This document shows, one piece after another, positions 1 to 64,000 of a stretch of DNA of 64,000 bases. The translations under genes were made by a program, and so were the position numbers. The stretch is from contig JAJRTE010000107.1 of the NCBI GenBank assembly GCA_024278455.1, positions 1-64,000 on the forward strand, given 5' to 3'. The stretch's first letter is position 1, and each line of letters begins with the position of its first letter. Source of the DNA: Myxococcota bacterium. GTDB lineage: Bacteria; Myxococcota_A; UBA796; JAJRTE01. Under the pieces are notes generated by a model. The model made no database searches and was not told the origin of the DNA. It worked only from the letters and a program-made list of their open reading frames with translations.

Positions 1-2
1 AC

Positions 3-143
3 CAGGTCCGGCAACGCCATTTCTCCAGCCGGGAAACCATCGACCTCGAGGCCGACCTGCCGTCGATCTTTCGCACCATGGCGGCCGCGGACGCGCACCT
101 GGTCGCCGAGGAGCCTGTGCTGGATCACCAGGTGACGTTCTGA
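3..143 (+). CDS. C-terminal fragment of a protein truncated by the window edge (…DHQVTF*), function unknown
   Basis: Open frame from base 3 to TGA at 141-143: QVRQRHFSSRETIDLEADLPSIFRTMAAADAHLVAEEPVLDHQVTF*. Confidence 0.5.
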   Translation, partial: QVRQRHFSSRETIDLEADLPSIFRTMAAADAHLVAEEPVLDHQVTF

Positions 144-283
144 ACACGGACGCCCCGCATGGACGCCGTGCGGATCCTCGAGGTCGTCCCCGAGGAAGGG
201 CGCCCGGCCCGCTCGCGCAAAAAAGATCACCTCCGGGGTTTACTCCCCGCAACGAGGTTACTATCATGGACGGGGCGAACAGC

Positions 284-312
284 TTGACAAGTTGGACGAT
301 TCCATCTATCAA
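284..312 (+). promoter_or_regulatory. Candidate sigma-70 promoter upstream of the CBM48-like gene
   Basis: TTGACA (284-289), 17-nt spacer, TATCAA (307-312). Confidence 0.5.
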
Positions 313-432
313 GCCGGATCTGTCGGTTCGGAATGTGGCACTTCCGGACCCTTGGCAGAAAACGGTCGGAACGTGGCGCCTGCATCCTGCCCGGCGGCAT
401 GTGGACACCGACACGGATGAGGACATCGGACC

Positions 433-729
433 ATGCTCAAGAAGAACTACTCCAGTACGCGCAAGTTCTGTCGCGTCACCTTCCGGTTGCCCGCCGGGAT
501 CGAAGCGGAAACCGCGGCAGTCCTGGGCGATTTCAATGACTGGAATCCGGAAGCGCGCCCCATGAGAAAGTTGAAGGCCGGGGGATTCAGCGCGACGGTC
601 TCCCTGAGCGCTCCTGCCGAGTATCGTTTCAGGTACCTGCTCGATGGAGAGCGCTGGGAGAACGACGATAGCGCCGATGGGTACCAGGCCAACGCATTTG
701 GTACCGAGGACGGCCTGTTGAAGGTGTGA
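433..729 (+). CDS. Small isoamylase-N/CBM48 (AMPK glycogen-binding-like) domain protein
   Basis: 98 aa; CRVTFRLP…A..AAVLGDFNDWNP….M..L..G.FSATVSL…YRFRYLLDGERWENDD is the CBM48/E-set signature. Confidence 0.85.
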   Translation: MLKKNYSSTRKFCRVTFRLPAGIEAETAAVLGDFNDWNPEARPMRKLKAGGFSATVSLSAPAEYRFRYLLDGERWENDDSADGYQANAFGTEDGLLKV

Positions 730-754
730 GCGGACCGGTCTTCTGGGGCGCGGC

Positions 755-3676
755 TCAGGTGCCGGAAGGCGTTTGACCCGGTTCCCCGGTCGGTTCAGCC
801 GGTGCCGCCGTGGCCTCGTGCGGGTTCGGGGTTGCCGGCGGCGAGGTGGGCGGAGGGGATGTCTCCGCGGCCGGGCCTTCTCCCGCAGCCTCGATAGTCC
901 GCCGCCCGGGAAATGCCTCTGCCACATCCTCGGAACTTTCGCCCCCGGACCGTGCCGCCGCTGCCGTCTCCTCGAGCCCAGGTCCCGGACGTATCCCATG
1001 GGCCCCCATGGGCTTCCACGGAGGCGGAAAGTCGCCGGGGCGGCCCACCATGGGGAGACACCCCTGCCCGTCCGGGGGGGAACCCGGCAACCGGTACACG
1101 TCGAGAGTGTCGCCCCACGCCCTGCTTCGCTGTGCCACCACCTGCTCGGGGGGCCAGTAGTATTCCACCCGGCGGGAGCCGCCCGCGTCGTCATCCACGA
1201 GGACGACGAAGGAGTAGGCGATCTCGTCATCCAGCGGGAGCCTGATCGACGCATGGGTCACCGGTTCGGCGAACCGGTGCACCGACTCGCAACTGTTGGC
1301 GCCGGCCGTGCGCGAACGAATCTCCTCCAGCCGCGCACCCTCGGGCAGCGACACCTGTACACCCCGGCTGTGCCAGATACGGTAGCCGAACACGCCGCTC
1401 ATCACCAGGGCGAGAACGGTCGGGATCAGCAGCCACCGGAAGCGGTTCATGCGCTGGCGCAGGAAGTTCCAGAGTGCCCGGTGGATCTGTGCCCTGTCGG
1501 TCCGGCCGAGCAGGAACCAGGCGAGGATGTAGAAGGCCGCACCTCCCGCCGCGCCCACCACCTTTATCATGGTGTAGAACTGGCTTGGATTCTCGACCTG
1601 CGTGTCCAGGAAGAAGTCGTAGAGCGCCGTTGCGATCATCGTCCCCAGGGACACGACCAGCAGGTAGCGCAGCAACCGCCGCCACCGGGCGAGCGGGTCG
1701 TTGAGCGCACCGTGAAACCCCTTGCTGATCTGGTCCAGCGTCGGCCGCTCGTCCGGGCTCGAGTCCAGGCAGCGGCGAACCAACCGCACCAGAGGGCCGA
1801 CACTGATGTCCGTGGCACCTGTCAGCCGGTCCTCCAGGTGGTCCAGCATCTGTTGCGGCGAACTCTTCCGGGTCAGCAGGAGCCCGGCTATCGTCCCGAT
1901 GGCGTAGGCGTCGTCACTGTAGGTCGGGTGGTATGGCGGGGAATCCGCGTTCTCGAGGAACCCGGGAAGCCGCTCCGGAGCAACGAAAAGCGCCGCCGCG
2001 GCGAGCCGGCCGGCAGGATCCGGCGAAGACGGAGACAACCGCACATTCCAGCGCCCGCGGAGTTCCCCGGACGACAGCTCGGCCGTGATGGTCGGCGTGC
2101 CCAGGGGCGACCCTGCGTTGGCCGCACCGTTGTCCCCCAGGGCAACCCAGGTGATCTCGAGCTGCGACAGCGTGAGTAGTTGGTGGTTCCCCCCCGCTCG
2201 AGCCTGCTGTGTCGCGCGCGTGATCGCCTTGAGCAATTCGATGATCGCCCGGGCCGACGACGGCCCCCGGTCCGAGACCAGGGCGTCCAAGGGATGGGGA
2301 AGATACAACGGACTCCTGCCCCCCCCCGGCGAAGCCACCCGCTCGGTCTCCATGGTGGTCGTCACGTGGCGGCGCGTACCGGTCGTCTTTATCTCCGTGT
2401 GAGCCGTGGGCCGGGTATGCGTTTCGTCCGGCCGGCGCTCCACCTCCCGCTCCTGCGCCAGTTGCTTCGCGAACGCCTCCATCCTGTGCCGGAGGTGGCT
2501 GGCTCGAGGCAGGACCGCCATCAACCAGGGCTGCACGATGGGCGTTGCAAACCGGTAGACGAAGCGATCGTCGGCCACCTCGAGCCCGGCGATACCGGCC
2601 AGCTCCAGCGGAAGCAGCGTTTCCGCCGAGGTCTCCTCCACGGTGTGCCCGGCAACGAGTTCCTCGAGCGCATCCACGATGCGCTTGCTCCTTCCCTTGG
2701 CATTGGAAAGCATGGTCGAAAGACCTTCCCGGATGAGCGCCCGCCCCGGCTCGGCAAGCCCTTCGGCCCGCGATAGCCACTCCCATGCCCACACGGGAAC
2801 GCTGGCCCAGTCGTCGCTGAAGGTCTCGAGTAGCGCCGTCCCGATCGTCGCGTCCCGGTGAATGGCATCCAGGAACAGCTCGAGGAACCCTGCATACCCC
2901 CCCGTCACGTGCACCAGCACCTCGAGAAGTTCATCAGGGAGCCCGCCGGGCAGGGGCGTCAACTCGCAGAGATCCTCCACCGAGAACGGCGCCACGAGGT
3001 ACCGATCCGTCCGCTCGTAGAGCGGGGACGTGAGGAAACCAGTGCCTTCCACGATGGCCTCGCCACTCAGGAAGTCCGAGTGGCCGGTCATGACCAGCCG
3101 GAGAACCTGTTGCCGCGCCTTGTTGTCCAGCGCTACCCGAAGCGTACGCTGGAGACGCTCGCTCACCCGCCAGGGAAGATCGTGCATGGCCTCGAGCACG
3201 ATGACGGGCCAGTAGTGCTCCCGGCGGGCGACCAGGGCGAAATGGACCAGGAGGTCGTCCAACTCCGCTCCCGGAGCCTCCAGGACGTGGTTCGCCTCGA
3301 GACCGGGCTGTGGCGCCTCCTCCCAGGGCTCCGTGGTATCCGGAGCGAGTGCTCGAGCGAAGCTCGACTGGAGGGCGGTCTGGATGGCCTGGTCCCATGG
3401 CCCGCCTTCTCGAGTCGGGTCTCCACCGTCGTCGAGCCGGGCGACGACCTGGGACAAATTGGCCAGGTCCACCCACACGATGATGGTCTGGTCGCCGATC
3501 CCGCGCATGATATCGTTGGCGAGACGGTGCAGGTCGGCTCCGGGGGGCCCCATGATGGCCACGGCAGACCCCGGGCGGAGTTGGGCCGACGTGCTGCCCA
3601 GCGTCTTCAGGACCTGCCCTCGATGGTCCATGGGTATCAGACTCGGTCGGATATCGTCCTGTACGCGCCTGGTCAC
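755..3676 (-). CDS. Large protein with N-terminal degenerate AAA/STAND-like NTPase, degenerate Ser/Thr kinase C-lobe, TM segments and Pro/Ala-rich tail
   Basis: 973 aa; AIMGPPGADLHRLAND (Walker A-like, lacks GK[ST]); LFVAPERL…DDAYAIGTIAGLLLT…LVRLVRRCLDSSPDERPTLDQI (kinase APE/alphaF/alphaI region); hydrophobic helices LLRYLLVVSLGTMIATALYDFF and WLLIPTVLALVMSGVFGY. Confidence 0.8.
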   Translation of the reverse strand: MTRRVQDDIRPSLIPMDHRGQVLKTLGSTSAQLRPGSAVAIMGPPGADLHRLANDIMRGIGDQTIIVWVDLANLSQVVARLDDGGDPTREGGPWDQAIQTALQSSFARALAPDTTEPWEEAPQPGLEANHVLEAPGAELDDLLVHFALVARREHYWPVIVLEAMHDLPWRVSERLQRTLRVALDNKARQQVLRLVMTGHSDFLSGEAIVEGTGFLTSPLYERTDRYLVAPFSVEDLCELTPLPGGLPDELLEVLVHVTGGYAGFLELFLDAIHRDATIGTALLETFSDDWASVPVWAWEWLSRAEGLAEPGRALIREGLSTMLSNAKGRSKRIVDALEELVAGHTVEETSAETLLPLELAGIAGLEVADDRFVYRFATPIVQPWLMAVLPRASHLRHRMEAFAKQLAQEREVERRPDETHTRPTAHTEIKTTGTRRHVTTTMETERVASPGGGRSPLYLPHPLDALVSDRGPSSARAIIELLKAITRATQQARAGGNHQLLTLSQLEITWVALGDNGAANAGSPLGTPTITAELSSGELRGRWNVRLSPSSPDPAGRLAAAALFVAPERLPGFLENADSPPYHPTYSDDAYAIGTIAGLLLTRKSSPQQMLDHLEDRLTGATDISVGPLVRLVRRCLDSSPDERPTLDQISKGFHGALNDPLARWRRLLRYLLVVSLGTMIATALYDFFLDTQVENPSQFYTMIKVVGAAGGAAFYILAWFLLGRTDRAQIHRALWNFLRQRMNRFRWLLIPTVLALVMSGVFGYRIWHSRGVQVSLPEGARLEEIRSRTAGANSCESVHRFAEPVTHASIRLPLDDEIAYSFVVLVDDDAGGSRRVEYYWPPEQVVAQRSRAWGDTLDVYRLPGSPPDGQGCLPMVGRPGDFPPPWKPMGAHGIRPGPGLEETAAAARSGGESSEDVAEAFPGRRTIEAAGEGPAAETSPPPTSPPATPNPHEATAAPAEPTGEPGQTPSGT

Positions 3677-3940
3677 GCTCCGGTTCTCCTGTAGATCGCA
3701 CGCGCCTTCGGCGATGGCAAACCAGCGTCCGCGTTGCCGGGTGTTTCGACGGCTGCCGGACAGGCATCGGCACCGTGGGTGTCGCGAACAGACCGTCGCT
3801 TCCTTCAGCCTGTCCTGGCCGGTTCTTCGGACCGGGCCTCCGGCTCCTCCCCTTCTACCCTTCCAGACACCGGAGAGAGAGGGTTGTTCCGGCGATTCCT
3901 TCCAGCGTTGCCTGAATATTCCCAGAGTGACGAACAGCGT

Positions 3941-6900
3941 TCAGGACCTCGACAGTTCTTCAAGGAGCCGCTGGACTCGAGGCCGAACATCTCCCAGTCG
4001 ATTGCGAATGACGGACGGATACATGTCCAGTGGGAAGGAGTATACCCCATCTTTGACCGTGAGCGCCAGTGTGAGTGTCAGGTTGTCGAGCGAGCGGTGA
4101 AGTCCCTCGAAAGGAACCAGGCGCCAGATGTCCGAACCGAACTCGGTCTCGAGCAGGGCGTGGAGGTCCTCTTCCGTGAACGTGTTCACCCCCGCCGCCA
4201 CCAGGGTCAGGAGCACGAACTGTTCCCCGATCGACATGACTCTCGGACTCGTGAAATGCGTGTAGAGCTGCTCCTCGATCTGGATGGCGACGCCGTCGAC
4301 GTCTTCCCTTTGGATCCTCCGGTCCAGGCGTCGCTGGCGGGCCAGGCGTTCGTCGAGACGAGCGATGAGCTGGTCGCAGAACAACTGGATGATCCAGGGG
4401 ACACGATAGGTGCGTTCCACGATCACGTCCAGCAGGCCGTCCGATGCGAGTTCGATGTCGAGCGCGCCCATCGGGTTCCGCACGAGCGTCCTGGCGGCCT
4501 CGAGGCTGAGGGCGCCGAGGCGTATGAAGGTGGTGAAGTTGTGGAACGCCGACCGGGGGTTGAGCCTCAGCTCGTGGATCTTGGCGTAGCCCGCCATCAC
4601 CAGTCGAACGAGTCCCGCGTTGGCTAGGCTTCTCAGGTTCCACATCAGCGTCTCTGCTTGCTTCTCGGCCTCTTCGCCCGGCTGGTCGTAGATGCCGTCG
4701 ATCTCGTCCAGCAGGAGCACGACGCGCTGCCGGCTCTGCTGCAGGTGCCTCTCGAGTTGCAATCGCCCGCTGGAGGGCTCGAGGGCCGGCAGCCGCAAGA
4801 CTCGAGCGATTTCTCGCCACACGGCGTCCGGGTCGAGCCTGGCGCAGTCGAGGAACACGACCCTGGCACGGCTACCGAGTTCGGTGCTCAGCACCTGGCG
4901 CACCTTGAGGAGCAGGGTGGTCTTGCCGATCTTCCTGGACCCCACGATGGCGAAGGCCTTGTCGGGGTGCCGGAGGATTTCGTCGATTTCCGATTCCCGG
5001 CCGACGAACAGCACGTCCATCGCGCGTCCGATCAGGGGTCCGACGAGCTGGTAGGGCGACAGGTGCTTGAACTGGAACCCGGCGCCGGCGAGGAGATCGA
5101 GGAAGGCGTGCCGGCCGCCCCTGCCCAGCGCGGCTCTCGTGAGACGTCGTTCGGTGAGTCGAATGAGCCGCTCCCCTAGCAGTTCTCTCTCCTCGGGTTC
5201 CGACGCGCTCGTTCGTCCTCCCGGGGGCTCCCCGCCGGTCTCGAGGATGAAGCCGATGCTCTGACTCCCCGGCACGCCAGGGTCGTTTCGCAACGCCATG
5301 TCCGATCGTCTCAGCACCTCCCGCAGGTTCTGCGCCTCCAGGAAGGTCATGCCGGCTGGCACGCCGAAGACCGTGGCTCGAGAAAGCCGGGGAATGCGCA
5401 GCGAGGACAGGTCGAGTGTCAGGGCATGGGTGCCCTCCACGATTTCATGACGCGCAATGGACGGTTCCACCGAGAACAGCGACGCCCAGTCGCGCACGAC
5501 GTTGCGAAATGTCTCTGCTCCTGGCCGATCGTTCCAGGCCCGAACACGCTTGGCCAGTGCGACCAGGCGTTCCCAGCGGGCCTCGGCATCCTCGACGGCG
5601 CCGGCGGTACCAGCGTCGGGACCCTGGATGAGCCCCAGGAACACCAGGAAGGCCCGAAGCTGGCCCATGGTGCGAAGGCGCTTGTGCAGCGCGGGATAGA
5701 CGGACAGCGGAATGCTTTCCGCCACCAGTTCCCCCTCCAGGAGCCGGTGCCGGATGTTCCCCTCCTCCCCGGGCTCGAAGGGGTGGTTCACGTTCAGCCA
5801 TCGCCGGAACAACGGGATCGCCACCGACCAGGCTGTGCCGTCCTGGTAGCTCAGCCGCCGGAGGATACCCAGGTCGACCAGGTCCGACAGCATCGCCTCG
5901 ATGTTCGTCACGGCAAGGACGTGCGCCAGGGCGCAGCGGAAGTCGTGGGATCGAAACATGCCCGTCCGCAATTGTCCCCGCACGTTGCCAACCGTGATGC
6001 GCAGGTACTTCACGTCGTCCGGGAGCAGGACGGCTCCGGCCGGGTAGAGACGTTTCGACCGGTTGCCCCTGGCACGTACCTGGGTCATCACGTCGTCGGC
6101 CAGGATCATCCCCGGGCGCAACTCCCTGCGCGTAACCCGGGTACGCGCCGACCCCACGGCGGCGAGTGCCAGCCGGTGCAGCGGGGGCAGGCTGCGCATG
6201 CGCTCCTTGAGCAATCTCGAGACCGCCGGGAGCGCCTTCTGTACCAGGAAGCGATCCAGCTCTTCCGGCTCTCCCTGGCCCGACCGCTCGTCGGCCCGCC
6301 AGTTGAGCCAGTTGTCCGCTCGCTGGTCCTCGAGCGCCTCTGCGAGCAGGCGCACGAACGTGAGGTTCCAGCCGGCATGAGCGACCAACTTGTGGACGAT
6401 GTGCCGTGATGGGGTGAGGCGGGAGACCTCGAACAGCTTTGCCGCCCGGGCCAGGTGTTCCGCCTCCGCCCGGGACGCGCCGGGAGGGAACGGGAGTTCC
6501 GTGTCGATCACCAGCATCCGGCCCGCCAGGGGGGAGGGCGCAATGGCCAGGCGTGCCGCGGTCGCCCTGTCCACGGACAGCAGCAAGTGAACCTTGTGCG
6601 ACGGGTGGTCGAGCAACGCGCCGATCCATCGCATCACCTCGGCAGCCTGACGCCCGGCTCGTACCAGCATGGCTCGAGAGGTCTTCTTGAACACCAGCCA
6701 GAGGGCGCCTACCGATTCGGACACCTGGTACAGGATCCGGGTAAGTGCATTGTCCGGGTCCGAGCGCAGCGTCCCTCGGTCCGGGAAGGTGGATAGCAGG
6801 TCCTGGTCATACAACGCCCTGGCCAGGCGGTGGGTCAGCCACCAGGAGGGCGTGAGTTCCGTCGCCATTCGAGGAGGACCCTCGAGCATGGACGCCAGGT

Positions 6901-9900
6901 TGAGGATAACCACCGCTCGCCGCGCCGCTGTCACCCCCTCCGCGAGGCTCTGGGCCAGCTCGAGCGCCAGGTCGTCGCTGTCCTTGATGTCCTCCCCGGC
7001 CAGCATGATGGCTTGTCCCGCGCTGGCGTGGCGGAGCCGGTGCAACATCGCCTCGAAGGTCACCGGGGCTTCCTGGCGCCAGCGCGTCGGCGGGCCGACC
7101 GTGCTCGTCGACTCCTCCCGGATCACCTTTACCGGAATCGTGAAACACTGAGCCGCCTTTTCCTCGTGAACGCTCGTGTTCAGCTCGAAGGACAGCGTTA
7201 CGTGGTCGGCACGAGGGTCCACCAGGATTTCTGTCCGGTACTCGATCGCCTGCCCGTAGTTGATGGGCCCCTGGCACCACTCGAGCGTCCCGTCCCACAG
7301 GTAGGTCGCCCGTTCGTCCTGCCGGAGACCTACCATGAGGCCTTCCAGCGGGTGGCCACCAAGGTTGTGGATACGGGCCGAGACCACCGCCAGCCCATCC
7401 TCGGCCACCGTGACGCGGACATCCCGCACCTCGAGGTGCACCGCGTCCTGGAGCCTCCGGATCTCAGGACGCAGTATCTTTTGTCGCCAGCGATTCACGA
7501 CTGCCGCCACCACCCGTTGTTCGAGTGCCGCGCCCCCTTTCCACCGTTGCTTGAAACCCAGGAGGGTCTCCGAGTGGGCGACCAGGACCTGGATCCTGTC
7601 CTGGAAGCGCGACGTGTCATCGCGCTCGGAAGAGATGGGCGGCACCGCTGCAAGCAGCCTCGTGCGCACCTCGGCGAAGGCCTTGAGCCACGCCGCGTGG
7701 TGTACGGCGTTCGACCGGACCGACGGCAGGAACTCGGGTGCGTCCACCAGGAACCGACTGTACTGATCGTAGTCACGGTAGCCGAACGTCTCGAGGATGT
7801 CCTCGAGAGCCAGCCGCTCTTCCGTGGCACCGGGGAGAGCGTCCTCGAGTTCGGCCAGGAGATCCCGCCGTTCGCGGATGGCGTTTTCGAGCGCGGTGGG
7901 CGTGGTCGCCTGGAGCAGGGTAGCATACTGGCTCACCGCACGCCTGGCCACCGGGTCATCGACGACGTGAGGGAGGGACAGGGCCTCGCACACCCACTCC
8001 GCGATGCGGATGTTCTGGTCCTCGAGGTCCCTGACGAGCCGAATGGACGCCAGCGCGTTGGCCCGGCTGAACTCGAGCAGTTTGCGGCAGAACGTGCCGG
8101 CGACCGGCAGCACCTGGCGATGGCCGAGGGTCCCGGACGACTGTTCGGCCAGGTGATGGAGTGCCCGCCACCAGAAGAGCGCGTCGACGTGCTCATCGCG
8201 GAAGCGATACCACAGGTGCTCCAGCGCCTTGAGATAGGCCCTGGCAACCGACTGGTCGTCCAGGCTTCCGGTGGAGAGCACCAGTGCCTGTTCGTCCGCG
8301 CCAAGCCGGTCCAGCAGGAGCCCCAGTGCCTGGACGAGGTATTTTCGCGCCACGTTGGACCCATCCCCTGAAGCCAGGAAGTGTCGCAGGCACTCGTAGG
8401 CCCGGGGCCGGGTTTCGGGCTCCTCGTCGAGCCCTTCGAGCAGGCATCGGACCAGGGCTCGAGTCGCCGGACGGTTGGCCAGCAGGCGCGTTCCGTGTCG
8501 TTCCATGAACGCGACCAACTCCCCCGCGGACCGGGCTCCCCTCACGCAAGCCGACAGGGCCAGCGACGCCGGATCCCCCCTCCGCTCGAACAACTCCAAG
8601 ATCCCACGTTCCGGGAGTCGCTGCGCGAGTTGGTCCAGGATCGGCCGCACCGCATCGAGCGGTTCGCCCTCGGCCATCTCGAGGACCGCCGCTGTACCGG
8701 CCCTCGAGGAGACGAGCAGGTAGCAGTGGGGCAAAGTCGGGAATCTCAACGGCGCCAGGTCCGTCGGGTACCGCTCCACCATCGTGTTGGCGACGACCTC
8801 GCCATTCTTGAGAATCAGCAGCGAACCGTCGTCGAGCGCGGCGACGAACCTGTCCTCTCCGGCCACCCGGATGTGGCAGAGGTCGGTGATGCCTCTCGAG
8901 CACTGATACAGCCAGCACAATTCCGGGTCGTTCGTCGGACGTGCAGGTTCGCCGAAGGCGAGAATGAACCCGTTCGCCAGTCCGACGAGGAGCAGGCGGG
9001 GCGGGCGACCACCGCCGCTCGTCTCGAGTCCGGCGATCCTGAACGCGGTGACCGGGGAGGTCATGCGCAGGGCGGAGCGCTGGAATGAAAGGCTACCAGC
9101 GCGGAGGCGCAAGTCCGTGCAAACCAGCAGGTCGCGCGCGCCGTCCACCAAGAGCGTCGGTTTCTGTCTCCACGAGGCCACCGCCACGTGGTGCACGGGC
9201 CCTTGGCGGTGGAGTTCGAGGAGGGGGGTGGGGTCCAGTCCGGCGAAGCAGGCATGGCTCGCCGCGCCACCGTCCTCCCGGATGGCGAACAGTCTGAGTC
9301 GGCCGTCGGCCTGCCCCAGCGCCAGCACGGTGGCGTGGCCATCCGAGTCCCCGCTCACCGGAATCTCGAGCAGTGACAGGGCCGTCACGGGTTCCTCGAG
9401 GTCCAGGGTCGCCGACTCGACCGGGTGGAGATACGTGTGATCGCCGGTGACGGTCGCCGTGTACAGGAGCAACCGGTCATGCGTCGTCAGAGCCAGGAGC
9501 GCCGGCCGGTTCCGGTGCGAAAGGGACGCCAGGGCGGTCGCACCCGGAATCTGCTCGAACGCCGATGGTTCCGGGATTTCCGCCGATGGGTGCACCAGGT
9601 AGACCTGTAGCCCGTCTTCGTGAATGGCTGCCATCCTCGCCGGAACGGGCCTGCCGCCGGAGGGCGTGTCGCAGCCGGTGTCGCCGGGCACGATACGCAC
9701 CACTCGAGTCACCCCTGGCAGTGTCGTCGTGCGGCAGAGGGGGTAGCTGTGGCGTTGCCAGGTGAGCACCGCCGCGCGGTAGAGGTTTTTCACCTTCTCG
9801 TCCCAGGTTTCCGCCGCGTTCGCCGCCTCGAGGGCCTCCTGTATCACGACGAAGTCTTCCCGGGGCCAGTGGGACCATGGCGAGAGTGCCTGGGGGTTCC

Positions 9901-11515
9901 TGGCGCGATACCGGTCGAACGTCTCGGGATCCAGCCACTGGTTTCGGAGTCGTCGCAGCAGGCGCTCGATGCGCCGTCGCGCATCACCATGGGTGAACGG
10001 CGCGATGGCTGCCACAGCGGTGAAGAGCATGTGCAGCCTGGGTTCATCGCTTCCTGCCCGTCCTTCTGTCGTGCCGGGCGCCGTATCGCCGATGACCGAA
10101 GCGAACTGCCAGGTCAGAAATCGCACGACCGTGGCCGCGCTCGTATCATCGAGCCAACCAGCGCTGGAGAAGAGGTGGATCAGGCCGTCGCGGATCAGGG
10201 TGAGCTGTTCGGGCGGGAGGTCGCGTCTCCTGAGCAATCGATCGATGAGGAGCATGCACAGGTAGGGCCGGAATGGCCTTTGAACGCCAGGCTGGACGGA
10301 CTCGGGACGTGCAAGGAAGCGTCTCCCCGGGGGGCTGGCGCCGGGCATGGCCGCGTGGCTGGACGAAGATCTCTTGGGGCGGATCGACCCGGGCGGTTCC
10401 ACGGGGAGGTTGGACCGCAGCAGGGTTTCCGGGGGATCCTCCGCTTCGGAGAGGAGGCGTTCGATGCTGTTCCACACCCGTCTCGAGTCGGAGAATTCGT
10501 AGAAGGTCAGCAGGCCACCGGGAGTGGCAGTGACCAGTTGGTGTCTCTCCCTCCCGGCGAATGTCGCCGCAGCAAGGCTGTTTCGCGTGTCGTATTTCCA
10601 TGCCGGGCGGCCGGTGTCCAGATCGATGGAGAAGACCGTGCCATCGGCCATTGCGGCAATCAGCGCCCTTTTCTCGGTTCCGGGGCCCGACAGCAGCGCC
10701 TTGGCCGGGACGGGAGTATCCAGGGTGATGATCGGACGAAGCACCGGTGGTCGAGGGCCGAATGGGTCGGACACGGCCACGATCTCATTGGATCGCGCCA
10801 CGAAGTACAAGGTCTCGCCGTCGAACAGCGGGTGGTGAAGCGGGTGGGCGGCGCGGTGAATCGTTTTCCACGGATGGTAGGGAGAAGGCCGGGCAAGCAG
10901 CTCGTAGGTCGGGCGATCGGCAACATCTTGAGTTCGCCGTACCTCGAGCTGGACGCTGGTCTCCAGCGGTGAGTCGTTGGCGCCGATCGCCACGGGGGCC
11001 GTTGCAGCAGTTCCCTTGGTCTGGAGAACGGTGATCTCGCCGCTGCTCGAGACGTCGATGCGGTACTGCAAGAGGTTATCTGCAGCGGTGCAAACGATGA
11101 TGGCCTCCACGGCGGCCAGGTGCCCGACGGCCTGGAACGTCATCCCTATTGGCGTCCCCTCAACCGGGAGCGTCCACCGCTGGAGTTGGAAACCCTTCTC
11201 GGGAAGATCCTCGAGCCGGAAGAGGTGGACGTGGGCCGAGTCCAGTCCGATGAGAAGCAGCCGGTCATCCGCCCGGTCGGGAAAGGTCGCCAGGTGAACC
11301 AGCTCGAATCCAGGTGCCACCGTCTCGGCCTGGAGCAGCGGCCGGTCGAGATAGGGGGCGAGCCGGTCCAGCTGATCCAGCGCTCGAGCCTTGCGGCCGC
11401 CGTCGGCGGTCTCGTCTGTGTCCGGGTGGTCGATTCGGGCCAGGAGCTTCCGGTAGTCTCGGCTTTCCCGGTTGGCGTGTTCGAGCGGAACGGGGGTCCA
11501 GTTCTTGAGAATCAT
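3941..11515 (-). CDS. Giant multidomain protein: beta-propeller-like N-terminal half, helical repeats, C-terminal STAND/AAA_16-like ATPase
   Basis: 2524 aa from ATG at 11513-11515 (MILKNWTPV…); propeller-like repeats; Walker A VGSRKIGKTTLL, Walker B RVVLLLDEIDG near the C-terminus. ORF-track start 11722 looks like an upstream extension. Confidence 0.8.
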   Translation of the reverse strand: MILKNWTPVPLEHANRESRDYRKLLARIDHPDTDETADGGRKARALDQLDRLAPYLDRPLLQAETVAPGFELVHLATFPDRADDRLLLIGLDSAHVHLFRLEDLPEKGFQLQRWTLPVEGTPIGMTFQAVGHLAAVEAIIVCTAADNLLQYRIDVSSSGEITVLQTKGTAATAPVAIGANDSPLETSVQLEVRRTQDVADRPTYELLARPSPYHPWKTIHRAAHPLHHPLFDGETLYFVARSNEIVAVSDPFGPRPPVLRPIITLDTPVPAKALLSGPGTEKRALIAAMADGTVFSIDLDTGRPAWKYDTRNSLAAATFAGRERHQLVTATPGGLLTFYEFSDSRRVWNSIERLLSEAEDPPETLLRSNLPVEPPGSIRPKRSSSSHAAMPGASPPGRRFLARPESVQPGVQRPFRPYLCMLLIDRLLRRRDLPPEQLTLIRDGLIHLFSSAGWLDDTSAATVVRFLTWQFASVIGDTAPGTTEGRAGSDEPRLHMLFTAVAAIAPFTHGDARRRIERLLRRLRNQWLDPETFDRYRARNPQALSPWSHWPREDFVVIQEALEAANAAETWDEKVKNLYRAAVLTWQRHSYPLCRTTTLPGVTRVVRIVPGDTGCDTPSGGRPVPARMAAIHEDGLQVYLVHPSAEIPEPSAFEQIPGATALASLSHRNRPALLALTTHDRLLLYTATVTGDHTYLHPVESATLDLEEPVTALSLLEIPVSGDSDGHATVLALGQADGRLRLFAIREDGGAASHACFAGLDPTPLLELHRQGPVHHVAVASWRQKPTLLVDGARDLLVCTDLRLRAGSLSFQRSALRMTSPVTAFRIAGLETSGGGRPPRLLLVGLANGFILAFGEPARPTNDPELCWLYQCSRGITDLCHIRVAGEDRFVAALDDGSLLILKNGEVVANTMVERYPTDLAPLRFPTLPHCYLLVSSRAGTAAVLEMAEGEPLDAVRPILDQLAQRLPERGILELFERRGDPASLALSACVRGARSAGELVAFMERHGTRLLANRPATRALVRCLLEGLDEEPETRPRAYECLRHFLASGDGSNVARKYLVQALGLLLDRLGADEQALVLSTGSLDDQSVARAYLKALEHLWYRFRDEHVDALFWWRALHHLAEQSSGTLGHRQVLPVAGTFCRKLLEFSRANALASIRLVRDLEDQNIRIAEWVCEALSLPHVVDDPVARRAVSQYATLLQATTPTALENAIRERRDLLAELEDALPGATEERLALEDILETFGYRDYDQYSRFLVDAPEFLPSVRSNAVHHAAWLKAFAEVRTRLLAAVPPISSERDDTSRFQDRIQVLVAHSETLLGFKQRWKGGAALEQRVVAAVVNRWRQKILRPEIRRLQDAVHLEVRDVRVTVAEDGLAVVSARIHNLGGHPLEGLMVGLRQDERATYLWDGTLEWCQGPINYGQAIEYRTEILVDPRADHVTLSFELNTSVHEEKAAQCFTIPVKVIREESTSTVGPPTRWRQEAPVTFEAMLHRLRHASAGQAIMLAGEDIKDSDDLALELAQSLAEGVTAARRAVVILNLASMLEGPPRMATELTPSWWLTHRLARALYDQDLLSTFPDRGTLRSDPDNALTRILYQVSESVGALWLVFKKTSRAMLVRAGRQAAEVMRWIGALLDHPSHKVHLLLSVDRATAARLAIAPSPLAGRMLVIDTELPFPPGASRAEAEHLARAAKLFEVSRLTPSRHIVHKLVAHAGWNLTFVRLLAEALEDQRADNWLNWRADERSGQGEPEELDRFLVQKALPAVSRLLKERMRSLPPLHRLALAAVGSARTRVTRRELRPGMILADDVMTQVRARGNRSKRLYPAGAVLLPDDVKYLRITVGNVRGQLRTGMFRSHDFRCALAHVLAVTNIEAMLSDLVDLGILRRLSYQDGTAWSVAIPLFRRWLNVNHPFEPGEEGNIRHRLLEGELVAESIPLSVYPALHKRLRTMGQLRAFLVFLGLIQGPDAGTAGAVEDAEARWERLVALAKRVRAWNDRPGAETFRNVVRDWASLFSVEPSIARHEIVEGTHALTLDLSSLRIPRLSRATVFGVPAGMTFLEAQNLREVLRRSDMALRNDPGVPGSQSIGFILETGGEPPGGRTSASEPEERELLGERLIRLTERRLTRAALGRGGRHAFLDLLAGAGFQFKHLSPYQLVGPLIGRAMDVLFVGRESEIDEILRHPDKAFAIVGSRKIGKTTLLLKVRQVLSTELGSRARVVFLDCARLDPDAVWREIARVLRLPALEPSSGRLQLERHLQQSRQRVVLLLDEIDGIYDQPGEEAEKQAETLMWNLRSLANAGLVRLVMAGYAKIHELRLNPRSAFHNFTTFIRLGALSLEAARTLVRNPMGALDIELASDGLLDVIVERTYRVPWIIQLFCDQLIARLDERLARQRRLDRRIQREDVDGVAIQIEEQLYTHFTSPRVMSIGEQFVLLTLVAAGVNTFTEEDLHALLETEFGSDIWRLVPFEGLHRSLDNLTLTLALTVKDGVYSFPLDMYPSVIRNRLGDVRPRVQRLLEELSRS

Positions 11516-11602
11516 GCCATCGATTCTACAAGAAGGCTGAGCCCCCGGCAATGCGCGTGCCGGCATCGACGAGCAAAAAGCGCACCCAGTCGAAATATCC
11601 TG

Positions 11603-11631
11603 TTGACACTGGAGAAGGTCCACGTTAGACT
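11603..11631 (+). promoter_or_regulatory. Candidate sigma-70 promoter driving the ribosomal protein cluster
   Basis: TTGACA (11603-11608), 17-nt spacer, TAGACT (11626-11631). Confidence 0.6.
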
Positions 11632-12004
11632 CTGCTCCGCTTTTTCGGCGCCCCTGTCGTTCCGCGCAGTCGATGGAAGACATCCGTCGAGCGGACTCCG
11701 GGGCCGACTCGAGCAGGGGCACCGCAAGGATCGCCGACAGGAGCGATCTTCACACGCGTGCGTTCTTGTCCGAAAGCACTTTGACAGCGTGCTGTGCGGA
11801 TATCGGACGGAGGCAGACATGTCGCTGATCCGCACTGGACGAGGAACACGCTGGCCGTAGCGCCGGGCGCCTGGCGGCTGACACGGGCATTGATTCGCGT
11901 CAGCAGGATGCCGCGCCCGGCAACGTCCTGGTCTCGATTCGGAGAAGATTCTCGTATTCGTGTCCCGGGATCGGGTCGGGTTCCGTGACCGGCTTCGATA
12001 CTGG

Positions 12005-12033
12005 TTGACGCTGTGGGCCGTTTGTGCTAGTGA
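12005..12033 (+). promoter_or_regulatory. Possible second promoter close to rpsJ
   Basis: TTGACG (12005-12010), 17-nt spacer, TAGTGA (12028-12033). Confidence 0.35.
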
Positions 12034-12086
12034 CTGGCGACCCCGCGACGCCTTGACGTGCATGAAAGTCGACGCCTGAGGATGAC

Positions 12087-12398
12087 ATGACTGAACAGAA
12101 GATCCGTATTCGATTGAGGGCCTTTGACCACAGGATACTGGACAGGTCCGCAAAGGAGATCGTCGAAACGGCGCAGAAGACGGGCGCTCGAGTGCGAGGA
12201 CCGGTTCCGATGCCCACGGGGATAAACAAGTACACCGTGCTGCGCTCTCCCCACGTGGACAAGAAATCCCGGGAGCAGTTCGAGATTCGCACGCACAAGC
12301 GGCTCGTAGACATTCTCGAACCCACGAATCAGACCATCGACGCCCTGATGAAACTCGACTTGTCGGCCGGTGTCGATGTGGAGATAAAGCTGCTCTGA
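12087..12398 (+). CDS. rpsJ: 30S ribosomal protein S10
   Basis: [44 protein letters not shown]. Confidence 0.98.
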
Positions 12399-12420
12399 AC
12401 GGCAGAGGGAGGTCACCGTC

Positions 12421-13044
12421 ATGCCAACCGTTCCCCTCATGAATCAACTCGCTGAGCAGCTCGGGGAAATCGACCTGAGCGACGAGGTGTTCTCCGCGGA
12501 AATAAAGGAGCACCTGCTTCACGACGTGGTCCGCATGCAGCTCTCGAACCGGCGCTCGGCAAACCCGGTTACCAAGACTCGAGCCATGGTTTCCGGCGGC
12601 GGCCGCAAGCCGTACCGCCAGAAAGGCACCGGTCGCGCGCGGCAGGGCACGACTCGAGCTGTCCAGTTCCGTGGGGGAGGGGTGGCATTCGGACCCAACG
12701 GGCGCAAGTACACGATGCGGCTCAACAAGAAGGTGCGGCGCGCCGCCTTGCGGTCCGCCCTGACCTTGCGCCTGGTCAACGAGGAGCTGATCGTCGTCAA
12801 CGATCTCACGCTGGAACAGCCGAAGACCAGGCAGTTCCTCGATACCGCGACGCGGCTCTCGGCCACGCGCGCGCTGTTCATCATCGGCGACCCGGACGAA
12901 AACGTGATGTTGTCGGCTCGAAATCTGAAGACGTTGAAGGTGCTGCCCGTGGCCGGCTTGAACGTGTACGACATCTTGAAGTATCCCCGGCTGGTCCTGA
13001 CGGCGCCGGCGGTCGAGAAGATTGAAGCGAGGTTGAAGGCATGA
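12421..13044 (+). CDS. rplD: 50S ribosomal protein L4
   Basis: SGGGRKPYRQKGTGRARQGTTRAVQFRGGGVAFGP. Confidence 0.97.
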   Translation: MPTVPLMNQLAEQLGEIDLSDEVFSAEIKEHLLHDVVRMQLSNRRSANPVTKTRAMVSGGGRKPYRQKGTGRARQGTTRAVQFRGGGVAFGPNGRKYTMRLNKKVRRAALRSALTLRLVNEELIVVNDLTLEQPKTRQFLDTATRLSATRALFIIGDPDENVMLSARNLKTLKVLPVAGLNVYDILKYPRLVLTAPAVEKIEARLKA

Positions 13045-13334
13045 AGCCCATCTACGAGATCATCAAGCGGCCCCTGCTGACGGAAAAGGGAACCGTTCTC
13101 GAGGAAGAGCACAACATCTACTGCTTCGAGGTGGGCATGGCGGCCAACAAGGTAGAGATCAAGGCTGCCATCGAGGAGCTGTTCGACGTCGAGGTCGCCA
13201 CCGTTCGGACCCTGGTGGTTCGCGGCAAGCAGAAGCGATTCGGGCGTAGAGTGGGAAGGCGGTCGAACTGGAAGAAGGCCTATGTCAAGGTCAAGGGGGA
13301 CAGGCAACTCGACCTCCTGCACCTCGCGGGCTAA
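13041..13334 (+). CDS. rplW: 50S ribosomal protein L23
   Basis: IIKRPLLTEKGTVLEEE…VGMAANKVEIKAAIEELFDVEVATVRT; ATGA overlap with rplD. Confidence 0.96.
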   Translation: MKPIYEIIKRPLLTEKGTVLEEEHNIYCFEVGMAANKVEIKAAIEELFDVEVATVRTLVVRGKQKRFGRRVGRRSNWKKAYVKVKGDRQLDLLHLAG

Positions 13335-13394
13335 GCAGCGGGGCCGAACGGTGGGCATGGCGACAACTCCAGCAAGGCTGAGGTAGGACAAGAA

Positions 13395-14216
13395 ATGGCA
13401 ATCAAAACCTTCAAACCGACGTCACCCGGCCGGCGTTTCCAGACCGTGTCTGACTTCTCCGACCTGACGAGGAAGCAGCCCCACAAGCGCCTGACCGCCC
13501 CGCTCAAGCGCCACGGCGGCCGTAACAACACCGGCCGCATCACCGCTCGATTCCTCGGCGGCGGGCACAAGCGGCGGTACCGTGTCATCGACTTCAAGCG
13601 CAAGAAGCGAGACATCGTCGGGTCTGTGAAGGCGTTGGAATATGACCCGAATCGGTCCGCCCGCGTCGCGCTGGTCGCCTACGCCGACGGAGAAAAGGCC
13701 TACATCATCGCCCCAGCGGGTTTGCAGGTGGGCGACAAGGTGATCGCGAGTGACGAAGCCGACATTCGGCCCGGCAATGCCCTGCCTTTGCGGCGCATTC
13801 CGTTGGGCACCCAGGTCCACAACATCGAGTTGAAAATCGGTAAGGGTGGACAGATGGTCAGGAGCGCCGGCACGTTCGCGCAGGTGATGGCCAAGGAAGG
13901 CGACCACTGCCTGCTGCGCTTGCCCTCCGGTGAGTTGCGCAAGGTCCACATCGATTGCTTCGCCACGGTCGGGCAGGTGAGCAACCTGGACCATGAGAAT
14001 GTCGTGTACGGCAAGGCTGGGCGGCGGAGGTGGCTGGGGCACAGACCGCACAACCGGGGCACCAGCATGAATCCCATCGACCACCCGCATGGCGGGGGCG
14101 AGGGTAAGACCAAGGGTGGGCGCAACCCCGTCACGCCGTGGGGTATCCCCACGAAGGGGTACAAGACCCGCAAGAATCTGAGGACAGACACATTCATCGT
14201 CAAACGACGCAAATAG
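13395..14216 (+). CDS. rplB: 50S ribosomal protein L2
   Basis: [30 protein letters not shown]. Confidence 0.98.
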
Positions 14217-14235
14217 TTGCGAGCGAGGAGTTGGA

Positions 14236-14517
14236 ATGGCGCGCTCTGTCAAGAAAGGACCATTTGTCGACCAGCACCTGTTGAACAAGGTGCAGGAGGC
14301 CACGCGGAGCAGGAGTCCCAAGGTCATCAAGACCTGGTCTCGTCGCTCGACCATCATCCCGGAGATGATTGGCCTCACCTTCGCGGTGCACAACGGCAAG
14401 AAGTTCCTGCCGGTCTTTGTGACCGAGAACCTGGTTGGGCACAAGTTGGGTGAATTCGCCCCGACGCGCATTTTCCACGGGCATGCGGGGGACAGGAGAG
14501 GCAAGCTGAGGCGCTGA
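14236..14517 (+). CDS. rpsS: 30S ribosomal protein S19
   Basis: [19 protein letters not shown]…[25 protein letters not shown]. Confidence 0.98.
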
Positions 14518-14566
14518 CAGCGGATTGACCGGGCGCTTCACTCCTTGGAACGGATAGGGAATCGAC

Positions 14567-14905
14567 ATGAAGGCAAGAGCCATTCATCGGCATGCACGGG
14601 TCGCACCCAGGAAGGTGCGGTTGGTGGCTGACCTCGTGCGGGGAATGCCGGTAACGAGAGCGCTGGAGATCCTGGCCTGCACAAGGAAGGGTGCCGCGCC
14701 GATGCTGACCAGGGTCATCAACTCGGCCGTTGCCAACGCAACGACCAAGGGCGACGTCGATGTCGACCAGCTCTTGGTGTCCAAGATCACGGTGGACCAG
14801 GGACCGATGCTGAAGCGTTACCTTCCAAGGGCGATGGGTCGGGCTACCATGATTCAGAAGAAGACCAGCCACATCTTGGTGGTCGTCGAGAGCAATCCGC
14901 ATTGA
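14567..14905 (+). CDS. rplV: 50S ribosomal protein L22
   Basis: ARVAPRKVRLVADLVRG…KRYLPRAMGRATMIQKKTSHI. Confidence 0.97.
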   Translation: MKARAIHRHARVAPRKVRLVADLVRGMPVTRALEILACTRKGAAPMLTRVINSAVANATTKGDVDVDQLLVSKITVDQGPMLKRYLPRAMGRATMIQKKTSHILVVVESNPH

Positions 14906-14934
14906 ACCGTGTCGGGCGCAAAGGGAGATAGTCT

Positions 14935-15579
14935 GTGGGACAGAAAGTAAGTCCAATAGGTTTTCGCCTCGGAGTCACCAGGACGTGGGATTCCCGATGG
15001 TATTCGAAGCGGGAGTATACCAGGCTGCTGCACGAGGACCTGCAGATTCGCAAGTTCCTGAAAAAGCGACTCTACCAGGCTGGCATATCGAAGATCGTGA
15101 TCGAGCGGGCCGCCAACAAGGCGAAGGTATACGTTCACGCTGCCAAGCCGGGAATGGTGATCGGGAAGCGTTGTGCGGGTCTCGAGGTGCTCAAGGCCGA
15201 CCTGAACCGGATCACGAAAAACGATGTATTCCTGAACATCATCGAGGTCCGCAAGGTCGACACCGACGCTCAGCTTGTCGCCGAGAACATCGCCGCCCAG
15301 CTCGAGAAGCGCGTGTCGTTCCGTCGTGCCATGAAAAAGGCCCTGACACAGGCACTGCGCGGCGGCGCCAAGGGCATCAAGATAAATTGCGCCGGGCGAC
15401 TGGGCGGGGCCGAGATGGCAAGGAGCGAATTCTACCGGGAGGGCCGCGTCCCGTTGCACACCTTGCGAGCCGACATCGACTATGGTTTCGCCGAGGCTCG
15501 GACGACCTATGGTGCGGTTGGGATCAAGGTCTGGATCTACAAGGGTGAGGTCATTCCGGGGGAAGAGGACAGCCGATAA
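14935..15579 (+). CDS. rpsC: 30S ribosomal protein S3 (GTG start)
   Basis: [13 protein letters not shown]…[35 protein letters not shown]. Confidence 0.97.
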
Positions 15580-15591
15580 GGAGTTGGACAG

Positions 15592-16011
15592 ATGCTCAGT
15601 CCAAAACGGGTGAAGTTTCGCAAGCAGCAGAAGGGTCGCCGACGTGGTATTGCCACCGCTGGCGCCTCCCTGAGCTTCGGGGATTACGGCTTGCAGGCGC
15701 TGGAGCCGGGGAGAATCACTGCACGCCAGATCGAGGCTGCTCGAATCGCCATGACCCGGTTCGTCAAGCGGGGCGGCAAGATCTGGATTCGGATCTTTCC
15801 CGACAAGCCAATTACCAAGAAGCCTGCTGAGACCCGGATGGGAAAAGGGAAGGGGTCGCCGGAGGCCTGGGTCTGTGTCATTCGACCGGGGCGCGTGCTC
15901 TACGAGATGGAGGGGGTGTCGTTGGAGCAAGCGAGGGAAGCTCTTCGGCTCGCCTCCCACAAGCTGCCGATCGCCACGCGGTTTCTTTCCAGAGAGGGAG
16001 CGTTGGAATGA
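15592..16011 (+). CDS. rplP: 50S ribosomal protein L16
   Basis: [43 protein letters not shown]. Confidence 0.98.
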
Positions 16012-16346
16012 AAACGGAAAGTCTCGACAAGTTGTCGGACGATGACATCATCACTCGGCGCGCCGAACTCATGCGCGAGCTGATGGCCCATCGGATACAG
16101 TTGCGCATGCAGCAGCTCGAGGACAATTCAAAGATCAAGAAGACTCGCAGGGCATTGGCAAGAATGAACACAGAGTTGAGGAAGCGGGAGATCGCCCAAG
16201 GATTGCCCAAGAGCGCCTTGCTTGGCCGGACGACCGTGAGGCCTCAGGATGTCTCTGATTCCGGGGAAGGTGTGCAGACGGGCAGGCGCAGCCGGTTCGG
16301 GCTCGGGTTCCTCAAGGACGCCTTGCTGGGGAAGCGCTCGGAGTGA
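16008..16346 (+). CDS. rpmC: 50S ribosomal protein L29 with about 45-aa C-terminal extension
   Basis: L29 core [23 protein letters not shown]…[22 protein letters not shown] followed by non-canonical tail; ATGA overlap with rplP. Confidence 0.88.
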
Positions 16347-16370
16347 CGGGATCCGGAAAGGGAGTTCAGC

Positions 16371-16649
16371 ATGAATAGCAACACCGCTCAGGGCCATCGA
16401 AAGAAACTGGTCGGCGTGGTCGTAAGCAACAAAATGCACAAGACCGTGGTCGTTTCGGTCGCCCGCAAGGTTCGGCACCGGAAGTACTTGAAATATGTCA
16501 CCACGCGCAAGAAATACTATGTGCATGATGAACACGAGGAATGCCGGGTCGGTGATGAAGTGGAAATCCTCGAGACGCGACCGCTGAGCAAGTTGAAGCG
16601 TTGGCGCCTGTTGGGTGTGAAGTCCCGTGCAGAAGGGACTCGAGTCTGA
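16371..16649 (+). CDS. rpsQ: 30S ribosomal protein S17
   Basis: [34 protein letters not shown]…[21 protein letters not shown]. Confidence 0.97.
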
Positions 16650-16693
16650 GAGTTCGCCCGTTGTACGGGATTGAGGCAAGGAGGGCAACGGCC

Positions 16694-17062
16694 ATGATTC
16701 AGAGTCAAACCTATCTGGACGTCGCCGATAATTCAGGGGCCAAAAAGGTCATGTGTATCAAGGTCCCGGGGGGAACGCGCCGAAAGTACGCCAGTGTGGG
16801 CGACGTCATCACGGTGACGGTGAAGGAGGCGATTCCCAACTCCAAGGTGAAGCGGGGCGAGGTCATGAAGGCTGTTGTCGTGCGCACGGCCAAGGAGATA
16901 CGGCGACCGGACGGATCGTACATCAAGTTCGATACGAACTCGGCCGTGTTGATCAACGCCCAGCGGGAGCCTATCGGAACGCGTATTTTCGGGCCCGTCG
17001 CACGGGAGTTGAGAGCAAAGCGCTTCATGAAAATCATTTCGCTGGCACCAGAGGTCTTGTGA
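16694..17062 (+). CDS. rplN: 50S ribosomal protein L14
   Basis: [27 protein letters not shown]…[16 protein letters not shown] 16694. Confidence 0.98.
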
Positions 17063-17223
17063 TTTGAAAATCGGACTCGAGCGGGCGCGAAGTCTCTGAA
17101 CGACACCGGCCACGGGCAAGATGGTTGGTGGCACCGTTCGGCTTTCACCGGGCTCGAGCCAGGCTATTCGGGCTGGACAACAGGGTTGACATAGAAGCCA
17201 GTTGGGCAGCAGGAGAACCGTCC

Positions 17224-17766
17224 ATGGCACGGCTGAAAGATAGGTACGAAGCAGAGATCGTACCAGCGCTCATGAAAGAATTCGGGTATGTCAACGTCAT
17301 GCAGGCGCCGAGGTTGACCAAGATCGTCGTGAATACGAGTCTGAAGGAGGCCATCCAGAACATCAAAGTCCTGGAGACCGCCGCGGCGGAACTCGCGCTG
17401 ATCACCGGGCAGAAGGCGATAATCCGGCGGGCACGCCGCTCGATAGCCAACTTCAAGCTCCGCGAGGGGATGCCGATCGGGGCCATGGTGACCTTGAGGC
17501 GCGAGCGCATGTATGAGTTCATGGATCGGCTGTTCAATGTGGCGATCCCTCGAATTCGCGACTTCCGCGGGGTCTCGCCCAAGTCTTTCGATGGTCGCGG
17601 GAACTACTCGTTGGGGCTTGGGGAGCAGATCGTCTTTCCCGAGATCGACTACGACAAGGTGACCAAGGTGAACGGCATGAATGTGACGTTTGTGACCACA
17701 GCGAAATCGGACCGGGAGGCACGATCGTTGTTGGCGCACCTCGGCATGCCATTCAGGCAGCAATAG
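17224..17766 (+). CDS. rplE: 50S ribosomal protein L5
   Basis: [37 protein letters not shown]…; ATG 17224. Confidence 0.97.
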
Positions 17767-17812
17767 GCTGCGAGAACGAAGCAGGTTCACGATTTGTTTG
17801 AGGAGTTATCCG

Positions 17813-17998
17813 GTGGCGCGAAAAGCATTGATGTACAAGGCAATACGCAAACCGAAGTTCAAGGTGCGCGCTTACAATCGCTGCCCGCTCTGCGGCAGGC
17901 CGAGAGCCTTCCTGCGAAGGTTCGGTATGTGCCGGATATGTTTTCGGACCTTGGCGCTTCGAGGGGAACTCCCCGGGGTGATCAAGTCGAGTTGGTAG
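17813..17998 (+). CDS. rpsN: 30S ribosomal protein S14, zinc-binding type (GTG start)
   Basis: [61 protein letters not shown]; CxxC…CxxC. Confidence 0.97.
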
Positions 17999-18053
17999 TC
18001 TTGTTGCCTTTCTGCGGCGGTCAGGGATTACTAACAGGTTGAGGAGAGTTTTC

Positions 18054-18452
18054 ATGAGCATGACCGATCCGGTGGCGGACCTCTTGACCCGTCTGCGAAA
18101 TGCCACTCGTGCGAAACATGCCACGGTGACGATTCCGAAGTCCGTGCTCAAGCTGAATATCTTGAGAATTCTGAAAGACGAGGGGTTCATTCGTGGCTTC
18201 CGTGTCGCGGGAAAGGCGCCGAAGGAGCAGATCGTCGTGTCCCTGGGATATGACCAGCACCAGGAAGGCCTGATCCGCGGCTTGCGGCGCGTCAGCAAAC
18301 CCGGGTGCCGCATCTATGTAGGCAAGGACAGCCTCCCGAGGATTCGCAACGGACTCGGGGTTGCCATCGTGTCCACGTCTCGAGGTGTGATGAGCGATGC
18401 CCAGGCCCGGGCCGTCGTAGTCGGCGGTGAGTTCCTCTGCGAGGTCTGGTAG
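18054..18452 (+). CDS. rpsH: 30S ribosomal protein S8
   Basis: MTDPVADLLTRLRNA…VSKPGCRIYVGKDSLPRIRNGLGVAIVSTSRGVMSDAQAR. Confidence 0.97.
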   Translation: MSMTDPVADLLTRLRNATRAKHATVTIPKSVLKLNILRILKDEGFIRGFRVAGKAPKEQIVVSLGYDQHQEGLIRGLRRVSKPGCRIYVGKDSLPRIRNGLGVAIVSTSRGVMSDAQARAVVVGGEFLCEVW

Positions 18453-18497
18453 CGTGCATTGGTTCCGGGGCGTTGCCCGTCCGATTGTGAGGTCATC

Positions 18498-19037
18498 ATG
18501 TCTAGAATAGGCCGCATGCCCATTGAACTCCCCACTGGCGTCACCGTCACGGAGAAGAATGGGGTCGTAAGGGTCAATGGGCCGAAGGGGGCGCTCACCA
18601 TGGCCTTGTCCCCGTTGATAACGTTGCGCCAGGAAGGTGTGAAGTTGTTGCTCGAACGCCGATCGGACGACCGCCGGGCCCGCTCCGTGCACGGCCTCAT
18701 GCGAAACCTGATCGCCAACATGGTGCGGGGTGTGTCCGCCGGATTCGAAAAGCGGTTGGATATCGTCGGGGTCGGATTCAAGGCAGAAAAGGCCGGCGGA
18801 GTGCTCAAGCTCAATCTGGGCTACTCTCACCCGGTGATCCTAGAAATCCCGGAAGGTATCGACATCGTACTGGAGAAACCGACGAAGATCGTCGTTCGCG
18901 GTATCGACGTACAGCAGGTTGGACAGGTCGCCGCGAACATAAGGGCCTATCGCCCGCCGGACATCTACAAGGGCAAGGGCGTTCGGTACGAGGGCGAGGT
19001 CGTCAAGCTCAAGCCAGGCAAGGCAGCAGCCGGCTAG
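18498..19037 (+). CDS. rplF: 50S ribosomal protein L6
   Basis: MSRIGRMPIELPTGVTVTEKNGVVRVNGPKG…RPPDIYKGKGVRYEGE. Confidence 0.97.
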   Translation: MSRIGRMPIELPTGVTVTEKNGVVRVNGPKGALTMALSPLITLRQEGVKLLLERRSDDRRARSVHGLMRNLIANMVRGVSAGFEKRLDIVGVGFKAEKAGGVLKLNLGYSHPVILEIPEGIDIVLEKPTKIVVRGIDVQQVGQVAANIRAYRPPDIYKGKGVRYEGEVVKLKPGKAAAG

Positions 19038-19112
19038 TGTGCGCTTTTGGGAACGCAGGTCGCCGGGTCGCCGGTCCGGACGTTCCAGGGAAGGGTGTTG
19101 GAGGTATTTGCC

Positions 19113-19481
19113 GTGGGAAAGACAAACCCGAGGGCCGTCGCCCGTGCGCGACGCAAGATGAGCATTCGAAAAAAGGTGCGCGGAACAACGCGCCGTCCTC
19201 GATTGTGCGTCTATTGCAGCGGACGACACATCTACGCCCAGATCATCGATGACCAATCCGGTCGGACCTTGGCGGCTGTGTCCACGCTGTCGCCGGCGAT
19301 TCGTTCTCAGGGCCAGGTGGCCGCAAACGTCGCGTCCGCGGTGAAGGTCGGCAAAGCCATCGCCGCTCAGGCACTGGAACGCGATATCAAGACAGTGGTC
19401 TTCGATCGAAACGGATTCGTCTATCACGGGAAGGTCAAAGCACTGGGCGACGCGGCCCGCAAGGGCGGGTTGCTGTTCTGA
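19113..19481 (+). CDS. rplR: 50S ribosomal protein L18 (GTG start)
   Basis: [37 protein letters not shown]…[31 protein letters not shown] upstream of GTG 19113. Confidence 0.93.
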
Positions 19482-19513
19482 CACAGTGATGAATGACGTA
19501 TCGGGGAGTGATT

Positions 19514-20023
19514 GTGCAGCGAAACAATTCCGATGATATGCAACTCCTGGACAGGGTCGTCCACATCAACCGGGTTGCAAAGGTCGTCAAAGGCGGGCGC
19601 CGCTTCAGTTTCTCGGCTCTTGTCGTTGTCGGCGACGGAGAGGGCCGCGTGGGCGTCGGCCTTGGGAAGGCCACGGAAGTCCCGGAGGCCATCCGGAAGG
19701 GTGGCGAGCGTGCCAGGAAGAGCATGGTGACGATTCCCATTGTAAATCAGACGATTCCACACGGCGTCGTTGGCCGCTATGGGGCGGGTAGAGTCGTTTT
19801 GAGACCTGCCTCTCCTGGGACTGGCGTCATCGCCGGTGGTGCCGTTCGGGCGGTTTTGGAGGTGGCGGGAGTGCGAAACATCCTGACCAAGTCGCTGGGA
19901 ACCAGCAACCCGCACAATGTGGTCAAGGCCACCATGAACGGGTTGCAGCAGTTGCGCTCGGTAGAAGACGTGGCGGCTACTCGAGGGAAGGAAGTGCGCG
20001 CCGATGGAGAACTGGTGCGCTGA
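19514..20023 (+). CDS. rpsE: 30S ribosomal protein S5 (GTG 19514 preferred; ATG 19493 alternative)
   Basis: [43 protein letters not shown]. Confidence 0.95.
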
Positions 20024-20066
20024 CTGAATCGCTTTCTTGGAACATACGAAGTTGTTGGGGATCGTC

Positions 20067-20252
20067 ATGAGTCGTCTGAAGGTAACGCTGGTCCGGAGTG
20101 GTATCGGTAGACCGGAATCCCAGAAGAAGATCTTGAAGGGACTCGGGCTGACCAGGCTGCACCGGACCGTCGTCAGGCAGAATTCGCCCACCATACGGGG
20201 AATGATCAAGAAAGTGCTCCACCTGGTACATGTCGAGGAAGTGCCGGAGTAG
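20067..20252 (+). CDS. rpmD: 50S ribosomal protein L30
   Basis: [50 protein letters not shown]. Confidence 0.96.
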
Positions 20253-20270
20253 CAAGGCAAGGGAGTTGAC

Positions 20271-20714
20271 ATGGGCAACGAACTATCCAAACTGACCGTG
20301 GTGCCGGGATCGAGGCGCCGCCGGCGTCGCCTTGGTCGGGGCATCGGATCCGGCAGGGGAAAGACCTGTGGGCGTGGCGTCAAGGGGCAATGTTCGCGGT
20401 CCGGCTCCGGGGCACGGCCTGGTTTCGAGGGTGGACAGATGCCCTTGCAGCGGCGTGTCCCGAAACGGGGGTTCTCGAACATCTTCCAGGAGCGATATGA
20501 TATCGTCAACGTGAGGACCCTTGCGAGACTCTCGGGTGTCGATGTGGTGGACCCTTCGGTGTTGCGGGCAGCGGGAATGATCTCGGGGCGGCGGAAGGTG
20601 AAGATTCTGTCGTCCGGTGAAATGACACGGCCGTTGACGGTACGAGCACACAAGTTCAGCGCCCAGGCGGTCGCGAAGATCGAAGCCTGCGGTGGCAAGG
20701 TGGAGGTACTCTGA
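20271..20714 (+). CDS. rplO: 50S ribosomal protein L15
   Basis: [25 protein letters not shown]…[20 protein letters not shown]. Confidence 0.97.
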
Positions 20715-20715
20715 C

Positions 20716-22044
20716 TTGGCCGGCGGCTATCGAAACATATTCAAGATTCCTGAGCTGCGGAGTCGTGTGCTGTTTACCGTGGCGTTGCTCGGCGTGTACC
20801 GTCTCGGGGTATTCATACCAGTTCCAGGAACGAACCGAGCCGCGCTCGCCCAGTTTTTCGAAAGTAGCGGAAAGGGAACCCTGCTCGGCCTGTACGACAT
20901 GTTCTCCGGCGGGGCCCTGCTTCGTTTTTCGGTCTTTACCCTCGGGATCATGCCCTACATCACCGCCTCGATCATCTTGCAGGTGCTGACCGTGGTGGTG
21001 CCGCAGCTCGAGCGGCTCTCCAAGGAAGGTGAGACCGGCCGCAGAAAGATCACGCAGTACACGCGGTACGGGACGATCGTGATCTCTGCGGTTCAGAGTC
21101 TGGCGATATCCTACAGCCTCGAGTCCATGCCCGGCGTACAGGACATGCCTGTCGTGATCAACCCGGGGTGGGGATTCCGAATGCTCGCCCTGGTGACGTT
21201 GACCGCGGGCACCTGTTTCATCATGTGGCTTGGTGAGCAGATTTCGGACAGGGGCATCGGGAATGGTATTTCGCTCATCATCTTCGCCGGTATCGTCGCC
21301 CGGTTCCCGGTCGCGATCTTCAACACGTTCCAGCAGGTCGGTATTGGCGAACTGCCTATCGCCGAACTCTTGGGGCTCACCCTGTTCATGGTTGCCGTCA
21401 TCGCTGCCATCGTCTTTTGTGAGCGGGGGCAGAGGCGCATTCCCGTTCAGTACGCCAAGCGGGTCGTCGGCCGGAAAGTGTATGGGGGGCAGACAGCCCA
21501 CCTGCCGTTGAAGATCAACATGTCGGGCGTGATTCCCCCGATCTTCGCATCCTCCTTGATGGTCTTCCCGGCAACCATCAGCAGCTTTGTCGGTGAGGAC
21601 CGGTTTCCCTGGTTGGCTGCGTTCAACGGTGCGATGAGGCATGATCAGATCCTCTACAACGTTTTGTATGTGGCGATGATCATATTCTTCTGCTACTTCT
21701 ATACCGCCGTGACCTTCAATCCGGATGACGTGGCGGAGAACATGAAGAAGTACAACGGCTTCATCCCCGGGATTCGACCGGGGAAGAAGACGGCAGAGTA
21801 CATAGACAGGATTCTCACGCGGATTACCTTGGGGGGGGCGCTCTACCTGTCGGTTGTTTGTGTGCTCCCCACGTTCCTGATGGTTCGCTTTGGTGTGCCA
21901 TTCTATTTCGGAGGTACGTCGCTCTTGATCGTGGTCGGCGTCGCCCTGGACACGGTGGCGCAGATCGACTCCCATCTGCTGACGCGCGAGTATGAAGGTC
22001 TGCTCGGGGCGAAGGGCGGGAGAATTCGAGGTCGACGTCGCTAG
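20716..22044 (+). CDS. secY: Protein translocase subunit SecY (TTG start)
   Basis: FKIPELRSRVLFTVALLGVYRLGVFIPVPGT…GMMPYI-type TM pattern; TTG 20716 directly after the rplO stop. Confidence 0.97.
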   Translation: MAGGYRNIFKIPELRSRVLFTVALLGVYRLGVFIPVPGTNRAALAQFFESSGKGTLLGLYDMFSGGALLRFSVFTLGIMPYITASIILQVLTVVVPQLERLSKEGETGRRKITQYTRYGTIVISAVQSLAISYSLESMPGVQDMPVVINPGWGFRMLALVTLTAGTCFIMWLGEQISDRGIGNGISLIIFAGIVARFPVAIFNTFQQVGIGELPIAELLGLTLFMVAVIAAIVFCERGQRRIPVQYAKRVVGRKVYGGQTAHLPLKINMSGVIPPIFASSLMVFPATISSFVGEDRFPWLAAFNGAMRHDQILYNVLYVAMIIFFCYFYTAVTFNPDDVAENMKKYNGFIPGIRPGKKTAEYIDRILTRITLGGALYLSVVCVLPTFLMVRFGVPFYFGGTSLLIVVGVALDTVAQIDSHLLTREYEGLLGAKGGRIRGRRR

Positions 22045-22082
22045 CTGTCACCGGGTTCGCCCAAATGATCGGGTAGGAAGAA

Positions 22083-22307
22083 ATGTCAAGTCAGAAAGAG
22101 GAAGCTATCGAGGTGGTTGGTACGGTCATCGAGCCACTTCCCAACGCAATGTTTCGTGTGCAGTTGGAGAACGGCCACAAGATCCTCGCCCACATTTCGG
22201 GCAAGATGCGGATGCATTTCATCAAGATCTTGCCCGGTGACCAGGTGACCGTGGAGCTTTCTCCCTATGACTTGACTCGAGGGCGAATAACCTACAGGGC
22301 AAAGTAA
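22083..22307 (+). CDS. infA: Translation initiation factor IF-1
   Basis: [66 protein letters not shown]. Confidence 0.98.
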
Positions 22308-22334
22308 CCCAAACGTGGTCAAGGACGTAGAAAA

Positions 22335-22448
22335 ATGAAGGTCAAGGCGTCAGTGAAGAAGATGTGTGTAAAGTGTCGAACGATCAAGAGGCGAGGAATC
22401 GTGAGTATTATATGTCCGAACCCGAAGCACAAGCAACGGCAGGGATGA
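22335..22448 (+). CDS. rpmJ: 50S ribosomal protein L36
   Basis: Read directly: [37 protein letters not shown]. Confidence 0.97.
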
Positions 22449-22502
22449 CGCAACGATCCTGTCGCCCGTCTGACACGCTCAACCTGGTAAGGAGGCCTGG
22501 CT

Positions 22503-22871
22503 TTGGCTCGAATCGCTGGTATTGATCTTCCTCGCAACAAGCGTATCGAGGTCGGTTTGACCTATATCTTCGGGATTGGACGTTCGACCAGTCGCCGGGT
22601 CCTGGCGAGCGCGAATGTCAGTCCGGATACACGAACCGACAGCCTCACCGATGCCGAGATAGCTCGCATCCGGGCGGTCATCGACCGTGATTGCAAGGTA
22701 GAAGGCGACCTTCGTAAGGAGGTCGGAATGAACATCAAGCGGTTGATGGACATCAACTGCTATCGGGGACTGCGCCACAGGCGTGGCTTGCCGGTTCGGG
22801 GTCAGAGAACGCACACGAATGCTCGGACTCGAAAGGGACCACGGCGAGCGATTGCTGGAAAGAAGAAGTGA
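22503..22871 (+). CDS. rpsM: 30S ribosomal protein S13 (TTG start)
   Basis: [30 protein letters not shown]…[25 protein letters not shown]. Confidence 0.97.
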
Positions 22872-22924
22872 CCCGATAGGGAAAGCGCCCTGGGAAACGC
22901 GGCGCGCAACGGTAGGGAATCTCC

Positions 22925-23317
22925 ATGGCAAAGCAAAGAAGAATCTCTCGCAAGAAGAAAGTCAGGAAGAACATCCAGAAGGGGATTGCCCATATCCAGG
23001 CCACCTTCAACAACACCATCGTCACGATCTCGGATGAGATGGGTAATACGATTGCGTGGTCGAGTGCTGGTGTGAGAGGGTTCAAGGGCTCCCGCAAGAG
23101 CACCCCGTTCGCCGCTCAGCTCGCCGCCGAGGACGCTGCGAAAAAGGCCATGGAGCACGGTCTTCGTACCGTTGGCGTGCAGGTCAAGGGGCCTGGGGCG
23201 GGCAGGGAATCGGCCTTGCGCTCGCTACAGGCATCCGGCCTGAAGATTACCTTGATCCGCGACGTGACGCCAATTCCGCACAACGGTTGCCGTCCCCCCA
23301 AGCGTCGAAGGGTTTGA
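22925..23317 (+). CDS. rpsK: 30S ribosomal protein S11
   Basis: [46 protein letters not shown]…[16 protein letters not shown]. Confidence 0.98.
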
Positions 23318-23377
23318 TCAGCGCGCATGAAGTGGTCATGCTGCAGGAATTCTACGTGATTTCGTCTGGAGGACGTT

Positions 23378-24004
23378 TTGGCTAGGTACAGAGATTCCGT
23401 ATGCCGGCTCTGCCGCCGCGAAGGTGTGAAGTTGTTCTTGAAGGGCGAACGTTGTTTCACTGACAAGTGCGCGTTCGACCGCAGACAGTATCCGCCCGGT
23501 CAGCACGGACAGCGACGCCACAAGGAGACCGAGTACGGGCGTCAGTTGCGCGAAAAGCAGAAAGCCCGGCGTGTCTACGGGGTGCTCGAGAAGCAGTTCC
23601 ATCTGTATTTCGAAAGGGCGGACCGGCAGAAGGGAGAGACTGGCAAGAACCTCCTGACCATTCTCGAAAGGCGGCTCGACAACATCGTCTATCGGCTGGG
23701 ATTCGCCTGTACCCGGGCCGAGGCTCGCCAACTCGTCAGGCATGGTCACTTCCTCGTCAATGGCAAAAAGGTCAACATTCCGTCCTTTCTCGTGAAACCA
23801 GGCGACAGGATCGAATTGCGAGAAAAGAGTCGAAAGATACAGAGAGTGCTCGACTCTCTGGAAGCGGTCTCCAGGCGTCAGATGCCCTCCTGGCTGGAGC
23901 TGGACAAGAACGCTTTCAAGGGATCCATGACAGCGCTGCCGGTCCGGGAGGAACTCCCCTCTGACTTCAATGAGCAGCTCATCGTGGAACTCTATTCCCG
24001 GTAG
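23378..24004 (+). CDS. rpsD: 30S ribosomal protein S4 (TTG start)
   Basis: [47 protein letters not shown]. Confidence 0.97.
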
Positions 24005-24050
24005 ATCGCGTTTGTCTTTTTCCCCTCTGGTCTCTGGGTGCGGAGGTTTC

Positions 24051-25040
24051 ATGTACAGGAATTGGCGGTCTCTCATTCGACCTCGGTCACTCGACGTGGA
24101 CAACGAGACGCTGACGAGTCACTACGGCAAGTTCGTCGCAAAGCCGCTCGAGCGCGGGTTCGGCGTGACCTTGGGCAATTCCCTGCGACGTATCCTGCTG
24201 TCGAGCCTGCAGGGCGCGGCCATTACTTCCGTCAAGATCGAGGGCGCGTTGCACGAATTCACCTCGATTCCAGGCGTCCTCGAGGATGTCACCGACATCG
24301 TGCTCAATCTCAAGGGCGTGCGCTTCAAGCTCGACTCATACGACAGTAGCACGGTCCGCATCGAGAGCCGTGGCGAGTGCGAGATCACAGCAGGGGACAT
24401 TATCACCGGAGCCGGTGTCGAGATCCTCAACCCTGATCACCACATCGCAACGTTGAACGCCGAGGGCCGGCTTTACGCCGAGATGAGTGTCAAGATGGGA
24501 AAGGGGTATGTGCCGGCTGACAAGAATGTCGACGGCGACCTGCCCATCGGCACCATTCCTGTCGACGCCATCTTCACGCCCGTTCGGAAGGTCAACTTTA
24601 CCGTGACGAACGCACGTGTCGGGCATGAAACCGATTATGACAAACTCACACTGGAAGTTTGGACCGACGGCAGCGTCCTTCCACAGGACGCCGTCGCTTA
24701 TGCCGCGAAAATCCTGAAGGAGCAGCTCCAGGTCTTCATCAACTTCGAGGAGGAACCGGAACCGGTCGAGCCGGAGGAAGAGGAAGAGGAAGAGGAATTC
24801 AACGAGAACCTGTTCAAGACAGTCGATGAACTCGAGCTGTCTGTCCGTTCAGCGAATTGCCTGCAGAACGCTAGCATCAAGTACATCTACGAACTCGTGG
24901 AGAAGACCGAGGCCGAAATGTTGAAAACGAAGAACTTCGGTCGCAAATCCCTCACCGAGATCAAGGATATTCTGGGAGAGATGGGGTTGTCTCTGGGCAT
25001 GAAACTCCACAACTTCCCCAAACACAAACTGCCCAAGTGA
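24051..25040 (+). CDS. rpoA: DNA-directed RNA polymerase alpha subunit
   Basis: [56 protein letters not shown]; alpha-[48 protein letters not shown]. Confidence 0.98.
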
Positions 25041-25061
25041 CAAAAGCTGGGGATTGGCGCT

Positions 25062-25496
25062 ATGAGACATCTCAAAGGACGGCGCAAGCTGAACCGCTCA
25101 GGTTCCCATCGCGTCGCTATGCTTCGAAATATGGTGACAGCTCTGTTGCGGCATGAGCAAATCACCACAACCGATACACGCGCGAAGGAAATCAGGCCGA
25201 TCGCCGAACGTGTGATCACCCTTGCAAAGCGCGTGCAGCTCGAGCAGTTGACTCAGGGCTCCGAAGACGAGCAGCAGAAAGCCGTTGCGCAGCGTGTGCA
25301 CGGGTTCCGCCTGGCGCGCAGGTGGGTTAATGACCGGGAGGTGTTGCAAAAGGTCTTCGATGTCTACGGGGTGCGCTATCGGGACCGGAACGGTGGCTAC
25401 ACCCGGATCATCAAGCTCGGCTTTCGTCCAGGCGACAACGCCCCGATGAGTTTGATTCAGCTCGTGGAGGAGGAGGGGGAGACGTCTTCGGCCTGA
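25062..25496 (+). CDS. rplQ: 50S ribosomal protein L17
   Basis: MRHLKGRRKLNRSGSHRVAMLRNMVTALLRHEQITTTDTRAKEIRPIAERVITLAK. Confidence 0.97.
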   Translation: MRHLKGRRKLNRSGSHRVAMLRNMVTALLRHEQITTTDTRAKEIRPIAERVITLAKRVQLEQLTQGSEDEQQKAVAQRVHGFRLARRWVNDREVLQKVFDVYGVRYRDRNGGYTRIIKLGFRPGDNAPMSLIQLVEEEGETSSA

Positions 25497-25538
25497 AGCA
25501 GTCGAGCCCGCGACACGACGAGTAACTTCCCGATCTCG

Positions 25539-25568
25539 CCGGCAGTCTCCCGATTGCCGGTTTTTTTT
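25539..25568 (+). terminator. Rho-independent terminator of the ribosomal protein cluster
   Basis: CCGGCA (25539-25544), 10-nt loop, TGCCGG (25555-25560), then TTTTTTTT. Confidence 0.9.
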
Positions 25569-25946
25569 GTCCTCGCTTCGAAGTTGCCAGGTAAGCGCTT
25601 GCGGCCACTCCACTACCCGGAGTTCACCGACACGCTCCCGGGGCCAGGGCGTCGCGGCTTCTGAAGATGCAGCGTCCAGACAGGGCGACACCGACCAGCG
25701 CATGCGTACACCTCTCTACCCCACCGACCGTGCAGTGCGCGTCTGGCCAGGTCGTTCGCGGGGGCTTGGTGCCGGGTTCCGTCGCGAGTGGACTATTCCG
25801 AAGAGGATGCAACGTTGGAGGCCGGCGGGCACGAGGACTTGTGCCACGTTCCCGCGCTTCGTCTCCAGCAGCAGAGTCCAGGGGTGACGGTGTATACTTG
25901 AACAGGTTCGAGGCGTGGAGGCATAGGGCTCAGTTGGAGAGGAAAC

Positions 25947-28130
25947 ATGTCGCGTGGCGCGATTGCAGTGCTGACGATGCTATGGCTTGGGGCACTCGCT
26001 TGCCACTCCCCCGACCCGGACCGGGACCTGGATGGGTCGCCGGCGTCCAGGGACTGTGACGATACCGACCCCAGGACCTATCCCGGCGCCGATGAGGTAT
26101 GCGAGGATGGCATCGATCAGAACTGTGACGGCGGTGACGAGCCGTGCCCGGACGCGGAGCAGGATTGGGACCAGGATGGGTTCGACGCCATCGAGTATGG
26201 TGGAGCCGATTGCAACGACCAGCGAAGCGACGTGTACCCGGGGGCGCCGGAAGTGCCATACGACGGTATTGATCAGGATTGCAGCGGCGAGGACCTGGTG
26301 GACGTGGATGGCGACGGCCAGGCCGCGACGGAGGCCGGGGGAGAGGATTGCAACGACGCAGCCGCCACGGTCTACCTGGGCGCGGCCGAAACGCCCTACG
26401 ACGGTGTGGACCAGGATTGTGACGGAAGCGACACCGTCGATGTGGACGGCGACGGCGTTCCCGGCATTCCTGCTGGAGGGGACGACTGTGACGACGAGGA
26501 CGCCGGCGTGTATCCCGGCGCGGAAGAACTGCCGGAAAACGGGGTCGATGAGAACTGCGACGGACTGGACGACATCGACCAGGACAGCGACGGACATGGC
26601 GCCGCTGACGATTGCGACGACAGCGACCCAGGCGTCTACCCCGGCGCCGTGGAGACGCCTTGCAACGAACTGGACGAGGACTGCGACGGGTACGTCGAGG
26701 ACCGGGATTGCGATGGCGTCGACGGCCCACCTCTTGGCCCCGATTGCGACGACACCGACCCGGACATTTCTCCGCTCGCCCCTGAAGTGCCGTGCAATGG
26801 CATCGACGAAAACTGTGACGGGTTCGCCGGGGACGAAGATTGTGACGGGGTGGACGGGTCGAACACTGGTGGAGCGGACTGTGACGACCTGAACGCTGCT
26901 GTCTATCCGGGCGCGATAGAGGTGCTCAACAATGACCGGGATGACGATTGTGACGGCAGCGTCGACGAGCCGGCGCATGCTGGGGACGCCTCGTCTGGCT
27001 TTTGGGGACCGGCGGGGAGCCATGCAGGGGCCGCCCTTGCGGTCGGAGACCTGGATGGCGATGGCGTACCGGACTTGGCGATCGGCGCGCCGGCCTATGC
27101 CGGTGAGCAGGAGCCCGCAACCGGGGCTGTCTTCGTTGTTGCAGGCGGGCGGGAAAGTCTCGAGAGCGAACTCCTGGAGCCAAGCAGTCTTCTGGTCGGA
27201 CAGGCGGACGGCGAGTATTTCGGTGCGTCGCTTGCGATCGGGGACGTGGATGGAGACGGAACGAATGATTTGATCATTGGAGCGCCGGGACGACCGGATG
27301 ACCCGACGTTTGCCGGCAAGGTCTATGTCGTGTCCGGGAGTGTCCTGCCATTTTCCGGTACGGTCGTTGCCCTTGCGCTGGTGGTGGAGGGTGCTGAGGT
27401 GGGAAGCAGGTTCGGCGCCGCCGTCGCCGTTCCCGGTGACGTGAATGGCGATGGCGTGGATGATTTCCTGATCGGCGCGCCCGAATCGACCTGTGGCGCC
27501 GGGGCGGCTTGCGGCGCCGCCTATTTCTTCCTGGGATCCTCCAGCGCAGTCCCGCCAGCCCCGGGTTCCGCCGACCTCCTGTGGACCGGCACCGAAAACG
27601 GAGAGCGCACGGGCGCCTACGTCGCAGGAACGGGGGATATCGACCAGGACGGCATGGCGGACATGGCGATCGGGTCTCCGGGTGCCAACGCGGGGATCGG
27701 TCTTGTCTCGTTCTTTCTCGGGCGTGACCATGCCACCCACTGGCCGGACGATCGCGTCAAGACAGTGGTAGTCAGTCTGGAAGACACCCAGCCCATCGGC
27801 CTTGGGCCAGTGGCTGAGTGTGGCGACATCAACCAGGACGGCCACGTAGACCTTCTGCTCGGTGCACCCGGGGACGCCGACGACACGGGCCGTACCTACG
27901 TCCTGTTTGGACCTTGGCTCCAGGAGAGCCAGCAGGTCTATGAAATAGAGAGACTCTCGCATGCTTCATTCCTGGGCGAGGGCGAGGGAGATCGGTTCGG
28001 AAGTGTTTTTCGCACCGGGTGGGTGTCTGGCGGAGCGTTCGCCGATGTCCTGGTCGGCGCCGCCGCCCATGACGGCTCCAGCGGGCGTCTGTATCTTTTC
28101 CAGGCCGCAGGGGGAAAGGTGTGGGGCTAA
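25947..28130 (+). CDS. MopE-like lipoprotein with DCDD…YPGAxE…DGxDxNCDG repeats and FG-GAP (integrin-alpha-like) repeats; terminated early by in-frame TAA
   Basis: Lipobox-like LGALAC; about 8 MopE repeats; GDLDGDGVPDLAIGAP, GDVDGDGTNDLIIGAP, GDVNGDGVDDFLIGAP. Confidence 0.9.
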   Translation: MSRGAIAVLTMLWLGALACHSPDPDRDLDGSPASRDCDDTDPRTYPGADEVCEDGIDQNCDGGDEPCPDAEQDWDQDGFDAIEYGGADCNDQRSDVYPGAPEVPYDGIDQDCSGEDLVDVDGDGQAATEAGGEDCNDAAATVYLGAAETPYDGVDQDCDGSDTVDVDGDGVPGIPAGGDDCDDEDAGVYPGAEELPENGVDENCDGLDDIDQDSDGHGAADDCDDSDPGVYPGAVETPCNELDEDCDGYVEDRDCDGVDGPPLGPDCDDTDPDISPLAPEVPCNGIDENCDGFAGDEDCDGVDGSNTGGADCDDLNAAVYPGAIEVLNNDRDDDCDGSVDEPAHAGDASSGFWGPAGSHAGAALAVGDLDGDGVPDLAIGAPAYAGEQEPATGAVFVVAGGRESLESELLEPSSLLVGQADGEYFGASLAIGDVDGDGTNDLIIGAPGRPDDPTFAGKVYVVSGSVLPFSGTVVALALVVEGAEVGSRFGAAVAVPGDVNGDGVDDFLIGAPESTCGAGAACGAAYFFLGSSSAVPPAPGSADLLWTGTENGERTGAYVAGTGDIDQDGMADMAIGSPGANAGIGLVSFFLGRDHATHWPDDRVKTVVVSLEDTQPIGLGPVAECGDINQDGHVDLLLGAPGDADDTGRTYVLFGPWLQESQQVYEIERLSHASFLGEGEGDRFGSVFRTGWVSGGAFADVLVGAAAHDGSSGRLYLFQAAGGKVWG

Positions 28131-28307
28131 ATCGGTGCTGACCAGGCCATGACGGCTTGGGAGGGCTCCACCACGGTGCCGGGCGTGGGGGGCGTCATGG
28201 CGCTCGGCGACCTTGACCAGAATGGCACGGATGATCTCGTCATCGGCGTGCCCGGCGACGGGACTCGAGCCCAGGCCGGTGGGGCCGCGCTGGTCTTCCT
28301 CTTTTGA
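28131..28307 (+). pseudogene. Same-frame remnant of the last FG-GAP repeat after the TAA at 28128-28130
   Basis: Read directly in frame: IGADQAMTAWEGSTTVPGVGGVMALGDLDQNGTDDLVIGVPGDGTRAQAGGAALVFLF*, stop TGA 28305-28307. Confidence 0.75.
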
Positions 28308-28460
28308 GCATCGCTATCGTTGCAGGGGCAGTCTCATCCACCGGGCGGAGCCGTGGTGCCCGTGGATATCCGCCTGGTCTCGCCTGCAACGACGATGCCT
28401 TGCAGAGCATGTCCCATGTCTCCGGTGCGTCCCGCCGGCACGCGGGCTGAATCACGGGGC

Positions 28461-28488
28461 TTGCTGCAACAGGCCTTGGCGCTATACT
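28461..28488 (+). promoter_or_regulatory. Candidate sigma-70 promoter for the AsmA/YdbH-like gene
   Basis: TTGCTG (28461-28466), 16-nt spacer, TATACT (28483-28488). Confidence 0.4.
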
Positions 28489-28539
28489 GAAAGCGACTCG
28501 TGTCACACGTTGGGTGTGCACAGCCAAAGCAGGGGCAGC

Positions 28540-31500
28540 ATGGCGTCTCGCAAGGCAAGGAAACCTCGACCGACCGGATGGCGGCGCGCGCGGCGGTGGA
28601 TCGTCCGCTCTTCCGGTGCGCTCCTGGCGGCCGCGTTGCTGCTGCTCGTGGGGTTGACCATCCTCTTTGCCAACCTGGATCGCCCCGCTGTCAGCGACCC
28701 GCTCGCCGACTACCTGCATGAATCCCTGGGGCTCGAGGTCTCCTACGAGACACTCCGAGCTTCGATGTTGTCAAGCCTCGTGGGGCGCAACATCCGTGTC
28801 GCCTCTCCTGTTTCGGTGCGTGAGCATGCCCCCGATTTCGTGCGGATCGGCAGCATCGACGCCAGTTGGGCGCCCGGGACGCTCCTGACCGACCATTTCA
28901 CTGTTCACGCGGTGGAGATCCATGAATTGGGCGTCGTCCTGGTCGTCGATGAACAGGGAAGAACGACACTCGATCTCCTGTTTCCACCGGGTGCCGAGGC
29001 TGCGACGCCGACTCCGGCGACTGTGCCGTCCGATAAGCCCTTCATCCTGTCCGACAGCCTGGGACTCTTGCCCGCGTTCGTCGACCTGGAGAAACTGTCG
29101 GTGGACGGCATACAGGTGACGGTCCTCGAACTCGAGGCGGGGAGGGTCCGGCGGGCCACCACCGTGAAGGGTCTCGGGTTGGAAGCTGCATTGACCCCGG
29201 GCAACGACGGACCGGTGGGGATGGTTCGGCTCTATTCCGACCCCGAAACCGGCCTGTCGATTGCGATCGACGAAGCTGGAGGCGACAGCCGGGACTCGAG
29301 GGGGTGGCAGGGGCGGCTGGACTTCCGGACCGACCTGAACGGGAACACCCTGGCCGTGGCCTTGTCCATCCTGCTGGACCACCAGTCGCTGGTCGATCTC
29401 CCCGTCCCGCCCGGCGAAGTCGTGCGCCTCGAGGGCGTGCTCCGTTTCCAGCCCGACGCCCGCGCGACGCAAGTCGAGGTGACGCGCCTCGACCTGATCG
29501 GCAAGGCGATCGCTGCGACCCTGGGGGCCACTGTCGAAGACCTGGAAGGAGGGATGTTTGGGATTCACGTCGCCGAAGGTCGCATCACCGCGAGCCTCGA
29601 CGACCTGCTGCCGCTGGTGACACTGCCCGGCGGCCTGGAGGTGGGAGGGGGGAACGTGGCACTGACCTTGGACGACCTCGCCCTCGATCCCGCCACGTTC
29701 TACGCCACCTCCGGCCGGATCGCGGTTTCCGGAGATCTGTCCGGCGTCTCCTGGTTCGACGCACCGGCCTCCGTCGAGATCGACGCCGTGTCCGTGCGAG
29801 CGGAAGCGGTTGTTCGAGGCATTCTCGAGCAGGACGTGACCCTGGATGTTCCCCTCGCGGGGGTGGTCATCGACGACGGCTCCACCAGGACGACGCTCCC
29901 TCGAGCCGCCCTTTCCGTGGCTGTCCTGGGGAGCCGCGTGGAAATCGAGCAGCCGTTGGCCTCGACCGGGGACGTGCGTGTGCGGCTGGAGACCCGTGGG
30001 GGTGGGGCCCACCTGGGCGCCACCCGTGTTTCCGACGCCACGATGGGTCTCGAGTTGTCGTCCAGGCTTTCCGGAACACAGCCCTACAGCTTCGACGCGC
30101 GGTTGTCCGTGGATGCAATGACGGTGGCCGACCCGGCGGTGGGTACGCATGACCTGGCCGGAGCAGCGGTCGAGGCGCACCTGCGGGACGTCCGGGTCGA
30201 CCTCGACGACCCGTCGTCGGCGAGCGGTCGTGCGGTGTGCTCGCTGAGGCTCGGACCGCTGGCACTCGCTGCAGATGTCTCCCACGACCGGGACGCCACC
30301 CGGTGGCGCGTCCAGGCTGACGCACCGACGTTGAAGCCGCTCGGGCCGCTGCTGAACACGCTCCTGTCTCCGGGCGAGAGGGTCGAATGGGCTCGCATGG
30401 GGGTTCAGCTCACCTCGGAAGGGACAGCTCGAGGCGTGATGGGGGCCGGCCCGATCCGGATCAGCCAGCAGGCCACCGTGTCGGCACGGCATCTCAACTA
30501 TCGGGCGCCGGACTATGCCGCCACCGTTTCGGCCATTTCCGGGCGGTTCGGGTATCGTGGCACACCCGAGAGGGGTACCCTGGACGCCGACCTGAAACTC
30601 GGCGGCTGGGCCTATGATGTCCTGTGGGCCGACCGCGCCACGGAAGCATCTCTCGGGGTCACGTTCTCCTTGCCCGAGGATCGCTACCGGCTTCGTGTGC
30701 GCCGGTTTCGCGGCGATGTGAACTACCTGGACGGCGACATGAAGGTCGCGATGCGCGACCTGTCGGGTACCGCCGACATCATCTACGACCGGGGACGGCT
30801 CAACGGTTCGGCCGAATTGGAGACAGAACGCATCGACTACACCGACGGCGCGGACCACGTGTGGCTCGACAAGGTCAGCCACCATTTGCGCCTGGCCTCC
30901 ACCGAGGATATAGAGGCGGGCGTGCTCGAGGTGGCATATCGGGCCGGCGCCGCCCTGGTGGGTCAGAACCTCGCTGCCGTCTATCCCCCCGTGGATATGA
31001 ACGTGGACCTCCGCTTGCGACTGGCACGGCTCTCCGCGTACAGCCTGGACCGGTGCATCCTCGAGAGCAGGCAAGGCGGGACACGGCTGGAGGTGGCCCT
31101 GGCAATGGACGATGCTCGAGGCAACCTGGCCGCGCTTGCCGTCCCCGGCCGCGGCGAACCGGGGGCGAGCGGGCCGGGAGAAGCGCCGGGACAGGGGTTC
31201 CTGGCATCGGCGCCCATCACCGGGGGCGAGAGTCTGACCTTGAGCGGCGTGCTTCGCCAGGACCTGGGCGCATTGACCGGTGACCCCGGCTTCCTGTCCG
31301 CACGCGGGGAGGTCGTGGTTCCGTTCCGCCTGGAGTCGCCCGAGCAGATCCAGTACCGGCTGTCGTCCTCCCTCGAGCTGCGCGACGTCGACCTGCGGTT
31401 GCCGGGGGAGGAACTCGAGATCCAGGGGTTCACCGGGAAGTGCCTCGTCGTCGAGGAGTTCCGCGACGGTCCCAGCGGATTCGTACTCGTGCCCGGTGGC

Positions 31501-32109
31501 CGGAGCAACGCCTATGCCCGGGCAGCGTTCCCGGACACCCAACCGTACCTGACCGGCGACAGCTTTTTTTCCATCGAGCGCCTCGCCTGGTCCGACCTGT
31601 TCGAGGCTGCTCCGGTGGCGGGAAACTTCCGGGTCGACCGCAACATGGTTCGGCTGGACCAGCTCCAGATGGGGGTCGCACAGGGAACCGTGAGCGGGCA
31701 GCTCCTCGTCGACTACCAGGAGAACGATACCAGCGTGCTGTTCCGCGGTGCCGCCAACGGTCTGCGCCTGGCTGACGATTCTTCGGAACGGTTCGATGCC
31801 AACCTCGCCCTGGACTTCTCCCTCGACAAGCTGGACCTCAACGGCAGGGCCCACATCGTGCATATCGGGAGGAAGACCCTCCTGGCCATGCTGGACGGCG
31901 TGGATCCGTACCACGAGGACGTGGACATCAACCAGTTACGATTGGCACTCAACGCCGGCTACCCCAGGTTCGTGCGCGTCGATTTCGACCACGGATTCAT
32001 GTCGATCAAGGTCGACCTCGGCGGGCTTGCCCGCACGGTCCGCATCGACGAAATCCGGGGCATTCCCATCGGGCCGATCCTGAATACCTACCTGGGAGAC
32101 TTGCTGTGA
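28540..32109 (+). CDS. AsmA/YdbH-like large envelope protein (putative intermembrane lipid transport)
   Basis: 1189 aa from ATG 28540; N-terminal TM ALLAAALLLLVGLTILFANL; long beta-rich region; C-terminal INQLRLALNAGYPRFVRVDFDHGFMSIKVDLGG. Confidence 0.65.
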   Translation: MASRKARKPRPTGWRRARRWIVRSSGALLAAALLLLVGLTILFANLDRPAVSDPLADYLHESLGLEVSYETLRASMLSSLVGRNIRVASPVSVREHAPDFVRIGSIDASWAPGTLLTDHFTVHAVEIHELGVVLVVDEQGRTTLDLLFPPGAEAATPTPATVPSDKPFILSDSLGLLPAFVDLEKLSVDGIQVTVLELEAGRVRRATTVKGLGLEAALTPGNDGPVGMVRLYSDPETGLSIAIDEAGGDSRDSRGWQGRLDFRTDLNGNTLAVALSILLDHQSLVDLPVPPGEVVRLEGVLRFQPDARATQVEVTRLDLIGKAIAATLGATVEDLEGGMFGIHVAEGRITASLDDLLPLVTLPGGLEVGGGNVALTLDDLALDPATFYATSGRIAVSGDLSGVSWFDAPASVEIDAVSVRAEAVVRGILEQDVTLDVPLAGVVIDDGSTRTTLPRAALSVAVLGSRVEIEQPLASTGDVRVRLETRGGGAHLGATRVSDATMGLELSSRLSGTQPYSFDARLSVDAMTVADPAVGTHDLAGAAVEAHLRDVRVDLDDPSSASGRAVCSLRLGPLALAADVSHDRDATRWRVQADAPTLKPLGPLLNTLLSPGERVEWARMGVQLTSEGTARGVMGAGPIRISQQATVSARHLNYRAPDYAATVSAISGRFGYRGTPERGTLDADLKLGGWAYDVLWADRATEASLGVTFSLPEDRYRLRVRRFRGDVNYLDGDMKVAMRDLSGTADIIYDRGRLNGSAELETERIDYTDGADHVWLDKVSHHLRLASTEDIEAGVLEVAYRAGAALVGQNLAAVYPPVDMNVDLRLRLARLSAYSLDRCILESRQGGTRLEVALAMDDARGNLAALAVPGRGEPGASGPGEAPGQGFLASAPITGGESLTLSGVLRQDLGALTGDPGFLSARGEVVVPFRLESPEQIQYRLSSSLELRDVDLRLPGEELEIQGFTGKCLVVEEFRDGPSGFVLVPGGRSNAYARAAFPDTQPYLTGDSFFSIERLAWSDLFEAAPVAGNFRVDRNMVRLDQLQMGVAQGTVSGQLLVDYQENDTSVLFRGAANGLRLADDSSERFDANLALDFSLDKLDLNGRAHIVHIGRKTLLAMLDGVDPYHEDVDINQLRLALNAGYPRFVRVDFDHGFMSIKVDLGGLARTVRIDEIRGIPIGPILNTYLGDLL

Positions 32110-32173
32110 ACACCGCGCTTGCTACAACTTGCGGGCGAAAAGCTCTCGACGCCGGCAAGGAAGGGAGGATCGA

Positions 32174-32893
32174 GTGAATAACGGGTATCCTCGCAACGTG
32201 TCCATTGTCGTCACGGCCCTGCTCATCCTGGGGTGGACATCCTCCGGGTGCGTCAAGGCTCCCGATACGGTCTATCTCGTCGACAAGAAGACCGTGCTCG
32301 AGCACCAGGCGGGAGGAGAGTTGACCGCCCTCGAGAACGACCTGAACGACTCGGCACTTCAGCCCCACTGCGAACCCTTCACGCCGGGTCAGCTCGAGGC
32401 CGAGGGCGTGGCCGGTGGCGGCGTCTCCTCGGTGGCGGGACTCTATGCCGCCACCCGCACGGACGCCCAGCGGATCGACGAATTGTTGATACGACGGTGC
32501 GTCGGCGAGGCGCGTTCCGGGCTGCTCGAGGAGACACCGGGGACTTGCACGGGTACCGTGAACGGTGACGAAATCACTCGGCTTGTTCAGCGCGAGAACC
32601 GGAATCGCCGCCAGGTCTGGTCCTACATCCAGCGGGAGATGCCGGGGACGGAAGAGGAAGCAATCCGGCAGGCCTGGTGGAAGAACCACCTCGAGCAGGT
32701 TGTGTGCGGTGGGCAGATCCAGCGGGAGGACGGCTCCTGGTTCGTGAAACGATGCGGCGGAGAGGCGCATGCCCCGCGCCGAAACGGGGAGCGGGTTGCG
32801 GCGCCCGAAGCGGTCCCGGACGCAGATGGTGTGCGGGCCGGGGAGCCGGAGAGCGGGGAGGCGGGCACCGGGGAGGGCGACGTTTCACCGTGA
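32174..32893 (+). CDS. Lipoprotein with DUF1318/YdbL-like region
   Basis: 239 aa from GTG 32174; lipobox LGWTSSGC; VYLVDKKTVLEHQ; EITRLVQRENRNRRQVWSYIQREMP…GGQIQREDGSWFVKR. Confidence 0.6.
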   Translation: MNNGYPRNVSIVVTALLILGWTSSGCVKAPDTVYLVDKKTVLEHQAGGELTALENDLNDSALQPHCEPFTPGQLEAEGVAGGGVSSVAGLYAATRTDAQRIDELLIRRCVGEARSGLLEETPGTCTGTVNGDEITRLVQRENRNRRQVWSYIQREMPGTEEEAIRQAWWKNHLEQVVCGGQIQREDGSWFVKRCGGEAHAPRRNGERVAAPEAVPDADGVRAGEPESGEAGTGEGDVSP

Positions 32894-33027
32894 GACCGAA
32901 ACCTGAGACAATGAAGATGGTTCCGGAGCGGCGACGAAGCACGGGTGTGGACTGCCGTTCGTTGGACCTCGAGAACCCGGGAGGCAACGCGCGGCACGTG
33001 AGGGATACGCACCATCGCAGGAGACGC

Positions 33028-36000
33028 ATGCCGGTGATACGGTGGGCGGCCGCGCCGTCGCTGTTGCTGTGCCTGCTCGGCTTGCCGGGGCGTGTCCACG
33101 CCGGCGCGCGGATGGCCGAGCCCCTCAGGCTGACCGCCGGGGCGGCCGACGAGATGATGGGCGCAACGGACCCGACCGGCGCGCGGCTCTATTTCGCAAG
33201 CAACTCGAGGGCGACGTGGCAGATCTTCGTCCAGGACATGGAGCGGGGCGTCCCGGAGCTGTTGTTCGATCACGGCGCCGACGCGACAGATCCTCGAGTC
33301 GGACCGCGGGGGCGGTGGATCCTCTATGTTTCCTACCTGACCGACGCAACCGGCGACGCCTGCCTGTACGATATCGAGACCGAAAAGACGACATGCCTGA
33401 CGGACGAGCGCACGTCGGAATCCCAGGCCTTCTGGTTCCCCGGCGGAGAACACGTGGGCGTGGTCTCGAGGACCGGCATGCACGGCGACTTCCGGTTGCT
33501 CGACTTCGCGTTGTCGGGTGGCCCTCCGGCAGTGGTGTTGGACCGCAACCTCGCCGCCCCGGCGGTGTCCCCGGATGGCCGTTGGCTGGTGTTCGTGCCG
33601 GTGACGCGGAACGCCGAAGTGGTAGGGGCCAACTTCGCACGCCGGGCAGCGAAGACCCTGGCCCTCGTTCGGCTCGATGACCCGGACCGCGTGCTCGAGC
33701 TGCGCTTCCACCTCTCGGGAGCGAGCGGTTTCCCGGCGTTCTCCAAGGATGGGAAGTACCTCTACTTCTCCCAGTACCTCAACGACACCAATCTGGACGG
33801 CATCATCGACGGTGATGACAACAGCGTCCTTTTCCGCGTCCCGTTCGACACCCTGTCGGACCTCCCGGTCGACGCCCGCCGGGCCGAACAGTTGACCAGT
33901 GCCCGCTGGAACTGCCAGTACCCGGTCCCGGAGACGGACAGGCTCCTTGCGACCTGTGCCCACGAGGGGTCCCTCGACATCTATGCATTGCCCCTCGAGG
34001 GCAGTGTCCCCGGATCGTGGTCCAACGCACGGCTCGAGGAAGAACTCCGGTCCGCCCGTGACACGTGGCAGAGACTCCTGCTCCTCGCTCACCTCCTTGG
34101 CCGGAGCACCGAGCCCGATGCACGTGTCGAGGTGCTCCGGCGCATGACCCAGGCACACCTGGAATTGAGGGAGTACGAGTCGGCCGAGCACTATGCACGG
34201 CTCGTGATTGATCGATACGGCGGCGTGGACGGCGGGAAGCAAGCCCAGCTCATGGAAATCCTCCTCGAAGTCATCGCCGAACGCCGGGAGACGCAACGGC
34301 TGGTCCAGGGGGAACTCAACCTGCGTTTCATTCGCGACCAGCAGAAGCGGCTGGAGCGGCTCCTCCAACCGGTGCGGGGAGGCGACGCGATGGCGGCGAT
34401 GGCTCTCATCGCGGCCAGCGAAGTGAACGACACCATCGGGGAGAAGGGAAGGGCCCGGGACCTTCTCGAGCAGGTGGACATCGGCGCCATCGGGGACCCG
34501 TTCGTGGTGTCAGCATTCGGCGACCGCGCTTCTGGCCTGTACCAGGAGCTGGGACTGACCGGCAAGCTGCTCGAGACGCTCCGTGCCCTTTCGGATCACC
34601 CCGCGTTGGCCGAAGCCGAGCGTCTCGAGTTTGCCAGGAGGTTCGTCCGCGCACTGACGAAAGGCGCGCCTGTCGAGGAGCGGGTGGCTCGGGTGGCCCG
34701 CTGGCGGGAGCGCGTGGCGCCGGAGTCGCCGCTCGCCATGGTACTCGAGGCCGAGGGCCTCCTGCTGGGGTTGAGCCCGGAGAGCGAGGAAGCGGTGCGC
34801 AAAGGGCTTTACGAGCTGTACCGGAGGACCAGCGGGATCGAGCGCCGCCGCGTGCTGGTCGAGATGATCGTCGAGCGCGCCGTGACGCAGGACAGTGACT
34901 ACCTCCTGTACGAATTCTCGAATACCTGGGTAAGCTGGTTGAAACGGGCGTCGAGCGAGCGGCAGTACGCTGAGGCGTTGTATCGGGAGGTCTTGCTGGC
35001 TCGAGTCTATGTCTCCCAGGCCGGCGGGGATTTTGCGGATGCTCGAGGCTACGCCTACGGTCTGACCCGCCAGACCGATGCGCTCGAAGCACACATCGCG
35101 TTCATCGAGAATTGGGACAACGAGGGGCGCAAGGATGTCGCCGGGCAGTATGCGAAGCAGTTCCGGAGCCGGCAGGACGACCCGGTGTACGGTTTCGTTC
35201 GCGCCTACCTGGTCGCACGCACGTTGCAAGCGCTGGAAGGCGAAGCGCTCGAGGCGGGTATTGGCGAGGCCCGGGCGGTGCTGCAGGAAGCAGCGCCAGG
35301 GCTGCCTCGACGGGTCGAAGTGCACCATCTCCAGGGCTACCTGGCCCACCTCGATTTCCTTCGCACCGGGGATGCCGGTTTCGCCCAGGAGGCCAACACC
35401 CACTACCTTCTCGCCCTGGACCTCGCTCGGAGCAACCCGCGCTACCAGGCCACGCTCCTCCAGTCTCTCGGCCTGCTTCAAGGCCAGGTGGACAGCCACA
35501 GGATCGCCCTGGACTATTTCGCCCGGCGGGACAGGCTCCCCTACGTCGACCCGGAGCAGGCGCTTTGTATCATGCTGGCCTCGGCCCGCAGCCTGTTTCA
35601 CGCAGGTCGGCTGGACGAGGCAGCGGAGCGGACGGTTCGAGCCCTGGACTGGGTGGACGGCCACCCGGATCTCGAGCGGTTTCGGCCCCTGGCCCTGTCT
35701 CGAGCCGCCCTGTATCACTATGCAGCGGGACGCGACGCCGCCGCCTGGACCTACTACCTCGAGCTGGAGCCCTGGATGGCTCGAGAGGACACCTCGGACG
35801 AGGGGCAGCGGACGCGCGTGCAGCTCCTCGTGGGCAAGGGCGCGGTCGCCCAGCGGATTGGAAAGCACGAGGAGGCGCTGGAGGCTTTCCGGGCGGCGCG
35901 CGAACGTCTGGACACGTCCGAAGGGGCGTTCGAGGTGCGGGAGAGAGAGAATGGCGGGCGGCGTCTCACCTATGGCGCCGGCGCGTATCGCCGTCTCCTC

Positions 36001-36459
36001 GATGGACTCGTTGCCGGCAGCCTCGAGGCGCTTGGGCGGCTGGACGAAGCCGCGGAGGCGATGGCGCGGCGGAAGAGCGCGTTTGCCGAGAGGTTCGAGA
36101 AGACCGATCTTGACGAGGACCTGTGGGAGATCGCGGCCGCCTGTCACCATCTCGCTCGCTACGCCTACCAGGCCGGCGACTCGAGCCGGGCGCTCGAGGC
36201 CGCTGAGGAGGGGTGGGTGTATGCCGTGCGCTACAACCGGCGTACCGGGTCGGATGTCTCCGACATAAGCTTGAGGCTGCTGGCCGACTTTGCAGAACTG
36301 CACCTCTATGGTAAGCTGCCGGGAAACGCCATGTCGGTCAGGCTGGAGCGGGAGTTGCGGGCCGCTTACGAGGTGATTTGCCGGCGCCGGAGTCCTGCGT
36401 GGGCGCCGTGGCGATTTCTTTTCGAGGTTTACTTGACCATGCTGGAAGTGGGGCGGTAG
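33028..36459 (+). CDS. Secreted TolB/WD40-like beta-propeller plus TPR protein
   Basis: 1143 aa from ATG 33028; signal peptide; ATDPTGARLYFASNSRATWQIFVQDME, TDPRVGPRGRWILYVSYL; helical TPR-like C-terminal half. Confidence 0.7.
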   Translation: MPVIRWAAAPSLLLCLLGLPGRVHAGARMAEPLRLTAGAADEMMGATDPTGARLYFASNSRATWQIFVQDMERGVPELLFDHGADATDPRVGPRGRWILYVSYLTDATGDACLYDIETEKTTCLTDERTSESQAFWFPGGEHVGVVSRTGMHGDFRLLDFALSGGPPAVVLDRNLAAPAVSPDGRWLVFVPVTRNAEVVGANFARRAAKTLALVRLDDPDRVLELRFHLSGASGFPAFSKDGKYLYFSQYLNDTNLDGIIDGDDNSVLFRVPFDTLSDLPVDARRAEQLTSARWNCQYPVPETDRLLATCAHEGSLDIYALPLEGSVPGSWSNARLEEELRSARDTWQRLLLLAHLLGRSTEPDARVEVLRRMTQAHLELREYESAEHYARLVIDRYGGVDGGKQAQLMEILLEVIAERRETQRLVQGELNLRFIRDQQKRLERLLQPVRGGDAMAAMALIAASEVNDTIGEKGRARDLLEQVDIGAIGDPFVVSAFGDRASGLYQELGLTGKLLETLRALSDHPALAEAERLEFARRFVRALTKGAPVEERVARVARWRERVAPESPLAMVLEAEGLLLGLSPESEEAVRKGLYELYRRTSGIERRRVLVEMIVERAVTQDSDYLLYEFSNTWVSWLKRASSERQYAEALYREVLLARVYVSQAGGDFADARGYAYGLTRQTDALEAHIAFIENWDNEGRKDVAGQYAKQFRSRQDDPVYGFVRAYLVARTLQALEGEALEAGIGEARAVLQEAAPGLPRRVEVHHLQGYLAHLDFLRTGDAGFAQEANTHYLLALDLARSNPRYQATLLQSLGLLQGQVDSHRIALDYFARRDRLPYVDPEQALCIMLASARSLFHAGRLDEAAERTVRALDWVDGHPDLERFRPLALSRAALYHYAAGRDAAAWTYYLELEPWMAREDTSDEGQRTRVQLLVGKGAVAQRIGKHEEALEAFRAARERLDTSEGAFEVRERENGGRRLTYGAGAYRRLLDGLVAGSLEALGRLDEAAEAMARRKSAFAERFEKTDLDEDLWEIAAACHHLARYAYQAGDSSRALEAAEEGWVYAVRYNRRTGSDVSDISLRLLADFAELHLYGKLPGNAMSVRLERELRAAYEVICRRRSPAWAPWRFLFEVYLTMLEVGR

Positions 36460-36517
36460 GAGGGAGCGGCGCGGGGTCGGGCCCTCCTCGAGCCCGGATC
36501 ATGGAGGAGCGGCTGGA

Positions 36518-37027
36518 ATGAGACGAATCGACGGGTGGGTCGGGGGTGCGGCGTCCCTGGTGGCGCTGTGTGTGCTGGGAGCGGGGTGCGTCGTTGTGGG
36601 AGACGACGACGACGCCACCGCCACGACCGGGTTCGACGGCCTCTACGAGGACTATTTCCAGGAGTGCACCGCGTGCCACGCGCCGGATGCACCGGGATTC
36701 ACCGAGGGCACAGAGGCGACCCTGGACTTCACTACCGTGGACACGGCCTACGCCACCATCTCGACGGGCCAGGCGTCGGGCCTGTCTGGTAACCAGGAAG
36801 CCTGCAACGGCGCCTACTTCGTGGGGACCTCCCCGGAGACCAGCCTGATCATGGCCGTGCTCGACGAGGGGGTTCGGGCGGGTTTCAGCGTGGAAAGCAA
36901 CCCCGGGTGCGATGGCGACGCCATCAGCGACATGACGGTCAAGGTCGGCTTCGCGCCTTCCGAGGACTTTCTCGGCAACCTCGAGGCCTGGATAGACGAA
37001 CTCAACACTGGGGTGGCGAGAAAGTAG
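36518..37027 (+). CDS. Lipoprotein with a single CxxCH (putative c-type cytochrome-like)
   Basis: 169 aa; lipobox LGAGC; DDDD stretch; ECTACHAPDAPGF. Confidence 0.65.
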   Translation: MRRIDGWVGGAASLVALCVLGAGCVVVGDDDDATATTGFDGLYEDYFQECTACHAPDAPGFTEGTEATLDFTTVDTAYATISTGQASGLSGNQEACNGAYFVGTSPETSLIMAVLDEGVRAGFSVESNPGCDGDAISDMTVKVGFAPSEDFLGNLEAWIDELNTGVARK

Positions 37028-37259
37028 TCCTTGCTGGCTCGTCGCTTCCAGGCGACAGGGGGGCGGTTGCACGTGGTCGCCCACCCGGTCCTTCCTTCCC
37101 GTGGCCTGCGCCGGGTCGCACCTTTCTCGAGCTGCCCGGCCCGGGATCCATGACGCGCTCCCCGGTTTCACGCTGATTCGGATCAATAATCTTTCCATTT
37201 TCCGGCCGCCGGGGTTCAAATGGATAGAGACACCATGAAGCCGTCAATCGGCCACGGAG

Positions 37260-37826
37260 TTGCCCGTGCAATTGTCTCGCACTGATATCCAGGATCTCTA
37301 CGAGCGGTATGCCCATGTCGTGCACCGCCGTTGCCTGTCGATCCTCCGTGACGAGGAGGACGCATACGATGCCATGCAGGAGGTCTTCGTGCGGCTCATC
37401 AAGCATGCAGACCAGTTTCGTGGCGAGGCTCAGCCCCTCACCTGGCTCTACCGGACGAGCACGAACCTGTGCCTGAACCGGATACGGGACCGCCGGTCCC
37501 GTGCCAGGAAGTTGGCTGAGCCCAACCCCGCCGCAGACACCTTGCCCGGCATGGGCGCGTTCTCGCGGATCGACCCGGAGCGCCGGCACCTGGTCGCGTC
37601 GTTGCTCGAAAAGGCCGACGAGTCGACCCGCGCGATCGTCCTCTACTACTTCGTCGACGAGATGACGTTGGAAGAGGTCTCCCGTATCGTGGGCGTGAGC
37701 GTGCCGACGATTCGCAAGCGGATCCGGCGATTCCAGCGGATCGCCGGGAAATCGGTTGGCAGAACCGCCTTGAGCGCGTGTCTCCTGGCGCTCGTCGGCG
37801 GTCTCGAAGCCTGGAGGGTGTCATGA
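37260..37826 (+). CDS. ECF-type RNA polymerase sigma factor (TTG 37260 or GTG 37266)
   Basis: DLYERYAHVVHRRCLSILRDEEDAYDAMQEVFVRLIKHADQFRGEAQPLTWLYRTSTNLCLNRIRD; sigma4 TLEEVSRIVGVSVPTIRKRIRRF. Confidence 0.9.
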   Translation: MPVQLSRTDIQDLYERYAHVVHRRCLSILRDEEDAYDAMQEVFVRLIKHADQFRGEAQPLTWLYRTSTNLCLNRIRDRRSRARKLAEPNPAADTLPGMGAFSRIDPERRHLVASLLEKADESTRAIVLYYFVDEMTLEEVSRIVGVSVPTIRKRIRRFQRIAGKSVGRTALSACLLALVGGLEAWRVS

Positions 37827-38734
37827 GCGTGCGAGACGAGGCGAAACCGGCCGTGTCACGAGCCTCCGGGTGCTTCTCGAGGTTCCTGCTCGAGCGTTAC
37901 CTGGCCGCGGAACTGGGTGACCCCGACGCCAGCCGTGTTGCAAGCCACCTCGAGGCCTGCGCGCGGTGCCAGGGGCTGCTCGAGACCCTCGAAAAGGAGA
38001 AGGCGGCCTTCCAGGACCGCGTCCCGTTCGACAGGTTCTACAGCGACCTCGAGGCGCGCCTTCGCCGGGATGCCACCGCCGATCGAGACGCCCGGCAGGC
38101 GACGCTCGAGATGTCTGGCGGCAGGGTGGGTTCCTGGCTGGAGCGCGTGCGGGCGTGGATCGCGGACTTTTCGCAATGGCTGGCCGGACCGCGGTGGGCG
38201 GTCGTCGCCGTCGTCGCCGTGGCGCTGGTGGTCGTGCTTCCACGAACGGGCGGCCTGATCCCCGGCGACCACGACGACGGATCCCGTATCAAGGCCACGG
38301 CCGTTCATCCCGGCCCGCTCGAGGTGGTGTTGCTCAGGGACGGCCGGATCGTGCAGGCGGTGAGCGGAGACCTGTTCCACCAGGGCGACAGGCTCCAGTT
38401 CAGGATCGCCCCCGGCACATGGCGGTTCCTGCACCTGGTCAGCCTGGATGACCAGGGAAGGCTCACCCCGTTCTACCCCGATGACGGGTCGGCCAGCCTC
38501 GAGCTGCGGCTTGACGCCGAACAGTTGTTGCCGGGTGCCATCGAACTCGACGACTTCGTGGGCCAGGAGCGGATTTTCGCCGTATTCAGCCAGGAGCCCC
38601 TGGACTATTCCGTCGTGGAGGAAGCTGCCAGGAGACTCGGGGCAGGCATGTCCCTGCCGCTCGACCTGGCGCGGATCGAGGAACTGCCCATCGATGGGAC
38701 GGCCCAGGTGTCCTTCCTGATGATCAAGGAGTAG
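37823..38734 (+). CDS. Zinc-finger anti-sigma-like membrane protein with DUF4384-like C-terminal domain
   Basis: 303 aa; HLEACARC (HxxxCxxC); TM WAVVAVVAVALVVVLP; FHQGDRLQFRIAPGTWRFLHLVSLDDQGRLTPFYPD; ATGA overlap with sigma gene. Confidence 0.75.
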   Translation: MSVRDEAKPAVSRASGCFSRFLLERYLAAELGDPDASRVASHLEACARCQGLLETLEKEKAAFQDRVPFDRFYSDLEARLRRDATADRDARQATLEMSGGRVGSWLERVRAWIADFSQWLAGPRWAVVAVVAVALVVVLPRTGGLIPGDHDDGSRIKATAVHPGPLEVVLLRDGRIVQAVSGDLFHQGDRLQFRIAPGTWRFLHLVSLDDQGRLTPFYPDDGSASLELRLDAEQLLPGAIELDDFVGQERIFAVFSQEPLDYSVVEEAARRLGAGMSLPLDLARIEELPIDGTAQVSFLMIKE

Positions 38735-38741
38735 CCGGGAG

Positions 38742-40352
38742 ATGACGTGTCGAGCCCGCACAAGATGGCTCCTGTTCGCGGTCATCCTGGCGATCACCGG
38801 GAACCTGGACGCCGGCGAGATGCGCCGGTTCGGACTGTTCGTGGGAGAGAATGACGGAGGCGCTCGAGCACACAGGCTGCTGTACGCCGCCCAGGACGCT
38901 CGCACCATGCGGGACCTGCTGGTAGAACACGGTGCCATCGACCCGAACGACGCCAGGTTGCTCGTCGACGTGACCGAACGGGGGGTCCAGGACGCCATCC
39001 GGGCCATGGGCAAGCGGATTCGGGCGCACCGTGGCGCCGGGGGGCGCGCCACGCTCTTTTTCTACTACTCCGGGCATGGCGACAGCCAGGGCCTGCGGCT
39101 CCGCGATACCATCCTCGCGCTCGGTGCATTGAAACAGGCACTCCGGGACACCACGGCCGATCTGCGCATCGTCATGCTCGACGCCTGCCAGAGCGGCCAG
39201 GCCACCCGGCCCAAGGGCGGAACCAGGGCGCCCTCGTTCCTCGTCGAGGTGGACCGTGGGGAGAACCTGGCCGGCGAGGTCATCATCACCTCGAGCGCTG
39301 CGGACGAGGCGTCCCAGGAGTCGGACAGGATAGGAGGAGGCTATTTCACGCATCACCTGGCCACCGGCTTGAGAGGCGCCGCGGACATCTCTCGAGACGG
39401 GATGGTCACCCTGGAAGAGGCTTACGCCTATGCGTACAACAGGACCCTGTACGAGACTGCCGGGTCGGCGGTGGGTCTTCAGCACGCAGGATACGCGGCC
39501 GATCTGCGGGGGCACGGTACGCTCGTGCTGACCTGGCCGGCCGACGGCCAGACCGTCCTCGTGTTTCCCCCCGGGCTGAACGGCAGCTTCATGGTTTTCG
39601 ACCGGGACCGGAAGCTGTTCGTCGCCGACCTCGAGATGAACGGGCGTGACGAGCGGCGCCTGGCCTTGCCCGCCGGCCGCTACGTGGTCCAGAAGAGGGC
39701 GCCGGACCACCTGCTCACCACCGAGGTGTACCTGACTCGAGGCGTCATGCGCCAGGTCGACGAGAAGGAGATGACAGCCACCGGGTTCGAAGACGATTTC
39801 GCCAAGGGTGTGGAATTGGCGAACATTCGGCGAGCCACCCGCGTCCCGGTCCTGGTGAGCGGCCTCGCCGGCGTGCAGAAGTTCCTGTTGCAACCGGCGG
39901 GCACGCCCCTGTTCATCGACATGCCCATGGCGGGGCTCGAGGTCGAATGGCGCGGGCTGATAGGCCCGAACTGGTCCCTCACTGCCGACGTGATGACTGG
40001 CGTCGCGGAGACGACCCTGGATTTCTCCGCCTACGACGTGCCTACCTCGTACTGGCAGTTCAACGTCGGGCTGGGGTTGAAGTATGGCAGAAGCTGGGGG
40101 CCGTTGCGACTGTCGGCGGGGCCGCACGTCGGCAACCTGTACGTGCGCCGATCGTTCCCGGGCAGCATCGAGCCGCCGCAGGACTTCATGATGGTGTCAC
40201 CCGGCGTGATTGGAGAAGCCGCGCTTCGACTGACCCCGCGATTGGTCGTGGGCGTGCAGGGACGGAGCCACCTGCTATACTACTACGTGGAAGACGACGA
40301 TTTCAGCCTTGCCTACAGCGAGGCGCTGGTTCGAGCAACGGTGCGGTTTTGA
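38742..40352 (+). CDS. Secreted caspase-like (peptidase C14) protein with C-terminal beta-barrel-like region
   Basis: 536 aa; signal peptide; FFYYSGHGD (His) and VMLDACQSGQ (Cys) dyad motifs; C-terminal amphipathic strands ending …ALVRATVRF. Confidence 0.85.
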   Translation: MTCRARTRWLLFAVILAITGNLDAGEMRRFGLFVGENDGGARAHRLLYAAQDARTMRDLLVEHGAIDPNDARLLVDVTERGVQDAIRAMGKRIRAHRGAGGRATLFFYYSGHGDSQGLRLRDTILALGALKQALRDTTADLRIVMLDACQSGQATRPKGGTRAPSFLVEVDRGENLAGEVIITSSAADEASQESDRIGGGYFTHHLATGLRGAADISRDGMVTLEEAYAYAYNRTLYETAGSAVGLQHAGYAADLRGHGTLVLTWPADGQTVLVFPPGLNGSFMVFDRDRKLFVADLEMNGRDERRLALPAGRYVVQKRAPDHLLTTEVYLTRGVMRQVDEKEMTATGFEDDFAKGVELANIRRATRVPVLVSGLAGVQKFLLQPAGTPLFIDMPMAGLEVEWRGLIGPNWSLTADVMTGVAETTLDFSAYDVPTSYWQFNVGLGLKYGRSWGPLRLSAGPHVGNLYVRRSFPGSIEPPQDFMMVSPGVIGEAALRLTPRLVVGVQGRSHLLYYYVEDDDFSLAYSEALVRATVRF

Positions 40353-40389
40353 GAATAACCTCACGCGCGCGCCCTCGAGAAGCAGGAGC

Positions 40390-41538
40390 ATGGCGCACGC
40401 CCGATTCTCCGGCGAGGACGATACCATGAGAGCTTCAACGATGACAGGCGCAAGAGCAGGAACCGGCACCACGACCGGCAGTGCCGGTGCCGGGATTCTG
40501 ACCGGCCGTGCAGTGGTGGCCTTGGCCGCTGCGACCGCACTCCTGGCCCCGTCCGGGTGTGGGGAGCCGTTCACGAACGCCCTGTTCGAGGAGGACATCC
40601 TCTACCTGGACGCCCTCCCTTCCGATGTCCTCTACGTGGACACCCCGGAGGATTCCGGAGGAAGTGTCTCGCGCCCCGCCCCCGCGGAGGCAGCAGCAGC
40701 ACTCCCCGCAGCCTGCGCGGCGGCAACCAACCCCTGCGACCCCGACATGTTGCGGCAGTTTACGGTCCAGGTCGCCAGGAGTCTGAACGAACAGATCTAC
40801 TACCTCCTGTCGCTCCTGGACAAGATTCGGACGTTCGATCCCACCCTGCGCACGGACAATAGCCGGGTCTGGGGCCCCATTCTCGTGCCAGGCAGCGACG
40901 TGTATGTCCGCCTGGAGGTCACTCGAGGCACCGCGACCTTCTCCTACGAGATGACCCTGTCCTACGACCCGAACGACCCCACCGACATCGTTCTGGCGGG
41001 CTTCTATCGCCCGGGATCGACCGCCGACGAAGGGGTCGGGCAGTTCTCATACAGCTTCACCGTGCACCGCGACTACTTCCCCGATGAGGTGTCGATGGAC
41101 GGCGAGATGGACGTCGCCTACTCCACGCTCGGCGACGAGGTCGACCTCGACGTCACCCTCGACGACATGGGAGAGCCCGGTGAAGAGCCGTTCGATGCCG
41201 CCTATGCCTTCTACGCCCCGGGCGATGGGTCGGGACTCTTCTACTTCAGCCAGGAAGCGGAGATCGTCGAGCCCGACGAAGGAGAGCCGCAGCTCCTCGA
41301 ACAGGCGTCGATCTGGAGCGGTTGGAAAGAAGACGGTTGGGGACGGGCGGACATCAGGTATTATGGAGGGAACCTCGGCGACGTGGTCGCCGGTGGGGTC
41401 GAGTGCTGGGACCCTGGACAGACACCGGTCTACGCCTACTTGGCCGGGTGCGTCTACGATCCCTCCTTGTGGGATGCCACTCTGTGTATCGAACCATCCA
41501 TCGGATGGAACGAGGAGACCGATGAAACAACTCGATAA
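40390..41538 (+). CDS. Hypothetical lipoprotein (start ATG 40390 or 40426)
   Basis: Hydrophobic segment followed by LLAPSGC lipobox; no recognisable family. Confidence 0.6.
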   Translation: MAHARFSGEDDTMRASTMTGARAGTGTTTGSAGAGILTGRAVVALAAATALLAPSGCGEPFTNALFEEDILYLDALPSDVLYVDTPEDSGGSVSRPAPAEAAAALPAACAAATNPCDPDMLRQFTVQVARSLNEQIYYLLSLLDKIRTFDPTLRTDNSRVWGPILVPGSDVYVRLEVTRGTATFSYEMTLSYDPNDPTDIVLAGFYRPGSTADEGVGQFSYSFTVHRDYFPDEVSMDGEMDVAYSTLGDEVDLDVTLDDMGEPGEEPFDAAYAFYAPGDGSGLFYFSQEAEIVEPDEGEPQLLEQASIWSGWKEDGWGRADIRYYGGNLGDVVAGGVECWDPGQTPVYAYLAGCVYDPSLWDATLCIEPSIGWNEETDETTR

Positions 41539-41682
41539 GCCCGCAGTTCCCCTGTTCCCAGCAGCGGTCGCTCGAGGTGACACACCACGTCCAGTCAGAA
41601 GTATGCACCCTCCCGGCCCCGTCGCCTGCCTGACAAATCCGCCCACCCCCAACTGACAGGTCAGCAGCAACAGGACCCAGGA

Positions 41683-43539
41683 ATGCAACAGGTTCCCATT
41701 CGCGCACCACGACATCGTGCCCGCAGACCTCGGGCCGACCGGCAACTCCCGGTAGGCTTGGCGCTCCTCGCCGTCGCACTCCTCGCCATTCGATGTGGCG
41801 GGGATGACCCCGGCGCCCAGTTGGCCTGTTCGCCCGGAGACACGCCGTGTGCCACACGGACACCGGGCCCGGACGGACAATCGACCGGGACTCCGTGTCC
41901 CACATCCCCGGCCTGTGCCTCGCCGACGCCCTCTCCTTCGCCGGCCGCCACCCCGACGCCCCCCCTCACCCCGACGCCCACCCCCACCCCGACGCCCACC
42001 CCCACCCAGTTCCCGGACATCCAACTGCTCGACGCTCCCAATCCCGACAATCCACAATCCCGCGCGTTCGACATCGCGCTCGAGACCGCACAGGCCGTCA
42101 TCCTCGAGTGTGTCCAGGACGGCGACGACCAGGAACGCCATCGCCTCTCATCCCCCCCACAGCGCGACCACCACCTCGTGCTGTACGGCCTCAAGGCCGA
42201 TACCTCGTACCACTGCGACGCGGCCATCGACGGCATGCCGGACAGGCGGTCGAACGACGTGACCTTCCACACAGATCCGCTCCCGCCGGATCTCTACTCG
42301 CCGGTCGTCTCGGTTCCCCCCTCGGACCCTGCTGCGGTGGGCTATACGCTCATCAACTATGCCCTCATGGACGACGACTCGTGGTCCTACTCCGGTGACC
42401 GGCTCGTCATTCTGGACCCGCTCGGCGATGTGCGCTGGTACTACGACGAGGGGGGCGGCGGCGATGTGGAGGTCACCTACGCCGGAAACAATCTCATACT
42501 ATTCGGCGGAATGGCCAACACATACAACAACCCGACGCTGGTAGACCTCGACAGGACCGAGGTCTTTCACGCTGCCTCGAGCCAACTCGTGGATTACGAG
42601 ATCGCCGGCACGTTTCATCACGATACCGGCATGTCACAGGCCGGGGGCACGATCTTCGCCATGACCAAGACGAAGATCGACAACATCTGGCGGGGGTTCA
42701 TCATCCGCGAGATCGATGTCGCGACCGGCGACGTCGTCTGGTGGTGGGACGCCTATGCCGATGGCGTACTGGCTGGCTGGCTCGAGCCCGGTTCCGAGCA
42801 GGACCTCGACCCCTACCACGCCAACTCGGTGCAAGATCGGTGGGAAAACGGGCGCTGCTACATCTATCTCGGCATGCGGAACCTCAACCAGATGGTCAAG
42901 ATCGACTATGAAACCAAGGACGTGCTCTGGCGCCTGGGATACAAGGGCGATTTCGTCCTCCTCGAGGCCGACGGATCGCTGGCCGAACCGGAACGTTGGT
43001 TCTTCCATCAGCATGATGCGAAGCGCGAGGGGCAGTACGTGCTCGTCTATGACAACGGCAAGACGCGCAACGAGGTCGGGGGCGAGGAATACTCGCGGGC
43101 CCTGGTGCTCGAGTTGGACGAAGAGGCGGCAACGGCGACCATCGTGCTCGAGTACACCGAGGATGGGTGGTTCGAGCCCATCTGGGGGGGGCTGGATCTG
43201 CTTGACAACGGTCATTTTCTCATCGCCATCGGCCATTGCCCGTTGTGCGTCTCCACGCCGCGCACCAGTGCGTTGATCGAAATCGACCCGGCGGGTAACG
43301 TCGTGTGGCGGTTGGACTATCAGCGAGAGAACGAGGTGTTCTATCGAGCGGACCGGGTGGACGGGTGCGCGTTGTTCCACAATGTCGCGTTCTGCCCGGC
43401 GCTCGATGACCCTTCTGGCGAGGAGGCTTCCTCGAATCATGGGGGCGATGAAGTGAGGGCGGCCCCTGGTCCGCGTGGCCCTGCAGGAGGCGTCAGTCCT
43501 TCATCACGGCCTGGATACCCCGGAAGACGAGATAGATGA
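41683..43539 (+). CDS. Arylsulfotransferase (ASST)-like lipoprotein/secreted protein with Thr-Pro linker
   Basis: 618 aa; GDVRWYYD, IREIDVATGDVVWWWDA, DPYHANSVQ, MVKIDYETKDVLWRLG, FFHQHDAKR: ASST propeller repeats and His motifs. Confidence 0.7.
   Translation: MQQVPIRAPRHRARRPRADRQLPVGLALLAVALLAIRCGGDDPGAQLACSPGDTPCATRTPGPDGQSTGTPCPTSPACASPTPSPSPAATPTPPLTPTPTPTPTPTPTQFPDIQLLDAPNPDNPQSRAFDIALETAQAVILECVQDGDDQERHRLSSPPQRDHHLVLYGLKADTSYHCDAAIDGMPDRRSNDVTFHTDPLPPDLYSPVVSVPPSDPAAVGYTLINYALMDDDSWSYSGDRLVILDPLGDVRWYYDEGGGGDVEVTYAGNNLILFGGMANTYNNPTLVDLDRTEVFHAASSQLVDYEIAGTFHHDTGMSQAGGTIFAMTKTKIDNIWRGFIIREIDVATGDVVWWWDAYADGVLAGWLEPGSEQDLDPYHANSVQDRWENGRCYIYLGMRNLNQMVKIDYETKDVLWRLGYKGDFVLLEADGSLAEPERWFFHQHDAKREGQYVLVYDNGKTRNEVGGEEYSRALVLELDEEAATATIVLEYTEDGWFEPIWGGLDLLDNGHFLIAIGHCPLCVSTPRTSALIEIDPAGNVVWRLDYQRENEVFYRADRVDGCALFHNVAFCPALDDPSGEEASSNHGGDEVRAAPGPRGPAGGVSPSSRPGYPGRRDR
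41928..42008 (+). repeat. Low-complexity Thr-Pro coding repeat
   Basis: ccccgacgcccacccccacc iterations encoding ATPTPPLTPTPTPTPTPTPTQ. Confidence 0.85.
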
Positions 43540-43678
43540 CCAGGACGGCGACGGCGACGCGGACACCGAGGTAGAGCAGGCCGAATGTGAGTCCGAGCAA
43601 CCCGAGCACGATCTTGAGGATCACCGGGAGCAGCACGATGGCGAGGACGATGATACCGACGGTCTTGAGTATTTCCAT
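43493..43678 (-). CDS. Small (61 aa) hydrophobic membrane protein, 3' end overlapping the arylsulfotransferase gene
   Basis: MEILKTVGIIVLAIVLLPVILKIVLGLLGLTFGLLYLGVRVAVAVLVIYLVFRGIQAVMKD; ATG complement at 43676-43678. Confidence 0.65.
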   Translation of the reverse strand: MEILKTVGIIVLAIVLLPVILKIVLGLLGLTFGLLYLGVRVAVAVLVIYLVFRGIQAVMKD

Positions 43679-43985
43679 GACCTGTCTCCGAATGCAACGG
43701 GCCTGCGCATGTTCTTCTTGTGTACCAGGCAGGTCGCGGGACGGCAATGGAAATCGCGTCCGGCAGTTCTGCTCGCCCGATGTGCGGCCCGTGAAGTTCC
43801 CGGCAGTCTCGCGATGGTAGCGTTCGCCTGGCCCGGCTGCGAGGGCGGTGCAGCGTATCATCCTCAGGGGGTGCCGCGCAAGGAAGCCTGTAAGGTAGGG
43901 GAGGGGGGCAGCTCGACGCGAGATCGGCCTGGCTCCGGGAGAACCGGGTGCCTGGGCATTGTGGACAGGGTACTGGGGGAGAGGT

Positions 43986-46241
43986 ATGGCGAACGAGACA
44001 GTTGTGCTTGCGGAGGACGTGGCGGGAAAGATGCTCGCCTCGGCCGGCATTCCGGTGGTGGCGGGCCAGCCGGTGGCTTCTGTGGACATGTTCCGGGATG
44101 GCGCCGCCGGGGTGACGTTTCCCGTGGTCCTCAAGGCCTGTGGCCAGGGGCTGCTTCACAAGACGGAGCTGGGCGCAGTCGAGGTCGGCATTCGTGACCG
44201 GGCGGGGCTCGAGGCGGCTGCTCGCCGAATGATCGAGCGGTTGCCGTTTCGCCCTGAACGGTTCCTGGTCCAGGCGATGGCCGGCGACGGTCTGGAGGTC
44301 ATTGTCGGTGCGCACCGGGATCCGGTGTTCGGACCGGTCATCGTCGTGGGGATGGGAGGCATTCTGGCCGAGCTGCACCAGGACACCGCGATCGGGACGG
44401 CCCCGATGGACCTGGACAAGGCGATGGACCTGCTGCGGTCTCTGCGGGGGTGGCCGCTGTTCGATGGCTACCGTGGCCAAGGGCGGCTCGATGCCGGGGC
44501 GGTCGCCGCGTGCATGGTTCGACTGGCGGGCCTGGTGGGGGACGACGCGGACATCGTGAGCGTGGACATCAACCCTTTGCGTGTCTATGCCGATGGTTGC
44601 CTGGCCCTGGATACCGCCATGGTTGTACGCGCGGGAGCGGGTGTGCGGGAGCTGCCGGAGGAGGCCGGGACCAGGGCCCGCGGCGAGCGAGACCTTTCCC
44701 CGGTGTCTTCCCGCGACGCCGGTGGAGATGTCCGGCACGGGGACTCTTCGTCGGGCGCCGTCCCTGGCAGGAGCGGCGCGCGGGGGCGAGAGCGGGAAGA
44801 GAGCAGCGGCGGTCGCTGGTCGGCCCGGCGCGGGATCGACCTGCTGCGGGGCGGCGGCGAGGCGGACCTGGGCACCCTGTTCGATCCTCGAGGGATCGCC
44901 GTGGTGGGCGTCGCCCGCACACCGGGCAAGGCGGGCCGGGTCATCTTCGAGAACCTCAAGCGGGCGGGATACTCGGGGCGACTCTACCCGGTGAACCCGG
45001 CCATCGACATGTTGCTCGGCCATCGTTGCTATCCTCGAGTGTCCGACATCGGGGACCGTGTGGACCTGGCCGTCCTCGCCGTCCCGCGGACCCAGGTGCC
45101 CCTGGCCCTGGACGACGCTGCGGCAGCAGGCGTGCGTTCGGTCATCGTGACGAGCGGCGGCTTCTCGGATGCCGGGGAGGAGGGCCGCCAGGCGGAGCAG
45201 GCCTTGCGGAACCAGGCTTCGCGGCTGGGCATTCGCGTGCTGGGACCCAACAGTATCGGGATCATCGACCCTGCTCGAGGCATCAACACCTCGATCACGA
45301 CGCTCGAGCCGCTCGATGCCAATCGCCTGGCGTTCGTCGGCCAGACTGGCTTGTTCGCTGCCGGGTTCGCGGCCATGCTCCGGGACGAGCCGCCCTATGG
45401 AGTAGGCCGGGTGGTCTGTCTTGGAAACCGGGCCGGGGTGGACGAGGCGCATGTCCTGGACGACCTGGCCGGCGATGCGCGGATCGACGCCGTGGGGCTG
45501 TATGTCGAGGGAGTCAAGGATGGCGCGCGTTTCCGGGAGTCCGCGGCGCGCCTTCTATCTAGCAAGCCGCTCGTCGTGCTCAAGGGTGGGCAGTCTCGAG
45601 TCGGGGCTGCGGCGGTGGCGTCGCACACGGGCAGCCTGGCCGGGAGCCGGGAGGTGTTTGCTGCCGTACTGCGGGAACTGGGTGCCGTGACGGCCGAAGG
45701 GTTCTCCGAGTTGTTCGATGTGATGCAGGCCCTCGCCTGCGGGGGGCGGCCTCGAGGCCGGAAACTCGGCGTGGTATCGGTCAGCGGAGCAGGCTGCGTG
45801 TTGGCTGCCGATGGCGCCGAACGGGTGGGTCTCGAGCTTCCTGGCCTGACGGAAGGGACGCTGGCCAAGGTGCGGGAGATTGTGCCGGAGTGGGCTCCTG
45901 CGCGCAACCCGTTGGACGTCTGGTCCGGGATCGAGCGGTGGGGTCCTGCGCAGGCCTATCTCCGGTGTGGGGAAGCCTTGCTTTCCCAGCCCGATATCGA
46001 TGCCCTGCTCCTGGCGTTCGTGATGATTCCGGAAGCGGATTTCGATGTGGGAGAGGTGCTTTCCCCGCTGCGGCGGCGGTTTCCGGGCAAGCCGATCTAC
46101 GCGGTGTTGTTCGGGGGCACGGCGGAATCTGCCGGGCGCTGGAAACGGAGCTGTTTTGCGGCCGGGATCCCTGTCTACACGGATATCCAGGCGGCGATGA
46201 ACGTGTTCGGGAAGTTGTGCGGCACGTCACGCGGCGCGTGA
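43986..46241 (+). CDS. Acetate/acyl-CoA ligase (ADP-forming), fused, order ATP-grasp (beta) then CoA-binding/ligase (alpha)
   Basis: 751 aa; PVVLKACGQGLLHKTELGAVEVGI (ATP-grasp_5); FDPRGIAVVGVARTPGKAGRVIFENLKRAGYSGRLYPVNP (CoA-binding); VASHTGSLAGSREVF (phospho-His loop). Confidence 0.85.
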   Translation: MANETVVLAEDVAGKMLASAGIPVVAGQPVASVDMFRDGAAGVTFPVVLKACGQGLLHKTELGAVEVGIRDRAGLEAAARRMIERLPFRPERFLVQAMAGDGLEVIVGAHRDPVFGPVIVVGMGGILAELHQDTAIGTAPMDLDKAMDLLRSLRGWPLFDGYRGQGRLDAGAVAACMVRLAGLVGDDADIVSVDINPLRVYADGCLALDTAMVVRAGAGVRELPEEAGTRARGERDLSPVSSRDAGGDVRHGDSSSGAVPGRSGARGREREESSGGRWSARRGIDLLRGGGEADLGTLFDPRGIAVVGVARTPGKAGRVIFENLKRAGYSGRLYPVNPAIDMLLGHRCYPRVSDIGDRVDLAVLAVPRTQVPLALDDAAAAGVRSVIVTSGGFSDAGEEGRQAEQALRNQASRLGIRVLGPNSIGIIDPARGINTSITTLEPLDANRLAFVGQTGLFAAGFAAMLRDEPPYGVGRVVCLGNRAGVDEAHVLDDLAGDARIDAVGLYVEGVKDGARFRESAARLLSSKPLVVLKGGQSRVGAAAVASHTGSLAGSREVFAAVLRELGAVTAEGFSELFDVMQALACGGRPRGRKLGVVSVSGAGCVLAADGAERVGLELPGLTEGTLAKVREIVPEWAPARNPLDVWSGIERWGPAQAYLRCGEALLSQPDIDALLLAFVMIPEADFDVGEVLSPLRRRFPGKPIYAVLFGGTAESAGRWKRSCFAAGIPVYTDIQAAMNVFGKLCGTSRGA

Positions 46242-46265
46242 GGTCGGGGGAGGGTGCGACGAGGA

Positions 46266-46289
46266 ACGGGGAGGATCTTTCGTCCCCGT
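46266..46289. terminator. Possible bidirectional terminator hairpin between convergent genes
   Basis: ACGGGG…CCCCGT around a 12-nt loop, in the gap between 46241 (+) and 46309 (-). Confidence 0.3.
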
Positions 46290-46308
46290 CGACGGAGATC
46301 GGCGAGGC

Positions 46309-47445
46309 CTACTCGAGGACGTGGATGTGGCGTTTCGCGCACATGTCCTTGAGGACCTGCGGCCACACGGTGACGCTGCATTCGCCGAGGTGGGCCCTGC
46401 GGAGGAGATACATGTAGGTGCGGGACTGGCCGATGCCGCCCCCCACGCTCAGCGGCAGGTCTCCGCTGATAATCCCCTGGTGATAGGGATAGTTGAGGAA
46501 ATCGAGCTGTCCGGTGATCTCGAGCTGTTGCCGGAGCGTGTCGGCGTTGACGCGGATACCCATCGAGGAGAGTTCGTGCCGGCGCCGGGTCACCGGGTTC
46601 CAGACGAGGATGTCCCCGTTGAGTCCGTGCATCGGGCGTCCATCCTTGGAGACGGTCGGGGTGACCCAATCGTCGTAGTCGGCAGCGCGCATCTCGTGGG
46701 GATAGCCATCGGCGAGGGTCCATCCGATGCCGTAGATGAAGATGGCCGGGTACTTCTTGAGCACTTCGGTCTCACGCTGCTTCCGCGGAAGGTCGGGGAA
46801 CATCTCGAGAATCTCCTCCGCGTGCAGGAACGTGAGTTCTTCCGGGAAATCCGGGAACTTCGGGTCCGCCAGCTTCGGGAAGAGTTCCTTGGCGTACTGG
46901 CCGGCACCATGGAGGACCTTCCAGATTCGTTTCACCACGCCGGTGAGGAACTCGAGGTTGCGGTCCTCGGCGGTGATGACCCGTTCCCAGTCCCACTGGT
47001 CCACGTAGGCGCTGTGGTCGTGGTCCAGGAAGTAGTCCTTCCGGACCGCACGCATGTCGGTGTAGAGGCCTTCACCTGGCTTCATGCCGAACTGCTTGAG
47101 CGCGAATCGTTTCCACTTGGTGGCAGCCTGGACCACCTGCGCATCGATCGGGTTCTTGTCGTAGTCGTTGCTGATGTGAAACTCGATGGGCGTCCTCGAC
47201 CCGTCCCGATCGAGGTAGTCGTTGACGCCGCTTTTCACATCGACGATGAGCGGGCACTCGACGCGGATCAGGTTGAGTTCCTTGGACAGGTTCTCCTCGA
47301 TGTAACCTTTGACCGCCGTGATGGCTTCCTGGACTTCTCGAGGCGAGATCAGCGGGTCGTAGTCGTTGGGGAGTATCTTCTCGACTTCTTCGTACGTGCC
47401 GATGCCCGGACCAGCGAGATCTGCCTTCTTGTCGCCGTTCGACAT
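46309..47445 (-). CDS. asnA: Aspartate-ammonia ligase (asparagine synthetase A)
   Basis: 378 aa from ATG 47445; LIRVECPLIV…GVNDYLDR…YTDMRAVRKDY…HSAYVDQWDWE…GDLPLSVGGGIGQSRTYMYLLRRAHLGE. Confidence 0.9.
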   Translation of the reverse strand: MSNGDKKADLAGPGIGTYEEVEKILPNDYDPLISPREVQEAITAVKGYIEENLSKELNLIRVECPLIVDVKSGVNDYLDRDGSRTPIEFHISNDYDKNPIDAQVVQAATKWKRFALKQFGMKPGEGLYTDMRAVRKDYFLDHDHSAYVDQWDWERVITAEDRNLEFLTGVVKRIWKVLHGAGQYAKELFPKLADPKFPDFPEELTFLHAEEILEMFPDLPRKQRETEVLKKYPAIFIYGIGWTLADGYPHEMRAADYDDWVTPTVSKDGRPMHGLNGDILVWNPVTRRRHELSSMGIRVNADTLRQQLEITGQLDFLNYPYHQGIISGDLPLSVGGGIGQSRTYMYLLRRAHLGECSVTVWPQVLKDMCAKRHIHVLE

Positions 47446-47640
47446 GCGTGTTTCCTCCGAATGTGCGTTGTGACGTGATTGACGTGATGCCTGATCTGTT
47501 TGAAGCAAAGTCAGGAAGGCTGGGGGCATTCCCGGGCGTGAACCCTGGATGTCGCCTGCCCTCCTTGAATCGGCCCACAAGTCTAACGTGAGGGCGGCGC
47601 TCGATCAAGCAATCTCGTACAACGGGACCTGGTACGGCGT

Positions 47641-48747
47641 CTATTCCCTGTCGCGACCGGGCAGGGTCCGGCCGGGACACGGGGTCGGACAGGCCAGCAA
47701 GTAGTCGGCGACAGCCTCGCCCATGGCACGGTGGGCGGCCGCGCTGGGGTGTGCTTCGCCTGGAAGCACGGTCAGTTCCGCCTGGGACAACGAACGCAAT
47801 GCCGGGGTCAAGTCGACGACCTCGAACCCGAAACGGCGTGCCTCGAGACCTACCCTCGCCAGGAAGTCCGCCATGGGGTCCACGTGGAAGGCGTCCAGCA
47901 TGGGAAGGAGCAGCACGACGCAGCGTGCGTGCAACATCCTGCATTGCGTGCGAAACCTGTTCAGCCCGTCGCGGAGCCGGGTTTCGAACGCATCGGTCTC
48001 CATGGAGGCGCGCAGGATGTCTCGGTAGTCCCGCTGCACACCGAGCAACGCGCGGGCGAGACGCTGGCGTTCCACGTACCGGGCGATGTAGTTGACCATG
48101 AACGAGTATCGGCGCAGCCCGTTCTCCCAGGACGCCCACACCGGGACGCGCGCCACGGCCGGGGGCATGGGGTCGCGGGGGTCGCGATAGAAGCTCGGCT
48201 CGAGGTCGTTCACGAAAAAGCCCAGGGTTATGATGGCAGGCTGGATTGTCCTTCCGTTCAGCTCCAGCCAGCGGACTTCCTGGCGGAGGCTCCATGTCGG
48301 GGTCCCGGCGTTCAGCACCTCGTACCGGCCATAACGGTTCAGGGCACGCTCGAGCACCGCGGGGTAGGTTTCATCGTCCCCGACCCCTTCGCCGAACGTG
48401 AAGGAATCGCCCACGGCGAGGATCCGGGTTGTCCCGGGCGGTGGCATGTCGGCCCGGTCCGGGCCGCGGAGACCATGGCGCGAGACACGGAACGGGACCG
48501 TCTTGAGCACCTTGGCATCCATCGCCCGTTCGTAGACCATGCTTCCCTGGAACGACGGGGTCAGCGCCACCTGGATTTCGGGATCGTCATGGACGTAGAA
48601 GGGGGACGAGGGCACCCATCGAAAGATGAAGTCGTAGCATGACGCGGGGTTGCCGAGCCCCAGCACGCGGAACAGGCCTTCCGCCAGGAGCAATCCCGCC
48701 AGAATCCCGCCCCCTCCCAGGAGAACCCGTCCGGCCGCTCCTCTCAT
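47641..48747 (-). CDS. SGNH/GDSL-family hydrolase with N-terminal membrane anchor
   Basis: 368 aa; RILAVGDSFTFGEGVGDDETYP (block I), VLNAGTPTWS, TLGFFVNDL (block III-like), HPSAAAHRAMGEAVADYL (block V). Confidence 0.85.
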   Translation of the reverse strand: MRGAAGRVLLGGGGILAGLLLAEGLFRVLGLGNPASCYDFIFRWVPSSPFYVHDDPEIQVALTPSFQGSMVYERAMDAKVLKTVPFRVSRHGLRGPDRADMPPPGTTRILAVGDSFTFGEGVGDDETYPAVLERALNRYGRYEVLNAGTPTWSLRQEVRWLELNGRTIQPAIITLGFFVNDLEPSFYRDPRDPMPPAVARVPVWASWENGLRRYSFMVNYIARYVERQRLARALLGVQRDYRDILRASMETDAFETRLRDGLNRFRTQCRMLHARCVVLLLPMLDAFHVDPMADFLARVGLEARRFGFEVVDLTPALRSLSQAELTVLPGEAHPSAAAHRAMGEAVADYLLACPTPCPGRTLPGRDRE

Positions 48748-49934
48748 GTTCTCGCTCGCCGCTCGATCCGGCCTGGACCCCGGTAGGTTCGGCTCATGAT
48801 CTCCACCGCTCCCTGCATGCACCCCGGGCATGCGTCGACCCGGTCGCGATGGGCATTCGCCCGATCGCCGTACCACACCCGTGCAAATCCCTCCCGGTAC
48901 ACGTTGCCCACCGGCTCATGGTTGATGCCACAGGTCACCAGGTCGCCGTTGGGCATGAAATAGGCGAGTTGCCGGAGTTCGGCGCAGGGAAAGCTCAGAG
49001 CGGTCCCGCCGGCGATGTGCTTGCGGTAGACCGCCCGGTTGTAGGTTCGGAGTACCCAGTGCTCGAGGCGGTTGAATCCGCGACGTGCTCCGTGGTCCGC
49101 CTGCTGGAGACGTTTCAGGTGCGCCTGGCCCTCGTGCACCCCGATCGTGCCGGCCCGTTCGTGCTCGAGGTTGGCGTGGCGCAGGAACGGCTTGACCGGG
49201 AAGCCGGGGATGACATCTACCTCGAGTGCCCGGCACCGGGCGATGAGTTCGTCCATCTCGACGAGACTGCGGTCTGTCAGGGTGAAGTTGACCGCAAGGG
49301 AGAAACGCCTTCGCCGCCGGATCCTGGATAGGCCCTCCAGGGTGGCCATGGCCCTGGCGAATGTGCCGGGAACGCCCCGGGAGGCGTCGTGGGTCTTCTC
49401 GAGGCCGTCCAGGGACACGCGGAGGTGGAGCCCCGGCCAGCCGTGGCGTTCCGCGAATCTCAGCGTATCCTCGGTGAGGGTCCCGTTGGTCACGAGTTGG
49501 ACGATGAACGGATTGATCTCGCGCCGGGCAGCTCGTGTGACCTCTCCCAGGTCCCCCCGCAGAAAGGGTTCTCCCCCGATGATCTTGATGATGTCCAGGG
49601 AGCGCACCTGGGCGAACACCTCTCCCCATTGCGCTGCACTGAGTTCGTCCTGGTCCTCGCGTTGCCAGGCTGTGCAGGCGTGGCACCGAACGTTGCAGCG
49701 CCAGGTCAGCACGAGATGGCACGCATGCGGCATCGGAGGCCGGGGTCCTTCGGGACGCAAGCGCGAACGGGCGACGTGGGCGTAGGCACGGACTCGAGGC
49801 GGAACCAGCGTGACAGTACGGGACAATCGGCTCAGGGGTGAGGACCGGCGGGCACGGGTGGGTCCGCGCTCGAACCCGGTCGCGTGCCGAACGCCGTTTC
49901 CTGCCGTCTCCAACACCGCATCTTCGCCGTTCAT
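48744..49934 (-). CDS. Radical SAM/SPASM domain protein
   Basis: 396 aa; CNVRCHAC (CX3CX2C), IIGGEPFLRGD, C-terminal Cys-rich CGINHEPVGNVYREGFARVW…CPGCMQG; ATGA overlap with the SGNH gene. Confidence 0.92.
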   Translation of the reverse strand: MNGEDAVLETAGNGVRHATGFERGPTRARRSSPLSRLSRTVTLVPPRVRAYAHVARSRLRPEGPRPPMPHACHLVLTWRCNVRCHACTAWQREDQDELSAAQWGEVFAQVRSLDIIKIIGGEPFLRGDLGEVTRAARREINPFIVQLVTNGTLTEDTLRFAERHGWPGLHLRVSLDGLEKTHDASRGVPGTFARAMATLEGLSRIRRRRRFSLAVNFTLTDRSLVEMDELIARCRALEVDVIPGFPVKPFLRHANLEHERAGTIGVHEGQAHLKRLQQADHGARRGFNRLEHWVLRTYNRAVYRKHIAGGTALSFPCAELRQLAYFMPNGDLVTCGINHEPVGNVYREGFARVWYGDRANAHRDRVDACPGCMQGAVEIMSRTYRGPGRIERRART

Positions 49935-50836
49935 GTCCTGTCGCCGTCCTCCGTTTGCTGTTTTTCGCTGGCATGGGGGGATGTCCCCATCCCGGTCTTC
50001 TGCCGAAGCCGCTCCACCAGCAGCGCCATGTCGTGCCCGGTTTTCCGAAAATGCTCGGCGATGTAGTCGTGGCAGATGGGTGCCTTCTCCCGGTAGAAGC
50101 GGGTAACCTGGTCCGGCTTGTGGACGGGGTGCAGGTTGAACAGCACGTCGGGCAGGTGCTGGAGGCTCGGGAGGCAATAGCCCTGGTTTCCGAAGGAATG
50201 CTTGTCCAGGAAGCGGATGCCGGGCCACACGCCGAGGGTCTGGAGCAGTTCGCGCTCCTGCGCCTTGACGATGTGCTCGTCGAGCAGGGGGGTGCTGTAG
50301 ACGACGCCGTACTGCGCGCAGAACGCTTTCTGCTCCGCCACGGTCGCGGGCATGGACTGGGGAGCGTAGGTGCCGCCGACAGAGCTGCCCATCATGATGT
50401 GCGGGATCTCGTTCTCCAGGTTGTAGATGACCGCCTTGGTGGTGAGGGCCATGGTGCAGCCCATGCACACGCCCAACTTGGCCTTGTATTTCAGGAGGTC
50501 GCGCAAGAACGGCTCGATGGCGAGAACCCGGAACAGGTCGCAGGTGTCCACGTACCGGTGAACGACACGGTCATGGCCAAGCGCCCGCTTCAGGGCAGGG
50601 ACGTTCTTTTCCGCCCAGGTGCGAAACAGGTAGCCGTGGCCATGATCGAGGGTCAGGAGGTGCACCCGTCCTTTCTCTTTCAGACCGGCCATGCAGGCCA
50701 CCGCGGTCGAGTCCAGGCCGCCGGAAAAGAAAACACTGACATCTCCGAACAAGGGGGCACTGATGGAACAATGTGGCACGTCGCGTTCTCCCGCTTCCAG
50801 GTGCACGTCCGCTTCTGCCGGTGTATGGATCCGCAT
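49931..50836 (-). CDS. PP-loop ATP pyrophosphatase-like protein
   Basis: 301 aa from ATG 50836; VFFSGGLDSTAVACM (SGGxDS PP-loop), VCMGCTMAL Cys motif; ATGA overlap with the radical SAM gene. Confidence 0.85.
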   Translation of the reverse strand: MRIHTPAEADVHLEAGERDVPHCSISAPLFGDVSVFFSGGLDSTAVACMAGLKEKGRVHLLTLDHGHGYLFRTWAEKNVPALKRALGHDRVVHRYVDTCDLFRVLAIEPFLRDLLKYKAKLGVCMGCTMALTTKAVIYNLENEIPHIMMGSSVGGTYAPQSMPATVAEQKAFCAQYGVVYSTPLLDEHIVKAQERELLQTLGVWPGIRFLDKHSFGNQGYCLPSLQHLPDVLFNLHPVHKPDQVTRFYREKAPICHDYIAEHFRKTGHDMALLVERLRQKTGMGTSPHASEKQQTEDGDRT

Positions 50837-51090
50837 ATTACACGATCGCGCGAGGGGGGGGAAAGAGGTTCTTGATCCGGCCGGCATGCGTCGCACCCGT
50901 CTTCCCGCTCGCCTCGCCAGTTCGACGCGGCACTTGCCCGCACCCAGGTCTCGTGGTAGCCTACGTACCATCCCATGGGACCGACCGTACCACGGTGCGA
51001 CGGTTGGGGGGCGAGCCTGTTCCGCCTGGTCCGCCGTTGCCGTCCGGCCGGTTGCGTCCCTCGATGGCGATTGGGCGAGAGGAGGCCGGT

Positions 51091-52710
51091 ATGTCGGAAT
51101 CAGCCATGGCATTCAAGACCGCGGCGCCGGGCGAGCGTTCCGTTCGGAACATCGTCTTGTGTATCTGCGATGGAGATGACCCTGAAATCGCCCGGGACCA
51201 CCTGGCCAGGTACCTGGGGCCTGACGCGACGGGCCGGATCACCGAGCTGATCGGAAAGCGGCAGGTGCGCGGAAAATACAAGGAATTCAACCTGATCGGC
51301 GGCGACGGTTCCGGGCGCGACCTGGACTGGATCTTGTTGATGGGCCTGGGCAGGAGAAAACAGCTCGACGACCGGATCCGCCGCGACGACCGAATCCGCT
51401 CGGTGATGGCCATCGCCGCACGCCACTTCCGGCGGAAAAACATCGACCGGTTCGCGGTGGAGGACTTCGCCGATTTCGGGGTCGGCCCGGGCGACGCCGG
51501 CCAGCTCGTGGTCGAGGGCATGGTGCTGGGGCTGTACCGGTTCGACCGGTACAAGACCGCTGTATCGCGCAAGTACCCGGTGGACCAGGTGATTCGTGAA
51601 GTCACCATCCTCAGCGACCGGGACCAGGGCATGCTCGAGCGTTCCATTGCACGGGGGCGAATTTGTGCCCGGAGCACCTGCATCGCCAGGGACCTCGTCA
51701 ACACGCCTGCGGCTGACCTCACCCCGGAGGCCTTTGCTCGAGTCGCGTGTGACCTGGCTCGGTCCGTGCCGGGGCTGGATGTGGAGGTGCTGGACAGGGC
51801 GGCCATGGAGCGGGCCAACATGGGGCTTCACCTTGCCGTGGCTCGAGGTTCGGACAACGACCCCTGCGTGGTGATGGTCAAGCACCGGCCACGCAAGAGC
51901 GACCCATGGGACCTGGCGCTGGTGGGCAAGGGCGTGACGTTCGACGCCGGGGGGTACGACCTGAAGCCGTCGCCCTACATGGAACGGATGTACGGAGACA
52001 TGGCCGGAGCCGCAGCCGTCCTTGCCGCAATGCGCTCCATCGGGCTCATGCGCCTGCCGGTCAACGTCGCCGGGGTCATGCCGCTTGCCGAAAACTTGGT
52101 GAGCGGCCGTGCCTACAAGCCTGGTGACATCCTCACATCCCACAAAGGGCTGAGTGTGGAGATCACCAACACCGACGCCGAAGGCCGCCTCCTCCTCGCC
52201 GACTCCCTCAGCCTGGCCTGCTCCCGGTTCCGTCCCCGTTTCCTCGTGGACATCGCCACGCTCACCGGTGCGATCGTCACCGCCCTCGGGCAGTTCGTGA
52301 CCGGCCTGTTCACCTATGCCGAGACCGGCAACAGCAACGACGCTTTCGCGCGCCGTGTCGCGGACGCCGGTCGAATGACCGGTGAATGGGTGTGGCGTCT
52401 CCCGGTCAATGACGACTACAAGGTCCAGCTCTCGAGCGACGTGGCAGATCTCGAGAACTGCGACACCGACCGCGCCGCAGGTGCCGGCTCCATCACCGCT
52501 GCCCTGTTCTTGAAGGAGTTCGTCGACTTCGACATCGTGGAAGCCTGGGCGCACCTCGACATTGCCGGGACCTCCATGATGAAGCGGCGGTTGATCTACA
52601 ACAAGTGCCCCTACCAGCCCAAGGAAGGCGCCACCGGCGTGGGCGCCAGGCTGTTGACCCGTCTCGCCCTGGACCTGGCCAGCGATACCGGCGAGAATAC
52701 CTTGCCGTAG
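51091..52710 (+). CDS. pepA: Leucyl aminopeptidase (M17)
   Basis: 539 aa from ATG 51091 with GGAGG; LVGKGVTFDAGGYDLKPS…YGDMAGAAAV…NTDAEGRLLLADSLSLA. Confidence 0.93.
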   Translation: MSESAMAFKTAAPGERSVRNIVLCICDGDDPEIARDHLARYLGPDATGRITELIGKRQVRGKYKEFNLIGGDGSGRDLDWILLMGLGRRKQLDDRIRRDDRIRSVMAIAARHFRRKNIDRFAVEDFADFGVGPGDAGQLVVEGMVLGLYRFDRYKTAVSRKYPVDQVIREVTILSDRDQGMLERSIARGRICARSTCIARDLVNTPAADLTPEAFARVACDLARSVPGLDVEVLDRAAMERANMGLHLAVARGSDNDPCVVMVKHRPRKSDPWDLALVGKGVTFDAGGYDLKPSPYMERMYGDMAGAAAVLAAMRSIGLMRLPVNVAGVMPLAENLVSGRAYKPGDILTSHKGLSVEITNTDAEGRLLLADSLSLACSRFRPRFLVDIATLTGAIVTALGQFVTGLFTYAETGNSNDAFARRVADAGRMTGEWVWRLPVNDDYKVQLSSDVADLENCDTDRAAGAGSITAALFLKEFVDFDIVEAWAHLDIAGTSMMKRRLIYNKCPYQPKEGATGVGARLLTRLALDLASDTGENTLP

Positions 52711-52984
52711 CTGGCATTCGCCTCCCCCTCTCCCCTGTCGCGCCTCACGATTCCGGAACCTGGCCCCTCGCCCCTGGGACACGCCATGCAGCCCCGTTCA
52801 GAACACCGGCATCACGGGGTATGACATCAAGATCCGGTTGCCCATGCGCGCTCGGTCGCGGCGCAGGCTCCGTTGTCCAGGTATCTCCTGGAGTTGTAGC
52901 GCGACCACACTGATGGCACGTCGCTTGCCAGTACCGCTTGCGGTGTTGTGGCCAATCCTACAAGTTCCGTGCAGTGAGGTTACC

Positions 52985-54673
52985 ATGACTTTCATCCATC
53001 CAAGGCGACTTGAACAAAAACGATTCGTGCTGCTGCCACTTGCCGTGGCCTGGCTCTGGGCAGGATGTGGTGCCGCATACGTTGGAGACGATGATTCCAC
53101 TGGAGGTGCCACCGAGACGTCGGCGGATGGTTCGGAGCCCTGGTCCGGGGACGACGATGCCTACTATGGCGACGATGACAGCAGCACCGGCGACGACGAC
53201 GACGGCGACGACGACGACGTTTTGCCGACACTGCCCCCGGAGGTGCCGGACTCGTTCTATCGAACCAAACCGGCGGGCGGCGACCTCTACGTGTTCGTCG
53301 TCAACCCGGACAACGACACGGTGTCCAAGATCAACGCATCCACTCAGGCCGTCTACACCATCGGTGTTGGCACCCACCCGACGCAGGTGGTGGTGGGACC
53401 CGACGACCCACGCAAGGCCCTCGTCCTCAATGAAGGCGACGCCACCATCTCCATCATCGACACGCGCACAGACGAGATTCAGACCGTCCCGATTCACCAG
53501 GATACCAACTACATGAATGTAACATCGGATGGTCAGTATGCAGTCACCTACTTCGACCCTCGAGTCGAGGACGCCGACACCGACATCAACGGTGTCCGGA
53601 GTTTCTCCAGCATCTCCGTGGTCTACACCGGCGACGCAACGAGCGAACCGACCTCGACTCCTATCGCCGTGGCGCTGAACCCGCAAGAAGTCACGTTCGT
53701 GCCGTCCACCGGGGAAGCGATCGTACTGTGCGACGAGGCGATTGCCCTCGTGAGTCTTTCGCCGGAACCGAGCGCCCGAATCATTGCCCTGACGGACGAC
53801 ATCGAGGAGGATCTCGATGTGGAGGAGTTGGTCGTCGGCTCGGACGGGCGATATGTGTTTCTGCGTCTCGGGTCCCAGGCAGAACTGGTCGTCGTGGACC
53901 TGGATGAGGGCGGTTCCGGTGAGGCGGTGTCGAGGATAGCTCTGCCGGCGGTTCCCTCGGACATGGCGTTGGCGGACCACACATTGGTCCTCGTCGATCG
54001 CACCGACCATGAGCTGCTGGTATTCGATGCGATGGATCCCGGGGCCGAGCCTGCGGTGGTGCCCCTTCCGGAGAATCAACTCGTCGGGTCGATCGCTGTG
54101 GCTCCGGACAACCGGCACGCCATCCTGTACACGACGTTGACCGAGGCAGACATCCGCGGCACCGCGGAGGACGGGACCCCTCTCGACCGATTCTCGGTAT
54201 GGGACCTTGAAACCGACGACATCTCGGTCAAGGAGTTGGTCAAGCCGGTGGAAGGGGTCGCCATCGGTTCGTACAAGGAGGTTCAGGTAGTAACCATTTT
54301 GCACGACGGGTCCGCCGACAGTAACGTGGACGTCTTTGCTTACGAAGAGGCGTTCTCGGAGTACTACATGGAAGACGATCTCGTCGTGCCTACGCTCCTC
54401 GAGGCGCCGGTCACGGCCTTGGCCGAGTCCTCGGACGGCCTGTACCAGTTCATGATCATGGAGGACGACCTGAGCGTGGTGGTGGTCGACTACATGACCA
54501 GGCAGGCATACTCCGTGGACGTCCAATCCCAGCCGGTCTTCGTCGGCGCGCTCACTGATACCAACCTCGCTTATGTCTCACAGGAGTACGAGTTGGGACG
54601 GCTGTCTTTCATCGATCCCGAGACGCTGTCGGTGTCCACCATCACCGGATTCGAATTGAATGCACAACCCTGA
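52985..54673 (+). CDS. Beta-propeller lipoprotein with Asp-rich linker
   Basis: 562 aa; lipobox LWAGC; GDDDSTGG…GDDDDGDDDD; YVFVVNPDNDTVSKINASTQAVYTIGVGTHPTQVVVGPD (YncE-like). Confidence 0.75.
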   Translation: MTFIHPRRLEQKRFVLLPLAVAWLWAGCGAAYVGDDDSTGGATETSADGSEPWSGDDDAYYGDDDSSTGDDDDGDDDDVLPTLPPEVPDSFYRTKPAGGDLYVFVVNPDNDTVSKINASTQAVYTIGVGTHPTQVVVGPDDPRKALVLNEGDATISIIDTRTDEIQTVPIHQDTNYMNVTSDGQYAVTYFDPRVEDADTDINGVRSFSSISVVYTGDATSEPTSTPIAVALNPQEVTFVPSTGEAIVLCDEAIALVSLSPEPSARIIALTDDIEEDLDVEELVVGSDGRYVFLRLGSQAELVVVDLDEGGSGEAVSRIALPAVPSDMALADHTLVLVDRTDHELLVFDAMDPGAEPAVVPLPENQLVGSIAVAPDNRHAILYTTLTEADIRGTAEDGTPLDRFSVWDLETDDISVKELVKPVEGVAIGSYKEVQVVTILHDGSADSNVDVFAYEEAFSEYYMEDDLVVPTLLEAPVTALAESSDGLYQFMIMEDDLSVVVVDYMTRQAYSVDVQSQPVFVGALTDTNLAYVSQEYELGRLSFIDPETLSVSTITGFELNAQP

Positions 54674-54710
54674 GTCGTCGACTCGTGTCACGATATGGAA
54701 GGAGACAACC

Positions 54711-56258
54711 ATGAAGTACATTCTCACGACGATGGCTGTTCCCATGTTGCTCGCGGCAGGGTGCGGCGGCAGCCCGACGGATTTGCCCGATACCTTCACC
54801 ATGGAGGACCAGCCCGACATCATCGTCACCGGCGACTCGGTGTTCATGTTGTCGCCCTACGACGATTCCGTGGTCAAGGTGACGCCCGGGTCGCAGACAG
54901 GCACCGCGGAAGAGGACGGCTACACGGACCTCGAGACGTTCGATGTCGAGAACATCGGCATCGGCCAGGGTCCTCAGGGGCTGATCTTCACGCCGGACAA
55001 GCGCTACATCCTTTCTCTGACCCATGGTGAGGACACCGATGGACTCGCCATACTTGCACCGTCCGCCACCTGCACCGGGGAGCGTCCGGTGGACGCGACC
55101 TGCGTCACCACGCTCGATGCACGGCCCCTCCACGATACACTGGTACTCTCTCCGGATGGGCGATTCGCCGTCTCCTACATCTCGGAAGAGAGTGCTTCCC
55201 AGGCGTCGCAAGATGTCATCAACCTGAACGAGATTGGTGTCTACGATCTTGACAACAGAACCGTGCTGTTTGCGACACTTGGCTTCAGCCCCAAGGGGTT
55301 CGCCTTCACCCACGCGGAGAGCCCCCCCCGCATGGTGGCCATCACCGAAACCAAGGTGGTCGTCCTCGACCTCGAAACGGGCGAAACCACGCAGCGAGAA
55401 CTTGCCGGGGCCAGCGATAGCCAGTTGCGTCCCGACGGCGTGGTCGTCACCGGGGATGACCACTATGCCCTGATGACGCTCGAGGCGTCCAGCGACCTGT
55501 TTACTTTCGACCTCACACAACCGAACTTGCCGATCAATATCATCAACTTGGGGATGATTCCGCGCCAGATCGCGCTTTCGGCGACTGGGAACGAGACACT
55601 CGTCATCTCGACGACCAAGACCGCGATAGGGGTCATCCATCAGGAAGATCTCAGTGTGGATGTCTACGAACTCGAGCAACGTGTGACCGAGATGCTCTCC
55701 CCGGAAGGGAGCGACTACGCGGTATTCTACGATGCGACGGGGGTAGGGCGCGACCTGTACTACCTGGACCTGGAACAGGGCCGCATGGTGGCCTACTACC
55801 TGGAAAACCCGTGCGTCGAGGTGCACGCGAGTCCCGGCGGCGACGCGCTGGTGCTCTACTACGAGCCTGAACCCTACTCGACGGGCGGGAGTGGATTGGC
55901 TTCGAGTTTCGCGGTGGCGATCCTCAACCTGGCCCAGGGGGATCGGCAGCCCAATCCCATCCTCGTCCGCACACTCCCACCCGCGATCGCCTTCCACCTG
56001 GGGGCGGATCCGAGCCAGGACCAGGTGTTCGCCCCGTTCCAAGGGAGCGAAAGCGGAACGGTGGGCAGCTTCAACCTCTCTTCCTACGACAGCATGGCCA
56101 TCGACGTGGCCCCCATGCCCTATGCCATCGGCATTCTTTCAGACGACCGTGTGGTGGTCGCTCACCAGGCCGCGCTGGGTTTCCTGAGTGTGTTTCCCGT
56201 GAATGATCCCGATCTCGTCCAGTTTGTCCATGGGTTCCTGGCGGGTGGATTGATGTGA
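54711..56258 (+). CDS. Second beta-propeller-like lipoprotein
   Basis: 515 aa; lipobox LLAAGC; VFMLSPYDDSVVKVTP, GQGPQGLIFTPDKRYILSL, LVLSPDGRFAVSYIS. Confidence 0.75.
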   Translation: MKYILTTMAVPMLLAAGCGGSPTDLPDTFTMEDQPDIIVTGDSVFMLSPYDDSVVKVTPGSQTGTAEEDGYTDLETFDVENIGIGQGPQGLIFTPDKRYILSLTHGEDTDGLAILAPSATCTGERPVDATCVTTLDARPLHDTLVLSPDGRFAVSYISEESASQASQDVINLNEIGVYDLDNRTVLFATLGFSPKGFAFTHAESPPRMVAITETKVVVLDLETGETTQRELAGASDSQLRPDGVVVTGDDHYALMTLEASSDLFTFDLTQPNLPINIINLGMIPRQIALSATGNETLVISTTKTAIGVIHQEDLSVDVYELEQRVTEMLSPEGSDYAVFYDATGVGRDLYYLDLEQGRMVAYYLENPCVEVHASPGGDALVLYYEPEPYSTGGSGLASSFAVAILNLAQGDRQPNPILVRTLPPAIAFHLGADPSQDQVFAPFQGSESGTVGSFNLSSYDSMAIDVAPMPYAIGILSDDRVVVAHQAALGFLSVFPVNDPDLVQFVHGFLAGGLM

Positions 56259-56302
56259 CCAAAAAATGAACTATCGGCTGCAACGCCGGGAGGATAGAGA
56301 AA

Positions 56303-57634
56303 ATGGCACGAGTTGACATCGTCGTAGGCGGCGCACTGCTGTTTGCCTTGGTCGGCGCACCCGTTTGGGCCACGGAAGTCCAGGTGGGAACGACCCACCA
56401 GCGTATCTCCGATGAGAGCTTCTACCTCGTATCGCCGTACGCGGCGCTCGACATGATGACGCTCCACGTCACCAATTCCCTTGGATTCGCCAACCTGTCC
56501 TGGACGGCCGGCTACGAGTTCGGCAGGACGGAGAACACGACCTGGGGCTACTTGCTGGAGGCGGATTGGTCGGAACAGTCCACGTCGTCCATGCTGAACG
56601 GGGCACTGGATCTCCACGGTCTCGAGGCAGGACTGCGTTGGTCGGCCCCGTTTCACCGGCGGGTCGTTCCTTACGTGTCGGTTTCGGCCAAGGGCTACGC
56701 TGGCTACCTCCGTGTCGAGGACCAGATGACCGGTTGGAGCTATCCTGGGACCGTGGACGAGGGTGCGGAGCCTGACTACACCGCGGAGAAGACCCGGCGA
56801 TGGGGGTTTACGGGCGGCGGCCTGGCGGTGGTCGGCATCCACTGGGTGATCAAGCGTCCGGGCGGCGGCGCTGCTGTGGGGGAAACGGCTGCTCCAGCCG
56901 CGGTTCCGCCCGAGCAGACGGCTGCTGCGCCGGTGTCACCCGAGGCTGCTTCCCAGCCGGTGGCGGTTGCTTCGTCCGGCGTTCTTCGGGGCGGCAGTGC
57001 AGAGACGGCTGACTCGCCGGCCGGAGCCGCACCGTCGATCGAGGGCGAGGTGGCAGGGGCTGCCGTCGAGACCGCGGGCGAGGAGGCACCGGTGGAGGAG
57101 GGAGAGACCGGTGCTGTGCACGGGTCCGCGGAGAGCGAAGGTGGTGCGGCCGTTCAAGAGGAAGAGGAACCAGGACAGGGGCTCAGTCCCCGCCCCGCCC
57201 CTCCCATCGTCTCGCCTGAAGCCGTTCAACGGGCCGAAGCGCCGGGACAGGCTTCACAGTCCTGGATACATCCTCGTGGCAACGATGGTGGTGCGGCCGT
57301 TCAAGAAGAAGCGCCGGAACAGGCCTCGCAGTCCTGGATACTTCCTCGTGGCAACGATGGTCGTGCGGCCGTTCAAAAAGAAGCGCCGGAACAGGCCTCG
57401 CAGTCCTGGGCATTTCCGCACAGCAGCGACGGGGGTGCGGTTGCGAGAAAGAAGGTGCGGGAGGTCGAGAGGACGCGACCTGACTGGTGGAACCGTGCGA
57501 TGCAAGGGTCCTGGGGGCTGGGGCTCGACACATCGGCGGGTTACACCCTGTCGGCCCCGCTGACGTTCCGCGATGTCGGGGAACTTTCGATGTCCGGTAT
57601 CCGTTTCCAGGTGGGGCTGAACCTGTCGTTCTGA
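56303..57634 (+). CDS. Putative outer-membrane beta-barrel protein with internal low-complexity/repeat insertion
   Basis: 443 aa; signal peptide; amphipathic strands; terminal ELSMSGIRFQVGLNLSF; Ala/Glu/Pro-rich central region. Confidence 0.65.
   Translation: MARVDIVVGGALLFALVGAPVWATEVQVGTTHQRISDESFYLVSPYAALDMMTLHVTNSLGFANLSWTAGYEFGRTENTTWGYLLEADWSEQSTSSMLNGALDLHGLEAGLRWSAPFHRRVVPYVSVSAKGYAGYLRVEDQMTGWSYPGTVDEGAEPDYTAEKTRRWGFTGGGLAVVGIHWVIKRPGGGAAVGETAAPAAVPPEQTAAAPVSPEAASQPVAVASSGVLRGGSAETADSPAGAAPSIEGEVAGAAVETAGEEAPVEEGETGAVHGSAESEGGAAVQEEEEPGQGLSPRPAPPIVSPEAVQRAEAPGQASQSWIHPRGNDGGAAVQEEAPEQASQSWILPRGNDGRAAVQKEAPEQASQSWAFPHSSDGGAVARKKVREVERTRPDWWNRAMQGSWGLGLDTSAGYTLSAPLTFRDVGELSMSGIRFQVGLNLSF
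57239..57432 (+). repeat. 72-bp tandem repeat (24 aa), about 2.7 copies, in the outer-membrane protein gene
   Basis: GCGCCGGAACAGGCCTCGCAGTCCTGGATA… copies start at 57239, 57311 and 57383; encodes (E)APEQASQSWILPRGNDGGAAVQ(E/K)E. Confidence 0.9.
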
Positions 57635-57669
57635 TACCTGTTGCGTTCTCGAGGGCTCTGCTGGCGTTG

Positions 57670-59208
57670 TCACGACTCCGGTGACGCCGTGCGGCCGGAA
57701 GGCTCCGTGTCCGGCGCGCTGGCCCGGTGACCGGAGATGACCGCGCGGAGGCCTCGAGGCTCCAGGGGCTCGAATGTGAGGTCGAAACCGGCTCGCGCGC
57801 ACAGCTCCCCCGTGATGGACAGGCCGAGTCCGGTCCCCTGGACATGCCGCTGCCGGGCACTGTCCCCGCGAAACGTCCGTTCGCTCAGCCGCACGATTTC
57901 CGAGGGGGGAACGCCCGGTCCGTCATCGACGACCTCGAGCGTGAATCGTGTGGTGTCCGCCTCGAGGATCACGACAACGTGTCCATCGGGTTCGCCATAC
58001 CGGACGGCGTTGTGAACCAGGTTGCTCAAGGCCCGTTCAGCGAAGAGCGGGTCCCACTCGACCCACACCGCGCGGTCCGGGTGGGCGTTTTCGAGGGACA
58101 GCCGACGGTGTCGGGCGAGCATGCCCATGCGGCTGCACACGCGCTCGACGACATCCACCAGGTTCGATCGCTGCTGTGGCCGTCCTTCGAGCAGGCCTTC
58201 CTTGAGCTGCGTGGCCAGGCGGAGGTTGTCCGTGAGGGTCTCGAGGTAGACCGCGTCGGCGACGGCGGACGCCAGCCAACGGTCGGCCTCGTCGTCCCCG
58301 GCGGAGAGCCGTTCGAGCGCCAGTTGCAGCGAGCTGATGGGGGTGCGCAAGTCGTGTGCGATGTCGGAGAGATGCCGTGTCAGTGCCCGCGTCCTGGACT
58401 TGAGGGCTTGGCGGTCCTCGAGGATGCGCTGGTGGGCGTCCTGGAGACCCCGTTCGATCGTGCCGAGTTCGTCGGGTGGACCCGTCGTGGTGGCCGGAAA
58501 AGAGGTATCTCCCACGGTGCGGGCAGCGAAGGCCAGGGCGGAAATCCGCTTGAGCAACGGGCGGACGGTCCAGAGCATCCCTGATACGATGACCAGGAGC
58601 AGCGCAATGGCGACGACCGCGGCGAGCGTCAGGCGTCGCTCGCGCAGGCGTTCCCGGTTCGGGGTCCAGCGCAGGCTGAGCAGGCTGCACGGGCCGGCGT
58701 CTGCTACCCTGAAGACTATCTGGGCGTCACCGGCGCCGGTCATGCCGAAGGCGTAGTCTGCCCCCGCGGTGATGGGCGCGACCAGCGCCGGGTCGATTGG
58801 CGGGGCTTCCGGACAGGCCGAGGAGAGGTCCTCGATGTCGTATGCGTTGACCCTGGTGCCGTTGGCCAGGGTGAAGGCCCACGATTCCGGCGCCGTGCGG
58901 CAACCCAGCCCGTCGCCGGCGGACATCAGTTCTCGAGCGAAATCCGCCCCCATTTCGGCAGTCAGCCTCGAGACGTCTTCGGCCAGGATCATGTACATGG
59001 CGCCGAGGGCAAGGGCGGAACTAAGCGCGGCGATCGCGATGGCTCGCGGGGTCAGTGCGGCGACGATACGCGATGAGGTGGGCGAGCGTGCCGGGGGCGA
59101 CGGTTGCTTGCGCTCTCCGTGCGCCGGCCGTTCCTCTGTCGCCGGCTCGGTGTCCGCGTGGTCATGCGGTTGCGCTGTCTGGTTCGAGTCTTTCGGCGGC
59201 GTGGTCAT
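57670..59208 (-). CDS. Sensor histidine kinase
   Basis: 512 aa; HLSDIAHDLRTPISSLQ (H-box), NLVHNAVRYGEP (N), DDGPGVPPSE (G1), GTGLGLSI (G2); two TM segments. Confidence 0.95.
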   Translation of the reverse strand: MTTPPKDSNQTAQPHDHADTEPATEERPAHGERKQPSPPARSPTSSRIVAALTPRAIAIAALSSALALGAMYMILAEDVSRLTAEMGADFARELMSAGDGLGCRTAPESWAFTLANGTRVNAYDIEDLSSACPEAPPIDPALVAPITAGADYAFGMTGAGDAQIVFRVADAGPCSLLSLRWTPNRERLRERRLTLAAVVAIALLLVIVSGMLWTVRPLLKRISALAFAARTVGDTSFPATTTGPPDELGTIERGLQDAHQRILEDRQALKSRTRALTRHLSDIAHDLRTPISSLQLALERLSAGDDEADRWLASAVADAVYLETLTDNLRLATQLKEGLLEGRPQQRSNLVDVVERVCSRMGMLARHRRLSLENAHPDRAVWVEWDPLFAERALSNLVHNAVRYGEPDGHVVVILEADTTRFTLEVVDDGPGVPPSEIVRLSERTFRGDSARQRHVQGTGLGLSITGELCARAGFDLTFEPLEPRGLRAVISGHRASAPDTEPSGRTASPES

Positions 59209-59942
59209 GATGGCCCATCCGTCTTGTCCACTCCGGGAGACCGGTTGTCGTCGGTCGGTGGTGGGTCGAACCGGTACCCGATTCCCCAGACGGTCCGGAT
59301 GGCGTCGGCGGCGGGCCTACCGAGCTTGCGCCGTATCCTGGCCACGTGGCTGTCCACCGTCCGGCTGTCCACCTCGTCGTCGGCTGTCAAGCTCGAGCGG
59401 GCGATCTGTGTCCGCGACATGGCGCGGCCGGGGCGTTCGAGGAGGTATGCCAGGAGGTTGAACTCGTAGGCGGTGAGCCCCAGGTCCTCCCCGTCGCGTG
59501 TCGCTCGCCTTGCGTCCAGGTCGGCGACCACGTCCTCCCAGGCGATGCGACGGGGCTGGGCTTGCTCGCGCACGCGGAGCCTGGCCCGGATCCTCGCCAG
59601 GAGTTCCTCCATCCAGAACGGCTTGGGGAGATAGTCCACGGCCCCGAGTTCGAAACACTTCAGGCGGTCCTCGAGTTCCGTCCGGGCGGTAAGGACCAGG
59701 ATGGGGACCGCGATACGACCGCTCCAAGCGGCGAGAAGCTCGAGCCCGCTCATGCCGGGGAGCATCAGGTCGAGCACGATGAGGTCGAACGGCTGGCGCA
59801 ACGGCACCTGGAGTGCCGTATCCCCTCGAGTGCACAGCTCCACCTGGAGCCCGGCCTGTTTCAGGCCCTTCACGATGACCGCGGCCATGGACGGGTCGTC
59901 CTCCACGACGAGAATGCGTACCGGCATCGAGTTTGTCACCAT
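59205..59942 (-). CDS. OmpR/PhoB-family response regulator
   Basis: 245 aa; ILVVEDDPSMAAVI…DLIVLDLMLPGMSG…VLTAR…PKPF; C-terminal winged helix SRTVDSHVARIRRKLG…IRTVWGIGYRF; ATGA overlap with kinase gene. Confidence 0.95.
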   Translation of the reverse strand: MVTNSMPVRILVVEDDPSMAAVIVKGLKQAGLQVELCTRGDTALQVPLRQPFDLIVLDLMLPGMSGLELLAAWSGRIAVPILVLTARTELEDRLKCFELGAVDYLPKPFWMEELLARIRARLRVREQAQPRRIAWEDVVADLDARRATRDGEDLGLTAYEFNLLAYLLERPGRAMSRTQIARSSLTADDEVDSRTVDSHVARIRRKLGRPAADAIRTVWGIGYRFDPPPTDDNRSPGVDKTDGPS

Positions 59943-59978
59943 CAGCCACCTCGCTGAACGAGCCGTCGCACCTTTCGA

Positions 59979-62900
59979 TCAGTCCACTTCCTCCCTGTCC
60001 GCGCTCGAGACCTCCCCCTTGCGCCCGAATGCCAGCGCAAACACCACGGGGATGACTACCATGGTCAGCAACGTGGACAGCAGGAGCCCGTTCATGAGTG
60101 AAACGGACATGGGCACGAAGAGCGGATGGCCGGACAGCAGCATGGGGGTCAGGCCCATGACCGTGGTCGTGGTCGACAGGCCAATCGGGCGCAGCCGCTT
60201 GGCGACGGAATCGACACAGGCCTCCTGCACGGTGTACCCCCTGGACCGGGCCTTGTTGATGAAATCGAGAAGGAGAATGGCGTTGTTCACCACGATGCCG
60301 ATCAGGCTCGCCATGCCCAGAATGGCCATGAAGCTCATGGGTTGCTGGAAAAGGAAGAGCCCCACCACGGAGCCGACCGCGGAGAGCGGCACCGTGACCA
60401 GGATCACCAGGGGCTGCGTGAACGAGTTGAACTGGACGAAAAGAATCAAGTACACCACGACCACGGCGAAGGCCGACGCGACGGCAACGTTGCCGAAGTT
60501 CTTGACAATCCGCTCCCGCTCCCCGTCGAACGTCACCGTAACCCCGCCGGTGTCGAGGGCCGGCAGCACGTCCCGTTCGATCAGCCCGGCCAACTCCGGG
60601 GCGCTGTAGCCCGGTATCACCCAGGACTTCACGGCCACACTGCGCGCCTGCCGGAAGTGGGTGATGTTCTCCAGGACCGGTTCGAGGTTGATGGTCGCGA
60701 CCTGTTTGAGCAGGGCTCGAGTGTTCGCGAATCGGGACTTGATGGCCAGGTTCTCCAGTTCCTCGCGTGAATCGATGTCGCTGGTCACGACGACATCATA
60801 CTCTTTGCCGCTGGTCCTGAATACCGTCGCGGTGGCGCCGTAGAGGGCGATGTTGATCTGTCGTTGAATGTCATACTTGGTAATCCCGAGATGGGTGGCC
60901 ACGTCGCTGTCCACGTGGACCCGGAACTCGAGGTCTTCGTGCGCGGCATCGTCCTCCACGTCGGCCGTCCCTGGCACGTTCCGGATGGCGGCCTTCAGGG
61001 TGTCGGCCACCTGCAGGATACGGTCGAGCCGGTCGCCGCTGACCCGGAGCACGATGGGCGCCGCCGCCGCGTCGGCCAGTTCGAGCATCTTGACCGTCAC
61101 TTCGCCACCGGAGAGGCGCGCATCGAGGGTGTGCTGGAGGTAGAAACCCAAATCCTCGGCTGTGGAAAAGCGGTCGCTCGCGTCCAGGTCGAAATGGAAC
61201 ATGATCTGGGCGTAGTCGTCGGACTGGCTGGCCTGGCCGACCGTGACGTAGAACTTGGGAAGTCCCTCCCCGATGGAGGTGGTGTAGCTCGTGATCTCGG
61301 GGACCGTGGCGAGGACGCCCTCCACCTGGCGTGCGAGCCGGTCCGTCCGGTCGATGTCCGAGATTTCCGACCGGATCTCGAGGTGCGCGAATGGCTTGTC
61401 CGCGTGGGGAAAGAAGCTCAGGCCGAGCAGGGACTGGAGATAGAAAGCACCGGCACCGAGCGCGAGCGTGATGCCCACGGTGACCCACTTCCGGCGCATG
61501 CCCGCGTTCAGCAGGAAGTAGAACAGGCGTCGCAGCCTTCCGGGCCCGGAGCCTTCCGTCCGCTGCGGCCGGAACAACAGTGTGGACAGCGAAGGAGTCA
61601 CCAGCATCGCCACGATGTAGGAGCAAGTCAGCGAGATGATGACGACCAGGGGGAGCGGGCGGGCGAAATCTCCCGGCGCTCCAGGCATCATCAACAGGGG
61701 CACATAGGCCGCAACCGTGGTCAAGGTGGCGCTGAACACCGGCGCGGCAGAGTCGCGAGCGCCCTCGAAGGCAGCTCTCATCGCCGGCATGCCGTGGTCG
61801 AGCCGGACCTGGACGGCATCCGCGATCACGATGGCGTTGTCCACCAGCATGCCCAGGGCGATGATCAGCCCCGCCGTGGACACCATGTGGATTTGGATGT
61901 CCACCGCGTACATGGTCGCCATCGTGGCCAGGATAGAGATGGGAATGGCCGTGGACACCACGATGGCGTTGCGGAGTCCCATCCCGAGGAACACGACGAT
62001 GATCACCAGGATCACGCCCTGGAGCAGGTTTCGCATGAACCCGTTCACCGCCTTCCCCACGTCCTCCGGCTGGTACAACACCTCGTCGACCTTCAGGCCT
62101 TCCGGCAGCCGCCGCCGGACACGCTTCAGGGTCTCCCGGACCTCGTGCCCGATCAGCACGATGTTCTCCCCGTGCTTGAAGTACCCGGCGAGCAGGACCG
62201 CGTTCTCTCCGTTCTGCCGGATCCGCTTCACACCCCGCTCGAGCCCCATGTAGACACGGGCGATGTCCTTCAGACGAACGATCGCCCCGGTCTCCCGGGA
62301 CACGTCCACTATCGTGTTCCGAATGTCCTCGAGCGATTCGAATGTCCCCGGCGTGCTGACGTTGATCTTCACCCCGTCCTTCTGAAGGTAGCCCGAAGGA
62401 ATGGAGACGTTCTGAATCTTGAGCAGGTTGAGCACGTCCTCCAGGGAGGTGCGGTGCTGGTTGAGCTTTTCGTACTGGACTTCGACCTTGACCTCCCGCT
62501 TGATTTCCCCCTCGATGTCGAACCGGGAAATGCCCGGAATCGTCGCCAGTTCCCGCTTGAACTCCTCGGCGAAATCGGCCAGTTGGTCATAGGAATACTG
62601 GTCTCCGGACAGGGCGATGATCATCCCGGCGGTATCGGCCAGGTCGGTCTTGACTTCCGGCTTGTGACACTGCTCCGGGAGTTCCGATTCGACGTCATCC
62701 AGCCGCCGGCGCAATTCCGCCCACCCCTTCTCGACGTCGGCCTCCATCTCCAGGAACAGCACCAGGATGGATACACTGTTCCGGGAATAGGACTGGATGT
62801 AGTCGAAGCCCTCGATCTGCGAAAGTTCGTCCTCGAGCTTGTTCGTGACCAGGGTCTCCACGTCTGCCGGCGACGCGCCGGGGTAGATGGTCGTCACGAC

Positions 62901-63038
62901 GGCGACAGGAGGCGATGTATCCGGGTTCTCCTGCTTGGGGATCAGGTAGTAGGCGATGAATCCGTAGACGACCACGACCGCCGTGGCAAGCAGCGTGACC
63001 TTGCGGTTCTTCAGTGCCGCCATGATGAGGGCGCTCAT
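59979..63038 (-). CDS. RND-family efflux pump inner-membrane protein (AcrB/HAE-like)
   Basis: 1019 aa from ATG 63038; STAGLIIALGMLVDNAIVIADAV, MASLIGIVVNNAILLLDFIN, TTTTVMGLTPML. Confidence 0.95.
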   Translation of the reverse strand: MSALIMAALKNRKVTLLATAVVVVYGFIAYYLIPKQENPDTSPPVAVVTTIYPGASPADVETLVTNKLEDELSQIEGFDYIQSYSRNSVSILVLFLEMEADVEKGWAELRRRLDDVESELPEQCHKPEVKTDLADTAGMIIALSGDQYSYDQLADFAEEFKRELATIPGISRFDIEGEIKREVKVEVQYEKLNQHRTSLEDVLNLLKIQNVSIPSGYLQKDGVKINVSTPGTFESLEDIRNTIVDVSRETGAIVRLKDIARVYMGLERGVKRIRQNGENAVLLAGYFKHGENIVLIGHEVRETLKRVRRRLPEGLKVDEVLYQPEDVGKAVNGFMRNLLQGVILVIIVVFLGMGLRNAIVVSTAIPISILATMATMYAVDIQIHMVSTAGLIIALGMLVDNAIVIADAVQVRLDHGMPAMRAAFEGARDSAAPVFSATLTTVAAYVPLLMMPGAPGDFARPLPLVVIISLTCSYIVAMLVTPSLSTLLFRPQRTEGSGPGRLRRLFYFLLNAGMRRKWVTVGITLALGAGAFYLQSLLGLSFFPHADKPFAHLEIRSEISDIDRTDRLARQVEGVLATVPEITSYTTSIGEGLPKFYVTVGQASQSDDYAQIMFHFDLDASDRFSTAEDLGFYLQHTLDARLSGGEVTVKMLELADAAAAPIVLRVSGDRLDRILQVADTLKAAIRNVPGTADVEDDAAHEDLEFRVHVDSDVATHLGITKYDIQRQINIALYGATATVFRTSGKEYDVVVTSDIDSREELENLAIKSRFANTRALLKQVATINLEPVLENITHFRQARSVAVKSWVIPGYSAPELAGLIERDVLPALDTGGVTVTFDGERERIVKNFGNVAVASAFAVVVVYLILFVQFNSFTQPLVILVTVPLSAVGSVVGLFLFQQPMSFMAILGMASLIGIVVNNAILLLDFINKARSRGYTVQEACVDSVAKRLRPIGLSTTTTVMGLTPMLLSGHPLFVPMSVSLMNGLLLSTLLTMVVIPVVFALAFGRKGEVSSADREEVD

Positions 63039-64000
63039 TCCGCCCCCCTTTCCGCCGGTCCGGACCCGGGGGCGGCACGGCCAGTTTCGCCCGGACAGGC
63101 GTCCTGCGCCCTGCCCCGCCGAACCTCCTCCGGGGAACGTGGGAGTGCGCCCGTGGCAAGCTCGAGGGACAGCCTGGCCTGCTCGAGGTTGAACCGGGCG
63201 AGGAGCTGTTCGGTACGTGCCTGGCACCAGGCCATGTATTCGGCGAGGTATTCGGCCCGTCCCAGCGTGCCGGCTTCAAAGCCCAGTCTTGCGCTCCGGT
63301 GCTTCTCTTCGTGCTCGGCGACTCGAGCCTCCGCCCTCGAGACGGCTGCCCAGGCCGATTCGACCGCCGCTCTGGCTTGCCGGACTTCCTTGACGACGAG
63401 CGATCGCGTCTGCTCCAGCCCGGCAGCGGCCTTTTGCTGCTTCAGGCGGGCCTGCCGGACTCGAGCGGCGGATTCGCCCCCGTCGAAGAGGTTCACCTGG
63501 AGTTGGGCCGCGGCGGTGTAGTAGTCGTCCCACTCCATGGTCCAGTTGGTCTGGAGTCCGGGCCAACGGTCGCCTCGAGCACCGTATTCCACGCTCAACC
63601 CGAGCACAGGACGGAAGGGGCGGTCTCCCTTGCGATACGCGACGTTGGCCTTGGCAATGTCCTGTTGCACCTGCCTGCTGCGTAGCACAGGCCGCCTGGC
63701 GAGCGCGTTGGCGACCAGGGTCTCTTCCGGCGGCAAGCGGGGCGGAGCGGGGGAGGGCGGTGCATGCGCGATCGTCATGGGGTCATCGCGCGTGGCGCCG
63801 GTCAAAAGGCGAAGCGATTCCCGTGCTTCCACGAGTCGAGCAGTGGTGTTCGCCAGTTCTTCCTCGAGCTGTTTCAGGCCCGCTTCGGCCTCGAGGACAT
63901 CGGAGGTGGCCACCAACCCCTGCGCCCGCATGGAACGGGTGTCCTCGAGGATCTGGGTCGTCTCCTGGCGCATCGTGTCGAGCAAGGACCTCGATGCTTC
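63035..64000 (-). CDS. TolC-family outer-membrane efflux protein (5' end beyond the window)
   Basis: SDVLEAEAGLKQLEEELANTTARLVEARESLRLLTG…DDYYTAAAQLQVNLFDGGESAARVRQARL; frame open to 64000; ATGA overlap with the RND gene. Confidence 0.9.
   Translation of the reverse strand, partial: EASRSLLDTMRQETTQILEDTRSMRAQGLVATSDVLEAEAGLKQLEEELANTTARLVEARESLRLLTGATRDDPMTIAHAPPSPAPPRLPPEETLVANALARRPVLRSRQVQQDIAKANVAYRKGDRPFRPVLGLSVEYGARGDRWPGLQTNWTMEWDDYYTAAAQLQVNLFDGGESAARVRQARLKQQKAAAGLEQTRSLVVKEVRQARAAVESAWAAVSRAEARVAEHEEKHRSARLGFEAGTLGRAEYLAEYMAWCQARTEQLLARFNLEQARLSLELATGALPRSPEEVRRGRAQDACPGETGRAAPGSGPAERGAE

Follow-up and report, generated by a model that had tools for sequence, protein, structure and literature searches.

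A giant STAND-type ATPase and a membrane pseudoenzyme of a Myxococcota bacterium as a candidate conflict module, and related giants in RADAR-like operons

A giant STAND-type ATPase protein (P1) and a membrane protein (P2), encoded side by side near one end of a Myxococcota contig, can tentatively be read as a STAND-type conflict module of two genes, its output rewired to a membrane pseudoenzyme. This reading draws on the kinship of P1 to giant proteins of RADAR-linked loci, in which such a giant is followed by a small companion protein with a degenerate ATPase. RADAR itself is a system of two genes, with variants that contain Csx27 or SLATT membrane proteins (PMC9994260, PMC7699616, PMC11676413). 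In the authors' view, the four-gene RADAR-like operon in which these giants occur is a more valuable by-product of the analysis than the P1-P2 pair.

The P1-P2 locus and its genomic setting

The window, that is, the whole stretch of DNA analysed, comprises bases 1-64,000 of a contig of 68,237 bases and belongs to a MAG of 7.03 Mb that is 94% complete. Three genes define the locus:

3941..11515, minus strand: P1, giant STAND-type ATPase protein of 2524 aa (ORF starting with ATG)
755..3676, minus strand: P2, membrane protein of 973 aa (ORF starting with GTG)
433..729, plus strand: small convergent CBM_48 gene of 98 aa (ORF; Pfam CBM_48 at 1e-5), 25 bp past the P2 stop

P1 and P2 are separated by 264 bp (3677-3940), and the P1 frame stays open upstream to a GTG at 11722, which would extend the protein to 2593 aa. 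The codon-position GC of both genes (0.70/0.47-0.51/0.82) is coding-like, with third-position values near those of the ribosomal genes of the window. Because the contig ends there, the flank beyond P2 is only 754 bp long, while the other side of P1 adjoins the S10 ribosomal operon, transcribed in the opposite direction. Placed between a convergent gene and an oppositely directed operon, P1 and P2 thus form a two-gene unit as far as is visible. No defence island was recognised in these surroundings.

Two further features of the window were observed. Directly past the rplQ end of the ribosomal operon, positions 25947-28130 encode a large protein with MopE metal-binding motifs and FG-GAP repeats. 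Additionally, an ECF-type sigma factor gene is followed by a caspase-domain (Peptidase_C14) gene at 37260-40352.

Domain organisation of P1

All of the following features of P1 are on the minus strand:

10346..11338, minus strand: first propeller-like region, aa ~60-390, bounds approximate (weak PQQ_2/BamB matches at 273-353; hhalign of 260-350 to related giants)
8711..9718, minus strand: second propeller-like region, aa ~600-935, bounds approximate (hhalign of 709-795 and 813-951 to related giants)
7124..7435, minus strand: seven-stranded beta-sandwich-like domain, aa ~1361-1464 (AlphaFold2, pLDDT roughly 62-82 over most strands)
5786..7078, minus strand: degenerate second copy of the ATPase-winged-helix unit, aa ~1480-1910 (sequence; GEDIKDSD replaces Walker A)
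6053..6400, minus strand: segment common specifically to RADAR-linked giants, aa 1706-1821 (profile search, hhalign shuffles)
3944..5068, minus strand: intact STAND-type ATPase with a C-terminal winged-helix-like end, aa ~2150-2524 (Pfam, alignments, model)
4919..4942, minus strand: Walker A motif GSRKIGKT, aa 2192-2199 (sequence, alignments)

The three stretches 260-350, 709-795, and 813-951 all align in hhalign, without separation into blades, with one and the same propeller-like region of related giants, and the section 580-960 reaches an E-value of 1.5e-4. The intact ATPase is matched in Pfam by AAA_22 (1.8e-10) and NACHT (4.9e-7) over residues 2185-2315, and its Walker B reads LLLDEID. 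At the position of the GxP-type motif, relatives have GYP, GIP, or GLP and P1 has RVP; the P1 model shows a winged-helix-like C-terminal end. The region 1480-1910, read as the degenerate copy, has neither GK[ST] nor an acidic Walker B in its sequence, and a related STAND profile matches residues 1869-1907 with its winged-helix end. In an AlphaFold model of residues 1330-2524, the ATPase and the beta-sandwich are confident and the degenerate ATPase between them is poor. Among solved folds, Orc/Cdc6 initiators come closest to this model, and NOD2 ranks 37th. No clear TM helix was found in P1 by Kyte-Doolittle analysis.

Domain organisation of P2

P2 is composed of an N-terminal half, a kinase remnant, and a membrane part:

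2477..3676, minus strand: probable degenerate STAND-like ATPase with helical lid and winged helix, aa 1-400 (hhalign to the companion profile, low-confidence model)
1682..2314, minus strand: kinase C-lobe remnant, aa ~455-665 (profile matches and sequence; APE, alpha-F Asp, and ERP kept)
1607..1675, minus strand: predicted TM helix 1, aa ~668-690 (Kyte-Doolittle)
1502..1570, minus strand: predicted TM helix 2, aa ~703-725 (Kyte-Doolittle)
1373..1441, minus strand: predicted TM helix 3, aa ~746-768 (Kyte-Doolittle)
758..1369, minus strand: tail, aa ~770-973, predicted extracytoplasmic (positive-inside rule)

In the first 400 residues, GPPGADLH occupies the Walker A position, and the motif VIVLEAMHDL is present without the catalytic Glu. 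The model of this half has low confidence; its first PDB matches, led by CED-4 and a plant resistosome, also include NLRC4 and Apaf-1, none of them below E 0.001. The kinase part is matched by the kinase part of MkoA in PADLOC (4e-6, profile positions 189-297 only), by a kinase-domain protein (33.6% over 113 aa, 6e-7), and by the C-lobe positions 161-258 only of Pfam Pkinase at 0.29. The sequence contains HQLLTLSQL where HRDLKPxN would be expected. An active Ser/Thr kinase was considered and ruled out, as the N-lobe with its Lys and the HRD and DFG motifs are absent. The loop between TM helices 2 and 3 is basic, and the last ~200 residues would therefore lie outside the cytoplasm. Among solved structures, none related by sequence to P1 or P2 was found, and the kinase part of P2 gave nothing meaningful.

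An earlier sequence-only reading had described two same-strand frames 264 bp apart, the first with propeller-like repeats and one intact P-loop ATPase and the second with a degenerate NTPase, a kinase C-lobe, and TM helices. All these elements were recovered here, although the STAND neighbours of the P2 model fall below significance. The second, degenerate ATPase copy and the beta-sandwich of P1 are additional to that description.

Kinship to giant proteins and their companions

A profile of the pre-ATPase segment of the giants, built with P1 left out, matches P1 at 1706-1821 with a domain E-value of 4.4e-9 among 443 ORFs, and no comparable ORF of this set was found outside the RADAR-linked giant family. 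None of 200 shuffles reached the hhalign score of this segment. The P1 ATPase scores 127 bits against the RADAR-giant profile and 110, 84, and 76 bits against three other giant groups, the margin over the kinase-linked group (127 vs 110) being small. A tree of STAND ATPases joins P1, the RADAR giants, and two further groups in one cluster (support 93/98) whose branching order is left open. Membership of P1 in the giant family of RADAR-linked loci is well supported, as are the gene order and domain content of the pair and the constant succession of giant and companion.

Against a profile of six companions, P2 reaches an hhalign E-value of 3e-4, with 0 of 200 shuffles as high and rank 6 of 196 against decoys. 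By hmmsearch the match is weak (domain E 0.018 among 443 ORFs). The companions were aligned by themselves, as a joint MAFFT alignment with P2 and kinases was misaligned. P2 also shares the position and strand of a companion, directly downstream of the giant. Together, profile and position suggest that P2 is a companion-like degenerate STAND protein.

Giant STAND proteins in RADAR-like operons

A scan of GTDB genomes yielded seven loci (L106-L112), three of which are contigs already found in the search of the phylum. They come from Deltaproteobacteria UBA2385, Lysobacterales UBA5700, Planctomycetota, an unclassified bacterium, Acanthopleuribacter pedis, Myxococcota MAG.78, and Sulfidibacter corallicola, and thereby span at least four phyla (Myxococcota-group, Pseudomonadota, Planctomycetota, and Acidobacteriota). 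The gene order is identical in all seven: giant, companion, RdrA-like ATPase, and RdrB deaminase, as exemplified by the four-gene operon L112:1709-17674. The companion, of ~360-470 aa, lies between the giant and the RdrA-like gene in each of them. In most pairs, the giant and companion genes either overlap or are at most about 25 bp apart. In L107:3968-12733, giant and companion are fused in a single 2921-aa ORF, which supports a physical link between the two proteins. The Walker A Lys is missing from all companions that were read, as it is in P2.

Similar loci of the phylum search (L043, L044, L053) encode a giant, a small protein, an AAA_16 ATPase, and an RdrB-like adenosine deaminase, with PADLOC RdrB matches of 1e-18 to 5e-22. 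At 20 other RdrB loci of the phylum, several of them on short contigs, no giant gene was found. The giant-linked RdrBs cluster together with two other RdrBs (support 100/99). The RdrA-like proteins of the giant loci match the PADLOC RdrA weakly or not at all, but in several ordinary loci their own profile picks up the protein at the RdrA position, with E-values from about 1e-7 to 1e-14.

This operon is not a named system in the sources searched, and no mention of a giant STAND gene tied to RADAR was found in the open-licence literature. To our knowledge, the trigger that switches RADAR on is unsettled. The occurrence of a giant STAND protein inside a RADAR operon, including in sequenced Acidobacteriota strains, makes the sensing step of RADAR directly testable.

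Search for relatives of the pair and giants with other neighbours

No close relatives of P1 or P2 were found in 58 genomes of relatives, and none of P1 in 71 genomes of the class or by a pattern scan of genome contigs. Similarly, no exact relatives occurred among plasmids (P1 and P2) or phages (P1). Full-length searches in class-mates returned local ATPase matches only, and the ATPase domain of P1, searched alone, found matches in 40 of 284 genomes of the phylum, many of them inside ORFs of 1,800-2,900 aa.

Some of these giants have partners other than RADAR genes. In L045:1-7614 and L046:4175-11640, a propeller-STAND giant precedes a protein that joins a degenerate NTPase to an intact Ser/Thr kinase (Pkinase 1.6e-48 in L046); these partners, too, are without the Walker A Lys, and the L046 giant is apparently membrane-anchored. 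Other giants adjoin genes for HEPN_Swt1 (L048, and weakly L095), SIR2_2 (L094), metallophosphoesterase (L051, L093, L098), or trypsin-AAA_16 (L093). Neighbours of the HEPN_Swt1, SIR2_2, metallophosphoesterase, and trypsin-like kinds are typical of conflict systems.

On the question of synteny raised by the sequence-only reading, the exact pair occurs in no other searched genome, but pairs equivalent in architecture do exist. Its view that the pair belongs to no named system agrees with PADLOC 2.0, where neither Avs nor another named system is identified: the best P1 match has E 0.011 (candidate PDC-S01) and P2 matches only the MkoA kinase part. The description as a propeller-bearing giant STAND next to a pseudo-ATPase/pseudokinase membrane protein also stands. 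The existence of giants paired with a degenerate-ATPase companion, and of giants paired with a degenerate ATPase-kinase protein, makes the P1-P2 pair a variant of a module family rather than a stand-alone unknown.

Comparison with known systems

One of the closest likenesses is to the giant-RADAR loci (e.g., Sulfidibacter corallicola M133 and Acanthopleuribacter pedis). It consists of the plan of the giant, with propeller-like regions, the pre-ATPase segment, and a C-terminal STAND ATPase, and of a same-strand degenerate-ATPase protein downstream. Those loci run on into RdrA-like and RdrB genes, whereas P2 has a pseudokinase, TM helices, and a tail instead. The relation to RADAR proper exists only through the giants: standard RADAR has no giant STAND protein, although RADAR variants, too, include membrane proteins. 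No RdrA gene is present at the P1-P2 locus between the contig end and the S10 operon, and the only RdrB candidate in the MAG is an ordinary adenosine deaminase-like match (E 2.5e-7). The possibility that the locus is itself a RADAR system was ruled out, as it has neither RdrA nor RdrB.

The L045 and L046 pairs, from two genomes of the same phylum, resemble P1-P2 in having a giant with a related ATPase followed by a same-strand degenerate ATPase-kinase protein. In these pairs, however, the giant seems to be membrane-anchored with an external propeller and the kinase is intact, while here it is P2 that holds the membrane part, and only a remnant of the kinase is left. Kaur et al. 2020 (PMC7159879) describe NTPase conflict systems of several genes that use inactive STAND (iSTAND) and inactive kinase domains. 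Those systems are of the MoxR-vWA ternary kind, and none of their genes lies beside P1 or P2, with the contig ending 754 bp past P2. Among the PADLOC kinases of Mokosh (MkoA) and PD-T4-6, P2 matches the MkoA kinase part, but as a C-lobe remnant without catalytic motifs.

Proposed mechanism and alternative explanations

As a rule, STAND proteins act as switches, assembling once a cue is sensed. In the proposed conflict module, P1 would be a cytosolic giant sensor that uses its propeller-like and helical regions to bind such a cue, perhaps part of a phage. Cue binding would license ATP-dependent assembly through the only intact ATPase, while the degenerate copy would be a permanent structural or regulatory element. 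P2 would be the membrane-anchored partner; its cytosolic degenerate ATPase may dock on the P1 assembly, as is presumed for companions in giant-RADAR operons. With one active ATPase and two degenerate ones, P1 and P2 plausibly build an assembly whose ATP cycling is confined to P1. The pseudokinase and the three TM helices could then relay the signal to the membrane through clustering, permeabilisation, a scaffold, or a decoy, so that a membrane output would stand in for the one presumed for RdrA and RdrB in the relatives. As P2 lacks an intact enzyme, catalysis is a less likely output than scaffolding, decoy binding, or membrane perturbation.

Several points count against a conflict module: the exact pair is known from one genome, the hmmsearch match of P2 to companions is weak, the NTPase half of P2 is poorly modelled, the 264 bp gap differs from the tight giant-companion spacing, and the locus lies beside the S10 operon. 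The more specific idea of an immune sensor module that departed from a giant-RADAR operon, with an output composed entirely of inactive enzymes and membrane helices, is doubtful. If true, it would mean that members of a single giant STAND sensor family are exchanged among RADAR deaminases, kinases, and membrane pseudoenzymes, with P1-P2 as a case of the same sensor type driving another, membrane-bound output of degenerate enzymes.

A physiological role is a somewhat unlikely alternative, in which P1 would integrate a cytosolic cue and P2 relay it to the extracytoplasmic tail in envelope or developmental signalling rather than immunity. Myxobacteria commonly use kinases and propellers in signalling, and ribosomal and CBM_48 genes, not a defence island, surround the pair. 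Yet the nearest giants adjoin deaminase, HEPN, SIR2, and metallophosphoesterase genes, and the searched class-mates lack the pair, which would not be expected of a core pathway. More improbable is that P2 is an unrelated neighbour, brought next to the STAND sensor P1 in a reduced or decaying locus while the output of P1 is elsewhere or lost. The intergenic gap, the weak P2-companion statistics, the many degenerate domains, and the single known genome would fit such decay. Both frames, however, are long, intact, and coding-like, P2 has a degenerate ATPase-like half at the position and strand of a companion, and in L045 and L046 the giant is likewise followed by an NTPase-kinase protein.

It is very improbable that the locus is a giant-RADAR operon from which RdrA and RdrB were lost or moved, with P2 as a remodelled companion that has no new output. 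P1 does resemble the RADAR-linked giants, and the genome has no RdrB beyond the deaminase-like match, but the kinase-like part, the three TM helices, and the tail that P2 has acquired exceed the needs of a relic, and the ATPase motifs of P1 are intact.

Other observations on related proteins

Related giants in L048:8171-15216, L049, and L095:354-12623 adjoin an NTPase-like protein that looks degenerate and ends in a Swt1-type HEPN part, and L095 also encodes a DEAD helicase with an MZB domain. In L009:6508-12716, a TIR-STAND-TPR protein that carries a second ATPase, of the AAA_22 type, at its C-terminus lies beside a PNP_UDP_1-domain protein. The AAA_22 ATPase of the class of P1 also occurs fused to an N6 methylase with an HsdS-like specificity domain, in L010:6500-10735 and L011:9202-13320.
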